Assembly: GCA_021801265.1 (NCBI GenBank)
Contig: JAJYYE010000001.1
Coordinates: forward strand, 186,001 to 250,000
Length of the DNA: 64,000 nt
DNA from: Pseudomonadota bacterium
GTDB lineage: Bacteria; Pseudomonadota; Gammaproteobacteria; Halothiobacillales; Halothiobacillaceae
Reading direction: 5' to 3'
Positions within the stretch are counted from its first letter, which is position 1, and every line of letters begins with the position of its first letter. Both the position numbers and the translations under genes were made by a program. Positions 1 through 64,000 of the stretch are shown here, piece by piece. The notes under the pieces were generated by a model. The model saw only the letters and a list, made by a program, of their open reading frames with translations, searched no databases and had not been told where the DNA came from.

Positions 1-555
1 GATGAGATCACCCGCGCCGGTATCGGCCTGCAAGCCCGAAGGTAAATCGGCTGCCATCACGCCCGTGCCTTGCGCATGGGCGCGATTCACCTGCGTAATC
101 CACATTGCGGCGGGGCTCTCAATTGGCCTATCTTTGGATAAACCAATCCCGAATCCCGCATCAACAATCACATCAAAATCCCGTATCTCGACGCAATGCC
201 CATCAACCACGCAGGGGGAGTGATCACGCTGCAGAGCCGCCCAAGCGTCTGCCACCGCGCCGCGCGCCGAAGCCACATCGAGCCAACCAAACAGCCGAAC
301 GGTATACCCCGCCGCCAACGCCAACCGCGCCAGCGCCAGGCCATCGCCCGCGTTTTGCCCGGAACCCACCAACACACCGATGTGCCGGGCATTGGGCCAA
401 TGCCGACGGAGTTGCGCCCAAAGTGCTGCCCCCGCACGCGACATCAAACCAAAAGCGGTCCCACCCTGGGCAAACAAGGCCCGCTCATGCGCGCGCAATT
501 GTTCAGCAGAATATAGGCACGGCATGACGGTTGATGCAGAAGAAGAATGGGGCAT
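1..555 (-). CDS. nnrE: NAD(P)H-hydrate epimerase domain (YjeF N-terminal), partial
   Basis: The gene runs off the left edge; about 185 N-terminal residues are visible. Reading the minus strand gives a YjeF_N-type Rossmann domain: a glycine-rich loop VGSGQNAGDG followed by LALARLALAAGY, then VIVDAGFGIGL, then ADLPSGLQADTG. These match the family signatures. The family epimerises damaged NAD(P)HX in the cytoplasm and is often fused to an ADP/ATP-dependent dehydratase (NnrD); whether that half is present lies outside the window. The ATG at 555 directly follows the trpS stop codon (TAA-ATG), implying cotranscription. A second in-frame ATG at 525 is also possible; neither has a clear Shine-Dalgarno sequence. 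Confidence 0.85.
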   Translation of the reverse strand, partial: MPHSSSASTVMPCLYSAEQLRAHERALFAQGGTAFGLMSRAGAALWAQLRRHWPNARHIGVLVGSGQNAGDGLALARLALAAGYTVRLFGWLDVASARGAVADAWAALQRDHSPCVVDGHCVEIRDFDVIVDAGFGIGLSKDRPIESPAAMWITQVNRAHAQGTGVMAADLPSGLQADTGAGDLI

Positions 556-1569
556 TTAACGGCGCGGCAAAAAGCCGTGCACCTCAAATGCGCGGTGCAA
601 GGTCGGCTCTGCGCGCACCCGCGCTTTGGCCGCGCCATCCGCAAGAATTTGATCCAAGGCAGATTCATCTGCCCGCAGCGCATGGAATCGCGCCTGGATG
701 GGTTCAAGAAAGGCAATCACCGACTCGGCAGTTTGCACTTTGAGCACACCATAACCCTGTCCGGCCAAGCGTGATTCCAGCGCGGGAATCGATTCACCAG
801 AAAAAATCGACAATAAGGTCAACAAATTCGAGACTCCGGGCTTATTGTCGAGATCAAACCGAATATCCATATCCGAGTCAGTCACCGCGCGTTTGAATTT
901 CTTCAAAACCGTTTTCGGCTCATCCAGCAAGCCAACAAAACTGCCTTCACTCGGGTCGGACTTCGACATTTTCTTGGCGGGTTCCTGCAGAGACATAATC
1001 CGTGCGCCCGTTTCAGGGATAAACGGCTCGGGTACCGTAAACACATCGCCATAAATATGATTAAACCGCAGGGCCAAATCACGGGTAAGCTCCAGATGCT
1101 GTTTTTGATCCGCCCCAACCGGCACATGCGTGGCCTGATACAACAAAATATCGGCGGCCATCAACACCGGATAATCGAACAAGCCCACATTGATGCTGGC
1201 ATCCGGTCGAGTCGATTTATCCTTGAACTGCGTCATCCGCTCCAATTCACCCATGTATGCGTAACAATTGAGCAACCAACCGAGCTCCGCATGCGCGGGC
1301 ACATGCGATTGTACAAAGATGGTGTTTTTGTGCGGATCAAGCCCACAGGCGAGATACAGCGCCACAAAATCATAGCAGCGTGCGCGAAACTGCTTAGGGT
1401 CTTGGCGCACCGTAATTGCGTGCAAATCCACCAGCATAAACAAGGAATCATGCGTTTCCTGCATCGCCACCCAGTTACGCATCGCACCCACATAATGGCT
1501 AATCAACAGTTGCCCCGAGGGCTGAATCCCCGAGAGCACGATGGGACGTTTGGTAGCGGCAGAAGTCAT
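556..1569 (-). CDS. trpS: Tryptophanyl-tRNA synthetase
   Basis: Cytoplasmic class I aminoacyl-tRNA synthetase that charges tRNA-Trp. The N-terminus has the GIQPSGQLLISHYVGA segment holding the HIGH-like motif, and KKMSKSDPSE is the KMSKS loop. From the ATG at 1569 it is 337 residues, close to the usual length of about 330. An in-frame GTG at 1584 would add five residues, but the ATG at 1569 has GAGAG a few bases upstream while the GTG has nothing, so I prefer the ATG. It is transcribed away from rplM and abuts nnrE downstream. Confidence 0.97.
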   Translation of the reverse strand: MTSAATKRPIVLSGIQPSGQLLISHYVGAMRNWVAMQETHDSLFMLVDLHAITVRQDPKQFRARCYDFVALYLACGLDPHKNTIFVQSHVPAHAELGWLLNCYAYMGELERMTQFKDKSTRPDASINVGLFDYPVLMAADILLYQATHVPVGADQKQHLELTRDLALRFNHIYGDVFTVPEPFIPETGARIMSLQEPAKKMSKSDPSEGSFVGLLDEPKTVLKKFKRAVTDSDMDIRFDLDNKPGVSNLLTLLSIFSGESIPALESRLAGQGYGVLKVQTAESVIAFLEPIQARFHALRADESALDQILADGAAKARVRAEPTLHRAFEVHGFLPRR

Positions 1570-1671
1570 AAAACTCTCGATCACGATGGATTAAATAAGA
1601 CGCATGATAATAACAAATCCAGGCGCAGTGCTATGCAGCGACACACACCGGACCTTGCTGCAAATAATCGC

Positions 1672-1700
1672 TTGTCATGCCGGGCGTATTTCGCTAAAAT
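1672..1700 (+). promoter_or_regulatory. Sigma-70-type promoter for rplM-rpsI
   Basis: TTGTCA at 1672-1677 and TAAAAT at 1695-1700 are separated by exactly 17 bases; each hexamer matches the consensus at five of six positions. It points at rplM and leaves a leader of roughly 45-50 bases. Seen in the sequence; transcription start not verified. Confidence 0.7.
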
Positions 1701-1754
1701 CGCCGCCTCTTTGAATTAATGAACTCTTTTCGCTTCTTTGGGAGCTTATAAAAA

Positions 1755-2183
1755 ATGAAAACATTTTCCGCCAAACCGGCTGAAGTGACACGCGACTGGT
1801 TTGTGGTCGATGCATCGGGCAAAACACTGGGTCGGCTCGCGTCTGAAGTAGCGCGCCGCTTGCGTGGCAAGCACAAGGCTGAATTCACCCCCCACGTAGA
1901 CACGGGCGATTACATCATCATCGTGAATGCAAAAGAAGTGAAAGTCACTGGCAATAAGGCCCAAGACAAAACCTACCATTTCCATACCGGTTTTATCGGC
2001 AACATGAAGCACTTCACCTTTGAAAAGATGATTGAGCGTGCGCCTGAGCGCGTGATCGAAATGGCGGTTAAAGGCATGCTGCCTAAAAACCCGCTGGGTC
2101 GCGACATGTTCCGCAAACTTAAAGTATATGCGGGCAGCGAGCATAATCACGCCGCGCAACAACCTAAACCGCTTGATATCTGA
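1755..2183 (+). CDS. rplM: 50S ribosomal protein L13
   Basis: 142 residues, the normal length for L13, an early-assembly protein of the large subunit that binds 23S rRNA. The N-terminus [20 protein letters not shown] and the segment [17 protein letters not shown] are typical. A GGAG lies ten bases upstream of the ATG. It is the first gene of the usual L13-S9 pair, with only 14 bases before rpsI and its own sigma-70-like promoter upstream. Confidence 0.98.
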
Positions 2184-2197
2184 TCGGAGACCTCATC

Positions 2198-2590
2198 ATG
2201 GCAGTCACCCAAAATTACGGCACCGGTCGTCGCAAAACTTCAGCGGCACGGGTTTTTCTTCGCCCCGGCAACGGTGCAATCACCATCAATGGCAAAACGA
2301 TCGAAGAATTCTTCGGCCGTGAAACAGCACGCATGATTGTACGTCAGCCTTTAGCTCTGCTTGAAGTGGGCGACCGCTTTGATGTATTCTGCACTGTTGC
2401 AGGCGGCGGCCCCAGCGGCCAGTCGGGCGCGATTCGTCATGGTTTGACCCGCGCTTTGATCGATTTCGACGAAAGCTTCCGAGGCAAACTGCGTACCGCA
2501 GGTTTTGTCACCCGTGATGCGCGCGAAGTGGAACGCAAGAAAGTCGGCCTGCGTAAAGCACGTCGCGCGGTTCAGTTCTCCAAGCGTTGA
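2198..2590 (+). CDS. rpsI: 30S ribosomal protein S9
   Basis: 130 residues. S9 sits in the head of the small subunit, and its basic C-terminal tail reaches the P-site tRNA. The start [18 protein letters not shown] and the tail ending RRAVQFSKR, with terminal Lys-Arg, are diagnostic. A GGAG precedes the ATG. It is the last gene of the rplM-rpsI operon and is followed within about 30 bases by a strong intrinsic terminator. Confidence 0.98.
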
Positions 2591-2620
2591 TTCCTCGCCT
2601 TGCCCGTTTATCGGGCACAC

Positions 2621-2652
2621 AAAAAACCCGCCCATTGTGGTGGGTTTTTTTA
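2621..2652 (+). terminator. Intrinsic terminator after rpsI
   Basis: A near-perfect 12-bp stem, AAAAAACCCGCC paired with GGTGGGTTTTTT, encloses a short loop and ends in a T-run. The A-run on the 5' side makes it potentially bidirectional, so it could also stop leftward transcription from the cytochrome b gene. A smaller hairpin (GCCCG/CGGGC) lies just before it at about 2601-2616. Confidence 0.85.
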
Positions 2653-2940
2653 TACTCAAGCAATGATCAACTGATATAGCGTCGGCTGCCTTGCTTTAAA
2701 TCAGCCCCATTAACCCCAAACAAACCCAGGTTGGCATGGGAACGACTGGCAGATGTCGCAGCCAAGATGGCGGCGCCAGATAAAAGCGCATTACCCACGA
2801 GAATTCAGGATTAACCTGACCCTTGAGCGTTACTCACACCACCATGGCGAACTCGCCTTAACCCAACCGATGATCCCCGCAGCAAATGAATCCCCCGCCC
2901 CCATACGGCACAGGATTCATCAATTGGAGGGGGCGCTGAT
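2653..2940. other. Gap between rpsI terminator and cytochrome b gene
   Basis: No convincing gene. On each strand only short open frames (the longest about 60 codons) are present, with no ribosome binding site and no recognisable family. The minus strand was checked for a cytochrome c motif (CxxCH) that might partner the cytochrome b gene; none was found. Confidence 0.6.
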
Positions 2941-3651
2941 TTAATGCAGCCCCAGCCAACCGGCCAGAAGTTTCGACTGGTGACTGATTAAATACCAAGC
3001 CCCTATACCAATTGCAGCGGTAATCACAAATACGATGATCCCCGCGAAGTGCAAGTGGGCGTTTTGCACAACCTCGCCTTCTTTGATGACACGCTTGCCG
3101 GTAATCATGGCAAGTACCAGCGGTTCGTGTTTTTTGAACTGATAAAAGGCGATAGCGGCAAGATGCAGACCGATTAACCCGAGCAGCACATAGAAGTTAA
3201 TTTCGTGAATTCCTGTCAGCAAGTCCACCATTTTGTCGGAGGCATAATCAGAGAGCGGGCCTTGGTTATAGATTTGGTCGCTGGCGAATAACCCTGTTCC
3301 CAATTGAATGATGATAACGAGCAGGAGTGCCAACACCGATAAAGCACCCAAGGGGTTGTGGCCTAACGCCACTGTGGTGTCGGGTTTACGCAGGTAACTG
3401 GTGATGCTGCCAGGTCCCTTGATGAAGTGCCTGAACCGTGCAGTGTCACTACCCCAGATACCCCAAAGCACTCGGAATACAATCAATCCAATCAGGGTGT
3501 AACCAATCACCATGTGCAGCCCGAGGCGATCGAGCACGTCCGCGGTGAGCCACATGGCAAAGATGCCGATGACAAGCAACCAGTGAAACAGGCGGGTGGG
3601 CAGATCCCAAACTTTGACGGTGTATGTAGCAGGTGTTTTGGGGTCGTTCAT
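2941..3651 (-). CDS. Cytochrome b561/b6-type integral membrane diheme protein
   Basis: About 236 residues in the bacterial cytochrome b561 / Ni,Fe-hydrogenase b-subunit family, which shuttles electrons between the quinone pool and a periplasmic or membrane partner. Candidate haem-ligand histidines sit in predicted membrane segments (LFHWLLVIG, LGLHMVIGY, GIHEINFYV, GLHLAAIAF), with a further C-terminal hydrophobic helix. Two ATGs lie six bases apart (3657, 3651); the second has AGGA at good distance. It follows acs on the same strand after 65 bases, so the two may be cotranscribed. The physiological partner is unknown; no cytochrome c or hydrogenase gene is nearby. Confidence 0.85.
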   Translation of the reverse strand: MNDPKTPATYTVKVWDLPTRLFHWLLVIGIFAMWLTADVLDRLGLHMVIGYTLIGLIVFRVLWGIWGSDTARFRHFIKGPGSITSYLRKPDTTVALGHNPLGALSVLALLLVIIIQLGTGLFASDQIYNQGPLSDYASDKMVDLLTGIHEINFYVLLGLIGLHLAAIAFYQFKKHEPLVLAMITGKRVIKEGEVVQNAHLHFAGIIVFVITAAIGIGAWYLISHQSKLLAGWLGLH

Positions 3652-3716
3652 GATCATTTCCTGAATCTTGAGTACGAAATAAAAAAGGGACAGTTCATGC
3701 CCCTTGGTTTGAGTAT

Positions 3717-5669
3717 TTATTTACCGAGTAACTGCTCGAGAATCGCCGGATTTTCCAGCGTTGAGACATCACCTTCCGGCAACTCACCTTTGGCAATGCC
3801 GCGCAATAAGCGGCGCATGATCTTGCCCGAGCGGGTTTTTGGCAGGTTATCGCCAAAACGGATTTCATCAGGTTTGGCGATTGGGCCAATTTGCTCAGCC
3901 ACCCAGTCACGCAAGGTTTTGACCATGGCTTCTGCAGCGACACCTTCGGGACGATCCCCCTTGCACACCACAAAGGCAACAATCGACTCACCTTTAATCT
4001 CATGGGGTTTCCCTACGACGGCCGCTTCGGCAACCAGCGGATGAGCGACCAAGGCCGATTCGATTTCCATGGTACCCAGCCGATGGCCTGAGACATTCAG
4101 CACATCGTCGATACGCCCCATAATCCAGAAATAACCTTCGTTATCGCGGCGTGCGGAGTCACCTGCCAGATAATACCCTTTGAGCTTTTCGGGGAAATAA
4201 CTGCGCTGGAAGCGAGCATCGTCACCCCAGATGGTACGAATCATGGAGGGCCACGGCCGCGTAATCACGAGATTACCGCCTTGATTAGGCCCAATAAGCT
4301 CACCCTCATCATTGACAATGGCTGCCATGATACCGGGTAACGGCAGGGTACAGGAACCCGGTTTAGTCGCAATGGCGCCGGGCAGCGGGGCGATCATGTG
4401 GGCACCGGTTTCGGTTTGCCACCAGGTGTCGGCAATTGGGCAGCGCTCGCCGCCGATCACGCGGTGATACCACATCCACGCCTCGGGATTGATGGGTTCA
4501 CCCACCGTACCGAGTAGGCGCAGGCTGGATAAATCAGATTTTGCCGGCACTTCGTCGCCCAACTTCATCAGTGCGCGAATCGCGGTGGGCGCGGTGTAAA
4601 ACACGGATACCTTGTGCCGTTCGATCATTTGCCAGAACCGGCCGCCATCGGGATACGAGGGGATGCCTTCAAACATCACCTGCGTCACGCCCAACGCCAT
4701 AGGGCCATAGGTGACATAACTATGACCGGTGATCCAACCGACATCGGCGGTGCACCAGTACACATCATCATCGTTCAGATCGAATACCCACGCGTTCGTC
4801 ATGGCTGCATTCACCAAGAACCCACCGGTGGCATGCTGCACGCCTTTGGGCTTACCAGTGGAACCTGAGGTATACAACAAAAACAAGGGATGTTCGGCAT
4901 CCACCATCACCGGCGGGCAGGTGGTGGGTTGGCCCGCCGTGAGCGCCGACCAGGTGATATCACGCTCTGCCATTAACGTGGCGTTGCCCAGCCGTTCAAA
5001 TACCACGACTTGTTCGATATTTGGGCAGCCATTCTCAATCGCTTTATCCACAGCCGCTTTAAGGGGTACCATGCGACCGCCGCGCATCCCGCCATCTGCG
5101 GTGATCACTAAACGGGCGCCGGTATCGTTGATGCGGTCGCGCAACGCTTCGGCAGAGAACCCCCCGAATACGACCGAGTGAATCGCGCCAATCCGGGCGC
5201 AAGCCAGCATGGCAATGCTGGCTTCGGGGATCATCGGCATATAAATAACGACACGATCCCCCTGGGTAATACCGAGGGATTTGAGGCCATTGGCCAGCGC
5301 GACAACTTGATCATGCAATTGCTGATAGGTAATTTCGCGCACACTGCCGTCGTCAGCTTCGGCAATGATTGCGATCTTGCTTGCCTTGGTGGGCAGATGT
5401 CGGTCGATGCAATTCACCGAAGCGTTGAGTTTACCCTCGGTAAACCAGCGATAATGCGGTGCATTCGACTCATCCAGCACGGTGGAAAACGGCGTATCCC
5501 AGGTGACGAACTCACGTGCCAACCGCGCCCAAAAACCTTCATAATCGGAATTGGCTTCAGCAACTAATGCATCATAGGCGGCTCGGGAGCCGATGCGCGC
5601 TTTGGCGGCAAAGGCTGGGTTCGGCGGGAATACCCGATTTTCCGTTAGAATTGATTCGAGATTATTCAT
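3717..5669 (-). CDS. acs: Acetyl-coenzyme A synthetase (AMP-forming)
   Basis: Makes acetyl-CoA from acetate, ATP and CoA through an acetyl-adenylate. 650 residues from the ATG at 5669, which is preceded by AGGAA at six bases; E. coli Acs has 652. The adenylation motif [13 protein letters not shown], the acetate-pocket region [25 protein letters not shown], and the C-terminal [11 protein letters not shown] with the catalytic lysine that Pat/CobB systems acetylate are all present. The open frame extends 27 codons upstream but those residues do not resemble the family. The neighbouring cytochrome b gene follows on the same strand. Confidence 0.96.
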
Positions 5670-5829
5670 AGCGTATTCCTGATGGGTTGAACGCCTGGCC
5701 CCAAGTCTGCCCTTGGGCGTAGCGCAACCGGATTTGTAACAGCCCGTCATTTTGCCAAATGGAACTGGGTTTGACCATCATTGTGATGGGTTCCCCCACC
5801 CCGCTACCGGCCGTTTTAAGTGAGTTTTT

Positions 5830-6888
5830 ATGAGCTTTGAGCAAACAATTCCGACGCTGAACGCCCCTGAATTAGCGCTGCTACTGCGCGAAACATTCGC
5901 GGCGCCTCACTACGCCGTCCCCCTCATGATTTGGGGCGCGCCGGGCATTGGGAAATCGGATTTAGTGCGCGAGGCCGCAGCGGCTCAAGGGTTAGCACTG
6001 ATCGACTTACGCTTATCGCAATTGGAGCCGACCGATTTGCGCGGCATCCCACTGCATGAAAATGGCACAGTCCGTTGGGCTCCGCCCGATGAACTACCCA
6101 ACGCCGCGCGTGATGGCGCCTGCGGGGTGTTATTTCTGGACGAAATTAATGCGGCCCCACCGCCGGTTGCGGCCAGCGCGTATCAGCTGATTTTGGATCG
6201 GCGATTGGGTAATTATCATTTACCCGAGGGCTGGAGCATCATCGCGGCGGGGAATCGGCTGGATGATCGCGGCATTACCTACGCCATGCCCGCACCACTG
6301 GCCAATCGATTTATGCACATCCAGCTGCGTGCCGATGCCGAGGCCTGGCTCGACTGGGCCGAGCGCCACACGATTGCACCCTTACTCCAAGACTTTATTG
6401 CCGCACACCCTGAATGGTTAGCGCGCTTCACGCCCGAGCCAGAAATTAAAGCCTTCCCCAGCCCCCGCAGCTGGGCGTTTGCCGATCGGGTTATTTCCCG
6501 ACGCACACTGATTGACGCCACCACATTCTCCCATATCGCCGCCTGCGTTGGACAATCGGCTGCAACAGCCTTGAGCGAATTTGCCGGCGAAAAAAATCCA
6601 GTGACCGATTGGCTGGCAGAGCCCGGCACATTGCGCCAAGTGACTGACTTGGCCGCTCAAGTGGATGCAGTACAAGCGATTCGTGCGGCGTTAGGGCAAC
6701 ACCGCATCAGTCTGAACGATGCCTTGAATCTGGCAATCAATTTAGGCGACGATCGCTTGAGTTTCGGCTTGATTGAGCAATTGCATCAAGAGGTGGGTGA
6801 TCGACTCTTCGATGAACCGGCCTTTTCGACTTGGGTTGCGGTGCGGGGTGGGCAATTCCCCGCCATGGGCCCCAGGGCCGGTGCGTGA
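5830..6888 (+). CDS. MoxR-type AAA+ ATPase
   Basis: 352-residue AAA_5-type ATPase. Walker A is GAPGIGKSDL (residues 36-45), Walker B is LFLDEIN (about 101-107), the sensor-I asparagine is in AAGNR, and an arginine-finger segment is APLANRF. MoxR ATPases act as chaperones that remodel partner proteins and are typically paired with a VWA-domain protein. Here the next gene is exactly that, overlapping by four bases, so translational coupling and a joint function are likely. The client and process cannot be read from the sequence. Confidence 0.9.
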   Translation: MSFEQTIPTLNAPELALLLRETFAAPHYAVPLMIWGAPGIGKSDLVREAAAAQGLALIDLRLSQLEPTDLRGIPLHENGTVRWAPPDELPNAARDGACGVLFLDEINAAPPPVAASAYQLILDRRLGNYHLPEGWSIIAAGNRLDDRGITYAMPAPLANRFMHIQLRADAEAWLDWAERHTIAPLLQDFIAAHPEWLARFTPEPEIKAFPSPRSWAFADRVISRRTLIDATTFSHIAACVGQSAATALSEFAGEKNPVTDWLAEPGTLRQVTDLAAQVDAVQAIRAALGQHRISLNDALNLAINLGDDRLSFGLIEQLHQEVGDRLFDEPAFSTWVAVRGGQFPAMGPRAGA

Positions 6889-8051
6889 ACACGCGTCGAC
6901 AATGGGCTGGGCAACGGGTCGATCATTGGCACCGCCAGCGTGACGTACTGACTCATCGTTGGCCGAGTTTATTGCGTGCATTACCTCATAAGCTACGAAT
7001 TGTAGGGCGCGGTGCGGCCATTGGGCTGAGCGATGAGGCGGTGGTGCTCCACCAGGACTGGCTCACCCAAGCCGATACCACCGAGCTTCGCCACGCCCTG
7101 TTGCATTTGAGCGCCCATGCCGCCTTGGGGCATCGACCGTGGCGCTGGCATCCCGCATCGGTAGACGCGCAACTTGATGCGGCGGTACAGGTGTTTTTAC
7201 AGGCACTCGGACTCGATGAAGGCGATACCCATTGGCAAGCAGACCACCACGGCACCTGGCCCGATGTGCCCGTCAACGAACCGGGGGAAGCCCTGATGGC
7301 GCGCGGCGCGCAAAGCGACCTGACTACAGATGAACCAAAGCCCACACAATCGCCCCCAACGGCGCACAAAGAGGATGCCCAATCCGCGCCAGAGCCTTTG
7401 CCGGACGACGCATTGCCCGACTTTGATGCCGAGCGCGCTGCCAATGCCCGTCCACAAAGCCAAATCGGATTTCCGCACAAGCCCGGCGTCAAGCCAACCG
7501 AGCCAAACACCGCTGCCATTGCGTCCACCGATTGGCGGGAAGTGCTCCAAATCTGGTTAACACAACGTGCTTATCAACGCTGGCAGTTTGATCGCCCCTC
7601 ACGGCGGCAAGCGCCCCCGTTTATTTTGCCTCGCTTGACTGGGCGACGGCTGCATGTGGTGTTCGCAGTCGATGTCAGCGGTTCAATTGCACCCGAATGG
7701 ATACACCAGTTTTTGAGTGGAATCGAACAATTGCGCAGCCAAATCCCCCTGCAATTGCGCCTGATTACCTGTGATAACCGCATTCATTCTGATGAACGCA
7801 TACTCGGCATCACCACCTTGCCGCAGATAAGCGCGGGAGGCGGTACCGATTTCCGCCCCGTGTTCGCGCGAATCGCGGGGGATGCCACCGTAGATGCACT
7901 GGTCTACTGCACTGATCTCGCGGGGCAATTTCCGCCCCATGCGCCCAATTTTCCCGTGTTCTGGCTGGTCCCGCTGATTTTGTGGCAGCATCCCATCGGT
8001 CAACGCAGCCCGCTCAAACAACCGCCGTTCGGCCACGTTTTACCCACTTGA
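6885..8051 (+). CDS. VWA-like protein of the DUF2201 type, MoxR partner
   Basis: 388 residues from a GTG that overlaps the ATPase stop codon (GTGA). The C-terminal half is a von Willebrand A-like domain: AVDVSGSI is the DxSxS metal-site motif, and GGGTDF follows later. The N-terminal part resembles the putative metallopeptidase domain often joined to this VWA type, but the expected HExxH helix reads HALLHLSAHAALGH (from residue 70), so the catalytic glutamate is absent. The middle (about residues 140-210) is Pro/Ala/Gln-rich and probably a disordered linker. Function unknown beyond the MoxR-VWA partnership. Confidence 0.8.
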   Translation: MNTRRQWAGQRVDHWHRQRDVLTHRWPSLLRALPHKLRIVGRGAAIGLSDEAVVLHQDWLTQADTTELRHALLHLSAHAALGHRPWRWHPASVDAQLDAAVQVFLQALGLDEGDTHWQADHHGTWPDVPVNEPGEALMARGAQSDLTTDEPKPTQSPPTAHKEDAQSAPEPLPDDALPDFDAERAANARPQSQIGFPHKPGVKPTEPNTAAIASTDWREVLQIWLTQRAYQRWQFDRPSRRQAPPFILPRLTGRRLHVVFAVDVSGSIAPEWIHQFLSGIEQLRSQIPLQLRLITCDNRIHSDERILGITTLPQISAGGGTDFRPVFARIAGDATVDALVYCTDLAGQFPPHAPNFPVFWLVPLILWQHPIGQRSPLKQPPFGHVLPT

Positions 8052-8071
8052 ACAACAAGGGATTACCCGCC

Positions 8072-8986
8072 TTGAAGCCCGCAATAGAACCCGCAGCGCA
8101 GGATGAACACCGGATCGACGCATTCATCAACGCGCTGTGGCTGGAAGAAGGCTTAAGCCAAAATACCCAATCGGCCTACCGCTCCGATTTGCGCCAAGCG
8201 GCGATGGATGTGCAAAAGTTGGGGGTGTCATTGCTCGACATTTCGCCAGCGCATCTCCCCCGCTTATTTGCTGAGCGCATAACTGCGGGACAATCCGCAC
8301 GATCCATCGCACGGCAACGCTCGGCGCTGAAGCGGTTTTTCGGCTGGCTACAACGGCAAAACCTGCGTACCGACAACCCGACCAGCACCCTCGCCGCCCC
8401 CCGCTTGCCGCGCACCTTGCCGCACTCACTCTCCGAAACTGAAGTCGAGCGCTTGCTCGCCGCGCCTGTGATTACCGAACCGCTCGGCCTACGCGATCGT
8501 GCCATGCTGGAATTACTGTATGCCAGTGGCTTGCGGGTTTCGGAACTGATTGGCCTGCAATTTGGTCAGATCAATCTCGTGCAGGGTGTGCTCCGCATTA
8601 CCGGCAAAGGCAATAAAGACCGCTTGGTGCCGGTGGGCGATGAGGCGGTGGATTGGTTGGGGCGTTACCTGCACACGGCGCGCCCCGCCCTGCTGGGGCG
8701 GCGGGAGTCGAGATCGGTATTTGTCACCGAACGCGGTGAAGGCATGACACGGCAAGCGTTTTGGTACCGCATTAAATTGCACGCGTTAAAAGCCGGGCTA
8801 GCCCGACTGCCCTCACCGCATACCTTGCGCCACGCCTTCGCTACGCATTTATTGAACCACGGTGCGGATTTACGGGTGTTGCAGATGCTGTTGGGACATT
8901 CGGATTTATCGACCACACAGATTTACACCCATGTGGCCACCACCCGACTTAAAGCGCTGCACGCCGCGCACCACCCGCGCGGATAA
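8072..8986 (+). CDS. xerD: Site-specific tyrosine recombinase XerD
   Basis: Resolves chromosome dimers at dif together with XerC and FtsK. It has the N-terminal SAM-like core-binding domain and a C-terminal catalytic domain with Arg in GLRVSEL, Lys in GKGNKDR, HxxR in SPHTLRHAFATH, His in LLGHSDLSTT, and the nucleophile in QIYTHV. The C-terminus ALHAAHHPRG is XerD-like. The start is uncertain: a TTG at 8072 preceded by AAGGGA gives 304 residues, close to E. coli's 298. A TTG at 8048 overlapping the VWA stop, or an ATG at 7982, are alternatives. dsbC follows, as in E. coli; recJ does not come next. Confidence 0.94.
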   Translation: MKPAIEPAAQDEHRIDAFINALWLEEGLSQNTQSAYRSDLRQAAMDVQKLGVSLLDISPAHLPRLFAERITAGQSARSIARQRSALKRFFGWLQRQNLRTDNPTSTLAAPRLPRTLPHSLSETEVERLLAAPVITEPLGLRDRAMLELLYASGLRVSELIGLQFGQINLVQGVLRITGKGNKDRLVPVGDEAVDWLGRYLHTARPALLGRRESRSVFVTERGEGMTRQAFWYRIKLHALKAGLARLPSPHTLRHAFATHLLNHGADLRVLQMLLGHSDLSTTQIYTHVATTRLKALHAAHHPRG

Positions 8987-9038
8987 GTTATGCTTATCCG
9001 AATTATTTTTTAACCCATCCCAACCCGAGTAACCCGTT

Positions 9039-9800
9039 ATGATGTTTTCCCGTTCTTTGACCCTTGGCGCGCTGGCCGTTTCGACCTTGGTGATTTCGAT
9101 GCAATCGGCTCTGGCCGATCAAACCGCCGACGAGCAATTAATTCGCAAAAACTTAAGCCAATATATGGCCAGCTTGCCGATTGATACCGTGTCGCCAACG
9201 CCCATCAAAGGCATTTACCAAATTATTTCCAAAGGCCAAATCGCGTATGTCACCGCCGATGGAACCTATCTGTTTGCGGGCAATTTGCTGGATTTAAAAA
9301 ATCAGGTCAATTTGACGGGGCAAGTCAAAGATCAGCAGCGTCTGGTTTTGCTCAAATCCGTACCCGCCAGCCATAAGGTTATTTATGCGCCAGACGGAGC
9401 GAAAAAAGGCACCGTTACCATCTTGACCGACCCCACCTGCCCGTTTTGTGAAAAGCTGCACCGTGAAATCCCCGCGCTGCAAAAAGCCGGCATCGAAGTG
9501 CAAACTATTCTGACCCCACGGGCGGGGGCGGGTTCACCGGGCTATGTTGAATCGTCACAAATTATGTGTGGCAAGCAGCAACCGGCGGACATTGATACAG
9601 CCATGGCAGGCAGAACATTATCCGGCGACGCGTGCCAAGATAAAATGATTAATGAAAACATGCAATTGGCCGAGCAACTCGGCATGAGCGGCACGCCCTA
9701 CATTATTCTACCCGATGGCAGCGCTGTACCCGGTTATCGACCAGCAGACATGCTGATTCCCGTTATTACCGGCAAGGTCAGTTCATCCCAATTGCAGTAA
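9039..9800 (+). CDS. dsbC: Periplasmic thiol:disulfide isomerase DsbC
   Basis: 253 residues. A signal peptide (hydrophobic core about residues 8-20, cleavage near ALA-DQ) sends it to the periplasm. An N-terminal dimerisation domain is followed by a thioredoxin fold with active site CPFC (C134, C137) and the cis-proline loop GTPYIILPDG. The family corrects wrongly formed disulfides and is kept reduced by DsbD. A second cysteine pair (in IMCGK and DACQD) matches the structural disulfide of DsbC. The xerD-dsbC order is conserved in gammaproteobacteria. Confidence 0.95.
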   Translation: MMFSRSLTLGALAVSTLVISMQSALADQTADEQLIRKNLSQYMASLPIDTVSPTPIKGIYQIISKGQIAYVTADGTYLFAGNLLDLKNQVNLTGQVKDQQRLVLLKSVPASHKVIYAPDGAKKGTVTILTDPTCPFCEKLHREIPALQKAGIEVQTILTPRAGAGSPGYVESSQIMCGKQQPADIDTAMAGRTLSGDACQDKMINENMQLAEQLGMSGTPYIILPDGSAVPGYRPADMLIPVITGKVSSSQLQ

Positions 9801-9838
9801 TTTGCATCCCTATCGCGGCTGGGGTTCCCTATGCCGCG

Positions 9839-11158
9839 TTATTGACTGGAGATACGCTCGAGTGAGTTGCCTTTGGTTTCCTTGATGGAAATCAAACCCG
9901 CTAACGTCAGCAGCGCTGCCGCAGAAAGGTAGTAACCCACATACGCCAACCCAAAATGATTCGCGAGCCAAGTCGCGAGATAGGGTGCCAGTGATGCCCC
10001 AAAAATACCTGAGAGGTTGAACGCCATTGATGTGCCGGTATAGCGCACGGCGGTGGGAAACAATTCGGACAGGGTCGTGCCCAGCGGCCCGTAGGTCATC
10101 CCCATCAGCCCGAGACCCAGTGCCAAAAATACTAAAACGCCTGCCAGACTGCCCGAACCGAATAAAGGGGCGATGGCGAAGCCGAACCCAAAAATAGCAA
10201 CCGTGACTACCATCAAAGTGAGCCGCCGTCCGTAACGGTCGGCCAACAGGCTGGAAATCGGGATCGTCATCGCGAAAAATACGACGCCAAATAACTGCGC
10301 CAGCAGAAACGTTTCGCGGCTATAACCGAGGCCGTTTTTCGCAGTGCCATAAGTCAGCGCAAATACCGTCATCAGATAAAACGTGACAAAAGTAGCCAGC
10401 GCAATCAGCGTGCCGAGAAACAACGGTTTTGCGTGCCGATGGAGCACCTCGACAATCGGCATGTTAACCCGTTGATTATGTGCGATCGCTTCCTGAAACA
10501 CCGGGGTTTCGTTCAGTTGCAACCGCACATAAAGCCCCACGATAACCAGCAAGGCACTGGCGAGGAACGGGATGCGCCAGCCGAAGTTGAAAAATTGCGC
10601 CTCGTTTAAGAATGTGGTGAGGAGCAAAAACGAAGTGGTGGCGAGAATAAAGCCCAAGGGTGCGCCCAATTGCGGAAACATGCCATACCACGCACGTTTG
10701 CCCGGCGGTGCGTTTTCGGTCGCCAGCAAAATCGCCCCACCCCATTCGCCGCCCAAACCCAAACCTTGGCCAAACCGAAAAATCGCCAATAAAATCGGGG
10801 CTGAGATACCAATCGAAACATAGGTTGGCAACAGGCCGATGGCCACAGTGGATAGACCCATCGTGAGCAACGCTGCCACCAAGGTTGCCTTTCGGCCAAT
10901 CCGGTCCCCAAAATGGCCGAATAACGCCGCACCCAACGGGCGCGCAAAGAAGGCCAAGGCAAAGGTAGCCAACGATTGCAAGGTCGCGGTCGCGGCATCG
11001 GATTCAGGGAAAAACAAGCGAGGGAACACCAGCGCGGCGGCTGTGGCGTAAATGTAAAAATCGAAGAATTCAATCGTGGTGCCAATCAAACTCGCAAACA
11101 AAATTCGCCCGGCAGAATTTGGCGAGCGATTGACCGTTGTGTCAGGGCTATGGGCCAT
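9839..11158 (-). CDS. MFS transporter, metabolite:H+ symporter type
   Basis: 439 residues with about 12 hydrophobic segments. The motifs GHFGDRIGRKATL and ADRYGRRLTLM are the two copies of the MFS loop 2-3 / 8-9 signature. GLGLGGEWGGA and the N-terminal IEFFDFYIYATA are typical of the metabolite:proton symporter subfamily (ProP, ShiA and KgtP relatives). The substrate cannot be predicted; dicarboxylates, compatible solutes and aromatic acids are all known in the group. It is convergent with dsbC and separated from bamD by a terminator, so it is probably a single-gene unit. Confidence 0.9.
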   Translation of the reverse strand: MAHSPDTTVNRSPNSAGRILFASLIGTTIEFFDFYIYATAAALVFPRLFFPESDAATATLQSLATFALAFFARPLGAALFGHFGDRIGRKATLVAALLTMGLSTVAIGLLPTYVSIGISAPILLAIFRFGQGLGLGGEWGGAILLATENAPPGKRAWYGMFPQLGAPLGFILATTSFLLLTTFLNEAQFFNFGWRIPFLASALLVIVGLYVRLQLNETPVFQEAIAHNQRVNMPIVEVLHRHAKPLFLGTLIALATFVTFYLMTVFALTYGTAKNGLGYSRETFLLAQLFGVVFFAMTIPISSLLADRYGRRLTLMVVTVAIFGFGFAIAPLFGSGSLAGVLVFLALGLGLMGMTYGPLGTTLSELFPTAVRYTGTSMAFNLSGIFGASLAPYLATWLANHFGLAYVGYYLSAAALLTLAGLISIKETKGNSLERISSQ

Positions 11159-11210
11159 AACAGGGAATCCTTAAAGGCTTGATTCTTTGGCGAGGAGCCA
11201 ATGGTGCACC

Positions 11211-11262
11211 AAAATAAACCCGACAACCTCCGCTGCAACGGAGGATGGCACGGGTTTTATTT
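11211..11262 (-). terminator. Terminator after bamD
   Basis: Nested inverted repeats: outer AAATAAACCCG with CGGGTTTTATTT, inner perfect CCTCCG/CGGAGG around CTGCAA. On the minus strand the structure ends in a T-rich stretch. It begins at the bamD stop codon and should separate bamD from the MFS gene. Confidence 0.7.
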
Positions 11263-12079
11263 ACGCTTTTGGCGCAGGGATATTGTTGGCGGCGCGGGTC
11301 GCTTTGAGCACTTGCTCGGCATCGGCGGCTTCTGTTTCCAGGCCTAATTTTTTGTAGGCGGCGATGAGAATTTCCAGCGCGGGAATCGTTGCGGTAGAGC
11401 CGTTATATTTGCTCAATGCCGTTTGCGCACGGTTCGCAGCGGCTAACCACGCACCACGCTGCATGTAATAATCCGCCACATAAATTTCGTGCTGCGCCAG
11501 ATAATCGCGAATTTTAACCAGTCGCACGCTGGCATCATTAATGTATTTGCTGTTAGGAAAGCGGCTCACGAGTTCTGCGAAGGCGGCGTAGGCGTTTTGT
11601 AGAATACTTTGATCGCGGTAGGCCAAATTGGGTTTTGCGATTTTATTAATGAGTGAATCGCCGCGATCCATATTGGCCAGGCCTTTCAGGTACAGGGCGT
11701 AATCCACGCTTTGCCCTTGCGGATGCAGCTGGATGTAACGGTCAGCCGCAGCAATGGCCGAATCGGGTTCATCATATTTGTAATAGGCATACGCCACTTC
11801 AAGTTGCGCTTGCTCGGTGTAGGCGCCAAACGGATAACGGCCTTCGAGCGTTTCGAACTTTTTAATCGCCACGCCGTAATCGCTGCGGCGCATGGCGCTC
11901 GACGCTTCATCATATAATTGCGCAGCAGAAATAGTGGGGTCGGATAATTCCGCTTTATCTTTATCGCCTTTGGAAAACCACGAACAACCACTGGTTAACG
12001 CGATGGCGGTGGCGAGAACCAGGCTGCCATAAAATTTTTTGGCGCGGAAAACTTGATACCAGTGGGTACGGGCAGACAT
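11261..12079 (-). CDS. bamD: Outer membrane assembly lipoprotein BamD
   Basis: 272 residues from the ATG at 12079. A lipoprotein signal ends in the lipobox LTSGC with the lipidated cysteine at 32, so the protein is anchored at the periplasmic face of the outer membrane. It then has TPR-like helices (LYDEASSAMRRSDYGVAIKK; YAYYKYDEPDSAIAAADRYI) as in BamD/ComL, the essential subunit that works with BamA in beta-barrel assembly. The frame extends 11 codons further upstream; I chose the ATG that gives a clean signal peptide. It is divergent from rluD, an arrangement also found in E. coli. Confidence 0.95.
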   Translation of the reverse strand: MSARTHWYQVFRAKKFYGSLVLATAIALTSGCSWFSKGDKDKAELSDPTISAAQLYDEASSAMRRSDYGVAIKKFETLEGRYPFGAYTEQAQLEVAYAYYKYDEPDSAIAAADRYIQLHPQGQSVDYALYLKGLANMDRGDSLINKIAKPNLAYRDQSILQNAYAAFAELVSRFPNSKYINDASVRLVKIRDYLAQHEIYVADYYMQRGAWLAAANRAQTALSKYNGSTATIPALEILIAAYKKLGLETEAADAEQVLKATRAANNIPAPKA

Positions 12080-12239
12080 ACTGAGGGGAATCCTGAAATA
12101 TAAAATAGGCATTGAGGGTAGAATCTAAGCGGCTTATGTTCGCAGATTCAAATCGATAAACCAAGCAATCCCCTCGTTATTTGCACTTTAATTTTCGACA
12201 TCGGTCGGATCGTCTTCATGCGCTCTTTTGGAACCACTC

Positions 12240-13262
12240 ATGCATCTTGAACAAACCCTGATTATCCCGGTGGACTGTGCCGGACAACGCCTTGATTCAG
12301 CGCTGGCAAAATGCTGGCCCGATTTTTCGCGCAGCCGCATTCAAGATTGGATTAGATCCGGCGAAATTTTACTGGATGGCACCATTGCACGGCCCCGCGC
12401 CACGGTACTGGGCGGCGAGCAGGTTGAATTACTGGCCGAAATTGAAGAAGCCGTGACCGCCGAGCCACAAGACATCCCGCTGAATATTATTTTTGAGGAT
12501 GATGCCATCATTGTGCTGAATAAATCGGCCAACATGGTTGTACATCCCGCTGCGGGCAACCCGGACGGCACCCTGGTGAACGCCTTATTGTTTCATGACC
12601 CGAGTTTAGTGACAGTACCCCGTGCAGGGGTCGTGCATCGTCTGGATAAACAAACCTCGGGCGTGATGGTGGTGGCGAAAACGCTGGCGGCACACAAAAC
12701 GCTGGTGGCAAATTTGGCCGCCCGAAAACTTCGGCGCGAATATGACACGATTGTGATGGGGCATGTGGTGGCGGGCGGTACGGTGGATGCGCCCATTGGC
12801 CGCCATCCCCGTGATCGGCAGCGCCAAGCAGTGACGGCCACGGGCAAGCATGCGGTTACCCATTATCGGGTGCTGCAGCATTATGGCGAACAAACTTGGC
12901 TGCGCGTGCAGCTCGAAACCGGCCGCACCCACCAAATTCGCGTCCATATGGCGCATATTCGGTATCCAGTGATCGGTGATCCGGTCTATGGGGGCCGGCC
13001 TCGCATCCCCAACCGGGCTTCGACAGCCTTGATTGATGTACTGCGGCATTTTGAACGCCAGGCGCTGCATGCCCGTTATTTGACACTCGCGCATCCCGTC
13101 ACGGGCGAAGTCATGCGCTTTGAGGCACCCCTACCCGACGATATGCGCGATTTAATGGCGTTATTGACCGAATACCGTGATGGCATTTATCACCGCGCGG
13201 CCGATGATGACGCAGACGACGGCAATGAAGCAGAAATTATTTATGTGCGCGATGACGAATAA
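12240..13262 (+). CDS. rluD: 23S rRNA pseudouridine synthase RluD
   Basis: 340 residues: an N-terminal S4 RNA-binding domain (SRSRIQDWIRSGEILLDG) and a pseudouridine synthase domain with the catalytic aspartate in VVHRLDKQTSG. RluD modifies helix 69 of 23S rRNA (positions 1911, 1915, 1917 in E. coli). The ATG at 12240 has GGAA eight bases before it; an upstream TTG at 12228 is less likely. The acidic C-terminal tail (DDDADDGNEAE) is an extension. Assignment to RluD over other family members rests on the bamD/rluD/pgeF context. Confidence 0.93.
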   Translation: MHLEQTLIIPVDCAGQRLDSALAKCWPDFSRSRIQDWIRSGEILLDGTIARPRATVLGGEQVELLAEIEEAVTAEPQDIPLNIIFEDDAIIVLNKSANMVVHPAAGNPDGTLVNALLFHDPSLVTVPRAGVVHRLDKQTSGVMVVAKTLAAHKTLVANLAARKLRREYDTIVMGHVVAGGTVDAPIGRHPRDRQRQAVTATGKHAVTHYRVLQHYGEQTWLRVQLETGRTHQIRVHMAHIRYPVIGDPVYGGRPRIPNRASTALIDVLRHFERQALHARYLTLAHPVTGEVMRFEAPLPDDMRDLMALLTEYRDGIYHRAADDDADDGNEAEIIYVRDDE

Positions 13263-13998
13263 CCTCGAGAGCATCCCCGCGGATTGGCTAGCGCCGCCGG
13301 GCGTACATGCATGCTGTACCACGCGGATGGGCGGTGTGAGCGCCGCACCATTTGATCATTTGAACCTCGCCACCCATGTCGGCGACGAAGCGCAGGCGAT
13401 AGCGGAAAATCGGCAGCGACTGCGCGCGGCATTTTCATTGCCTGCCGAACCGTTCTGGTTAAATCAAGTCCATGGTGTGACGGTAGCTGAAGCCGGAACA
13501 TCCCCCCTGCCCGATGCCGATGCCGCCTATACCGATCAGCCCCACACCGTGCTTGCGATTTTGACGGCAGATTGCTTGTCAGTCGTCTTCGCGAGTGATG
13601 ATGGCCTCGAAATTGCTGCGGCACATGCCGGTTGGCGCGGGCTGGCCGCAGGGGTACTGGAAGCCACGGTGGCGCGATTCACCGCACTGCCAGCGCGTAT
13701 CCACGTGTGGATGGGGCCAGCGATTGGGCCCACGACGTTTGAGGTAGGCGAGGAAGTGCGTGCGGCGTTTGTCGACGCACATGCTGATGAAGCTCAGGGT
13801 TTTAACCCAACATCGGTGCCGGGCAAATACTGTGCGGATTTGTTTATCCTCGCGCGGTTACGGCTGCATCGAGCGGGGGTGTGTTATATCAATGGCGGGG
13901 GGTTGTGCACCTTCAGTGATGCGCAACGATTTTATTCGTACCGCAGAGATCACGGTCGCACGGGCCGCATGGCCACCTTGGTTTGGCGTTCGGCATAA
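13252..13998 (+). CDS. pgeF: Multicopper oxidase-like purine nucleoside phosphorylase / PgeF (YfiH)
   Basis: 248 residues from the ATG at 13252, which overlaps the end of rluD by 11 bases. It has the Cu-oxidase_4 signatures: NQVHG, LTADCL and AAAHAGWRGL hold the zinc-ligand histidines and cysteine, followed by GPAIGPTTFEVG. Members in other bacteria cleave purine nucleosides or, as E. coli YfiH/PgeF, edit peptidoglycan precursors that carry serine in place of alanine. The frame is open to 13177 within rluD but the upstream residues do not resemble the family. Confidence 0.93.
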   Translation: MTNNLESIPADWLAPPGVHACCTTRMGGVSAAPFDHLNLATHVGDEAQAIAENRQRLRAAFSLPAEPFWLNQVHGVTVAEAGTSPLPDADAAYTDQPHTVLAILTADCLSVVFASDDGLEIAAAHAGWRGLAAGVLEATVARFTALPARIHVWMGPAIGPTTFEVGEEVRAAFVDAHADEAQGFNPTSVPGKYCADLFILARLRLHRAGVCYINGGGLCTFSDAQRFYSYRRDHGRTGRMATLVWRSA

Positions 13999-14079
13999 GT
14001 TGGTTTTTCCGGCAAAATCCCGGCAAGGCGCCCTCGGAACCACAGTTCAAGGCATAAGCAAACCATGAAGGAGCACAAT

Positions 14080-14604
14080 ATGAAAAATAATTGGTTAATT
14101 TTAACCCTGGTGGGTGAAGACCGTCCCGGCATTGTGTCCAATGTCACGCGGGTGCTGTTTGCGGTGGGCGCAGAGCTGGGCGAGGCCGCCATGATGCGGT
14201 TAGGTAACCAGTTTGCCATCATGATGATGGTACGTGGCGCAGGTTCCCCTGAAGATGTGATCGGCTTGCTCGAATCGGTGCGGATGACATTCGACCTTAA
14301 ACTTCATGTCGATGAAACCGATGCAGCCTTGCATCAAGCCCGCGAGCCCGATGTACTGATCACCGTGCATGGCGCGGATCGCACGGGCATCGTGGCTGAA
14401 GTGACCGCAGCGCTGGTCGAATCGGGTTTTAATATTTTGGATTTACGCTCTGATGTGGGGGGCACGGCGGCGTCGCCAATTTACATCATGCAAATCGAGG
14501 GCGAAGCGCGCCAAGGTATTCATGCCATCGAAGTGGCAATTGCAGCCCTCGGTGCGCAGGGGCTTTCCGTGCGGATCACACCGCTGGATACGGTGCGGGG
14601 TTAA
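14080..14604 (+). CDS. ACT-domain regulator of the GcvR type
   Basis: 174 residues made of two ACT domains: the first begins with LVGEDRPGIVSNVTRVL, the second with VHGADRTGIVAEVTAAL. ACT domains bind amino acids. E. coli GcvR, built the same way, is a glycine-sensing antagonist of the activator GcvA. No gcv gene is in the window, so the target is not known. AAGGAG six bases before the ATG at 14080 sets the start; an ATG at 14065 is upstream of that site. It is followed after two bases by def, so the two are probably cotranscribed. Confidence 0.85.
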   Translation: MKNNWLILTLVGEDRPGIVSNVTRVLFAVGAELGEAAMMRLGNQFAIMMMVRGAGSPEDVIGLLESVRMTFDLKLHVDETDAALHQAREPDVLITVHGADRTGIVAEVTAALVESGFNILDLRSDVGGTAASPIYIMQIEGEARQGIHAIEVAIAALGAQGLSVRITPLDTVRG

Positions 14605-14606
14605 TT

Positions 14607-15107
14607 GTGACCAGTCTGGAAATTTTGACCTATCCCGACGAACGCTTAAAAACGGGCTGCGCGCCTGTCGATACGTTCGATCCGACACTGCAATCGTTTA
14701 TCGATCACCTCATTGAAACCTGTGCGAATGGGCCCGGCGCGGTCGGTATTGCCGCGCCGCAAGTGGGGATGTTGCAGCGCATTTGCATTGTTGATGCCAC
14801 CAAGGCGCGGAGGCCAGTGGATAACCACGGCCATTTGGTGTTAATCAACCCGGAAATTACCGCGTGGGATGGCTTTGCCGTGGGGCGTGAGGGATGCCTT
14901 TCCGTACCGGATTACACCGGCAAAGTGATTCGCGCAGAACGAATCGAAATCAAGGCGCAAGATCGCTTTGGCAAACCCTGCACCTTCACCATGACGGGCT
15001 TTGAGGCGCGCATCGCGCAACATGAAGTTGATCACCTGGATGGCATTTTATTTCTGGATCGGTTAGTCAGCCGCCACGCTGATCTGAAACGGCGAAACCC
15101 AACTTAG
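14607..15107 (+). CDS. def: Peptide deformylase
   Basis: 166 residues. It removes the N-formyl group from nascent proteins. All three catalytic motifs are intact: GIAAPQVG, EGCLSV with the metal-ligand cysteine, and QHEVDHLDG with two ligand histidines and the catalytic glutamate. It starts at GTG two bases after the preceding stop. It is not next to fmt, as def often is, and may be a second deformylase. Its stop codon overlaps the stop codon of the convergent DsrE-like gene. Confidence 0.95.
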   Translation: MTSLEILTYPDERLKTGCAPVDTFDPTLQSFIDHLIETCANGPGAVGIAAPQVGMLQRICIVDATKARRPVDNHGHLVLINPEITAWDGFAVGREGCLSVPDYTGKVIRAERIEIKAQDRFGKPCTFTMTGFEARIAQHEVDHLDGILFLDRLVSRHADLKRRNPT

Positions 15108-15649
15108 CGAATAGCCTGAATATCAACACGCTTGCTAAAAATACGCGGCGTAATCAGGGCATAACCCGCCTGTTGCAACCCGGCGAGATCGGCAAATGCG
15201 GAAGGCACGATTTTGACGAAGCTCTGGAAATCGGCGGGCGTGTAATCGTAATCGTGCATTGCCAGCGCACAGATATGAAACTGCACGCCCAAATCATGGT
15301 AATAGCGCATCCGATCCACCGCATCTTTATATTTGGCGTAGTTTTTCCTCGCGAGCGTCACAATCTCGGTACCGTGAATCACCACGACGATATTCATCAT
15401 TTCCGGCGCTTCATTGTACGGATCATCCATTAAAGGCTGAATCAGCGAACGAATCCAGTACAAGCCCGCATTAATCTTTTCCGGTTGATCGAAATAAAAG
15501 TCATACACCACTTTGGGGGATGCGTAGTGCGGATAAATCACTTCTGCGCCGGCTTTTTCGGGGGTCGCTTGGGTCAACACGGCCGCAGGGAGCACCACGG
15601 CAAGCAGAAAGATGCTGCGAATCAGGTTTGCTATGGAACGAGTGTTCAT
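15104..15649 (-). CDS. Secreted DsrE/DsrF-like family protein
   Basis: 181 residues from the ATG at 15649, which follows GGGGGG at about five bases. A signal peptide with a clear hydrophobic core (residues 9-24) is followed by a mature domain whose pattern (NIVVVIHGTEIVTLARKNY, then LGVQFHICALAMHDYDYTP) matches the periplasmic relatives of the DsrE/DsrF fold. Cytoplasmic DsrE proteins carry sulfur on a cysteine; here one cysteine sits in the expected FHICALA position. A role in sulfur metabolism is possible but not shown. It converges on def with a 4-base overlap. Confidence 0.75.
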   Translation of the reverse strand: MNTRSIANLIRSIFLLAVVLPAAVLTQATPEKAGAEVIYPHYASPKVVYDFYFDQPEKINAGLYWIRSLIQPLMDDPYNEAPEMMNIVVVIHGTEIVTLARKNYAKYKDAVDRMRYYHDLGVQFHICALAMHDYDYTPADFQSFVKIVPSAFADLAGLQQAGYALITPRIFSKRVDIQAIR

Positions 15650-15898
15650 GTGCCCCCCGGCAGGTTCAAAGTCCTTGGTTTTTGGTGGGTCGTCGCTACA
15701 CGGCGCTTTTGCCCAGTCTATGCCTTTAGCTACGTGTGCGATGATCAAATGTTTCTGGGCTGTGTAAATTTTTCAACTCAGTACAGGGGCAAACCGTCCG
15801 GCCTCTTCACTGTAAAAAAACAGACATCAAATCAACATCCTGCTGTCACCAAAATAAGGCATAACGGTCATCGGTAAATTCACCGGAGTGACCGACCC

Positions 15899-16756
15899 AT
15901 GCCGCAGCACAACCCCGCATTGACCTACCGCAGCGTGTTTATTTCCGACGTGCATCTTGGTACCAAGGATGCGCGCGCTGAATATTTGCTCGATTTTTTG
16001 GCGCACGTTCGCTGTGAATACCTATTTCTTAATGGCGATGTGTTTGATATTTGGAAAATGAAAACCAGCCGCTGGCATTGGCCGTTACTTAATACCCTAT
16101 TACTGCAACGCGTGATGGAGTTAGCCGCACAAAAAACGCAAGTGATTTACGTGCCAGGTAACCACGATGAATTTTTTCGGGATTATCTCGGCTCGGAACT
16201 CGGCGGGGTGCAGATTCACCGTGATTTTATCCATTCGCTGGCCGATGGACGTAAGGCCTTGATTTTACACGGCGATGAGTTTGATGGTGTGGTTCGTCAT
16301 AACCGCTTACTCAAATGGATGGGTAATGCAGGGTATGAAGCCCTAATGGGGTTGAATCGGGCAAGCACCCATATCCGGCGCGTGCTGGGGAAAGGGTATT
16401 GGTCGCTCTCACTGGCGATTAAAAATCAGGTTCCGAATGCGCGCGTTTATATCGAAAAATTTGAAGCAGCGGCCCTGCGTCACGCCCGCGAACAGGGCGT
16501 CGATGTGATTGTATGCGGGCACATCCACCACGCCAATTTACGTGAAGATGCGGGCGTAACCTACGCCAACTCAGGCGACTGGGTTGAGCATTGCACCGCG
16601 ATTGTCGAACAATGGGATGGTCAATTGGAACTTGTCCATTGGGCAAAAGAAAGCGCCCGGCGGCTGGATCTGAGCGCGCCCTTAAAATCACTACCCTCCC
16701 CCGCGCCGATTAACCCCAAAACGCAACCTGTTAACGCGAAAACCGCCCATTCCTAA
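15899..16756 (+). CDS. UDP-2,3-diacylglucosamine diphosphatase-like metallophosphoesterase
   Basis: 285 residues with the calcineurin-type metal motifs in order: SDVHLG (D17, H19), NGDVFDIW (D47), PGNHDE, LHGDEFD and CGHIHHAN. This set and spacing is typical of the YbbF/LpxH group that cleaves UDP-diacylglucosamine to lipid X in lipid A synthesis. The protein is longer than E. coli LpxH (240) and its DVHLGT start is more like the LpxH2 branch, whose lipid A role is less certain. A low-complexity Pro/Asn/Lys tail ends the protein. GGAG lies about ten bases before the ATG. Confidence 0.8.
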   Translation: MPQHNPALTYRSVFISDVHLGTKDARAEYLLDFLAHVRCEYLFLNGDVFDIWKMKTSRWHWPLLNTLLLQRVMELAAQKTQVIYVPGNHDEFFRDYLGSELGGVQIHRDFIHSLADGRKALILHGDEFDGVVRHNRLLKWMGNAGYEALMGLNRASTHIRRVLGKGYWSLSLAIKNQVPNARVYIEKFEAAALRHAREQGVDVIVCGHIHHANLREDAGVTYANSGDWVEHCTAIVEQWDGQLELVHWAKESARRLDLSAPLKSLPSPAPINPKTQPVNAKTAHS

Positions 16757-16823
16757 CAAACCATTACCCCAAAAACGCCTACCACTCGTTTGCATGAGGC
16801 AGGTGTTTGATTCAAGGAAAAAA

Positions 16824-17231
16824 TCAAGCGGTGGCGGGACGGTCGCGTAGCGCTTTCACCCAGCCTTCCAACGCCATGGTGACAATCGGCAGGGGAGGTT
16901 CCATAAAATTCACCACAAAATGGTCAGCAAACTCGGTGACGCCAATCGAACGGGGGCGAATCGCCATGACACGGGGATTTTTCGGCAACTTGATGCCAAA
17001 GCAGAAAATAATGTTCTGCGCCGCAATAATTTCCTCGGCCACGTCACCCATGGGCAGGCTTTTGGTGTGGGCATAATGATCAAATACACTAATGAATGCG
17101 ACGCTGGGATGTGCATCGACTTCTACTTTCAAGCGCGCGATCAGATCACTGGCACAGGTCGCCGTGGTTTCAGTTTTTTTAATTTCGAGTTCAAAGACAG
17201 GGTATTTGTCATCAAAGTGGGTCTGTTGCAT
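16824..17231 (-). CDS. Small conserved-looking protein of unknown function
   Basis: 135 residues, well-formed start (GAAGGAATTCAG then ATG). No signal peptide or membrane helix; it looks cytoplasmic. Notable segments are FDHYAHTKSLPMGD, IIFCFGIKLPKN and AIRPRSIGV, whose balanced composition and hydrophobic spacing look like a compact folded protein. I do not recognise a named family with confidence. It stands alone between two plus-strand genes and faces away from clpB. Confidence 0.7.
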   Translation of the reverse strand: MQQTHFDDKYPVFELEIKKTETTATCASDLIARLKVEVDAHPSVAFISVFDHYAHTKSLPMGDVAEEIIAAQNIIFCFGIKLPKNPRVMAIRPRSIGVTEFADHFVVNFMEPPLPIVTMALEGWVKALRDRPATA

Positions 17232-17348
17232 CTGAATTCCTTCAATGAGTTTTTTACTTATATGGCATCAATAATTGTAATAAAACAGCCGGCAAAATAC
17301 TAGAGCAAATTACTCCAGTTTTATACCGGATAAAAAATAGGGATTATT

Positions 17349-17376
17349 CTTGAATTTATCAAGACAGCCGTCATAT
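17349..17376 (+). promoter_or_regulatory. Heat-shock (sigma-32-like) promoter of clpB
   Basis: CTTGAA at 17349-17354 matches the sigma-32 -35 core; after 14 bases CGTCATAT at 17369-17376 matches CCCCATNT at the C-A-T-T positions. It lies 40 bases upstream of the clpB start. The -35 region also forms a small inverted repeat CTTGA/TCAAG. Confidence 0.6.
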
Positions 17377-17415
17377 TCTGGCGAAGACACGTAATTTTAT
17401 GAGGATGCACACATC

Positions 17416-19995
17416 ATGAGAATGGATAAATTAACCGCAAAATTCCAAATGGCATTGGCCGATGCTCAGTCACTCGCCGTTGGGCGCGATCATCAATTCA
17501 TTGAGCCTGTGCATTTATTTACCGCGCTGCTGGATCAGGAAGGCGGCACCGTGCGGCACTTGCTGACCCAGTCGGACGTAAATACGAGTTTACTGCGCTC
17601 GCAATTGGGCGAGATGCTCGATCACCTGCCGTCGGTTTCTGGCGCGGCAGCGGGCGAGGTACATATCTCTAATGATTTATCACGCTTACTCAACGTCACC
17701 GACAAACTCGCGCAACAACGTAAAGATCAATTCATCTCCAGCGAATTATTCGTGCTGGCAGCCGTAGAAGATAAAAGTGCGCTGGGCGAATTGCTGCGAA
17801 AAGCGGGCGCCAGCAAAGGAGCGCTAACGAAAGCGATTGATACCTTGCGCGGCGGGCAATCCGTGAATGATGCCAATGCCGAAGAATCGCGCCAGGCGCT
17901 GGAAAAATACAGTATTGATCTCACCGCACGCGCCGAAGCGGGCAAGCTCGACCCAGTCATAGGCCGCGATGAAGAAATTCGCCGCGCGATTCAGGTGTTA
18001 CAGCGCCGCACCAAGAATAATCCCGTGCTGATTGGTGAGCCGGGCGTGGGTAAAACCGCGATTGTTGAAGGTCTGGCACAACGCATCGTGAATGGCGAAG
18101 TGCCGGAAAATCTCAAAAATAAACGGGTGTTATCGCTTGATATGGGTGCGTTGTTGGCTGGGGCGAAATTTCGGGGTGATTTTGAAGAACGCTTGAAGGG
18201 CGTGCTGAATGATGTCGCCAAACAAGAAGGCCGCGTGATTCTGTTCATCGACGAAATTCACACCATGGTCGGCGCAGGCAAGGCCGAGGGCGCGATGGAT
18301 GCCGGCAATATGCTCAAACCGGCACTGGCACGCGGTGAACTCCATTGCATTGGTGCCACGACGCTGGATGAATATCGTCAATACATCGAAAAAGATGCCG
18401 CGCTGGAGCGTCGGTTCCAAAAAGTGCTGGTCGATGAGCCGAGTGTGGCGGACACGATTGCGATTCTGCGCGGTCTGAAAGAGCGCTATGAAGTGCATCA
18501 CGGCATTGAAATCACCGATCCGGCCATTGTGGCGGCAGCGACTCTGTCACACCGCTATGTCACCGACCGGCAATTACCGGACAAAGCCATTGATTTAATT
18601 GATGAAGCGGGCTCTCGCCTACGCATGGAAATTGATTCCAAACCCGAGGAAATGGATCGACTGGAGCGGCGGCTGATTCAACTCAAAATCGAGCAGGTGG
18701 CGTTGAGAAAGGAATCCGATGAAGCCAGCCGCAAACGCTTGGCAGATTTAGAAGAACAAATTGAACGCTTGAGCCGTGAGTACAGCGAACTCGAAGAAAT
18801 CTGGAAAGCTGAAAAATTGATGGTTGAAGGCAGCGCGAAGGTCAAAGAACAACTCGATCAGGCGCGCATCGATTTTGAAACCGCGCGGCGGGCGAGTGAT
18901 TTGGCACGGATGTCCGAATTGCAGTATGGCCGTATTCCGGAGTTGGAGCGTCAATTACAGCAAGCGCAATCGGCAGAAAAATCAGAAACCACACCGCGCT
19001 TGCTGCGCAATAAGGTTGGTGAAGAAGAAATCGCCGAAGTCGTGGCGCGCGCTACGGGTATCCCGGTGGCCAAAATGCTGGAAGGCGAAAAGGATAAGTT
19101 GCTGCGCATGGAGGAAGCATTAGGCGCACGGGTAGTTGGGCAAGCCGAGGCGGTGACCGCTGTGGCCGATGCCATTCGCCGCTCCCGCGCAGGCTTATCC
19201 GATCCCAGTCGCCCCAACGGCTCGTTCCTGTTTTTGGGCCCCACCGGCGTGGGCAAAACCGAGCTCACCAAAGCACTCGCGGCGTTTTTGTTCGACACCG
19301 AAGAATCCATGGTGCGCATCGACATGAGCGAATTCATGGAGAAGCATTCGGTTGCCCGCTTGATTGGCGCGCCACCGGGTTATGTCGGGTATGAGGAAGG
19401 GGGCTACCTCACCGAATTGGTGCGCCGCAAGCCGTATAGCGTGATTTTGCTGGATGAAGTTGAAAAAGCGCATCCCGATGTGTTTAACGTGCTGTTGCAA
19501 GTGCTGGATGACGGCCGGCTGACCGATGGACAAGGCCGCACGGTCGATTTCCGCAATACCGTGATTGTCATGACCTCGAATCTGGGCTCCCACCGCATTC
19601 AAGAAATGGCAGAAAATAATGACTATGCCGAAATGAAAGCGGCTGTACTTGAGGTGGTCAGCGGTCACTTCCGCCCAGAATTTATCAATCGCATTGATGA
19701 AGTGGTGGTGTTCCATCCGCTGGGACGCGAACAAATCCGCAAAATTGTGGATATTCAAATCAACTTTTTACGTCAACGGCTGGCCGATCGCGATTTGCAT
19801 CTGGAACTCACCATCGCGGCACTCGATTTACTGGGTGAAGCGGGATTCGATCCGGTCTATGGTGCGCGGCCACTGCGGCGTGCCATTCAGCAAAAGCTCG
19901 AAAACGCATTGGCGCAATCCATTCTCAAAGGCGCGTATCTGCCTGGCAGCACAATCACGGTCGATGCCGATGGCGGGCAGCTTGTTTTAAGCTAA
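17416..19995 (+). CDS. clpB: ATP-dependent disaggregase ClpB
   Basis: 859 residues, the length of full ClpB. Domains in order: N-domain with two Clp repeats (1-150); first AAA+ domain with GEPGVGKTA and [13 protein letters not shown]; the long coiled-coil middle domain (about 405-525) that distinguishes ClpB from ClpA/C; second AAA+ domain with [10 protein letters not shown] and [14 protein letters not shown]-terminal D2-small domain. It works with DnaK to resolubilise aggregated proteins. A sigma-32-like promoter precedes it and an intrinsic terminator follows, so it is a single-gene heat-shock unit. Confidence 0.98.
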
Positions 19996-20012
19996 TCCAC
20001 GATAACTGATGC

Positions 20013-20052
20013 AAAGCCCGCCCGCATCGGTTTATCGGGACGGGCTTTTTTA
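20013..20052 (+). terminator. Intrinsic terminator after clpB
   Basis: AAAGCCCG pairs with CGGGCTTT, followed by a run of T; an inner CCCG/CGGG pair extends the structure. It lies about 20 bases past the clpB stop. Confidence 0.8.
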
Positions 20053-20136
20053 CATCTCGGGTTGGCGTTTTCCATTGATATTTCTGGCAAAATCACGCAT
20101 TCACAATTAACCCCATTTAACCTGCAAGGATTCACT

Positions 20137-20784
20137 GTGATCGATTACCGCCAAGAATTTATTCAATTTGCACTTGACCACGATGCCTTGAAATTTGGCG
20201 AATTTACGTTGAAGTCAGGGCGTATTAGCCCTTATTTTTTCAATGCGGGCGCATTTTCGACAGGGCAAGCCTTGGGTGCCATTGGACAGTTTTATGCCGA
20301 GGCAATTATGGCTTCCGGCGTTGAATTTGATGTGCTGTTTGGCCCCGCCTACAAAGGCATCCCCTTGGCGGCAGCCACCAGCATCGCGCTGGCCGAAAAA
20401 ACTGGCAAATCAATTCCCTGGGTATTTAATCGAAAAGAAGTCAAGGATCATGGCGAGGGGGGCAATTTAGTCGGTGCGCCTCTGACTGGGCGCGTTTTGA
20501 TTATTGACGATGTAATCACCGCAGGCACCGCGATTCGGGAATCACTCAATTTAATCCAAGCGGCAGGCGCAGAAGCCATTGGCGTCGCCGTCATGATGGA
20601 TCGCCAGGAGCGCGGCCAAACAGCACGCTCCGCCATCGGCGAACTCAAACGTGATTATGGCCTGGCCGTCATTACGATTGCCTGCCTGGATGATTTAATT
20701 GCCTATTGCACCGATAACGCAAACTTACAGCATGCCGGCAGCACCATGAGTGCCTACCGCGCTGAATATGGCACCACAGCCTAA
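20137..20784 (+). CDS. pyrE: Orotate phosphoribosyltransferase
   Basis: Fifth step of pyrimidine synthesis: orotate plus PRPP to OMP. 215 residues from the GTG at 20137, which has AAGGA six bases upstream; the N-terminus then matches E. coli PyrE ([10 protein letters not shown]...[19 protein letters not shown]). The PRPP-binding motif is [12 protein letters not shown] and the flexible loop is [11 protein letters not shown]. The open frame continues upstream to 20062, but those 25 residues are not part of the family. Confidence 0.96.
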
Positions 20785-20892
20785 CTTTCGGGGAAAGTCG
20801 GGACGCGTCAATCCATGTCGGATGACGCGATGAATCGGCGCGGCGCCGAACGATAAAAGCCCTGGATCATAAGAGAACCGGAATCAATCAAT

Positions 20893-20924
20893 AAAAAAGC
20901 CCCGCATCGCTGAGGGGCTTTTTT
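20893..20924. terminator. Bidirectional terminator between pyrE and rpsT
   Basis: A perfect stem AAAAAAGCCCC/GGGGCTTTTTT encloses a ten-base loop. With T-runs on both strands it can end pyrE transcription and convergent rpsT transcription. Confidence 0.9.
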
Positions 20925-20939
20925 GGTGCGATTTAAAAA

Positions 20940-21212
20940 TCAAGCAGCAACGGACAACGCTTTAATCCGCTTCACTAAAGTTGACTTACGACGTGCCGCC
21001 GTATTTTTTGCCAAAATACCTTTGTTTACCATACCATCAATGACAGGTTGCGCGCTTTGGTATGCAGTTTTAGCCTGCTCAACGCTACCGGTAGCAATGG
21101 CCTTCAGAACTTTTTTGTATTCAGTACGAACACGGGTACGTAATGCCATGTTGCGTTGTCGGGCTTGTTCCGCCTGACGAACGCGCTTTTTAGCTTGTGC
21201 GGTATTTGCCAC
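20940..21212 (-). CDS. rpsT: 30S ribosomal protein S20
   Basis: 90 residues, the usual length. Highly basic and helical: MANTAQAKKRVRQAEQ at the N-terminus and GILAKNTAARRKSTLVKRI near the C-terminus are typical of S20, which binds the 5' domain and helix 44 of 16S rRNA. It stands alone, transcribed towards pyrE and ended by the shared terminator. Confidence 0.97.
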   Translation of the reverse strand: MANTAQAKKRVRQAEQARQRNMALRTRVRTEYKKVLKAIATGSVEQAKTAYQSAQPVIDGMVNKGILAKNTAARRKSTLVKRIKALSVAA

Positions 21213-21319
21213 GGATCAAACTCCTAAAATCGTGTCTTAAATAAATCTTGTTTGGGTGAATCGTTTTCAAGGCGCGTGATTTTGCCATGCTTCACGTGAA
21301 TGTCAAGTGCAATCGGCAA

Positions 21320-22144
21320 TTAAGCCGGTCCAGGCTGGCAAACAGGGCAAAAATAGGTGGCGCGTTGCGCCAGCACCATGCGCACAATCGGCGAGCTACA
21401 AACTCGGCAAGGCTGATCGCCCCGATCGTACACCGCCAAGGTTTGCTTAAAGTACCCCGGTTGCCCATCCTCACGCACAAAATCACGCAAGGTGGTGCCG
21501 CCTTGCGCTATGGCGCGGGTCAACACATCCTTAATGGCGTCAACGAGGAGCGTAACCGTCGCCAGGCTCAGCGTATGTGCAGGCGTGCGCGGGTGAACGC
21601 GGGCTAAAAATACCGCTTCATTCGCATAAATATTACCCACGCCCACCACAATAGCCGCATTCATTAATAGCGGCTTGACCGGTGCTTTGCGCGAGTGAAA
21701 TTGCGTACAAAGATAATCGGTGGAAAATTCCATCGATAACGGTTCCGGGCCTAAATTCTGCAGCCGCTCGTGGGGTGTTTCCTGATGATCGGTGAGTAAT
21801 GCGCCAAACCGGCGCGGATCGTGATACCGCAGGGTATTGCCATTTTCCAAGGTAATTTCAACATGGTCGTGCTTTTTCTTCGGCACACCGGGTTCGACCA
21901 ACCGTAAACTGCCCGACATGCCCAGATGAATCAGCAATCGCTCACCGTTTTCAAATCGAAGCAGCAAGTACTTCGAGCGACGTTCGACCGCATCAATGCG
22001 GCGGTTGTATAGCCATTCGGGGAGATCCGCTCGAACCGGCCAACGCAGTCTCGGATCGTGAACTATTGCACGGCAAATGCGCTGCCCCAACACATGCGGT
22101 TCGATGCCACGGCGGGTGGTTTCGACTTCAGGCAATTCGGGCAT
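21320..22144 (-). CDS. mutM: Formamidopyrimidine-DNA glycosylase
   Basis: Base-excision repair enzyme removing 8-oxoguanine and formamidopyrimidines. 274 residues. MPELPEVET supplies the catalytic N-terminal proline and Glu; the H2TH region is MNAAIVVGVGNIYANEAVF; the zinc finger is CRVC...CPVC at the C-terminus, complete. It follows rpmB-rpmG on the same strand, a common gammaproteobacterial order. Confidence 0.97.
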   Translation of the reverse strand: MPELPEVETTRRGIEPHVLGQRICRAIVHDPRLRWPVRADLPEWLYNRRIDAVERRSKYLLLRFENGERLLIHLGMSGSLRLVEPGVPKKKHDHVEITLENGNTLRYHDPRRFGALLTDHQETPHERLQNLGPEPLSMEFSTDYLCTQFHSRKAPVKPLLMNAAIVVGVGNIYANEAVFLARVHPRTPAHTLSLATVTLLVDAIKDVLTRAIAQGGTTLRDFVREDGQPGYFKQTLAVYDRGDQPCRVCSSPIVRMVLAQRATYFCPVCQPGPA

Positions 22145-22247
22145 AAATACTCACCCAGCAAAAACCCGCCACAGCACAGCTGAGCGGGCGTTTGAAACAA
22201 GAATAAAAACGGGTAGCCCAGGCAAAACCTAGCCTAAGCGAGCTTAA

Positions 22248-22409
<162 letters not shown>

Positions 22410-22473
22410 TTACCTTTATCGATCAGCGATTCACATCGCCAAATCGAACAAAATTCAAGTTAATAAGTACAAA

Positions 22474-22710
22474 TTAAAACTTTTCGCCACGCGCACGCAA
22501 ATCAGCCAGAACGACGTCGATACCCACTTTATCAATGGTACGAATCGCGTTAGTTGAGACGCGCAGGCTGACAAAACGCCCTTCGCTTTCTACCCAAAAC
22601 CGCTTGTGTTGCAGGTTTGGCAGGAAACGACGACGGGTTTTGTTGTTCGCATGCGATACGTTGTTGCCAACGGCAGGACGTTTGCCGGTGACTTGGCAGA
22701 CTCTGGCCAT
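22474..22710 (-). CDS. rpmB: 50S ribosomal protein L28
   Basis: 78 residues. [24 protein letters not shown] is the typical L28 start (first 20 residues are strongly conserved), followed by [16 protein letters not shown] zinc-independent form lacking CxxC pairs. First gene of the rpmB-rpmG unit. Confidence 0.97.
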
Positions 22711-22838
22711 GGGGTTCTCCTAAAAATCGGACGCTCAATAGCATTCAAAGGCGCGAGATACTAGCGGAATTCCGCCCAGCTGGCAAGCGGCGCTTTTAGC
22801 CAAACGTAAATTCTTGCTGTTTTAACCAAATTACGGGC

Positions 22839-22864
22839 AAAAAAGAGCCGGTGCGAGCACCGGC
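22839..22864 (-). terminator. Intrinsic terminator facing left, upstream of rpmB
   Basis: A perfect 8-bp stem GCCGGTGC/GCACCGGC with a two-base loop is followed on the minus strand by TCTTTTTT. No annotated minus-strand gene lies to its right for it to terminate; see findings. Confidence 0.7.
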
Positions 22865-22910
22865 AACTAGAACCACCAAAGGAAATCAGCAATTAAGGAT
22901 ATTAGAATAC

Positions 22911-22924
22911 ACTAATAGATTAGT
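22911..22924. promoter_or_regulatory. Operator-like inverted repeat upstream of glcF
   Basis: ACTAAT-AG-ATTAGT is a perfect 6-bp inverted repeat in an AT-rich stretch, with another ATTAG half-site at 22901-22905. It could bind a dimeric regulator; no regulator gene is adjacent. Confidence 0.3.
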
Positions 22925-23005
22925 TATGCAAACCCCTCAATCAAAAAAGCATAAGGACAAACCGCACTGCTTGCCTCACCGGATCGTGCATGGTTTGATG
23001 TACCG

Positions 23006-24259
23006 ATGAGCATCGCGTCAAAATCCCCGCATAGCACCGCCCAAAGAGCGCAAATCCGGCAATACGCTTCAGAGTGCGTGATGTGTGGTATCTGCGTGCC
23101 ATACTGCCCCACCTTTGCGCTATCGCGCAACGAAGCCGATGGCCCGCGTGGGCGCATCAGCCTTGCCTTGGGGTTGGCGGAAGGCACGCTCGCCGCCAAC
23201 CCCGATGTGGTTGCACATTTGGATGGCTGTTTGACGTGCCGCGCCTGCGAATCGGTGTGCCCGTCGCAGGTTCAGTATGGCGCGCTCATTGATGAGGTGC
23301 GTGGTGCACTGGCACAGAATGTATTCTCCGCCACCACAAGTCTTAATGAATCCACTCAACCGAAAGCCGCACAACACCGCTGGACGCTGTGGCGAAACCG
23401 CATCTTTAGCCAACGGCAAACCTTTGGGCGGTTATGGGCGGTGCTGACCTTTTTTGAGCGTATGCACCTCGGCGGGTTTATTCGACGGTTCGGTGGGCGA
23501 TTCGGGCAAGCCTTACCGCCCCAGACACCCTCTCGGTTGCCGCGCCGGTTCCGCCCAAACCAAGTGGCTAATCTTCAACCCGCCAACGCCAAAAAAGTCG
23601 GTTTATTCATTGGCTGCACTGGCGAGTCCTTAAACAGTGATGCCGTGCGCGCCAGCATTCGGGTGCTGAATGCCTTAGGTTATGCCGTGGAAATCCCCAA
23701 GGTGCAAGTGTGTTGCGGCGCGATGCACCAACACGGTGGTGATTTGGAACGCGCAGCCGCGCTGCGTGCTGAAAACCGCACCGTGTTTGGCGGAGCGGAT
23801 TTAACCGCCCTCCTTGTAATTGGCACAGCCTGTGCCGGGGAACTATTGCGGGAGGCTAATTCAGTACCCGTCATTGAGATCACCGACTTTTTAGCCGAAA
23901 TTCCCGATGCCGAATGGTCGCCCCTGCCACCGAATCCAGCGCGGGTGGCAATTCACCTGCCGTGCAGCCAAACCCGCATGTTGAAACAGCCCGCCAGCAC
24001 CGAACGCCTGCTCCAAAAAATTCCCGGATTAAAGATTGTACCGCTGGCGACAAATAATCGCTGCTGCGGCGCGGCCGGTTTGCATCTGCTCATGTACCCC
24101 GAACAAGCCGACACCCTGCGGACGCCGAAGTTGATCGAGCTGAATGAATTAAAGCCAGATTTCGTGGTTTCCGCGAATATCGGCTGCGCCACGCATATCG
24201 CGGCCGGACTGGGCGCACCGGTTGTACATCCGGTGGAATTGGTGGCGATGGGCTTGTAA
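23006..24259 (+). CDS. glcF: GlcF-like (Fe-S)-binding subunit, glycolate/lactate oxidase type
   Basis: 417 residues. Two 4Fe-4S motifs near the N-terminus: cysteines 24, 27, 30, 34 (CVMCGICVPYCP) and 75, 78, 81, 85 (CLTCRACESVCP). The C-terminal half has two CCG domains (CCGAMHQHGGD; CCGAAGLH) as in GlcF, LutA and heterodisulfide-reductase subunits. GlcF passes electrons from glycolate oxidation. The flavin subunits GlcD and GlcE are not adjacent, so the symbol is by similarity. No clear ribosome binding site precedes the ATG. Confidence 0.8.
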   Translation: MSIASKSPHSTAQRAQIRQYASECVMCGICVPYCPTFALSRNEADGPRGRISLALGLAEGTLAANPDVVAHLDGCLTCRACESVCPSQVQYGALIDEVRGALAQNVFSATTSLNESTQPKAAQHRWTLWRNRIFSQRQTFGRLWAVLTFFERMHLGGFIRRFGGRFGQALPPQTPSRLPRRFRPNQVANLQPANAKKVGLFIGCTGESLNSDAVRASIRVLNALGYAVEIPKVQVCCGAMHQHGGDLERAAALRAENRTVFGGADLTALLVIGTACAGELLREANSVPVIEITDFLAEIPDAEWSPLPPNPARVAIHLPCSQTRMLKQPASTERLLQKIPGLKIVPLATNNRCCGAAGLHLLMYPEQADTLRTPKLIELNELKPDFVVSANIGCATHIAAGLGAPVVHPVELVAMGL

Positions 24260-24365
24260 GCCTGGATGAAGCGGGCTAGCGCCAGCTACGCGTTCACGCA
24301 TGTTCTGGGCATGCGTTAATCAAGTCGTTCACCTACCCCGGATTCCACTCCGTTTCATCCGGGCT
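24259..24365. repeat. REP-like palindromic repeat, first kind
   Basis: AGCCTGGATGAAGCGG (24259-24274) and the reverse complement of 24350-24365 (AGCCCGGATGAAACGG) match at 14 of 16 positions, in opposite orientations. The right copy forms its own hairpin, CCCGGAT/ATCCGGG (24337-24363). The layout, between glcF and osmC, looks like a bacterial interspersed palindromic unit. The left copy starts at the last base of the glcF stop codon. Confidence 0.55.
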
Positions 24366-24384
24366 GCCTACTGGAAAGGCAAAA

Positions 24385-24801
24385 TCACGCCCGAACCTCA
24401 AAATCATAAGAAATAGCCACACTGTCTTTCAGCATCGCCGAAACCGAGCAGTATTTCTCCGCCGATAGTTTCACGGCGCGCTCGACTTGCTTGGGGTCGA
24501 GCCCCGTGCCTTTCACCACATAATGCAGGTGGATTTTGGTGAACACTTTCGGCGCGGCGACGGCCGCACGGTCGGCTTCGAGCTCGATCCAGCAGTCCTC
24601 GACCGGCTGGCGTTGTTTGCCGAGAATCACCATCACATCAATCGCGGTACAGCCACCCAAGCCCATCAACACCATTTCCATCGGCCGCACGCCGAGGTTA
24701 CGCCCGCCAATATCGGGCGAGCCGTCGATCATGATACCGTGGCCGCTATCGGATTCGGCCATAAAGGCCATGCCTTCGACCCATTTCACGCGTGCTTTCA
24801 T
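24385..24801 (-). CDS. OsmC family protein, YhfA-like
   Basis: 138 residues. OsmC/Ohr fold with the two conserved cysteines: C51 in GLGGCTAIDVM and the second in AEKYCSVSAML. The family reduces organic hydroperoxides through these thiols; the YhfA branch (RPMEMVLMGLGGC) has no firmly known substrate. In many gammaproteobacteria this gene sits next to crp and trpC; here trpC is adjacent but crp is absent. The gene is flanked on both sides by palindromic repeats. Confidence 0.88.
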   Translation of the reverse strand: MKARVKWVEGMAFMAESDSGHGIMIDGSPDIGGRNLGVRPMEMVLMGLGGCTAIDVMVILGKQRQPVEDCWIELEADRAAVAAPKVFTKIHLHYVVKGTGLDPKQVERAVKLSAEKYCSVSAMLKDSVAISYDFEVRA

Positions 24802-24823
24802 CTTGTTCTCCTGAATGATCGGG

Positions 24824-24850
24824 GTAGGAGGGAATTCATTCCCGACGCAG
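24824..24850 (+). repeat. REP-like palindrome, second kind, copy 1
   Basis: GTAGGA head followed by the palindrome GGGAATTCATTCCC and then GACGC. The GTAGGAG head plus variable stem resembles the REP elements known from Pseudomonas and relatives. Confidence 0.6.
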
Positions 24851-24885
24851 TGCTAAAACTTATGATCTACACCAAAAATTAAACC

Positions 24886-24915
24886 ACATGGGGCGAGGTT
24901 AAAACCGCTCCTACA
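24886..24915 (-). repeat. REP-like palindrome, second kind, copy 2 (inverted)
   Basis: On the minus strand it reads CTGTAGGAGCGG, then the stem GGTTTTAACC, then TCGCC. Same GTAGGAG head as copy 1, opposite orientation, about 60 bases away: a BIME-like pair. The TAG of the head is the trpC stop codon. Confidence 0.6.
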
Positions 24916-25726
24916 GATTTTGGGTATCGCTGCGAAATAAATGGTGCAACGCCGCACCGGGATCTTCGGCACGCATCAAGACTTCACCCACCAAAAACGC
25001 ATGCACCGCGTGCTCACGCATGAGTGCAACATCGGCCTGTGTGAGAATACCGCTTTCGGTGACCACTAACGTACCCGACGGGATTTGGTTCAGCAAATCA
25101 AGCGTGGTGTTGAGGCTGACATCGAACGTACGCAGGTCACGGTTGTTGATGCCGACCATGTCGATCCCCATCGCGAGCGCCCGTTGCAATTCAGACGCAT
25201 CATGCACTTCGACCAACACGTCCATGCCCAGCGCAGTGGCGTGGTGATGCAGTTCAGCCATTTTTGCATCGGTGAGCGCAGCGGCAATCAGCAGAATGCA
25301 ATCGGCACCCAAGGTGCGCGCTTCGATGATTTGATAGGCATCGACCATAAAATCCTTGCGCAACACAGGCAGTGTGCAAGCCGCGCGAGCTTGAATCAAA
25401 TAATCCTCATGGCCTTGGAAGTAATCGTGGTCAGTAAGTACCGACAAGCACGCCGCGCCACCTTGTTCATATTGGCGGGCAATTTCGGCGGGGTGAAAGG
25501 GGTCGCGCAATACACCGCGACTCGGGGATGCTTTTTTCACTTCGGCAATCACAGCGGCATCCCCAGCGGCAATTTTGGCGCACAATGCGGCGACAAATCT
25601 GCGGGGTGCATCCGCGATGGCGGCCTGCCGTTCGAGCTCGGCGATCGGGCACAGGGCGCTGCGCTCGGCCACTTCTTTAAATTTGCGGGCGATGATTTTT
25701 TTTAAGATGTCGGGCGTGTTGTTCAT
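24911..25726 (-). CDS. trpC: Indole-3-glycerol phosphate synthase
   Basis: Fourth step of tryptophan synthesis, CdRP to indoleglycerol phosphate. 271 residues, TIM barrel. The signatures are [13 protein letters not shown] (catalytic lysine), [29 protein letters not shown] and VTESGI. Not fused to TrpF, unlike enteric bacteria. It overlaps trpD by four bases (ATGA). The stop codon is provided by the start of a REP-like repeat. Confidence 0.97.
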
Positions 25727-26763
25727 ACCGTTCCTTGGGTTTTCGGCGCGAATTGTTGCGTTTTTCTGATAAGCGCATCGAGCTTAGCCAAGGCCGTACC
25801 CGAACAGAGTATTTCTTGCGCGCGGGTGATGCCTTGGGCGAGCGTGGCGGTCAAATCGGCGGCATAAATGGCCGCGCCGGCATTGAGGGCAATCATGTCG
25901 GCCGGTGCCCCCGCTTGCCCGCCGAGCGCGGCACGCACCAAGGCCACGCTTTGCTCGGGACCTGAAACGATCATCGAATCAAGTGGCTGACGCGGGATGC
26001 CAAATTGCTCTGGCGCGATTTGATAACGGCTGATTTTCCCGCGATGCAATTCCGCCACTTCGGTGGCTTCGGCAAGGCTGATTTCATCCAGCCCATCGTG
26101 GCTATGCACGACAAGCACGTGCTGCGCGCCCAATTGCTGCATCACTTGCGCGAGCGGCTCTACCCAATGTTCGGCATATACACCGAGCACCATGGCGGGC
26201 GCATTGGCAGGGTTGGTGAGCGGCCCCAGCACGTTAAACAGGGTGCGCACGCCAAGTTCCTTGCGCGGCAGGGCGGCGTGGCGCATCGAGCCGTGGTGCC
26301 TGGGCGCGAACATAAAGCCCACGCCCAGTTCGCGCACACAATCGGCCACGCATTCGGCAGAAACATCCAGCACCACGCCGGCGGATTCCAGCATATCGGC
26401 ACTGCCGGACTTGCTCGTGATCGACCGATTGCCGTGCTTGGCAACATGGCCACCCGCTGCCGCGACCACGAATCCTGATGCGGTGGAAACATTAAACAGC
26501 GCCGAACCATCCCCGCCCGTACCGACAATATCCACCAAATTCGGCATATCGACGCGCACGCCGACCGCCAATTCGCGCATCACTTCGGCGGCGGCGGTGA
26601 TTTCATCGACGGTTTCGCCCTTCATGCGCAACGCCACCATGAATCCGGCCACCTGCACGGGCGTTGCGCCGCCCGACATGATTTGCCGCATCACGGCGTG
26701 CATATCTGCTCGGGATAAATCACGCCGTTCAACGGCGTGGGCGATGGCTTGACTAATATCCAT
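25723..26763 (-). CDS. trpD: Anthranilate phosphoribosyltransferase
   Basis: Joins anthranilate to PRPP. 346 residues. [18 protein letters not shown] binds [22 protein letters not shown] and [11 protein letters not shown] follow as usual. Stand-alone, not fused to a TrpG glutaminase domain, and trpG/trpE do not precede it: the next gene upstream is the divergent glyQ. So the trp genes form a short trpD-trpC unit here. Confidence 0.97.
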
Positions 26764-26899
26764 AGGGGCTCTTTTAATAAAGGCTTAAGTTTGACTGAAT
26801 GAAGATGAAGGAAAATAGCATGCCGCACGCGCCCCACGCTACCTCTTCGCCGCTCGTCGATTATACTAAACGCCATTTTTCGCCGCCGATGAGCCTGTT

Positions 26900-27826
26900 A
26901 TGCCGCTTGAACCGCACACCCATCACGATTTATCGACCTTTCAGGGATTAATTCTCGCGCTTTCCGAGTTTTGGGCGAACCAAGGCTGTGCCGTGCTGCA
27001 ACCCCTGGATATGGAAGTGGGCGCTGGCACGTTTCACCCCGCCACCTTTTTACGCGCGATTGGCCCCGAGCCGTGGCGTGCCGCATTTGTACAACCATCA
27101 CGCCGCCCCACCGATGGTCGTTATGGTGAAAACCCGAATCGCTTGCAGCATTACTACCAGTTTCAGGTATTGCTGAAACCCTCACCGGACAACATCCAGC
27201 AACTTTATCTGGATTCGCTCGCCATGCTGGGCTTCGATCCGCTCACGCACGATATTCGCTTTGTCGAAGACAATTGGGAATCGCCAACGCTCGGCGCGTG
27301 GGGCTTGGGCTGGGAAGTGTGGCTCAACGGCATGGAAGTCACACAATTCACCTACTTCCAGCAAATCGGCGGGCTGGATTGCCGCCCGGTTTCCGGTGAA
27401 ATTACCTACGGGCTGGAGCGCCTTGCCATGTACATGCAGGGCGTGCAAAGCGTATACGATCTTGTGTGGAGCAAAAGCGATGCGGGCATCATCACCTATG
27501 GCGATGTGTACCATCAAAATGAAGTCGAGCAATCGACCTACAACTTCGAACATGCCGATACCGCATTTTTGTTCCAAGTGTTCGATCAGGCCGAGGGTGA
27601 ATCACTGCGCCTAGTCGAACTTGGTCTGCCGCTGCCCGCCTACGAGCAGGTACTCAAAGCCTCCCACGCCTTTAACCTGCTGGATGCGCGGCGCGCCATT
27701 TCAGTGACCGAGCGCCAACGCTTTATTCTGCGCGTGCGCACTTTGGCGCGAGGTGTGGCCGAAACCTATTACGCCCGCCGTGAAGCGTTGGGCTTCCCGA
27801 TGCTGGTACGAAATACTGTTGCCTAA
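26900..27826 (+). CDS. glyQ: Glycyl-tRNA synthetase alpha subunit
   Basis: 308 residues of the bacterial alpha2beta2 enzyme; the alpha subunit holds the class II catalytic core. [39 protein letters not shown] (motif 2 region) and [12 protein letters not shown] (motif 3) are intact. It is divergent from trpD with a good -10 hexamer (TATACT near 26863) in the intergenic space. glyS follows after 33 bases. Confidence 0.98.
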
Positions 27827-27859
27827 TACTGATTAATTAACGAATTTTCTGGATGTGTC

Positions 27860-29980
27860 ATGACCGATCGCGCCGATTTTTTATTTGAACTGGGCACCGA
27901 AGAGCTGCCACCCAAAGCCCTGTCGCGTTTAAGCAACGCCTTAACCAACGAGCTGTTAGCCGGTTTACGCGAGGCGGGTCTGACCTTTGGTGAACACACC
28001 ACCTACGCCGCGCCGCGCCGCATGGCGGTGTTGATTCGTGACCTGGCGCACAGCACGCTCGCGCAAGCCATTGAACGCAAAGGTCCCGCATTTGCAGCAG
28101 CGTTTGATGCCGAGGGCAAACCCAGCCGCGCCTTGGAAGGCTTCGCCAAATCCTGCGGTGTGGCGGTGGGCGCACTCGAAAAAGTCGAAACGGATAAAGG
28201 CACCTGGCTCGTGCATCGGGCCATGCAGGCGGGCAAAACCGCCAGCGAAATCATCCCCACCGCGATTGCCCGCGCGCTCGATAAGCTGCCCACGCCCAAG
28301 CGGATGCGTTGGGGCAGCCACGAGATGGAGTTTATTCGCCCCGTACATTGGGCGGTGGTACTGCATGGCAACACCATCATCGACACCGAAATTCTCGGGG
28401 TACCGGCCGGTCGACAAACTTACGGCCACCGCTTCCATCACCCGGTCGCCATCAACATTGATGCGCCCGCGAATTATGCCCGCTTGCTGGAAACCACCGG
28501 CTTTGTGCGGGCTGATTTTGCCGCACGACGCGCCGAAATTCGGGCACAGATTGAATCGATGTCCAAAAAACTTGGCGGCACAGCACGGATTGACGCCGAT
28601 TTACTCGATGAAGTGACCGCACTCGTCGAATGGCCGGTCGCGGTCGCAGGGCAATTTGAAGAATCCTTCCTGCAAGTACCGCACGAAGCCCTCATTTCCA
28701 CCATGCAGGACAATCAAAAATACTTCGCCCTTATCGATGCGCAAAACCGCTTGCTGCCCTGGTTTATCACCATCGCCAACATTGACAGCCGCAACCCGGC
28801 CGCCGTGCGTGAAGGCAATGAACGGGTGATTCGCCCGCGCTTTGCCGATGCGCTGTTTTTCTGGAATGAAGACCGCAAACAGTCGCTCGAGTCGCATCTG
28901 GAATCGCTCAAAACCGTGATTTTTCAGCAGCGCATGGGCAGTTTGTTCGACAAAACCATTCGGATCGAACACCTCGCCATGGCGATTGCCGCGCAAATCG
29001 GCGGCGATGCCGCGCAAACCCGCCGTGCAGCGCGGCTGTGCAAATGCGATTTGCACAGCAAAATGGTCGGCGAATTCCCTGAATTACAGGGCATCATGGG
29101 GCGCTACCTCGCCACCCACGATGGCGAGGTAGCCGCTGTCGCACAGGCGCAAGATGACCATTACCTGCCGCGCCGCGCCGGTGACGCCCTGCCCGCCGAT
29201 GCCGTATCCCAGGCCGTGGCACTGGCAGATCGGCTTGATACGCTCGTGGGCATTTTCGCCATCGGCCAAGCCCCCACGGGTGCAAAAGATCCGTTTGCGC
29301 TCCGTCGCACCGGCTTGGGTGTACTGCGGATTATTGTCGAGCAAAAACTCGATGTCGATTTAAAAGCCCTGCTGGAATTAGCGGCACAAGGCCTGGTTTC
29401 TATGATTCCAGAAGCCGATCAGCATGTATTGGCGGTGTTTGAATTTATCACCGAACGACAATACCGCTACAGCCTCGATCGCGGCATCCGCGCCGATGTG
29501 TTTGCCGCCGCCGCCGCCGTAGGCAGCACGCGCCCGCTCGATTTCGAGCAACGCATGGTCGCCGTGAATGAGTTTCTGAATTTACCCGACGCCGAACCGC
29601 TGACCGCCGGCAACAAACGCATCAAAAATATTCTAAAAAAACAAGATGATGCGATACACGGCGGCGTGAACCCCACACTGCTTTCCGAACCTGCGGAGCA
29701 AGCACTGCTTGCCGCCGTCACCGATATTACGCCACGTATTACAACGGCCACACAACAACACGCCTACACCCAAGCCTTAACAGAATTAGCTGCGTTGCGC
29801 GCCCCAATTGATGCTTTTTTCGATACCGTGATGGTGATGGCGGATGATGCGGCCATTCGGCAAAATCGGCTGGCGTTATTGCAACAAACCGCAGCCCTTT
29901 TCTCGGGCATCGCCGACTTAACGCAGATTAATTACCAGGAGGTTCCTGAGGGAGCCCATCAAGAAACGCGATCAAGATAA
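27860..29980 (+). CDS. glyS: Glycyl-tRNA synthetase beta subunit
   Basis: 706 residues, slightly longer than the E. coli protein (689). The N-terminus DFLFELGTEELPPKALSRL is diagnostic; the C-terminal anticodon-binding region contains DAFFDTVMVMADD. It pairs with glyQ to charge tRNA-Gly. The last 15 or so residues (after QINYQE) look like an extension. In relatives gmhB often follows; here an AI-2E family gene does. Confidence 0.97.
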   Translation: MTDRADFLFELGTEELPPKALSRLSNALTNELLAGLREAGLTFGEHTTYAAPRRMAVLIRDLAHSTLAQAIERKGPAFAAAFDAEGKPSRALEGFAKSCGVAVGALEKVETDKGTWLVHRAMQAGKTASEIIPTAIARALDKLPTPKRMRWGSHEMEFIRPVHWAVVLHGNTIIDTEILGVPAGRQTYGHRFHHPVAINIDAPANYARLLETTGFVRADFAARRAEIRAQIESMSKKLGGTARIDADLLDEVTALVEWPVAVAGQFEESFLQVPHEALISTMQDNQKYFALIDAQNRLLPWFITIANIDSRNPAAVREGNERVIRPRFADALFFWNEDRKQSLESHLESLKTVIFQQRMGSLFDKTIRIEHLAMAIAAQIGGDAAQTRRAARLCKCDLHSKMVGEFPELQGIMGRYLATHDGEVAAVAQAQDDHYLPRRAGDALPADAVSQAVALADRLDTLVGIFAIGQAPTGAKDPFALRRTGLGVLRIIVEQKLDVDLKALLELAAQGLVSMIPEADQHVLAVFEFITERQYRYSLDRGIRADVFAAAAAVGSTRPLDFEQRMVAVNEFLNLPDAEPLTAGNKRIKNILKKQDDAIHGGVNPTLLSEPAEQALLAAVTDITPRITTATQQHAYTQALTELAALRAPIDAFFDTVMVMADDAAIRQNRLALLQQTAALFSGIADLTQINYQEVPEGAHQETRSR

Positions 29981-30034
29981 TAAGTCAGCTGTTTTTACGC
30001 GTACATTAATCTCTCAAAAAAGCAGGCTCATCCC

Positions 30035-31138
30035 ATGAAAAAAAACGAGACGTCCCTGCTGAGTATACCCATTTGGGGGATTTTCATCGCACTGATCATT
30101 GTTTTTCTCTATTTCGCCCAATCGATCGTCATCCCGATCTTCTTTGCGATCTTCACTGCGTTTATTTTGATCCCCATTGTGAAATATCTACTTAAATTTC
30201 ATATTCCAAGAACCGTGAGCAGCGCGCTGATACTGATAATAATTATCGGAAGCATGGGCGCGTTAATTCGCTTTATATCTGATCCGGTCACCGTCTGGAT
30301 GGAACGCTTACCCACCCTAATTTACCAAGTTGATTACAAGCTCAAGGGGGTTAAACATTCACTGGAAAGCGTTCAAAGGACCACCGAGAAAATCGATGCT
30401 ATATCGAACGTAGGCAGCGGCGTGACAATCGCCTCAAAAATCGTTACGGTCAAGGAACCCGGTATGCTCTTTCGCCTATTCAATAACGCACAGGATTTTC
30501 TGGTTGGCTTGGTCACCATGGTGGTTTTAACGTACTTGTTTCTTTCATTTGGCCATACGTTGGCCAGAAGCTTTACCTCGCTATTGCGCCGTAGCGGCTA
30601 TCACCGAATTGTGATTCATGTCGCTAAAGACGCCCAGCACAAGGTGAGCCATTATTTACTGTTAATCACCGTGATCAATATCGGTCTGGGTATTTGCGTA
30701 ACGATTGCCCTGTGGCTCGCCGGTTTACCGAACCCAATTATTTGGGGCGTTTTGGCCGCCATGCTCAATTACATCCCCTATATTGGTGCCGCGATCAGCA
30801 TTGGAATTGTCTTGGCAGTCTCTTTGCTCACGTTCAACACGATTGGCGCAACCATCTTGCCACCACTACTGGTACTCTCGCTCAATGTCCTTGAAGGCCA
30901 GTTTATTACCCCAATATTCACGGGGAAGCTCTTCATTATTAATCCGGCATTAATCTTCTTGTCTGTCCTGTTTTGGGGATGGTTATGGGGGATTGCCGGT
31001 GTATTTCTTGCAGTACCCATACTCGTCGTGATGGTAGTCTCCATCCACCACGTGAGTCTTTATTTAGCCGGGCAACGAACGTTATCCAGCTCCGAAAACC
31101 GATACCTTTTCAACCGAACGCCGCCGACAGTGGAGTAA
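30035..31138 (+). CDS. AI-2E family (PerM/UPF0118) membrane transporter
   Basis: 367 residues with about eight membrane helices and a periplasmic stretch around residues 90-145. The C-terminal signature LNVLEGQFITPIFTGK and NYIPYIGAAIS are typical of the family. Members include TqsA (autoinducer-2 export) and Na+/H+ antiporters; the substrate here is open. The gene is more AT-rich and Ile-rich than its neighbours and sits between glyS and plsC where gmhB is often found, so an insertion is possible. Confidence 0.88.
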   Translation: MKKNETSLLSIPIWGIFIALIIVFLYFAQSIVIPIFFAIFTAFILIPIVKYLLKFHIPRTVSSALILIIIIGSMGALIRFISDPVTVWMERLPTLIYQVDYKLKGVKHSLESVQRTTEKIDAISNVGSGVTIASKIVTVKEPGMLFRLFNNAQDFLVGLVTMVVLTYLFLSFGHTLARSFTSLLRRSGYHRIVIHVAKDAQHKVSHYLLLITVINIGLGICVTIALWLAGLPNPIIWGVLAAMLNYIPYIGAAISIGIVLAVSLLTFNTIGATILPPLLVLSLNVLEGQFITPIFTGKLFIINPALIFLSVLFWGWLWGIAGVFLAVPILVVMVVSIHHVSLYLAGQRTLSSSENRYLFNRTPPTVE

Positions 31139-31212
31139 GGAGCCTTTTTATTTCCGGCATTCAACAAGATTACGCCAGAATGCACATTGACCCGTAATTA
31201 TCTCGGCCGCGG

Positions 31213-31240
31213 GCCTATAACCCACTTGTTTGTTATAGGC
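31213..31240. repeat. Perfect inverted repeat between the AI-2E gene and plsC
   Basis: GCCTATAAC and GTTATAGGC form a perfect 9-bp stem with a ten-base loop, about 75 bases past the AI-2E gene stop and 80 before plsC. There is no T-run, so it is not a standard terminator; it may be an operator or an RNA hairpin. Confidence 0.5.
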
Positions 31241-31321
31241 GCATCACTATACTCACCTACCCATCGTTAAAAACCATCGAAACCTCTATTCAGGTCATTA
31301 GAACCGTAAGGATTCCGTGCC

Positions 31322-32095
31322 ATGCTCGTGGCTTTATTTCGCTCAATTATTTTTGCATTGTTCAGTTACATCGCGATCATCGTGCTCGCCCCGGTTTTGA
31401 TTTTTGGGCGATTGCTGCCGTTCAAGCAGCGATATTACGTCGTCTTCAGCTATGGCTTCACTGTCATGTGGCTGGCACGACTCATTACGGGCATCCGTTG
31501 GCAGATTGAAGGGTTAGAGCATTTATCCGGTGCATCGGGACGATTGATTGCGTCGAAACATCAATCCACCTGGGATTCGATGATTCTGCCCACAATTTTG
31601 AACAAACCCGCCTTCGTGCTAAAAAAAGAACTCCTCTGGATACCGATTTTCGGTACAGGATTAGCCGGGATGAACCCGATTGCCATTGACCGCAAAGCGG
31701 GCAGCCAAGCGCTAAAACACATTTTAAAACAAGGGAAGGCCGCGATCGCTGAAGGCCGAGATGTCATTATTTTCCCCGAAGGCACGCGCTATCGCCCCGA
31801 TGCGGTGCCCGAATACAAAATCGGTGCGGCCATGCTCGCCATTCAGGCTAAAGCAGACGTCATCCCCATCGCGCTCAACAGCGGCTGTCATTGGCCGAAA
31901 GGGCAATTTCTTAAACGCCCCTGCGTCATTCATGTGGTAATTGGCGCCCCCATTCCCGTGGCAGGAAAACGCGCTAACGTGCTCAGCGCCGAAATCGAAC
32001 ACTGGATTGAAACCGAGCAAGAAAAGCTCTATATGCGCTACGGTTGCCCCACCACGAATCGCGCGCCCACCACAAACGGCACAACGTTAGGCTGA
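31322..32095 (+). CDS. plsC: 1-acyl-sn-glycerol-3-phosphate acyltransferase
   Basis: 257 residues. Membrane-associated enzyme making phosphatidic acid. An N-terminal hydrophobic helix (about 5-28) precedes the acyltransferase motifs KHQSTWDS (HX4D), MNPIAIDRKAGS, and IIFPEGTRYRP. It ends in a Thr/Asn/Gly-rich tail. The last nine bases overlap the end of the convergent gene at 32087. A glyQS-plsC neighbourhood is common in gammaproteobacteria. Confidence 0.93.
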   Translation: MLVALFRSIIFALFSYIAIIVLAPVLIFGRLLPFKQRYYVVFSYGFTVMWLARLITGIRWQIEGLEHLSGASGRLIASKHQSTWDSMILPTILNKPAFVLKKELLWIPIFGTGLAGMNPIAIDRKAGSQALKHILKQGKAAIAEGRDVIIFPEGTRYRPDAVPEYKIGAAMLAIQAKADVIPIALNSGCHWPKGQFLKRPCVIHVVIGAPIPVAGKRANVLSAEIEHWIETEQEKLYMRYGCPTTNRAPTTNGTTLG

Positions 32096-32566
32096 ACCAT
32101 ATTCCGCCTTCGCCCAATCCGGCGCAGGGCTTGGGTTCTGAGACGCTTCAAAGCCGTAATCAATAAATTGATGGAGTGTTTTATTGTGCGCGTGAATCAG
32201 CTCGATTACCTTCGGCTCATCCGCCGTCAACACCGCCTCGACCCCAGTCGGAATATTGTGGTACACCATCTGAATATCGTGCCGATAATCGAACAAAGCG
32301 ATAAATAACGGATCCCAGGACCGAATTGATCGATCATGAGCGAACCGGATTTTCATACCCTCGACATGCGTCTGAATCACCTTGGCCAGCTCAGGATTCT
32401 CACTGGTGGTTTGCACCCGAATACCGTTAGGTAAAAGCTCGGATACCCGTTTCAAGGCCCGATGCTCGGCCAATAGCTGCTGGAACAATGCCTGATCGCG
32501 CCGATGCGATGCATCACTCCCGCGCCCACGTTGATAGTAATGCGCTGATTCTTGATCTTTTTTCAT
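32087..32566 (-). CDS. Protein of unknown function with an internal repeat
   Basis: 159 residues from the ATG at 32566, preceded by GGAG at six bases. No signal peptide or membrane helix. Two related segments, residues 48-71 (GIRVQTTSENPELAKVIQTH) and 108-131 (GVEAVLTADEPKVIELIHAH), share the pattern G[IV]..., T[SA][DE].P, I.[AT]H, about 60 residues apart. Each ends in a histidine (H67, H127) and each is followed by a helix. I do not recognise a named family. It converges with plsC. Confidence 0.75.
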   Translation of the reverse strand: MKKDQESAHYYQRGRGSDASHRRDQALFQQLLAEHRALKRVSELLPNGIRVQTTSENPELAKVIQTHVEGMKIRFAHDRSIRSWDPLFIALFDYRHDIQMVYHNIPTGVEAVLTADEPKVIELIHAHNKTLHQFIDYGFEASQNPSPAPDWAKAEYGSA

Positions 32567-32828
32567 AACAGGCTCCAATGGAGCAGATTCGATACGCCAA
32601 TACCCATGACGCGCACATCATAACCAATACGCGCAATTGCGAACAAAACCTATCGCATTGGCACGCCACTAAACACTGAAACACCCACAAATATTGCGAC
32701 AGCACATTACCGACATTGATCATTCACCGGCGAAATGAGCCAATGCATTGTTCAGAGGCATCATTGATGCGGTTACATTGTGTTCATTCAATCAGCTACC
32801 CTGCTTAATACAGTTTCCATTACACGAA

Positions 32829-32957
32829 ATTCAAGTGAGGAGGAACCCCAGTAGGCAAAATCGTTGACTGACGTCTTATGGCTCGACTCAAGTTGAATTG
32901 CATCGGCATGATGCTTATCTGTTATGACAGACAAGCCGCGTCGATTGGCGGTTTTTT
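32829..32957 (+). ncRNA. Candidate intergenic small RNA or structured 3' end
   Basis: On the plus strand, in a region whose flanking genes are on the minus strand, a stem ATTCAA..TGAG (32829-32839) pairs with CTCA..TTGAAT (32887-32898). It is followed by hairpins GCATC/GATGC (32900-32914) and CTGT/ACAG (32919-32930), then AAGCCGC/GCGGTTT with six T (32933-32957), a good intrinsic terminator. A GAGGAGG at 32837-32843 has no clear reading frame behind it. No known RNA family recognised; the 5' end is undefined. Confidence 0.35.
32933..32957 (+). terminator. Intrinsic terminator of an intergenic plus-strand transcript
   Basis: AAGCCGC pairs with GCGGTTT (one G-U pair) around an eight-base loop and runs into TTTTTT. 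No plus-strand gene of normal size lies upstream of it after plsC. Confidence 0.6.
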
Positions 32958-33041
32958 GTTGAGGACTTTATCACAAGCAGAACCAAACCAGCAGATTTTC
33001 TTCGGTAAGCCGATCGCTTTTTAGCGTGAAACTAATTTGAG

Positions 33042-33066
33042 AAAGCCATTTAGAATAAATGGCTTT
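33042..33066 (-). terminator. Hairpin terminator after tRNA-Ser
   Basis: A perfect 10-bp inverted repeat AAAGCCATTT/AAATGGCTTT with a five-base loop lies ten bases past the tRNA 3' end. The stem supplies three T; the downstream tract is only weakly T-rich. Confidence 0.6.
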
Positions 33067-33076
33067 AAATAGAAAA

Positions 33077-33166
33077 TGGCGGAGAAAGAGGGATTCGAAC
33101 CCTCGATAGAGTTTCCCCTATACACCCTTAGCAGGGGTGCGCCTTCAGCCACTCGGCCATTTCTCC
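33077..33166 (-). tRNA. tRNA-Ser (anticodon GCU)
   Basis: 90 bases. The acceptor stem GGAGAAA pairs with TTTCTCC, followed by discriminator G and an encoded CCA. The anticodon stem CACCC/GGGTG frames the loop CTGCTAA, anticodon GCT. A long variable arm (TATAGGGGAAACTCTATCG) is typical of serine tRNAs, and the T-loop is TTCGAAT. A serine tRNA near csrA is common in gammaproteobacteria; here amtB lies between. Confidence 0.96.
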
Positions 33167-33176
33167 ACGGGCGTGC

Positions 33177-33205
33177 ATTCTAGCGGCTCAAGCCATCCGA
33201 CGCAA
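33177..33205 (-). promoter_or_regulatory. Promoter of tRNA-Ser
   Basis: On the minus strand TAGAAT (33177-33182) lies 10 bases before the tRNA and TTGCGT (33200-33205) lies 17 bases further upstream. Confidence 0.55.
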
Positions 33206-33237
33206 TGCAATTATGGCTTGGTCTGGGTTATTGCGGA

Positions 33238-34440
33238 TTATTGATCGTATTTTGGGGTTGAGGAGATCCGATGGATGGTCAGATCCGCACCTTCGAACTC
33301 TTGCTCCTCTGTCAGACGAATGCCGACAACCATTTTGAGCAAGCCGTAAATCACAAAGCCAGCAGCCAGTGCGATCAGAATCGCAACCCATGCGCCAGCC
33401 ACTTGTGCGGCCAGACTCACCCCCCCGGTACCACCCAAGGCTTTAAGCCCAAAGATCCCTGCAGCCAGTGCGCCCCATACGCCACATACCCCATGAAGCG
33501 ACCAGACCCCCAGCACATCGTCGATTTTGAGACGATTCTGCACGAAGGTGAACAACCAAACAAATAATCCGCCCGCAATTAAACCGGTGGCTAATGCCCC
33601 GATGGGGTGCATGACATCAGAGCCAGCACACACGGCGACCAAACCGGCTAGCGGGCCGTTGTGCAAGAAGCCGGGGTCATTTCGGCCCACAACGAGGGCG
33701 GACAAAATGCCACCTACCATTGCCATGAGGGAGTTAACAGCCACAAGCCCTGATATGCCCGCAATATTTTGAGCTGACATGACATTAAAACCGAACCAGC
33801 CCACGGTGAGCACCCAAGAGCCGAGCGCTAAGAACGGAATATTGGAGGGCGGATGCGCAAATATTTCACCATTTTTACCGTAGCGCCCGTGCCGAGAGCC
33901 CAGCAACCAGACCGCCGCAATGGCAATCCAACCGCCCATGCCATGCACAACCATGGAGCCGGCGTAGTCGTGAAATGGCGCGCCGAATTGATGGGTTAGC
34001 CAATTCTGGAAACCAAAGTTGTTATTCCAGATCAAGCCTTCATAAAACGGGTAAACAAGCGAAACAATCAAAAATGTAGCGGCAAGCTGGGGGTAAAACT
34101 TGGCTCGCTCAGCAATTCCGCCCGAAATAATGGCCGGTATTGCGGCAGCGAACGTAAGCAGAAAGAAAAATTTGACCAATTCGTGACCGTGATCAACGGT
34201 CAGCTGGCTCGCGGAATCCCAGAACCCGATGTGATAAGCGACATAGTAACCAATAAAAAAATACGCGATGGTGGATACCGCGAAATCGGCCATAATCTTA
34301 ACCAAAGCATTAACTTGGTTTTTTCGCCGTACGGTACCCACTTCAAGAAAGGCAAACCCGGCATGCATCGCAAGCACCATCACAGCACCTGCCAGAACAA
34401 ACAACACATCGATGGCACTGATTAGTGACTGGGTTTCCAT
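33238..34440 (-). CDS. amtB: Ammonium transporter
   Basis: 400 residues with 11 predicted membrane helices. The pore twin histidines are in DYAGSMVVHGMGG (H166) and GVWSLHGVCGVWG. The conserved N-terminal GFAFLEVGTVRRKN and the C-terminal cytoplasmic tail are present. There is no cleavable signal peptide, unlike E. coli AmtB. The usual PII partner glnK is not adjacent. It lies between csrA and tRNA-Ser, a place where other gammaproteobacteria have nothing. Confidence 0.95.
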   Translation of the reverse strand: METQSLISAIDVLFVLAGAVMVLAMHAGFAFLEVGTVRRKNQVNALVKIMADFAVSTIAYFFIGYYVAYHIGFWDSASQLTVDHGHELVKFFFLLTFAAAIPAIISGGIAERAKFYPQLAATFLIVSLVYPFYEGLIWNNNFGFQNWLTHQFGAPFHDYAGSMVVHGMGGWIAIAAVWLLGSRHGRYGKNGEIFAHPPSNIPFLALGSWVLTVGWFGFNVMSAQNIAGISGLVAVNSLMAMVGGILSALVVGRNDPGFLHNGPLAGLVAVCAGSDVMHPIGALATGLIAGGLFVWLFTFVQNRLKIDDVLGVWSLHGVCGVWGALAAGIFGLKALGGTGGVSLAAQVAGAWVAILIALAAGFVIYGLLKMVVGIRLTEEQEFEGADLTIHRISSTPKYDQ

Positions 34441-34474
34441 GATAATCCCTGAACTCTAAGCGACGTTAAAGCAA

Positions 34475-34498
34475 GAAGCCGACTCACGCGCCGGCTTC
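34475..34498 (-). terminator. Hairpin terminator after csrA
   Basis: GAAGCCG/CGGCTTC stem with a ten-base loop, followed on the minus strand by TTGCTTT. It separates csrA from amtB. Confidence 0.5.
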
Positions 34499-34521
34499 AC
34501 TCCTGAACAATTCAATACGAC

Positions 34522-34740
34522 TCAATATTCGTCATGATCGGCATCAGGCACTTGGTTAGTACCTTCTGGCGAATTGCCTTCGTTTTTAATGCGCTGGTAA
34601 ATTTCTTCCCGGTGCACCGAAACATCCTTGGGGGCATCAATACCGATACGGACTTGATTGCCTTTAATACCCAGTACCGTGATGGAGACATCATCACCGA
34701 CACGAAGGACTTCACCGATTCGACGCGTTAATATCAACAT
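34522..34740 (-). CDS. csrA: Carbon storage regulator CsrA
   Basis: 72 residues. RNA-binding dimer that recognises GGA motifs in mRNA leaders. [27 protein letters not shown] and [10 protein letters not shown] are the conserved strands and helix, including the R44-equivalent in VHREE. The C-terminal tail after residue 55 is longer and more acidic (DADHDEY) than in E. coli. Its own ribosome binding site is AAGGAG, containing a GGA. The alaS-lysC-csrA order is conserved. Confidence 0.97.
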
Positions 34741-34818
34741 AGATCAACACTCCTTATTTCATAAGCTTTTGCGGGGTGGGCAAAAGTTGAAAATTAAAAT
34801 TCCTCTAGATCCAATCAT

Positions 34819-36051
34819 CTAGCCGACAAACGCACCCGATGCGTCGAGTTCAAAGGCATCATGCAGGGTTCTCACCGCCAGTTCGAGATACTTGTCATCC
34901 ACCACCACTGAAATTTTAATTTCAGAGGTGGAAATCATGCGGATGTTGATTTGCTCGTCCGCAAGCACCTTGAACATTTTAGCGGCAATGCCCGCGTGTG
35001 AACGCATCCCCACGCCAACCAACGATATCTTAACAATTTTAGGGTTGCCAGAAATTTCACGCGCGCCGAGTGTTTGAGCCTGGCTACGCAAAATATCTAA
35101 AGTTTTATCATAATCAACATGCTGCACCGTGAATGTAAAGTCGGTGGTGTTATCAGCGCCGATATTCTGCAGAATCATATCGACTTCGATATTGGCTTCT
35201 GCGACCGGCCCCAAAATGGCATAAGCAATCCCCGGACTATCAGGCACACCTTTGATGGTGAGCTGCGCTTCATCCCGATTAAAGGCAATACCCGAAATGA
35301 CCGCTTGTTCCACGATTTCATCCTCCAGCGTAATCAGCGTACCCGGCCCGTCCACAAACGAGGACAGTACCCGCAGTGGGACATTATATTTTCCAGCAAA
35401 TTCAACGGAACGAATTTGCAACACTTTTGAGCCTAAGCTCGCCATTTCCAGCATTTCTTCAAATGTGATTTTATCGAGGCGGCGCGCACGCGGTTCAACA
35501 CGCGGATCGGTGGTATACACCCCGTCCACGTCGGTGTAAATCTGGCATTCGTCCGCCTTCAGCGCGGCGGCCAAGGCAACCGCCGAGGTATCTGAACCGC
35601 CCCGCCCCAGCGTCGTAATATCTCCCTTGGAATTCACCCCCTGAAACCCCGCGACCACCACGACACGCCCAGCGGCCAAATCGGCGGTAATCGATTGGGT
35701 ATCAATCGCCTGAATCCGCGCTTTATTAAACGCGCTATCCGTCAAAATCTTCACTTGCGTGCCGGTATATGAGCGTGCGGGTTGGCCTCGGCCCTCGAGT
35801 GCCATCGCCAGTAGCGCAGTAGTCACTTGCTCGCCGGTGGACACCAACGCATCGAGCTCACGCTCATTCGGGCGTTCTTGCATGTGTTTAGCAAGTCCAA
35901 TCAAGCGGTTAGTTTCGCCACTCATCGCTGAAACGACCACGACAATTGAATCACCCGCCTGCCGGGAGCGAATAACCCGCTCAGCGACTGCCACAATCCG
36001 CTCGACGCTGCCGACGGATGTGCCACCATACTTTTGGACGATTAAAGCCAT
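34819..36051 (-). CDS. lysC: Aspartate kinase, ACT-domain containing
   Basis: 410 residues, the monofunctional type with a catalytic domain (VQKYGGTSVGS; FQGVNSKGDITTLGRGGSDTSA) and two C-terminal ACT domains for feedback by lysine and/or threonine. It phosphorylates aspartate at the head of the lysine, threonine and methionine pathways. In this type an internal start often makes a separate regulatory subunit; not tested here. A small palindrome CTAGAT/ATCTAG overlaps its stop codon. It follows alaS after 221 bases. Confidence 0.97.
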   Translation of the reverse strand: MALIVQKYGGTSVGSVERIVAVAERVIRSRQAGDSIVVVVSAMSGETNRLIGLAKHMQERPNERELDALVSTGEQVTTALLAMALEGRGQPARSYTGTQVKILTDSAFNKARIQAIDTQSITADLAAGRVVVVAGFQGVNSKGDITTLGRGGSDTSAVALAAALKADECQIYTDVDGVYTTDPRVEPRARRLDKITFEEMLEMASLGSKVLQIRSVEFAGKYNVPLRVLSSFVDGPGTLITLEDEIVEQAVISGIAFNRDEAQLTIKGVPDSPGIAYAILGPVAEANIEVDMILQNIGADNTTDFTFTVQHVDYDKTLDILRSQAQTLGAREISGNPKIVKISLVGVGMRSHAGIAAKMFKVLADEQINIRMISTSEIKISVVVDDKYLELAVRTLHDAFELDASGAFVG

Positions 36052-36272
36052 GCCTGTTTCAGATCCGGGTTAATCAGAAGCGGATTCCGCTTCCTTAATC
36101 GATTAAAAATAGGCGCGCAGTCTACTCAAGTTACTCGCAGGTTGCACGCTTCAAGTTGTTACAAAACAGTCATATTATCCAATAATGAATAAAAATCATT
36201 ATACGAGATAAAAAATAGAATAACACTCATCCAAACCCTGATTCAATTACCAGGGGCTGTCGATCAACAAAT
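36052..36272 (-). promoter_or_regulatory. AT-rich leader and promoter region of lysC
   Basis: A perfect -10 hexamer TATAAT (minus strand, 36198-36203) lies in an AT-rich stretch, with no good -35 at 17 bases. It would give a leader of about 140 bases containing the hairpin GAAGCGG/CCGCTTC (36080-36096). A weak hairpin CCCTG/CAGGG near 36235-36254 may end alaS transcription. The leader does not show lysine-riboswitch sequence motifs. Confidence 0.4.
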
Positions 36273-38891
36273 TTAACTTAACTGGGCATGCAACCAGGTT
36301 CGGGCATCGGCCAGCGCATGATCGAGGTGCTCAGGCTGTGAGCCGCCTGCTTGGGCCATATCGGGCCGCCCTCCCCCTTTTCCACCCACAGGGAGTGCGG
36401 CAATGTTGACCAGATCGCCTGCTTTAATTTTCGCGGTGAGATCTTTACTCACCCCGGCGATCAAACGTACTTTGCCCTCTTCCACACTCGCCAAAAGCAC
36501 TGCAGAGGTGCCGAGTTTATTTTTCAGCTGATCAACCATGTCCCGCAGGGTGTTGGCATCCGCATTGGGCAACTCAGCAACCAGATATTTGACGTCACCC
36601 ACTGCGACGGCGGAACTGAGTAAATGCCCACCGGCCTGCACGGCCAGGTGCGTTTTCATGTCAACCAGTTCTCGCTCAAGTTGGCGATTACGCTCCAGAA
36701 TTTGCCCCACCCTGCTTAACGCATCCTGGCGCGAGCCACGCACTAATTGCGCGATTTCTGCCAGTGTATTTTCTGTTTGTGTGAGTAGCGCAAACGCAGC
36801 CGCGCCGGTCACTGCCTCGATACGCCGCACGCCCGAAGCCACACCGGTCTCTCCCACGATTTTAATCAGGCCCATATCGCCACCGCGGCGAGCATGTGTG
36901 CCGCCACACAGCTCCATCGAGAAGGGGCCCATGGTGACAACCCGCACCACATTGCCATATTTCTCGCCAAACAAGGCCATCGCACCCGCGGCACGGGCTT
37001 CATCGACGGGCATTTCTTGCGTTTCAATGGGGTGATTTTCGCGAATTTGCGCATTCACGATAAGCTCAATCTCACGCAGTTGGGCATCGGTAATCGGTTC
37101 AGGTTGCGAGAAATCGAATCGCAGCGATTCCGCACCCACTCGGGAACCTTTTTGATGCACATGGGGGCCCAAAACTTGCCTTAAGGCGGCATGCAACAGG
37201 TGGGTAGCGGAGTGATTGAGCCGAATTGCCGCGCGCCGCGCGGTATCAATCGCCGCATCGGCAACATCACCGAGCGTGACACGACCTTCGATCACTTCGC
37301 CCAAATGCAGGAAGTTTCCACCCTGCTTTTGTGTGTCCGTAACAACGAAGCGGCCTGAAGCGGTCGTAATCACCCCGGTATCACCCACTTGCCCACCGGA
37401 CTCCGCATAAAACGGGGTGTGATCCAATACCAGCACCCCAGCTTGCCCCGCCTCCAATACTTCGACGGGTGCACCATCATGCACCAGCGCCATGATTTCC
37501 CCTTGGGCCTGGTCTTGTGTATAACCCTCAAAACAGGTCGCCGACGAGACATCCACCACATGGGTTTGTTGTGAAAATTGGCTCGCTGCCCGCGACTGCG
37601 CACGTCGCTCGGCCATGGCATGTTCAAAACCCGCTTCGTCCAATAAGAACCCGCGCTCGCGAGCAATATCTGCCGTTAAATCAAACGGAAAACCGTGGGT
37701 ATCGTAGAGTTTAAACACCACATCGCCTGCAATCGTGCCACCCGCTGGCACATTAACGAGCTCGGCATCCAACACCTGCATACCCGAGGCGAGCGTTTGA
37801 AGAAAACGCTCTTCCTCTTGACGCAGAACCCGCTCAACTTCTGGCTGAGCTTCAGTCAAATCAGGATACGCCTCCCCCATCACCGCAACCAAGGGGGCAA
37901 CTAAGCGATAAAAAAATGGCTCATCAACACCCAATTTATGACCATGCCGAGCCGCGCGCCGAATAATGCGCCGCAACACATAATCCCGGCCTTCATTGCC
38001 GGGGCGCACGCCATCGACGATCAAAAACGCGCATGAACGAATATGATCCGCCAGCACTTTCAGAGAATTAGCGTTTCGATCGGGTGCCTCCGTCGCCACT
38101 TGCGCGGCATCAATCAAGTGCCGAAAAATATCAATATCGTAGTTACTGTGCACGCCTTGCAGAATCGCGGCCAAGCGCTCCATGCCCATGCCGGTATCGA
38201 CTGAAGGTTTGGGCAAGGGATGAAGTCGGCCATCTGCAGAACGATCGTACTGCATAAACACGATGTTCCAGATTTCGATGAACCGATCACCGTCTTCATC
38301 TGGCGAACCCGGTGGGCCGCCGGGAATATGCGCGCCGTGATCGTAGAAAATTTCGGTGCAGGGGCCACAAGGGCCGGTATCGCCCATTTGCCAGAAATTA
38401 TCCGAACCACCCGACGGTTTATCCCCGATGCGGCGAACCTTGTCTGCAGGCAAACCAATTTCATCACACCAGATCGCATAAGCTTCATCATCGGTGTGGT
38501 ACACCGTGACCAATAACCGTTCGGCGGGCAAGTTCAGGGTTTTGGTGAGAAAATCCCAGCCGAACCGAATCGCTTCAGACTTGAAATAATCACCGAAACT
38601 GAAGTTGCCCAGCATTTCAAAAAAAGTGTGATGCCGCGCCGTATAACCCACATTTTCCAAATCATTATGCTTGCCGCCCGCCCGAACACAACGTTGGCAG
38701 GATACTGCCCGAGGGTTGGTGCGATGTTCCAGGCCTAAAAATGCATCCTTAAATTGCACCATACCCGCATTGGTAAACAGCAGGGTGGGATCGTGCGCCG
38801 GAATTAAAGAGGATGAAGGCACGATTTCGTGACCTTGGGCATGGAAAAAGCCCAGAAAAGCGGTGCGCAGTTCAGCGGTAGTTTTCATCAT
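36273..38891 (-). CDS. alaS: Alanyl-tRNA synthetase
   Basis: 872 residues (E. coli 876). Class II catalytic domain ([33 protein letters not shown]), editing domain with the zinc site [11 protein letters not shown] and [11 protein letters not shown], and a C-terminal oligomerisation/C-Ala domain ending in a Gly-rich [15 protein letters not shown]. It charges tRNA-Ala and clears mischarged Ser/Gly. Two adjacent ATGs at the start (38891, 38888). recX lies 119 bases upstream on the same strand. Confidence 0.98.
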
Positions 38892-39010
38892 AGGAAGGAT
38901 TACAAATTCAAAAGGTTAAAATTCAATGCCTGCGAGTGTACCGGAAAGCGGTAACAATTGAATATGACAAATGCAGGTAAGGACACGTTGTAACGCGAAG
39001 ATGAGCCGGG

Positions 39011-39523
39011 TTAAGCGAAATCATCGGGCACTGCCCAATGAGACTTCATTGACGCTTCATCCGGCCAGAACACACTGGCTTGACGGGCTTGCTCGGGCGA
39101 GAAACCGCGATTAAGCAAATGTCGATAACGGCGCAGCAACGCATCGCGATCTGCTGGCGGCTGTTGATAATACCGCGCCACGTGCTGTTGCGCGCAATCC
39201 AGCCAATCAACGTCCGCCTCAGCCAACGCAGTGCTCACGCAATCTGCCGCGACGCCACGTTGCCGTAATTCAGCACGAATTGCGGCCAGACCATACCCTC
39301 GAGCCACCCGCATCCGCACATAGGCTTCGCTATACCGCGCATCCGATTGCCAGCCTTGCGCAGCAAGGCGTTCAATGACCACACCAATGATTTCAGCAGC
39401 AAAGCCACGCAATTTGAGTTTTTGCTGCAGCTCAAATGCACTATGCTCGCGCCGCGCCAACAACCCGATGGCTATTTTTTCCGCCGCTGCGGGGGTATCA
39501 CTGCGGGTTGTCGACGCGCGCAT
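39011..39523 (-). CDS. recX: RecA modulator RecX
   Basis: 170 residues of three-helix RecX repeats: LLARREHSAFELQQKLKLRG, then DARYSEAYVRMRVARGYGLAAIRAEL and a third repeat RYRHLLNRGFSPEQAR. RecX blocks extension of RecA filaments. It starts 14 bases after the recA stop codon, so it is made from the recA transcript. Confidence 0.95.
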   Translation of the reverse strand: MRASTTRSDTPAAAEKIAIGLLARREHSAFELQQKLKLRGFAAEIIGVVIERLAAQGWQSDARYSEAYVRMRVARGYGLAAIRAELRQRGVAADCVSTALAEADVDWLDCAQQHVARYYQQPPADRDALLRRYRHLLNRGFSPEQARQASVFWPDEASMKSHWAVPDDFA

Positions 39524-39537
39524 GGCAACACAGGATG

Positions 39538-40590
39538 TTATTCATCCATGCTCGGCACATCGTCATCATCCACCGGCCGACTGGCCGCCTTGCTGGAGCT
39601 GCCACCCGCCAGAATTTGCGCCCGCAACTTGGCTTCAATTTCATCAGCAAGCTCAGGATGCTCGACAAAATATTGCCGCGCGTTGTCTTTACCTTGTCCC
39701 AAGCGAATATCGCCGCAGGAATACCAGGCACCCGCTTTTTGAATCAAGCCATGCACAGCGGCCAGATCAATCAATTCCATCAAACGCGAGATCCCTTCGC
39801 CGTAAAGAATATCGACATCCACCACTTTGAACGGCGGCGCCATTTTATTTTTCACGACTTTAATGCGGGTTTGGTTCCCGATAATCTCTTCGCCTTTTTT
39901 CACCGCACCGACACGACGAATATCCAGACGAACAGACGCATAAAATTTCAGTGCATTACCGCCGGTGGTGGTTTCAGGACTGCCGTAGCTCACACCAATT
40001 TTCATTCGAATTTGGTTAATGAAAATCACCATGCAATTGGTGCGCTTGATATTCCCGGTGAGTTTCCGCAGCGCCTGGCTCATCAACCGCGCTTGCAAAC
40101 CGACATGCGTATCGCCCATCTCGCCTTCAATTTCGGCCTTCGGAACCAGAGCGGCTACCGAGTCGATAACCACCACATCCACTGCGCCAGAACGCACCAA
40201 CATATCGGTGATTTCCAGCGCCTGTTCACCGGTGTCGGGCTGGCTGACGAGCAGGTCATCAACATTTACCCCGAGTTTTTGCGCATAGGTGGGGTCAAGA
40301 GCGTGCTCGGCATCGACGAAGGCACACACACCGCCGGTTTTTTGCGCTTGTGCGATAACTTGCAGCGTGAGCGTGGTTTTACCCGATGATTCGGGACCAT
40401 AAATCTCGACCACCCGCCCGCGAGGCAGGCCACCGATCCCCAGCGCCGCATCTAGGGCAATCGAACCCGTACTGACTACGGGCACATCCACGCCCGCCGT
40501 GTCGTTCATCCGCATCACGGCACCTTTGCCGAATTGACGTTCAATTTGGCTCAAGGCGGCCGTGAGGGCTTTTTTACGATTTTCGTCCAT
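39538..40590 (-). CDS. recA: Recombinase RecA
   Basis: 350 residues. Walker [11 protein letters not shown], Walker [10 protein letters not shown], the DNA-binding loops ([40 protein letters not shown] region) and the acidic C-terminus ending [10 protein letters not shown]. It drives homologous pairing and triggers LexA and UmuD cleavage. Only 50 bases separate it from the upstream aminotransferase gene, and I see no canonical LexA box (CTGT-N8-ACAG) there. Confidence 0.99.
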
Positions 40591-40640
40591 GGGGTACCTT
40601 CAGTTGAATGGATTTAACAAATTATTAAGAGAAAAACCAT

Positions 40641-41816
40641 TTAGCCCATCACGACGGCCATGCGCCGCAGGGCTTCTTCTAATGCGGCCATGCTGGTGGC
40701 ATAGCTGAGTCGAATGTATCCGGGGGCACCGAAGGCGGTTCCCGGAACGACAGCGACCCCAGCCTGCTCAAGAAGTAATTCACTTAGCGCAACATCGTCC
40801 GTCAGATTCAGCCGAGCAATGACCGCGCTGACATCGGGAAAGCTATAAAATGCCCCTTGGCTTGGCAAACAAACCACGTCACGGATCTCATTCAGGCGAT
40901 GTACCACAAAATCATGTCGTTCTTTAAACGAGCGCACCATCATTTGAATTTCCGATTGATCGCCTTCGATGGCAGCTTGCGCTGCAACTTGGGCAATCGA
41001 ACACGCGCCCGACGTACTTTGGGATTGAATCATGTTCATCGCCTTGATAACGGGCGCCGGGCCTGCGGCATAACCGATTCGCCAACCCGTCATCGCATAA
41101 GCTTTACTCACCCCATTCAATACGATGATGCGGGGTAACAAATCAGGCGCCACCATGGCAATGTTCGAGAAGGGTTCATCCGACCAAAGAATTTTTTCAT
41201 ACATGTCATCGGTGGCAATCAGCACCTTAGGGTGAGCGCGCAGCACTTCCGCCATCGCCGTCCAATCTTCGCGGGTATAAGCCACGCCCGTCGGGTTCGA
41301 GGGACTATTGAGCATCACAATACGCGTCCGATCAGTAATCGCGGCCGCCAATTGGCTGGGCGTGACTTTAAAACCCTGAGACTGCCCCGCCAATACAATC
41401 ACGGGCTCACCACCAGCCAGCAGCACCATATCGGGGTAGGACACCCAATACGGCGCCATCACAATCACCTCATCACCCGGATTCAATACGGCCTGAAACA
41501 GGTTGTAAATACTTTGCTTACCGCCCGTTGAAACGATAATTTCATTCGGGCTATAGCTCAAACCCTGATCATCCCGCAGGCGTTTCGCAATCGCTTGCCG
41601 CAGGCTCAAAATACCCTCGACGGCGGTGTAGCGGGTAAACCCTGCATTAATCGCCTCAATGGCCGCCGCCCGAATCGGTGCGGGCGTATCAAAATCTGGC
41701 TCACCCGCGCCTAGGCTGATAATGTCGCGGCCGAGTGCTTTTAATTCTGCAGCCTTCGCAGCCACAGCCAACGTCGGGGATGGGCGCACGCGGCGCACCC
41801 GGTCTGAAAGGATCAT
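40641..41816 (-). CDS. Class I aspartate aminotransferase (PLP)
   Basis: 391 residues from the ATG at 41816. PLP fold-type I: ISLGAGEPDFDTP, TGGKQSIYNLFQAVL, LNSPSNPTGVAYT, and the Schiff-base lysine in GVSKAYAMTGWRIGY. It is the short, thermophile/alpha-type AspC rather than the E. coli AspC. It should convert aspartate and 2-oxoglutarate to oxaloacetate and glutamate; some relatives act on prephenate. The open frame extends 24 codons upstream, but a GGAG lies just before the chosen start. It may share a transcript with recA. Confidence 0.9.
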   Translation of the reverse strand: MILSDRVRRVRPSPTLAVAAKAAELKALGRDIISLGAGEPDFDTPAPIRAAAIEAINAGFTRYTAVEGILSLRQAIAKRLRDDQGLSYSPNEIIVSTGGKQSIYNLFQAVLNPGDEVIVMAPYWVSYPDMVLLAGGEPVIVLAGQSQGFKVTPSQLAAAITDRTRIVMLNSPSNPTGVAYTREDWTAMAEVLRAHPKVLIATDDMYEKILWSDEPFSNIAMVAPDLLPRIIVLNGVSKAYAMTGWRIGYAAGPAPVIKAMNMIQSQSTSGACSIAQVAAQAAIEGDQSEIQMMVRSFKERHDFVVHRLNEIRDVVCLPSQGAFYSFPDVSAVIARLNLTDDVALSELLLEQAGVAVVPGTAFGAPGYIRLSYATSMAALEEALRRMAVVMG

Positions 41817-41939
41817 GATCGCAAAAAACTCCTCAGGATTGCTCGATGTCCAACGATCGATAGGACAGCAGTAATTGGCCAAACACAAAAATTAAATGGC
41901 CCGATATGGTACCGAAATTGGACCTAGGCGGATAGCGGC

Positions 41940-42731
41940 TTATTTAGCTTGCCCGATCAAATCACGGGCACGGCGAAACTCGAATAAACACACCGCAGCA
42001 GCCACAGAAACATTCAGGCTTTCAACGGGCGGGCGCATGGGAATGTAAATCAATTGATCACAATGCTCCTGGGTTAACCGACGAAGCCCCTCACCCTCAC
42101 TACCCATCACTAATGCCACCGGCTCGGCGGCGAAATCAGTTTCGTACAAGCTCACCATCCCGCCGCCTGCCGCACCGACAATCCAAATGTGTCGATCTTT
42201 AAGCTCACTTAGCGTGCGCGCTAAATTAGTGACTTGAATAAACGGCACCCGCTCAGCCGCACCAGAGGCTGACTTACGCGCCGTCGGGGTTAAACCAACG
42301 GCACGATCTTTCGGTGCGATGACCGCGTGTACGCCCGCCGCTTCGGCACTGCGCAAGCAAGCGCCCAAGTTATGCGGGTCAGTCACACCATCCAGCACCA
42401 ACAAAAACGCGGGTTCTTTGAGGTGATCAAGAAGCGCGAATAAATCATGTTCATTGCCCGCCGGCGCAGGCTGATAACGCGCTAACACGCCCTGATGACG
42501 CGCTAATTCACGGTCGGCCCGAACGCGATCGGCAAAAATCTTTTCTGGCGCATCTTCAATGGATACGCCTTGGGTTTGGGCTAACTGCCGCAACTGCTGC
42601 ACGCGTTTATCTTGTCGGCCCTGCTCAAAAATAACCGATAAAACCCGCGATGGATCATGCTGCAGAGCCGCTTCAACCGCATGAAACCCGCTTAACCATT
42701 GTGTTGCCGCAGGGGCGTGGCGCTCGGCCAT
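41940..42731 (-). CDS. rlmB: 23S rRNA (guanosine-2'-O-)-methyltransferase RlmB
   Basis: 263 residues from the ATG at 42731. SpoU/TrmH knot fold: VTDPHNLGACLRSAEAAG (motif 1), VMGSEGEGLRRL (motif 2), IPMRPPVESLNVSVAAAV (motif 3), with an N-terminal substrate-binding domain. It methylates G2251 of 23S rRNA in E. coli. It follows rnr by two bases; a TTG at 42737 overlapping the rnr stop is an alternative start. The rnr-rlmB pair is conserved. Confidence 0.95.
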   Translation of the reverse strand: MAERHAPAATQWLSGFHAVEAALQHDPSRVLSVIFEQGRQDKRVQQLRQLAQTQGVSIEDAPEKIFADRVRADRELARHQGVLARYQPAPAGNEHDLFALLDHLKEPAFLLVLDGVTDPHNLGACLRSAEAAGVHAVIAPKDRAVGLTPTARKSASGAAERVPFIQVTNLARTLSELKDRHIWIVGAAGGGMVSLYETDFAAEPVALVMGSEGEGLRRLTQEHCDQLIYIPMRPPVESLNVSVAAAVCLFEFRRARDLIGQAK

Positions 42732-42733
42732 AA

Positions 42734-45187
42734 TCAATGCGCCCCATCATCGCGGCGATGGGTGTCAGGTGATGAGGGCGTGGCGGCGGGTTCAATGGCC
42801 TCAGCTTGAAGTTCAACCCCGCTCTGTGCCGATTCATTGCCACTCGAATCCACGTGAGCGCCCGACGCCACAGACTCGTTGTTCACATCAGAATCCGCCC
42901 CGTCCGCTGGCTTTTTGCGACGGCGACGGCGGGGCTTACGTTTCTTTTTGCTTGCCTCATCCTCGCCTTCTTGGTCCGGCTCATCCTCGAACTCGGCTTC
43001 AGCCATGGCTTCCGCATCGTCTGGCAGGACAAAATCAATTTTGCGCTCGTCCAAATCAACGCGCGCCACACGGACACGAATCTCATCATTCAACGCATAC
43101 ACGCGCCCCGAACGCTCGCCACGCAAAGATAACGTCGCGGGGTCAAAGTGATAATAATCTTTGGCCAGCGCGGTAATATGCAACAAGCCCTCAACGAAAA
43201 AGTCCTTAAGCTCAATAAATAAGCCAAACCCCAACACCGACGCCACACGTCCCTCAAATACTTCACCCACTTTATCCAGCATAAACTCGCATTTGAGCCA
43301 GTCGGTCGCATCACGGGTCGCTTCATCGGCACGGCGTTCATTATTGGAACAATGCTCACCAATAATCACCACTTCATCATGGTTATAGGGGAAGCGTTCC
43401 GCACCCCCTGTTCGCAATACATGGCGGATTGCCCGATGAACCATGAGATCAGGGTAGCGACGAATGGGCGAGGTAAAGTGCGCATAGAATTCATGCGCAA
43501 GGCCAAAGTGACCCAGATTATTCGGTGAATAAACGGCTTGGCGCAGAGATCGCAAAATCATGGTTTGGATGGTGAGGAAATCAGGCCGCCCCTGGACAGT
43601 GCTTAACAAGGCATTAAAATCTCGCGGCTTGGGCTCATCGCCGCCACCCAGCGCTAGACCTTTTTCGGCCAACATACTGCGCAAGTCAGTCATTTTCTCT
43701 AAGGTTGGGCGATCATGCACTCGATACAACGCAGGGATTTTCTGATCGGATACAAAGCGACCCGCTGCGACGTTCGCTGCGATCATGCATTCCTCAATGA
43801 TTTTATGGGCATCATTACGCTCATACGGCACGATAGCCTCAATCTTGCGACCTTCACCAAAGACGATGCGTGTTTCTACCGTTTCAAAATCGATGGCACC
43901 GCGCCGATCACGTTCAGCGCGTAACACCCGATAGACCGCATAAAGCGATTCCAGTGGCTCAAGCACCGCACGATGAGTTTCCCGCGCCTCTGGCTCTTGA
44001 TCTACCAGAATTTTTGCGACCAGATCATAGGTTAACCGCGCAACCGAGCGCATGACGCCCTCAAAGAACCGGAACTTGACGAGTTTGCCGTCAGGGTTAA
44101 TCACCATATCGGCGCACAAGCACAATCGGTCAACGGCAGGGTTCAGCGAACAGAGTCCGTTGGAAAGAATTTCCGGCAACATGGGTACAACGCGCCCAGG
44201 GAAATATACGGAGGTGGCTCGATTAAAGCCCTCCCGATCCAGCGGCGAACCCACGCGAACATAATGACTCACATCCGCAATCGCCACCAGAAGCCGGAAC
44301 CCTTCCGGCACGGGCTGACAATACACGGCATCATCAAAATCTTTGGAGTCCGCGCCATCAATGGTGACAAGAGGCAGATGGCGCAAATCAATCCGACTGA
44401 CTTTATCCGCTTCATTCACTTCTGGGTTCAGGCCATCAATTGCCGACAATACGGCTTCAGGCCATTCGTGCGGTATCCCGTGAGAGTTAATTGCGACGTC
44501 AATCTCCATGCCGGGGGACATGTGATCACCGAGCACTTCGACCACTTTACCCACGGGCTTATGGCGCAACGTCGGTTGTTCAACCAGTGCCACACGCACA
44601 ATTTGACCATCCCGCGCACCGTTCAGATCGGTCATCGGCACGAGAATATCCTGGGTGATCCGCGCGTGATCCGGCACCACAAATGCGATACCCGCTTCCA
44701 GCACAATGCGTCCTACAATTTCCGCATTGGCGCGCTCAATCACCTCAACGAGGTTACCTTCCCGGCGCCCGCGCCGATCGAGCCCGGTCACCTGGACCAC
44801 AGCGCGATCACCATTGAGCAGTGCCCGCATCACCCGAGGCGAGAGAAATACATCATCACCACCATCATCGGGCACCAGAAAACCAAAACCATCGCGATGC
44901 CCCAAAACTCGTCCACGCACAAGTTCAGCATGGGTAACCGGCACGTAACCACCGCGGCGGTTGCGAATCACTTGACCATCGCGCTCCATCGCGCGCAAGC
45001 GACGGCTCAAACCTTCAATCCGCTCATCATCCCCATCGTATTGCAGATGACTAATCATGCGATTGAGTGTGAGTGGGCCATCTTGCTCCGACAGCAGCTG
45101 CAAAATAAATTCGCGACTTGCTACCGGGTTGTCGTACTTTTCAGCCTCTTGGACTGCGTTCGGATCTGCTACCGTCTCTTGAGTCAT
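42734..45187 (-). CDS. rnr: Ribonuclease R
   Basis: 817 residues from the ATG at 45187 (AAGG upstream). Order: N-terminal winged helix and cold-shock domains, the RNB catalytic domain (ADSKDFDDAVYC supplies catalytic aspartates; HFTSPIRRYPDLMVHR), an S1 domain (GEVFEGRVASVLGFGLFIEL), and a basic Lys/Arg tract KKKRKPRRRRRKK. A long Ser/Ala/Asp tail ends the protein. It degrades structured RNA 3'-5'. Divergent from uvrB. Confidence 0.97.
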   Translation of the reverse strand: MTQETVADPNAVQEAEKYDNPVASREFILQLLSEQDGPLTLNRMISHLQYDGDDERIEGLSRRLRAMERDGQVIRNRRGGYVPVTHAELVRGRVLGHRDGFGFLVPDDGGDDVFLSPRVMRALLNGDRAVVQVTGLDRRGRREGNLVEVIERANAEIVGRIVLEAGIAFVVPDHARITQDILVPMTDLNGARDGQIVRVALVEQPTLRHKPVGKVVEVLGDHMSPGMEIDVAINSHGIPHEWPEAVLSAIDGLNPEVNEADKVSRIDLRHLPLVTIDGADSKDFDDAVYCQPVPEGFRLLVAIADVSHYVRVGSPLDREGFNRATSVYFPGRVVPMLPEILSNGLCSLNPAVDRLCLCADMVINPDGKLVKFRFFEGVMRSVARLTYDLVAKILVDQEPEARETHRAVLEPLESLYAVYRVLRAERDRRGAIDFETVETRIVFGEGRKIEAIVPYERNDAHKIIEECMIAANVAAGRFVSDQKIPALYRVHDRPTLEKMTDLRSMLAEKGLALGGGDEPKPRDFNALLSTVQGRPDFLTIQTMILRSLRQAVYSPNNLGHFGLAHEFYAHFTSPIRRYPDLMVHRAIRHVLRTGGAERFPYNHDEVVIIGEHCSNNERRADEATRDATDWLKCEFMLDKVGEVFEGRVASVLGFGLFIELKDFFVEGLLHITALAKDYYHFDPATLSLRGERSGRVYALNDEIRVRVARVDLDERKIDFVLPDDAEAMAEAEFEDEPDQEGEDEASKKKRKPRRRRRKKPADGADSDVNNESVASGAHVDSSGNESAQSGVELQAEAIEPAATPSSPDTHRRDDGAH

Positions 45188-45356
45188 GGAAACCTTAATC
45201 TGTGAAAACTTAAAATAAATCGGGCGCGGTGACAACAGTTGCCCATAGGGCCATCAAACCGCATCCCAAAACTGAATGTCTATTTATTGATTCAATTTAA
45301 CATGATAATCCATTTCAACCGATTACCGATGACCAATCCTCTATACTTCACTCCCT

Positions 45357-47396
45357 ATGCAAGACACTCGCTTTCAACTCGTCACCGATTATCAACCCGC
45401 CGGGGATCAACCTGCTGCCATTGAGCGCCTGATTGAAGGCCTTCAAGATGGCTTGGCACAACAAACTTTGCTCGGCGTTACCGGCTCCGGCAAAACATTT
45501 ACGGTTGCCAATGTCATCCATCGCCTTCAACGCCCCGCGTTGGTTTTAGCACCCAACAAAACCTTAGCGGCACAACTTTATGGTGAGTTAAAGGGATTTT
45601 TCCCGCACAACGCGGTTGAGTACTTCGTCTCTTATTATGATTACTACCAACCCGAGGCCTATGTTCCCGCATCGGACACCTTCATTGAAAAGGATGCCTC
45701 CGTCAATGAGCATATCGAGCAGATGCGGCTGTCAGCTACAAAATCGCTGCTCGAACGGCGGGATGTCATTATTGTGGCCACGGTATCTTCGATCTACGGC
45801 CTGGGGGATCCTGATGCCTATCTGAAAATGATTTTACATTTGGTACGGGGTGAAAAAGCAGAACAACGACAAATTATCCGTCGGCTTGCCGAGATGCAAT
45901 ACACCCGAAATGATCTCGAATTCCGCCGAGGAACGTATCGGGTCCGCGGCGATGTGATCGATATCCATCCGGCAGAATCGGATGATGAAGGCGTTCGTAT
46001 TGAGCTATTTGATGACGCAATTGAACAAATATCCGTATTCGACCCATTGACGGGTGTCGTCCGCCGTCGCCTTCCGCGCTACACGATCTATCCCTCATCT
46101 CATTACGTCACACCGCGAGAGCGCATTTTGGCTGCAGTTGAATCCATCAAGCTCGAACTCAAAGACCGATTAAGCGCCCTGGAGCGTGAAAACAAGTTGG
46201 TCGAAGCTCAACGACTCGCGCAACGTGTTCGATTTGATATTGAAATGATGCACGAACTGGGTTATTGCAACGGTATTGAAAATTACTCACGGTACTTGTC
46301 CGGGCGGTTACCGGGTGAGCCACCGCCTTGCCTTTATGATTATCTCCCCTCTGACGCCCTCCTGATTATTGACGAATCACATGTGACCGTCCCGCAACTT
46401 GGCGCCATGTATAAAGGAGACCGCTCGCGTAAGGAAACACTGGTTAATTTTGGCTTCCGTCTGCCGTCTGCATTGGATAACCGGCCATTACAATTTACCG
46501 AATTCGAACGAATGATGCCGCAAACCATTCATGTCTCAGCGACACCAGGCGCGTATGAGGGAAGCCATTCTGCTCAGGTGGTCGAACAAGTCGTCCGGCC
46601 AACCGGTCTCGTCGATCCACAAATCGAAATCCGTCCTGTGGCCAGCCAAGTTGACGATGTGTTATCTGAAATTCGCGATCGCGCCAGCCGCCGTGAGCGT
46701 GTATTAATCACCACCCTCACCAAACGCATGGCGGAGGACCTCGCGGACTATCTGAGCGAACACGATGTCCGGGTACGCTACCTGCACTCGGACATTGATA
46801 CGGTTGAGCGTGTCGAAATTATCCGAGACTTGCGTCTGGGGGTATTTGATGCCTTGATCGGGATTAATTTGCTACGCGAAGGCCTGGACATTCCCGAAGT
46901 CTCGCTTGTCGCCATATTTGATGCCGATAAAGAAGGATTCTTACGCTCGGAACGCTCGCTCATTCAAACCATTGGCCGCGCCGCCCGTAATCTCGAAGGC
47001 AGGGCCATTCTGTATGCCGATCGCCTAACAGAGGCAATGCGTAAAGCCATTGACGAAACTGATCGCCGTCGAGCCAAACAAATTCAGCACAACATCGACC
47101 ACGGCATTACCCCTAGGGGAATTAATAAACGGGTTGAGGATATTTTGCAATCTGGTGACTACCGAATTCCAGGATCTCGACCAAATGCCCAGAAAGCGAA
47201 AAGTGCACTGAAGGCAGCTGAAGAGAACGGGCGCTATAGCACACCGAAAACACCAGAGCAGATTCTCAAACTACTGAAAGAACTAGAAGCAAAAATGTAC
47301 CGGCTGGCGCGCGATTTAGAGTTTGAACAGGCTGCCCAACTGCGCGACCAAATTCACCAATGGCGTGAGCAGCTTATTATTTCAGACGCCGTATAG
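45357..47396 (+). CDS. uvrB: Excinuclease ABC subunit B
   Basis: 679 residues. Damage-verification helicase of nucleotide excision repair. Walker A GVTGSGKT (residues 40-47), the beta-hairpin [12 protein letters not shown] that inserts between strands, helicase motifs [23 protein letters not shown] and QTIGRAARN, and a C-terminal UVR domain ([19 protein letters not shown]) that binds UvrC. A TATACT lies just before the ATG; no canonical LexA box is visible in the 120 bases upstream. A bidirectional terminator follows. Confidence 0.98.
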
Positions 47397-47466
47397 CCAC
47401 ATAACTGCGTTGACTACAGTTGAATCCATCGCACTTAAGATCAAAATGGCGACTGTCCACTCAAAA

Positions 47467-47490
47467 TAAAACCCGCTAAAGCGGGTTTTA
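47467..47490. terminator. Bidirectional terminator between uvrB and the coiled-coil gene
   Basis: Perfect stem TAAAACCCGC/GCGGGTTTTA with a four-base loop TAAA. It can end uvrB on the plus strand and the periplasmic protein gene on the minus strand. Confidence 0.8.
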
Positions 47491-47516
47491 GTCTGAAAAA
47501 TGGTAAATCAGATAGA

Positions 47517-48185
47517 TTATTTAGTGGGTGCCATCGGCTGCTCTGCACCATGCATTTGCATCGCCTGCTGCTGAAGCTCGCGCATATGCTTTTCCTTCGC
47601 ATCCAGATCGACAAAAAGTTGCTTGGACTTAGGGTCAACTTTAATCATTTCCGCACGCACGGACGTACGTAATTTTTCGGATTTCTGTTGAATTTTAGGA
47701 TCTTGGAATGCTTTTTCCTGGCGTTGTTCAAATTCCTGCTGCCCCGCACGGAAAGTCTGAATATCTTTCAACTTCTGTGGATCAGAATCGGGCATGGCCT
47801 GAATTTTAGTCACCAAAGCTTTCAACTCATCGTATTTAGCTTGAGCATCAAAAGTTTTATCCGACATGGCGACTTTAATCGCATCTCGCAAACCATCTCG
47901 ATCTTTTGCCAACTTAGGATTTTTCTCATACGCCTTGGCCTCAATGCCCTGCAGCTGCTGCTCCAGGGCGTCCATGGCTTCACGCGTTTGCTTGAAATCA
48001 GTCATCATCTTCATTTGTTCAGGCGACAACGTCGGCATAACAGGCTGCGCGGCTGCGGGCGGAACATTCGCATCAGGTGCAGAAGCACTATCCGCCGCCA
48101 TCACGCCACCAGACATTAACCCTAACACCACGCCGACCGCTAAAGCAGTTTGACGGAAGCCCCGATTCTTAACCTGAGTAAACAT
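47517..48185 (-). CDS. Periplasmic coiled-coil protein of unknown function
   Basis: 222 residues from the ATG at 48185 (GGGGAT upstream). A signal peptide ends near GGVMA-ADS. A Pro/Ala-rich segment (about 35-55) is followed by a long Gln/Glu/Lys/Met-rich helical region to the end, which looks like coiled coil (EAMDALEQQLQGIEAKAYEK; QQEFEQRQEKAFQDPKIQQK). The pattern recalls periplasmic chaperones of the Spy/Skp type or OmpH-like proteins but no signature fixes it. It stands alone after the ribosomal operon. Confidence 0.75.
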   Translation of the reverse strand: MFTQVKNRGFRQTALAVGVVLGLMSGGVMAADSASAPDANVPPAAAQPVMPTLSPEQMKMMTDFKQTREAMDALEQQLQGIEAKAYEKNPKLAKDRDGLRDAIKVAMSDKTFDAQAKYDELKALVTKIQAMPDSDPQKLKDIQTFRAGQQEFEQRQEKAFQDPKIQQKSEKLRTSVRAEMIKVDPKSKQLFVDLDAKEKHMRELQQQAMQMHGAEQPMAPTK

Positions 48186-48304
48186 CTGTATCCCCAATTA
48201 ATAAATTAAACAAACCAAAGTTTGGTGAGTCTGACAAAGGCCGAGCAAAATAACAACTGCAACCTACTTAAAAAAACAATTGCTGTGCAAGCGGGATTTA
48301 AACG

Positions 48305-48330
48305 GCAAAGCCGGCAGAAGCCGGCTTTGC
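48305..48330 (-). terminator. Terminator of the ribosomal super-operon
   Basis: A perfect 11-bp stem GCAAAGCCGGC/GCCGGCTTTGC with a four-base loop, just after rplQ. The tail is only modestly T-rich (CGTTTAAAT). Confidence 0.65.
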
Positions 48331-48348
48331 TCAGAACATCACGAATAA

Positions 48349-48726
48349 TTAAGCAGATGCCACATGCGCTGAACGTTCAACCAATTCTACATAAGCCATT
48401 GGTGCATTGTCACCGGCGCGATTACCACATTTTAAAATGCGGACATATCCACCTGGACGAGATTGAAAACGTGGACCAAGATCGGTAAACAACTTCCCGA
48501 CAATCTCTTTGTTCCGAGTCCGTGCAAAGGCAAGACGGCGCGCGTGAACAGAATCATCTTTTGCCAAAGTGATTAAAGGTTCTGCGAAACGGCGCAACTC
48601 CTTGGCCTTGGGTAGCGTGGTTTTAATTAATTCATGCTCAAGCAGAGAATTAGTTAACGAACGCATCAGCGCACTACGCTGAGCGGAATTACGGCCTAAT
48701 TGACGGCCAGATAAACGGTGACGCAT
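48349..48726 (-). CDS. rplQ: 50S ribosomal protein L17
   Basis: 125 residues. [20 protein letters not shown] is the strongly conserved L17 N-terminus. Binds 23S rRNA near the exit tunnel. Last gene of the alpha operon (rpsM-rpsK-rpsD-rpoA-rplQ), 29 bases after rpoA and followed by a terminator hairpin. Confidence 0.98.
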
Positions 48727-48755
48727 GTCAAATACCCCAAAAAATTCAAATAGCC

Positions 48756-49751
48756 TTAAACTTTCGACTCAGCGAGGTTTAAGAGCTCCGCAGGTGGCCA
48801 GTTTTCAAGACGTTGGCCCAAAGACAACCCCTGTTTAGCAAGAACATCTTTGATCTCAGTCAAAGACTTCTTGCCCAGATTAGGCGTCTTCAGAAGCTCA
48901 ATCTCAGTACGCTGGATCAAATCACCGATGTAGTAAATATTTTCAGCTTTCAAGCAATTAGCTGAACGAACAGTCAACTCAAGATCATCCACTGGACGCA
49001 ATAAAATTGGATCAACTGTCGGCACATGCTCAAGAACTGGTTCTGATTTCTCAGCTTTTAAATCAACAAAGACAGAAAGCTGGTCAACTAAAATACCCGC
49101 AGCCTGACGAATCGCATCCTCAGCGGATATTGAACCATTGGTTTCAATATCCAGAACCAGTGAATCCAAATCCGTCCGCTGCTCAACCCGCGCCCGTTCA
49201 ACCGAATAAGACACGCGGCGTAAAGGCGAGAAAGATGCATCGACCAATAGCCGACCGATCTGACCACCCGCTTCTTCACGGCGAGAGCTGGCAGGTACAT
49301 AACCTTTACCACGACGAACCTTAAACGTCATGACCAAGCTACCTTGATCATTCAAGGTCGCAATATGATGCTCTGGATTGATAATTTCAACCGAATGATC
49401 GGCCTTAATATCCGCAGCAGTAATTGCACCAGCACCCGTTTTCTTAATACTCAGCACCGCTTCATCGCGGCCATGCAATAGAACAGACAGGCCTTTAAGA
49501 TTTAACAAAATCTCAAGAACATCCTCATGGACACCTTCGATGGTGGTGTACTCATGAACGACACCCTCAATTTCTGCCTCGGTAACTGCAACACCAGGAA
49601 TCGAGGAAAGTAAAATACGCCGCAAAGCATTACCCAGCGTATAGCCGAATCCACGCTCTAGCGGCTCAAGAACAACACGGGCACGAGTTGCATCCAATAC
49701 CTGGACATCAACCAATCGTGGCTTAAGCAGCTCGGTAGAACCCAATTGCAT
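48756..49751 (-). CDS. rpoA: RNA polymerase alpha subunit
   Basis: 331 residues. The N-terminal dimerisation domain ([30 protein letters not shown]) nucleates polymerase assembly; the C-terminal domain ([35 protein letters not shown]) contacts UP elements and activators, with the conserved R265-equivalent in VRSANCLK. Same position in the alpha operon as in E. coli. Confidence 0.99.
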
Positions 49752-49768
49752 GACGAACCCCCGTTAAA

Positions 49769-50392
49769 TTACTTGGAATACAACTCAACAACGAGAGACT
49801 CGTTGATTTCTGCAGGCAACTCATCACGCGCAGGAGCCGATTTAAACGTGCCTTCCATTTTCGTTGAGTCGACGTCAATCCACCCAACGGTTGGGCGCTG
49901 CGCAGCCAATTCCAGGGAAACTTTGATCCGATCTTGCTTGCGTGAAGATTCACGAACAGAAACGACATCATTAGCAGCAACTTGGAATGAGGCAATGTTC
50001 ACGATGGAACCGTTGACCATAATCGAACGGTGGGAAACCAGCTGCCGAGATTCAGCACGCGTAGAACCAAAGCCCATCCGATAAACCACATTGTCCAGAC
50101 GGCACTCGAGAAGTTGCAACAGGTTTTCCCCGGTAGAACCTTTGAGCTGCGCCGCCTTTTTAAAATAATTGGCAAACTGACGCTCAAGGACGCCATAAAT
50201 ACGACGAAGCTTCTGCTTCTCACGAAGTTGTACACCATAATCAGACACTTTCTGCTTGCGCGCAGCCCCATGCTGACCTGGCGGAGTCGCATGATGGCAT
50301 TTGTCTTCATGCGAACGAATGCCAGATTTCAGGAATAAATCAGTACCTTCGCGGCGACTTAATTTACATTTTGGGCCAAGATAACGAGCCAT
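49769..50392 (-). CDS. rpsD: 30S ribosomal protein S4
   Basis: 207 residues. [20 protein letters not shown] at the start and an S4 RNA-binding domain ([20 protein letters not shown]). Primary 16S rRNA binder. In E. coli it represses translation of the alpha operon by binding the rpsM leader; here the rpsM 5' region is preserved but rpmJ is gone, so whether the site is kept is unclear. Confidence 0.98.
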
Positions 50393-50405
50393 AATCTAAT
50401 ACCTC

Positions 50406-50795
50406 TCAGACACGACGCTTTTTAGGCGGGCGGCAACCGTTATGGGGAATCGGAGTCACATCAGTAATTACACCAACCTTAAAACCAACCGAATTGAGCG
50501 CACGAATCGTAGATTCACGACCAGGGCCTGGGCCTTTGATTTCGACATCAATATTCTTGACACCGTAGGCTTTTGCCGCTTCGCCAGCACGCTCGGCAGC
50601 AACCTGTGCTGCAAAGGGGGTTGATTTACGTGACCCGCGGAAGCCAGAGCCACCCGAGGTGGCCCAGCTCAGGGCATTACCTTGGCGGTCAGTAATCGTA
50701 ACGATCGTGTTGTTAAATGATGCATGGACATGAGCCACCGCATCGGTAACCACGCGCTTTACTTTCTTGCGCGCGGGGGCATTAGATTTAGCCAT
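50406..50795 (-). CDS. rpsK: 30S ribosomal protein S11
   Basis: 129 residues. [20 protein letters not shown] and the Gly-rich [20 protein letters not shown] are conserved; the basic C-terminus ends [12 protein letters not shown]. Part of the platform of the small subunit. Follows rpsM after 42 bases. Confidence 0.98.
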
Positions 50796-50837
50796 TCAAT
50801 AATCCTACTCTCGTAAATCGAAGAATATTAAGCATGG

Positions 50838-51194
50838 TTAGCGCTTAACCATGCGACGCGGACCCTTACGAGTCCGTGCATTAGTCCGTGTGCGCTGGCC
50901 ACGGAGAGGCAAGCCGCGACGATGTCGCAACCCACGATAACAGCCCAAATCCATGAGGCGCTTGATGTTCATTGAAACATCACGACGCAAGTCACCTTCC
51001 ACCACGAATTTAGCAACCTCGGCGCGCAAAGCTTCGACTTCCGATTCGGATAAATCACGAACCTTCCGACTCGGCTCCACACCGGCTAACTGACAAATAC
51101 TATGGGCACGAGTCGTCCCAATGCCATAAATTGATGTAAGTGCAATAACAATGTGTTTTTGCACTGGAATATTTATTCCCGCGATACGTGCCAT
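50838..51194 (-). CDS. rpsM: 30S ribosomal protein S13
   Basis: 118 residues. [20 protein letters not shown] start and the tail [20 protein letters not shown] are diagnostic. Head protein contacting L5 and tRNA. First gene of the alpha operon; rpmJ (L36), normally just upstream, is missing. Confidence 0.98.
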
Positions 51195-51270
51195 CGAAGA
51201 TCACCTTGAAAAAGAGCGCGAAACAATAAAACAAAAACGATGCAGAATCAAGTAGAAGGTTGCAACATTT

Positions 51271-52605
51271 TCAGAGACCAGACTTAAAGTGTGCTTTACG
51301 CACCAAACTATCGTACTGGTGGGAGACTAAATGCGATTGAACCTGGGCCATAAAGTCCATCAGAACAACTACAATGATCAACAGCGAGGTCCCACCAAAA
51401 TAGAAAGGAACATTCCAATATAAAATCAGAAATTCCGGTAACAAGCAGACAGCGGTGATATACAACGCACCCCAGAAAGTTAGGCGAGTAAGCACTTTAT
51501 CAATGTATCGGGCTGTATGCTCACCTGGGCGGATACCGGGAACAAATGCCCCAGAACGCTTCAAATTATCTGCAGTTTCTCTAGCGTTGAAGACCAATGC
51601 CGTATAGAAAAAACAGAAAAATATAATTGCCGTCGCGTAAAGACCGACATACAAGGGCTGGCCAGGTGAAAGCGCGGTAGATAAATTCCGCAGCCAGGAC
51701 ATATTTTCCTGCTGCCCCAACCAGTTACCCAGTGTCGCAGGAAACAAAATGATACTCGAAGCGAAAATGGGCGGAATGACACCCGCCATGTTTAACTTAA
51801 GGGGGAGATGGGAAGATTGCTGACCCGCCATACCTTGGCCTTGTTGACGTCGAGCGTAATTTACCGTGATTCGACGCTGACCACGCTCGACAAAAACAAC
51901 AAAGGCAGTCACAGCAACAATCAAGACGGTCAGAATCAGCAATGTAATAACACCCAGCTCACCCGTCCGCACAAGTTCGGCCGTCCCCCCGATAGCTGTC
52001 GGTAATCCGGCCACAATACCGGCAAAAATAATCAACGAAATCCCATTACCCACGCCACGCTCGGTGATCTGCTCACCAAGCCAGACCAAGAGCATTGTCC
52101 CCGTGACCAGGGTCATGGTCGCAACAAACAAAAAGGCGAAACCCGGCGCGTAAACAAGAGCCTGCCCAGCAACTGATTGACCTTGCAATGCAATTGAAAC
52201 ACCCAAGGCCTGAACCAGACCAAGACCAAGCGTGCCATATCGGGTGTATTGAGTGATCTTTCGACGACCTGATTCACCTTCTTTTTTAATTTTCTCGAGC
52301 GCGGGCACAACCGAAGTCAGCAATTGGACAATAATTGACGCAGAAATATAGGGCATGACACCAAGCGCGAATAACGACATCCGCGACAGGGCGCCACCGG
52401 AAAACATATTCATCATCCCGAGTATGCCGCCCGAATGCTGCGTAAACAAAGAATGCATCACACCAACATCAATTCCGGGTAATGGAATAAAAGTACCAAT
52501 TCGATAAACGACCAGCACGATGATGACGAAAAAAATACGCTGACGGAGTTCGGTTAAACGCCCCGCACCCGCCAGGGTAGAAATGCTTGCATTCGATTGA
52601 GCCAC
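51271..52605 (-). CDS. secY: Protein translocase subunit SecY
   Basis: 444 residues with ten predicted membrane helices, the channel of the SecYEG translocon in the inner membrane. Conserved segments: [10 protein letters not shown], the periplasmic plug/TM2 region [23 protein letters not shown], and the cytoplasmic loop [20 protein letters not shown]. Three bases separate it from rplO. 76 bases without a gene lie between it and rpsM. Confidence 0.98.
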
Positions 52606-52608
52606 GGG

Positions 52609-53037
52609 TTACTCCGATTTACCACCGGCTGCAAGAATGGCACTTAATGCCCCCTTGCTTACCCGTATACCCTGTATGTGCAATGCCTTGGTCACATCGC
52701 CTGACAACATAACCTTGACATAACGAATATCGTTACGAATGAGTCCCGCAGCCTTTAAAGTTTCGACGGAAACGACACCATCTAAAACATTTAATTCAGA
52801 AGTGCGAATTTCTGCTGTAACCAAAGCGCGCAAAGAACGAAAACCCATTTTAGGAAGACGTCTTTGAATTGGCATTTGACCACCTTCAAAACCAGTTTTA
52901 TGAAAACCACCCGAGCGGGACTTTTGACCCTTGTGGCCGCGTCCAGCAGTTTTACCCAAACCTGAACCAACGCCACGACCGACACGAGTACGATCCTTAC
53001 GACTGCCATCAGCAGGAGATAATGTATTCAAACGCAT
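52609..53037 (-). CDS. rplO: 50S ribosomal protein L15
   Basis: 142 residues. Gly/Arg-rich N-terminus [20 protein letters not shown] and [18 protein letters not shown] are typical of L15, a late-assembly protein of the large subunit. Its ATG overlaps the rpmD stop codon by one base (TAATG). Confidence 0.98.
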
Positions 53038-53228
53038 TACTTAGATTCCTGAATTTCGAGCAAATAGGTGACTTTATTGATCATCCCACGATTCTCAGGG
53101 GTATCAATAACTTCAACGACTTGATTCATTCGCAACAAACCCAATCCACGCACGCATGCTTTATGCGCCGCCAAACGGCCAATTGTTGAACGAATCAACT
53201 TAATACGAACGGTTGCTTGCTGAGTCAT
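53037..53228 (-). CDS. rpmD: 50S ribosomal protein L30
   Basis: 63 residues, slightly longer than E. coli L30 (59). [20 protein letters not shown] and [20 protein letters not shown] match the family. Start overlaps the end of rpsE by four bases and its stop overlaps the rplO start. Confidence 0.96.
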
Positions 53229-53740
53229 TTTGCACTCCCCACGATTTCCTCAATACGCTTGCCACGCTTGGCGGCTATTAACTCGGGAGAGTTAATAGAC
53301 TGCAAACCCTTGACAGTCGCACGAATGACGTTCATGTGATTCCGCGTGCCAATACACTTAGCCAAAACGTTCTTCACACCAGCCGCTTCAAAAACAGCAC
53401 GCATCGCACCACCGGCGATGACGCCAGTACCTTCAGAAGCAGGCTTCATAAATACATTAGCCGCACCATGCTTACCGTTAGCGGCATAAAAAAGCGTTCC
53501 ATCACGCAACGGAACATCAACCATGCTGCGCTTAGCTCGATCCATAGCTTTTTGAATTGCGGCAGGGACTTCTTTGGCCTTACCGTAACCAAAACCTACT
53601 TTACCCTCACCATCACCGACGACAGTCAATGCGGTGAATGAAAAAATACGACCACCTTTAACGACTTTTGCTACGCGGTTTACAGCCACGAGCTTTTCGA
53701 TCAGGCCATCGGTCGCAACTTCGTTAGAATTTCTACTCAT
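53225..53740 (-). CDS. rpsE: 30S ribosomal protein S5
   Basis: 171 residues. [20 protein letters not shown] and [20 protein letters not shown] are the N-terminal dsRBD-like domain; the C-terminal domain has [19 protein letters not shown]. Near the decoding site; mutations in this protein alter fidelity in E. coli. Confidence 0.98.
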
Positions 53741-53751
53741 TGCATAACCTC

Positions 53752-54108
53752 TTAGAATTGGAGACCGGCTTCACGAGCAGATTCAGCTAACGCCTTGACC
53801 CGACCATGAAAAATAAAGCCTGACCGATCAAAAGCCACATGGGTAATACCTTTAGCCAAAGCAGCTTGGGCAACCAATGCGCCGACACGCTTAGCGGCAT
53901 CAACATTACCGCCGTGCTTACCCGTTTCGAGCACACCTGCCTGTAATGTAGAAGATGAAACCACGACAGAAGATCCGTCCGGTGTGAAAATCTGCGCATA
54001 AGTGTGCTGGGCTGTACGGTAAACCGTAAGACGATGAACACCAAGGCGGGTAATTTTAGAACGCGAACGTCGCGCACGACGCAAGCGATTTTGGGTTTTT
54101 TCGTTCAT
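53752..54108 (-). CDS. rplR: 50S ribosomal protein L18
   Basis: 118 residues. [20 protein letters not shown] and the C-terminal [26 protein letters not shown] are typical. Binds 5S rRNA with L5 and L25. Eleven bases before rpsE. Confidence 0.98.
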
Positions 54109-54117
54109 AGTTACACC

Positions 54118-54645
54118 TTATTTCTTCTTCGCTTCCTTACGGAAGATGACTTCATCATGATACTTCACGCCTTTCCCTTTATAAGGTTCTGGCGGACGGA
54201 AACCACGAATATTAGAAGCCACCTGACCTACCATTTGCCGATCAGCACCACGAACAATAATTTCAGTCTGTGTCGGGGTTTCAACGGTAATGCCAGCAGG
54301 GACAGCAAAATTGATCGGATGGGAAAACCCGAGTGCCAGGTTCAAAACCGCACCCTGTGCCTGGGCCCGATAACCGACGCCAACCAATTGGAGTTTAAGT
54401 TCAAAACCCGAGGCCACTCCCTGAATATTATTATTCGCAAGGGCACGCATTGTACCCGCCATTGCAATAAACTCAGACGACTCAGGCTCAAACCGCAATT
54501 CATTAGCTGCAACGTCAACTTTAACGGACTTGTGCAGATTTAATTCAAGCTGGCCTTTAGGGCCCTTGAAGGACAACAATTGTCCGTTTAATTTGACCTC
54601 GACACCCTTGGGAATGGCGACGGGCTTTTTAGCAACACGACTCAT
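54118..54645 (-). CDS. rplF: 50S ribosomal protein L6
   Basis: 175 residues of two related domains. [20 protein letters not shown] starts the protein; [20 protein letters not shown] is the conserved C-terminal signature. Located near the GTPase-associated centre of the large subunit. Confidence 0.98.
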
Positions 54646-54658
54646 AATTCACTCCCAA

Positions 54659-55051
54659 TTAAGACACGAGGCAAATAATTTCGCCACCGATATTATTTCG
54701 ACGCGCTTCGCGATCGGGCATAACACCTTGTGACGTTGAAACAATTGCCACACCCAAACCCCCGATAACGGTAGGCAGTTCGGCTGCATTTTTAAATACA
54801 CGATAACCCGGTTTAGATACCCGTTTGATCGTGTCAATAACGGGCTTGCCCTGGAAATATTTCAAGCCAATGGTTAAAACCGGCTTAACATCCCCAGCAA
54901 CAGTCACATCACCAATGAAGCCTTCATCGTGAAGAACCTTGGCAATAGATAACTTAAATTTAGACGAAGGCATGGATACTTGCGTTTTACGTGCGCCTTG
55001 GGCATTACGTATACGGGTAAGCATATCGGAAATTGGATCATTCATACTCAT
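54659..55051 (-). CDS. rpsH: 30S ribosomal protein S8
   Basis: 130 residues. [20 protein letters not shown] start and the C-terminal [20 protein letters not shown] with EIICLVS end match S8. Primary 16S binder and, in E. coli, translational repressor of the spc operon acting at the rplE start. Confidence 0.98.
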
Positions 55052-55063
55052 AGTGCCACCCCA

Positions 55064-55369
55064 TTACCAACTTGCTTTGCGCAAGCCTGGAATTTCTCCA
55101 GACATGGCTAATTGACGCAATTTATTACGACCTAACGCAAATTTGCGATATACGCCTTTAGGTCGACCGGTAATTGAACAACGGCGCACCTGACGACAGA
55201 CAGATGAATCGCGGGGCAATTTACTTAATTCTGCAGACGCTTTCATTTTTGCATCGAATTCTGCATTTTGATCATTCAGGACCGCACGCAGAAGAACCCG
55301 CTTCGCTTCGAATCGGGCAGACAACTTTTGACGTTGGTGCTCCCGATTCAACATACTTTTCTTAGCCAT
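55064..55369 (-). CDS. rpsN: 30S ribosomal protein S14
   Basis: 101 residues, the long E. coli-like S14 that lacks the four-cysteine zinc site (only two Cys, in SVCRQVRRC). AKKSMLNREHQRQKLSARFE start and GEIPGLRKASW end are conserved. Confidence 0.97.
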   Translation of the reverse strand: MAKKSMLNREHQRQKLSARFEAKRVLLRAVLNDQNAEFDAKMKASAELSKLPRDSSVCRQVRRCSITGRPKGVYRKFALGRNKLRQLAMSGEIPGLRKASW

Positions 55370-55379
55370 TTAAAACTCC

Positions 55380-55919
55380 TTACCGGCGGAACGGAAAACC
55401 AAAGCTATCGAGCAGAGCTCGTGCATGGTCATCATTCGCAGCGGCAGTTGTGATCGTGATATCCATTCCTCGAATTTGATCAATTTTGTCATAATCAATT
55501 TCAGGGAAAATAATTTGCTCTTTCACGCCCATACTGTAATTGCCCCGGCCATCAAACGACTTAGGATTGAGACCACGGAAATCACGAACACGGGGGATAG
55601 AGACGTGGATCAACCGATCGAAGAATTCGTACATTGTACGTCCTCTCAGGGTGACCTTGACGCCTAACGGCATCCCTTCGCGCAGTTTAAAACCGGCAAT
55701 TGACTTACGCGCGTAAGTCACAACGGGTTTCTGACCACTAATTGCTGCCATTTCGTTCACTGCACTGTCGATTACTTTTTTATCACGAGCCGAGTCACCC
55801 AAGCCCATGTTTAACGTAATCTTGGTCAGCTTCGGAACTGCCATCACGTTTTGAATGCCCAGCTTAGCCATCAGCTCTGCTTGCAACGTATTGGAATATA
55901 ATTCCTGAAGACGAGCCAT
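55380..55919 (-). CDS. rplE: 50S ribosomal protein L5
   Basis: 179 residues. [20 protein letters not shown] start; [20 protein letters not shown] and [20 protein letters not shown] are conserved. Binds 5S rRNA and contacts P-site tRNA. Confidence 0.98.
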
Positions 55920-55930
55920 TTCACTTCAAC

Positions 55931-56254
55931 CTATTTTGTATCAACGACTTCGCCGTTGGATTTAAAAAACCTAACCTTTTTGCCATCTTCAAGAAACTTG
56001 AAGCCAACCCGGTCACCTTTTTCGGAGGCGGGATTAAACAGCATTACGTTAGAAATATCAATGGATTTCTCAAATTCGATGATCCCACCCACCTGCCCAA
56101 TCGTTGGATTTGGCTTTTGATGCTTTTTCACCTTATTGATATTTTCCACAACAATACGTGCACCATCATCAATGACACGCAGAACAGTACCACGGCGGCC
56201 CTGATCCTTGCCTGCAATCACGATAACCTCATCACCTTGTCGAATTTTACGCAT
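55931..56254 (-). CDS. rplX: 50S ribosomal protein L24
   Basis: 107 residues. KOW motif ([20 protein letters not shown]) near the N-terminus, followed by [15 protein letters not shown]. Assembly initiator of the large subunit. Ten bases after rplN. Confidence 0.98.
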
Positions 56255-56264
56255 GGCGATAACC

Positions 56265-56633
56265 TCAAATCACTTCGGGAGCGAGAGACACAATCTTCAT
56301 AAACTTCTCTGTACGCAATTCACGCGTGACAGGGCCGAAGATACGAGTGCCAATTGGCTCAAGTTTATTATTTAAAAGAACAGCGGCATTGCCGTCAAAA
56401 CGAATCAAGGAACCATCGGCACGACGAACACCTTTAGCAGTACGCACAACAACTGCATTGTAGACATCACCCTTTTTGACACGCCCACGCGGAATAGCAT
56501 CTTTGATGGACACTTTAATGATGTCACCAATGCCGGCATACCGACGGTGTGAACCACCCAGCACCTTAATACATTGAATTTTTTTGGCGCCGCTATTATC
56601 AGCAGAATCCAAAATAGTTTGCATCTGAATCAC
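56265..56633 (-). CDS. rplN: 50S ribosomal protein L14
   Basis: 122 residues. [20 protein letters not shown] start; [20 protein letters not shown] and [20 protein letters not shown] are conserved. First gene of the spc section; no separate promoter is obvious between it and rpsQ (11 bases), so S10 and spc appear to be one transcript. Confidence 0.98.
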
Positions 56634-56644
56634 AATCTTTCTCC

Positions 56645-56914
56645 TTACGCGGTTGTGCGGTCAATGACGCGAACCAAGGTCCAAGATTTCGTTTTTGAAA
56701 TCGGCCGGGTTTCGCGAATTTCCACACGATCACCAATGTGAGACTGATTCTCTTCATCATGGACGTGCAACTTCGTTGTTTTCGTAATGAACTTACCGTA
56801 AAGGGGATGCTTTACACGACGTTCAATCGCGACGGTAATGGATTTGTCCATTTTATCGCTGGTCACTCGACCCACGCGGGTACGAACGACATTCTCATTT
56901 GTTTCAGTAGACAT
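56645..56914 (-). CDS. rpsQ: 30S ribosomal protein S17
   Basis: 89 residues. [20 protein letters not shown] and [20 protein letters not shown] are conserved, with the OB-fold end [17 protein letters not shown]. Primary 16S rRNA binder. One base after rpmC. Confidence 0.98.
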
Positions 56915-56915
56915 C

Positions 56916-57113
56916 TCAGCCTTGCTCCTTCTCTGTCAGAATCGTTTTGATTCGAGCGACGTTTTTACGTGCCACCTTGATCAAATGAGGTTTCGATTCT
57001 TGACCATTCGCTTTTTGCATGCGCAAATTAAACTGCTCGCGCTTGATCGCGAGAAGCTCATCACGCAAACTCTCGGGGGATCTTTCACGCAACTGTGAGG
57101 TGATATTTTTCAT
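56916..57113 (-). CDS. rpmC: 50S ribosomal protein L29
   Basis: 65 residues, two-helix protein at the tunnel exit near L23. [20 protein letters not shown] and the end [19 protein letters not shown] are typical. Its ATG overlaps the rplP stop by one base. Confidence 0.97.
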
Positions 57114-57526
57114 TACATCAATACCCGCGTTACGAAGGTCGTTTTAACTGGAAGCTTGGCGGATGCCAATGAAAACGCCATACGCGCAATGTCTTCAGCC
57201 ACACCTTCAATTTCATAAAGAACCTTACCGGGCTGGACCTTGGCCACCCAATACTCAACGCTACCTTTACCTTTACCCATTCGAACCTCGAGTGGCTTCT
57301 TGGTAATCGGCGTATCCGGGAAAATCCGGATCCAAATCTTTCCGCCGCGCTTGACATGGCGAGAAATCGCCCGACGCGCGGATTCAATTTGCCGAGAAGT
57401 AATTTCTCCACGCTCTAGTGTTTTCAAGCCGAACTCACCGAAGCTAACTTTATTACCTGTCGTCGCAAGGCCACGGTTTTTACCCCTGAACTGCTTGCGG
57501 AATTTTGTACGTTTTGGCAGCAGCAT
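57113..57526 (-). CDS. rplP: 50S ribosomal protein L16
   Basis: 137 residues. [20 protein letters not shown] start, [20 protein letters not shown] and [19 protein letters not shown] are conserved. Lies at the A-site tRNA elbow; the arginine in the GKGKG region region matches the YcfD hydroxylation context. Confidence 0.98.
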
Positions 57527-57560
57527 AATTTAAGCTCCACTTACCCTTTTTAAATTCGGT

Positions 57561-58235
57561 TCAGGCTATCGCTGCTTTGCCATCCCGGTTACCCGGAACG
57601 CCAAACACTTCACCCTTAAAAATCCAAACCTTGACGCCAATAACGCCATAGGTGGTTTGGGCCTCAGCAAAGCCGTAATCGATATCGGCACGGAGGGTGT
57701 GCAACGGCACACGGCCTTCGCGATACCATTCGTTACGGGCGATTTCAGCGCCGCCTAACCGACCAGACACATTGACTTTGATTCCACCGGCGCCCAAGCG
57801 CATGGAAGTTTGGACCGCGCGCTTCATTGCACGGCGGAACATAATCCGACGCTCAAGCTGTTGTGCAATCGATTCCGCAACCAACTGGGCATCCAATTCT
57901 GGCTTGCGGATTTCTTCAACCGAAAGCTTCACTGCGTTGCGATCGACACCCAACAAAGGTGCAATTTCAGTGCGCAGACGTTCAATATCTTCACCTTTGC
58001 GACCGATCACAATCCCTGGACGCGCCGTATGAATTGTCACCGAGGCAGACCGAGCAGGTCGCTCGATTTGAATCCGTGAAACTGAAGCTTCTTTCAGTTT
58101 ATCCTTGATATACGCACGAGTACGAATGTCTTGATTTAACTGAATAGGAAATAATTTACTGTCGGCATACCAGCGGGATGTCCAATCAGAGGAAATCCCG
58201 AGCCGGAAGCCTACCGGATGTACTTTCTGACCCAT
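57561..58235 (-). CDS. rpsC: 30S ribosomal protein S3
   Basis: 224 residues. [20 protein letters not shown] start; KH domain with [17 protein letters not shown]-terminal [20 protein letters not shown]. Part of the mRNA entry channel. 34 bases before rplP. Confidence 0.98.
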
Positions 58236-58245
58236 AACTCTCCCC

Positions 58246-58578
58246 TTACCGTTCGCTGACCGTGACTAGAATATGACTGGTTTTTTTCAGAATCCGCGCA
58301 CCACGGCCTTTTGCCCGTGCACGAAAACGTTTAAGAACCGGCCCCTCATCAATCATGATCGTTGCAATATGCAACCGATCAACGTCAGCGCCTTCGTTAT
58401 TTTCTGCGTTCGCAATGGCAGACTCGAGCACTTTCTTGATTAACTCAGCCCCTTTCTTGTCACTAAAAGTCAAGGTTTCAATCGCCTGAGCGACACCTTG
58501 ACCCCGTACAAGATCAGCGACCAATCGCGCCTTCTGGGGAGAAATCCGCGCATAGCGATGTAAAGCAGTAGCTTGCAT
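58246..58578 (-). CDS. rplV: 50S ribosomal protein L22
   Basis: 110 residues from the ATG at 58578, which has AGGAGAG just upstream; the longer open frame begins inside rpsS and is not part of L22. [20 protein letters not shown] start and the C-terminal hairpin region [20 protein letters not shown], which lines the exit tunnel, are conserved. Confidence 0.97.
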
Positions 58579-58588
58579 GTTATCTCTC

Positions 58589-58864
58589 CTAGCGCTTTGC
58601 TTTCTTGTCTGCCACATGTCCCCGGTAAGTCCGGGTTGGGGCGAACTCGCCGAGCTTGTGCCCGACCATGTTTTCATTGACAAGAACTGGAATGTGCTGG
58701 CGACCGTTATGAACCGCAATGGTCAAACCGATGAAATCTGGAAGAATCATCGAACGGCGTGACCAGGTCTTTATGGGCCGACGGTTATTGGCCGCAGCAG
58801 CCTCTTCCACCTTTTTCAGCAAGTGATGATCCACGAATGGACCTTTCTTAAGTGAACGTGGCAC
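58589..58864 (-). CDS. rpsS: 30S ribosomal protein S19
   Basis: 91 residues. [20 protein letters not shown] start and the tail [20 protein letters not shown] are diagnostic. Head protein that pairs with S13. Ten bases before rplV. Confidence 0.98.
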
Positions 58865-58888
58865 CTTTTAACCCTCTATGTAAGTCAA

Positions 58889-59713
58889 TTATTTCGAACG
58901 ACGGCGAACAATAAATTTGTCCGTGCGCTTATTCGTGCGTGTTTTGTAGCCTTTTGTGGGCACACCCCAAGGCGTAACAGGATGGCGACCGCCCGAAGTA
59001 CGGCCTTCACCACCGCCATGCGGGTGATCCACTGGGTTCATCACCACACCCCGGACGGTTGGGCGGATACCGCGCCACCGATTTGCACCCGCTTTACCCA
59101 ATGATCGCAAGCTATGCTCGTGATTACTGACTTCGCCCAGTGTTGCGCGGCAATCTGCCAATATCTTACGCATCTCACCAGAACGCAAGCGAACAGTCGC
59201 ATAGGCGCCATCACGAGCGACTAACTGAACGGAAGCCCCAGCGCTGCGGGCCATCTGCGCACCCTTACCGGGTTTCATTTCGACACAGTGAATTGTCGAA
59301 CCGATGGGGATATTCCGTAGGGGGAGACAGTTACCCGGACGAATGGGGGCCTCAACACCCGACTGCACGACTTGCCCCGGAACAACGCCACGGGGCGCAA
59401 TAATGTATGCCCGTTCGCCGTCGGCATACATGATCAAAGCGATATGCGCCGTACGGTTTGGATCATACTCAATCCGTTCAACAGTGGCGGGGATGCCCTC
59501 TTTGCCACGTTTGAAATCGACTAAACGATAATGTTGCTTATGGCCGCCGCCAATATGACGTGTGGTAATTCGGCCTAGGTTGTTACGTCCGCCGGTATTG
59601 TGCTTTTTTTCCAGCAAAGGCGCATAGGGCTCACCTTTATGCAAATGTGAGCGATCAATTTCGATAACCGCACGGCGGCCCGGCGATGTTGGTTTTGCAA
59701 TTTTCAATGCCAT
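58889..59713 (-). CDS. rplB: 50S ribosomal protein L2
   Basis: 274 residues. [20 protein letters not shown] start; the peptidyl-transferase-proximal C-terminal segment [20 protein letters not shown] with its conserved histidine is intact. Needed for subunit joining. Confidence 0.99.
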
Positions 59714-59727
59714 GATAGGTTCCTTAC

Positions 59728-60021
59728 TTAACCAACCTGACCGAGATCAATTACTTGACCTTCCGCCAGAGTGACATAGGCTTTTTTCCAGTCCGAGCGG
59801 CGGCCTGCTACACCCCGGAAACGGCGGGTTTTACCCGCAACGTTCAAGGTTTGCACCGCAAGAACCTGGACGCTAAACAGCTGCTCTACAGCGGCCTTTA
59901 TTTCAGCTTTGTTTGCTGAAGTATCAACGCGAAAAACATATTGGTTCTCTTGATTTGCACGTGCTGTCTTTTCTGTAACCATCGGTGCGCGGAGCACATC
60001 AAAAATTCTTTCTTGATTCAT
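59728..60021 (-). CDS. rplW: 50S ribosomal protein L23
   Basis: 97 residues from the ATG at 60021. AGGAG eight bases upstream and an ATGA overlap with the rplD stop codon support this start; a GTG-type start at 60030 is less likely. [20 protein letters not shown] and [20 protein letters not shown] are conserved. Docking site for trigger factor and SRP at the exit tunnel. Confidence 0.97.
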
Positions 60022-60626
60022 GACAACCACTCCTCAACCATCTTCAAAGCAGCGCGGGTCATCACAACGCGATCCGCACCAACCAAGCTCACTGGATCAA
60101 GCGTATCAGCAGTGAGATAACCTAATTCAATCACGTTACGAGACCCTAAAAACAAATGCTCATTAAAAGCTTCTGTCACCAACAGTGTCCGGCCAGACTG
60201 AACACCGAGGTTCTTCATCAAGCCCAACACTTCACGGGTTTTTGGTGCTGCAACAGCCAAGGTATCAACCAAAACCAAACGGTCTTGACGAATCAACTCA
60301 GAGAAAATCGAAGCCATCGCAACGCGATACGCTTTACGATTGATTTTCTGCTCGAAGTTACGCGGCCGCGCAGCGAACGTAACACCGCCGGTACGCCAAA
60401 TGGGCGAACGCGTTGTACCCGCACGGGCACGACCTGTACCCTTTTGATTCCAAGGTTTTTTACCACCGCCAGAAACTTCTGAACGGGTAAGTTGGCGCTT
60501 GGTACCAGCGCGTGCGCCGGCCATAAAAGCGACAACCACTTGATGGATCAGACCTTCGTTATATGAACGGTCAAATATTTGTTCTGAAACGCTAATTGAA
60601 GCGCCATCTTTTACCTGTAATTCCAT
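60018..60626 (-). CDS. rplD: 50S ribosomal protein L4
   Basis: 202 residues. Conserved GARAGTKRQLTRSEVSGGGK and KPWNQKGTGRARAGTTRSP, the tunnel-lining loop. In E. coli L4 also represses the S10 operon through its leader. Here a leader-like hairpin lies upstream of rplC rather than rpsJ, so L4 is the natural candidate ligand. Confidence 0.98.
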   Translation of the reverse strand: MELQVKDGASISVSEQIFDRSYNEGLIHQVVVAFMAGARAGTKRQLTRSEVSGGGKKPWNQKGTGRARAGTTRSPIWRTGGVTFAARPRNFEQKINRKAYRVAMASIFSELIRQDRLVLVDTLAVAAPKTREVLGLMKNLGVQSGRTLLVTEAFNEHLFLGSRNVIELGYLTADTLDPVSLVGADRVVMTRAALKMVEEWLS

Positions 60627-60634
60627 AACGTGCC

Positions 60635-61279
60635 TCAGGCCTTAATCTTGACAGAAGGACGAACAATCACGTCGCCACCCGTTGAACCCGGCACGGCGCC
60701 TTTCACGAGGATTAGCCCACGCTCAATATCGACCCGAACCACCTTCAGACCCAAGGACGAAACGCGCTCGTCGCCCATATGACCCGACATTTTCTTACCG
60801 GGAAATACACGACCCGGCGTCTGATTCTGACCAATAGAACCAGGAACACGGTGCGAACGTGAGTTACCGTGCGTCGCATCCTGTGTTCGGAAGTTATGCC
60901 GCTTCACCGTACCGGCAAAACCTTTACCTTTACTTTGACCGGCAACATCAACCTTGGGAACGCCTTCGAAAATGGCGACAGTAATCTCTGCGCCCGTCTG
61001 ATAACCAGACAAGACTTCTGAAGAGACACGGAACTCTGTCGACATGCGACCTGAAGTGGTTTCAGCCTTGGCATAGTGGCCCGCCATGGCTTGGGTCACA
61101 CGAGATGCGCGACGAACGCCAGTGGTCACCTGGATGGCGGTATAACCGTCCACCTCAGGGGTTTTCAACTGAGTCACGCGATTGGGCTCGACCTCGATGA
61201 CGGTCACTGGTATTGAAATACCAGAATCGTCAAATATGCGGGTCATGCCGACCTTGCGACCGACAACACCTAAAGACAT
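60635..61279 (-). CDS. rplC: 50S ribosomal protein L3
   Basis: 214 residues. [20 protein letters not shown] start; [13 protein letters not shown] and [20 protein letters not shown], containing the glutamine methylated by PrmB in E. coli, are conserved. It is preceded by a 149-base gap carrying a promoter-like sequence and an attenuator-like hairpin, and has GAGG upstream of its ATG. Confidence 0.98.
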
Positions 61280-61333
61280 GGTTAATACCTCTAAATTTAT
61301 GAAAGGCGCCGATTACGATTGACCGGTTCACCT

Positions 61334-61366
61334 GAAAAAACCAGCCCGGTGCAACAACACCGGGCC
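61334..61366 (-). terminator. Attenuator-like hairpin between rpsJ and rplC
   Basis: On the minus strand a perfect 8-bp stem GCCCGGTG/CACCGGGC with a six-base loop TTGTTG is followed by TGGTTTTTT. It has the form of an intrinsic terminator inside the operon, about 55 bases before rplC. Confidence 0.65.
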
Positions 61367-61379
61367 GAGAAGGGTCGAT

Positions 61380-61408
61380 AATTTACCAGCAATCAAACAG
61401 AACGTAAA
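61380..61408 (-). promoter_or_regulatory. Possible internal promoter upstream of rplC
   Basis: On the minus strand TTTACG (61403-61408), a 17-base spacer, and TAAATT (61380-61385). Each hexamer matches the sigma-70 consensus at four of six positions. It would start a leader that runs straight into the attenuator-like hairpin. Confidence 0.4.
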
Positions 61409-61428
61409 GCGCTATTTGACACCCCGGA

Positions 61429-61740
61429 TCAATTCAACCGAATTTGAACATCCACACCTGCAGCCAGATCCAGTTGCATTAACAAATCAACCGTACGATC
61501 TGTTGGCTCAATAATATCGAGCACCCGCTTGTGGGTACGCAGTTCATATTGGTCGCGCGCATCTTTATTCACATGCGGAGAAACCAGGACCGTGAAGCGC
61601 TCCTTCCGACTCGGCAAAGGGATCGGCCCCTTCACGCGAGCACCGGAACGACGTGCAGTTTCAACAATTTCAGCCGCTGAACGGTCGATCAAACGATGAT
61701 CGAAACTTTTCAGGCGAATGCGGATAGTTTGGGAAGCCAT
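61429..61740 (-). CDS. rpsJ: 30S ribosomal protein S10
   Basis: 103 residues. [20 protein letters not shown] and [34 protein letters not shown] are conserved. Also the NusE partner of NusB in antitermination. It starts five bases after tuf ends, so it is coupled to the str-type operon, and is followed by a 149-base regulatory gap before rplC. Confidence 0.98.
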
Positions 61741-61745
61741 ATTTA

Positions 61746-62936
61746 TTACTCGATAATTTTAGAAACGACGCCCGCACCGACGGTACGGCCACCTTCACGA
61801 ATCGCGAACCGCAGCCCATCTTCCATCGCAATCGGGGCGATCAGGCTGACGGTCATGGCAACATTGTCACCGGGCATGACCATTTCGGTCCCTTCAGGCA
61901 ATACACATGAGCCCGTTACGTCGGTGGTGCGGAAGTAGAACTGGGGACGATAGCCATTGAAGAAAGGGGTATGACGACCACCCTCTTCTTTGGACAGAAC
62001 ATATACTTCAGCTTCAAACTTGGTGTGGGGCTTGATGCTGCCCGGCTTGCACAGTACCTGACCGCGCTCGACGTCATCACGCTTGGTGCCACGCAGCAGG
62101 ATACCAACGTTGTCGCCTGCCATGCCCTGGTCGAGCAGTTTGCGGAACATTTCAACGCCAGTGACGGTGGTTTTGACGGTGTCGCGGATGCCGACGATTT
62201 CAATTTCCTCGCCCACCTTGATGATGCCGCGCTCAATTCGGCCAGTCACTACGGTGCCACGGCCAGAAATTGAGAATACGTCTTCCACAGGCATCAAAAA
62301 GGTGCCGTCAATGGCACGTACGGGTTCGGGGAAGTATTCGTCCATGGCTTTAACCAGCCGAACAACTGATGGAACGCCAATTTCGCTGGTGTCGCCTTCA
62401 AGGGCCTTAAGCGCTGAACCGGTGATAATGGGGGTGTCGTCACCAGGGAATTCGTATTGGGTCAGGAGGTCACGGACTTCCATTTCCACGAGTTCAAGCA
62501 GTTCTGCATCATCCACCATGTCGGCCTTGTTCAGGAACACGACCATGTAGGGTACGCCGACTTGACGCGACAAGAGGATATGTTCGCGGGTTTGGGGCAT
62601 CGGGCCATCAGCCGCCGAACACACGAGAATCGCGCCATCCATTTGCGCCGCGCCGGTAATCATGTTTTTAACATAGTCAGCGTGGCCGGGGCAGTCAACG
62701 TGGGCGTAATGACGGTTGTCTGATTCGTACTCAACATGGGAGGTGTTGATGGTGATGCCGCGCGCCTTTTCTTCGGGCGCCTTGTCAATTTGGTCATAGG
62801 CCAGTGAAGCGCCACCATGCAATTCGGCCATCACTTTGGTGATCGCCGCTGTCAGGGTTGTCTTGCCGTGATCAACGTGGCCAATCGTACCTACGTTGAT
62901 ATGCGGTTTGTTCCGTTCAAATTTCTCTTTTGCCAT
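61746..62936 (-). CDS. tuf: Elongation factor Tu
   Basis: 396 residues. GTPase delivering aminoacyl-tRNA. G1 [10 protein letters not shown], switch [16 protein letters not shown]3 [13 protein letters not shown]4 NKADMVDD, and C-terminal domains 2-3 including [15 protein letters not shown]. It lies between fusA and rpsJ. A second tuf copy elsewhere is common but cannot be seen here. Confidence 0.99.
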
Positions 62937-62973
62937 GATAAAAGCCTCAATAATTTAATACAGTGAATAAGAT

Positions 62974-64000
62974 TTAAGCAGATTGGCCCTTAATGACCGC
63001 ATCAGCAACATGTTTTGGCGCTTCAGAGTAATGCGCAAATTCCATCGAGTAGGTCGCGCGACCTTGTGTCGCAGAACGCAGATCGGTCGCATATCCAAAC
63101 ATTTCAGATAAGGGAACTTCAGCCCTAACCTGCTTGCCACCACCTGTGGTGTCATCCATGCCCTGAATAATGCCACGACGACGATTCAAGTCACCAATCA
63201 CATCACCCATGTAATCTTCCGGTGTTTCGACCTCGACTTTCATCATCGGCTCAAGCAATACCGGTTTGGCCTTGGCTGCGCCTTCCTTGAAAGCCATGCT
63301 GCCGGCGATTTTAAACGCCATTTCATTTGAGTCTACTTCGTGATAAGAACCATCGAACAACGTCACCTTAACATCGACCACAGGGAAACCCGCGATAACA
63401 CCATTCTTAATTTGTTCTTGAATACCCTTATCCACAGCCGGAATGTATTCGCGCGGCACCACGCCGCCGACGATCCCATTGACAAATTCATAACCACCAC
63501 CGACTTCAAGTGGCTCGATCCGAATTTTTACATGGCCATATTGACCCCGGCCACCCGACTGACGCACAAACTTGCCGTCCTGCTCAACCGTGCCACGAAT
63601 CGTTTCACGATAGGCAACCTGGGGCTTGCCAATATTGGCCTCAACTTTGAATTCGCGACGCATTCGGTCAACAAGAATCTCAAGATGCAGCTCACCCATG
63701 CCCGCGATGATCGTCTGACCAGACTCTTCGTCGGTGCGCACACGGAACGATGGATCTTCTTGCGCCAATCGGCCCAGAGCCATACCCATCTTTTCTTGGT
63801 CACCCTTGGTTTTGGGTTCAACTGCGACAGAAATGACGGGCTCCGGGAAAATCATGCGCTCGAGAACGATAGGGTCACTTAAATCACACAGGGTATCACC
63901 CGTAATGACATTCTTAAGACCGACCGCAGCAGCAATATCGCCCGAGTAAACTTCTTTGATTTCTTCACGCGTGTTGGCATGCATCTGCAAAATACGACCC
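62974..64000 (-). CDS. fusA: Elongation factor G, C-terminal part (partial)
   Basis: The frame is open to the right edge; about 342 C-terminal residues are visible, roughly the second half of [23 protein letters not shown] belongs to the domain II end; domain III begins near [20 protein letters not shown]; domain IV contains [14 protein letters not shown]; domain V ends [10 protein letters not shown] and the tail [15 protein letters not shown]. Drives translocation. Thirty-seven bases separate it from tuf. Confidence 0.98.

Follow-up and report, generated by a model that had tools for sequence, protein, structure and literature searches.

A Predicted Promoter and a Putative L4-Responsive Leader between rpsJ and rplC in Halothiobacillus

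The 64,000-nt stretch of DNA analysed here, hereafter the window, carries on its minus strand the str/S10/spc region of a Halothiobacillus genome, its closest named relatives being Halothiobacillus, and all its features described below lie on that strand. We propose that the gap between rpsJ and rplC is probably composed of a promoter and a 5' leader through which ribosomal protein L4, acting at a hairpin named P3, controls the rplC-led S10-type operon. This reading is favoured because P3 matches the upper part of stem E in the E. coli S10 leader, and because the same gap in Pseudomonas holds a near copy of the presumed L4 site of 23S rRNA; the fact that the downstream operon encodes L4 also counts for it. 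The core intuition of the original prediction, namely, that an L4-type leader acts before rplC, is thereby strengthened by evidence from P3, a hairpin that it had missed.

Gene Order and Promoter of the rplC-Led Operon

The rpsJ gene, coding for S10 (61429..61740, with its stop at 61429), is the end gene of the upstream unit fusA-tuf-rpsJ, and only 5 nt separate it from tuf, as had been predicted. The gap that follows comprises 149 nt and ends at the rplC ATG (61279). The rplC gene (L3, 60635..61279) is the first of the putatively regulated unit, and rplD (60018..60626), coding for L4, the proposed repressor, is the second, the whole operon encoding L3, L4, L23, L2, S19, L22, S3, L16, L29 and S17. 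Within the gap, the elements originally reported (TTTACG-N17-TAAATT, a GC-rich hairpin and TTTTTT) were all correct in position and sequence. The grouping of S10 with the EF-Tu/EF-G unit is supported as well, Guyparkeria and some other relatives harbouring a terminator-like hairpin before the rplC promoter. Such a hairpin between rpsJ and the promoter, closing the fusA-tuf-rpsJ unit, was observed at L011, L012-L021 and L026.

The promoter consists of a -35-like TTTACG (61403..61408) and a -10-like TAAATT (61380..61385) separated by 17 nt, both of which are invariant in the eight aligned Halothiobacillus gaps. It is weak by itself, with 8 of 12 consensus positions by our own count, and was absent among the sites reported by a promoter scan with a threshold of 9/12. 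In related genera, an extended -10 element, TGTTATAGT, occupies the place of TAAATT, with a GC-rich stretch after it; a similar sequence, TATAATGCGCGGGC, is present in the E. coli S10 promoter. The invariance of both motifs in Halothiobacillus and the presence of the extended -10 in sister genera make the rplC promoter credible, and we infer that it is active, with a predicted start near 61373. The claim that rplC and the genes beyond it possess their own promoter and structured leader is thus upheld.

An inverted repeat, CAAATAGCGC-TTTAC-GTTCTGTTTG (61394..61418), overlies the -35 element, with TTTAC in its loop, and covaries within Halothiobacillus; it could form an RNA hairpin in readthrough transcripts or constitute a protein site on DNA. 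In other respects, a -10-like element before rplC was noticed in about 12 further families devoid of P3 (L023, L148-L156, L159-L160, L175, L178, L199 and others), and in most of them a GGCCCGG-type hairpin, not followed by a U-run, then lies near the predicted 5' end.

Two Conserved Hairpins in the Leader

The RNA from 61375 to 61280 is more stably folded than each of 200 shuffled sequences (z = -3.5), and it contains two conserved and covarying hairpins. Among the 18 distinct sequences of the leader family, 95.5% of the cells pair, changes on both sides of a pair are found in 31 cells versus 10 in shuffles, and this covariation signal is lost upon sliding of the pairing partners.

The first hairpin, P2 (61341..61368, GCCCGGTG/CACCGGGC), was called by a scan as a 12-pair, GC-rich, terminator-like structure. 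It starts a few bases past the predicted transcription start and is followed by the run TTTTTT (61335..61340), so that the perfect GC hairpin and T-run announced by the original prediction are indeed present, with the geometry of an intrinsic terminator. Comparison with relatives, which had been suggested as a check, revealed that the stem is kept with compensatory changes, 98% of its cells being paired in the 18 distinct sequences. The proposal that the rplC unit is subject to its own attenuation is not sustained as it stands: the terminator-like stem and the U-run are there, but the latter is interrupted (ATATTTC) in three out of ten Halothiobacillus genomes (L004, L008 and L009), while P3 is invariant, and no antiterminator alternative to P2 was seen in MFE, centroid or alignment folds. 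Attenuation at P2 is possible. Since at least four T are found in the eight bases after the upstream hairpin in most leaders with P3, it is plausible that the U-run acts as a partial terminator or a pause site.

The second hairpin, P3 (61304..61333, AGGTG-AA-CCGGT[CAATCGTA]ATCGG-CGCCT), is located between P2 and the ribosome-binding site and is more conserved than P2. All pairs of its stem are variable, seven out of eight changing on both sides, and its covariation score reaches 0.544 compared with 0.261 in shuffles. The loop is the 8-nt CAAUCGNA in 38 of the 39 distinct sequences, and a U-A closure is likewise present in 38/39. In the window, the loop (CAAUCGUA in the RNA) is the same as at the tip of the attenuator hairpin in the E. 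coli S10 leader. Seeing the L4-type element in P2 was therefore not borne out, the U-run of P2 being interrupted and P3 representing the invariant L4-type hairpin. P3 ends about 12 nt upstream of the Shine-Dalgarno sequence and is followed by TTTCATAAATTTAGAGG, the U-run occurring only after P2. The Shine-Dalgarno sequence of rplC, AGAGG (61288..61292), pairs with the 5' CUUCU of the leader in the MFE fold; the resulting three-way junction, present in some folds and absent from the centroid, is tentative.

Searches with a covariance model combining P2 and P3 retrieved the leader in many unrelated Gammaproteobacteria, the matches with the P3 loop being situated between rpsJ and rplC. P3 precedes rplC in 17 of the 100 gammaproteobacterial families sampled, and never precedes rpsJ outside the E. 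coli order. In the whole genome, the model gives one strong match, and two more matches to GRTCAATCGNAATY lie within open frames without a matching stem. Outside Gammaproteobacteria, the model attains only about 25-30 bits, which is the level of GC hairpins with U-runs. Weaker matches of model R1 away from rplC, at L133, L138, L141 and L142 and in non-gammaproteobacterial genomes, reach at most about 30 bits; they look like ordinary GC hairpins followed by U-runs and were discarded. A scan of the window leader against the curated families of Rfam 15 yielded no covariance model match, and Rfam scans of six other loci revealed no r-leader.

Relationship with the E. coli S10 Leader

According to PMC10578931, the E. 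coli S10 leader ends in the attenuator hairpin, stem E, and L4 control depends on stem D. Binding of L4 to domain I of 23S rRNA and to the S10 leader is competitive (PMC7186457), and E. coli L4 represses translation too (PMC7186457, PMC10578931). With regard to sequence, the leader carries CCCAU-CAAUCGUA-AUGGG atop stem E, and the AGG, AGU and AAC motifs listed in PMC10578931 fit this hairpin. A P3 model from which E. coli and its order had been left out gave its three best matches in 58 kb at S10-leader hairpins (L280, E. coli and L272), with E values of about 0.003-0.02. The rplC leader of one family (f54) has an E. coli-like stem, CCAU/AUGG.

Both systems associate a promoter with a structured leader of two successive hairpins, the second one topped by the loop CAAUCGUA with its U-A closure, and both precede a unit encoding L4. 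They differ in their location, before rplC in the window and before rpsJ in E. coli, and in the length of the leader (about 95 nt versus about 170 nt). Furthermore, the U-run follows the first hairpin, ahead of P3, in the window, whereas it follows HE in E. coli, and the window leader is devoid of the 5' hairpins that precede the HD position. P2 occupies the place upstream of P3, but its loop differs from that of HD in the E. coli order. Among 51 loci of this order, only 5 have CAAUCGNA as their HE loop; L4 control is therefore not defined by the loop alone, and P3 and the E. coli HE could have come to match by convergence.

The 23S rRNA Copy in Pseudomonas and Other Known Leaders

The rpsJ-rplC gap of Pseudomonas and of two other families sampled contains, instead of P3, a near copy of nucleotides 290-343 of 23S rRNA. 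The Pseudomonas gap scores 42 against 23S rRNA, the shuffle maximum being 25, and H19 of the copy is kept by compensatory changes. Nucleotides 290-343 are what we take to be the L4 site, and Stelzl and colleagues reportedly delimited the minimal site to this segment. Since L24 also contacts 23S domain I, such a copy need not be a site for L4 alone. A near copy of nucleotides 288-343 (H18-H20) of E. coli 23S rRNA was found directly before rplC at L043 and 63 further named loci, nearly all from Pseudomonas, as well as at L220 (score 63) and L221. The Pseudomonas and window leaders share the same gap and presumably the same ligand; the former is a direct rRNA copy, whereas the latter has no rRNA sequence match, P3 matching neither 23S nor 16S rRNA and the window leader scoring 23 against 23S domain I, within shuffles.

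An archaeal counterpart by gene position is the candidate L4 r-leader of Archaeoglobi, which lies upstream of rplC-rplD-rplW-rplB with L4 as presumed ligand (Eckert and Weinberg 2020, PMC7247131). The Firmicutes S10 r-leader, mentioned in the same article (PMC7247131), is also an r-leader on an S10-type operon, in another phylum.

Proposed Mechanism and Alternative Explanations

With regard to the ligand and the level of control, L4 and translation, respectively, are what we infer from these sequence comparisons. Transcription would begin near 61373, and the RNA would open with P2 and its U-run, followed by P3. L4 in excess of 23S rRNA would bind the leader at P3 and lower the expression of the unit. 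Given the short distance between P3 and the Shine-Dalgarno sequence, bound L4 would most simply block rplC initiation, and coupling would pass the repression on to the downstream genes. An action on translation is most likely because the U-run of P2 is broken in some Halothiobacillus genomes and precedes P3; termination at this U-run would occur before P3 is synthesised, so that any influence of L4 on it would have to go through P2. This hairpin and its U-run may cause partial termination or pausing, or may protect the 5' end, while S10 would stay with the fusA-tuf unit.

Another ribosomal protein of the unit could bind P3 instead of L4, for instance L3, encoded by the first gene, or L24, encoded by the adjoining spc genes. 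The product of the nearest gene is the ligand of many r-leaders, closeness is one of the criteria by which PMC7247131 assigns ligands, and P3 has no detectable rRNA counterpart to fix its ligand. We nevertheless regard such a ligand as unlikely, since P3 shares its loop with the E. coli hairpin that responds to L4, and the H18-H20 copy in the same Pseudomonas gap indicates a binder of domain I.

Two further explanations dispense with a protein ligand. That P2 and its U-run terminate the fusA-tuf-rpsJ transcript, the rplC promoter being ordinary and unregulated, would agree with the intrinsic-terminator geometry of P2 and its position about 60 nt past rpsJ. However, the promoter lies upstream of P2, hence rplC transcripts cross it too, and Guyparkeria, despite its separate terminator-like hairpin before the promoter, keeps P2 and U6, so that P2 there acts on rplC transcripts; as P3 is also left unexplained, we consider this explanation quite improbable. 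Slightly less probable again is that P2 serves as a 5'-terminal stabiliser of a very abundant mRNA and P3 as a translation element without protein ligand. In its favour, P2 begins in many families only a few nucleotides from the predicted start, and families without a U-run after the hairpin retain it as well; against it, a near-invariant loop carried by a covarying stem is what one expects of a binding site and not of a generic stabiliser. An L4-responsive leader is therefore the explanation that we prefer.

Evolution of the Leader Position

According to the original prediction, the regulatory point had moved one gene downstream in this genome. A tree of nine ribosomal proteins (FastTree) does not support this: leaders are located before rplC across Gammaproteobacteria, a position before rpsJ being confined to the E. 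coli order. The genomes of this order are monophyletic and are nested beside Pseudomonas and a P3 genome (0.999). Under parsimony, a leader before rplC is assigned to the gammaproteobacterial root. Since the E. coli order is nested inside and the root has the leader before rplC, it is the E. coli position that looks derived, and the rplC position older; the taxa having been picked partly for carrying P3 and several backbone nodes being weak, the tree provides support, not proof. In the literature, L4 control of the S10 operon has been reported to be absent from Pseudomonas and is taken to have arisen late, on the branch leading to E. coli (review PMC10931766).

With a confidence that falls a little short of even, we can propose that an undescribed L4 r-leader before rplC is ancestral in Gammaproteobacteria, that its place in the E. 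coli order is derived, and that Pseudomonas swapped in a copy of the 23S L4 site. If so, L4-type control would be exerted before rplC across Gammaproteobacteria, S10 would be regulated together with EF-G and EF-Tu, and two different RNAs, a short hairpin and an rRNA copy, would fill a single position; the origin of the classic feedback loop would then be open to simple reporter and binding assays.

In the E. coli order, CAAUCGNA was encountered as the HE loop only in E. coli-like families, and at the loci upstream of rpsJ (L252-L301) conservation seems higher in the HD loop, of the CCCGATTTGGG type, than in that of HE.
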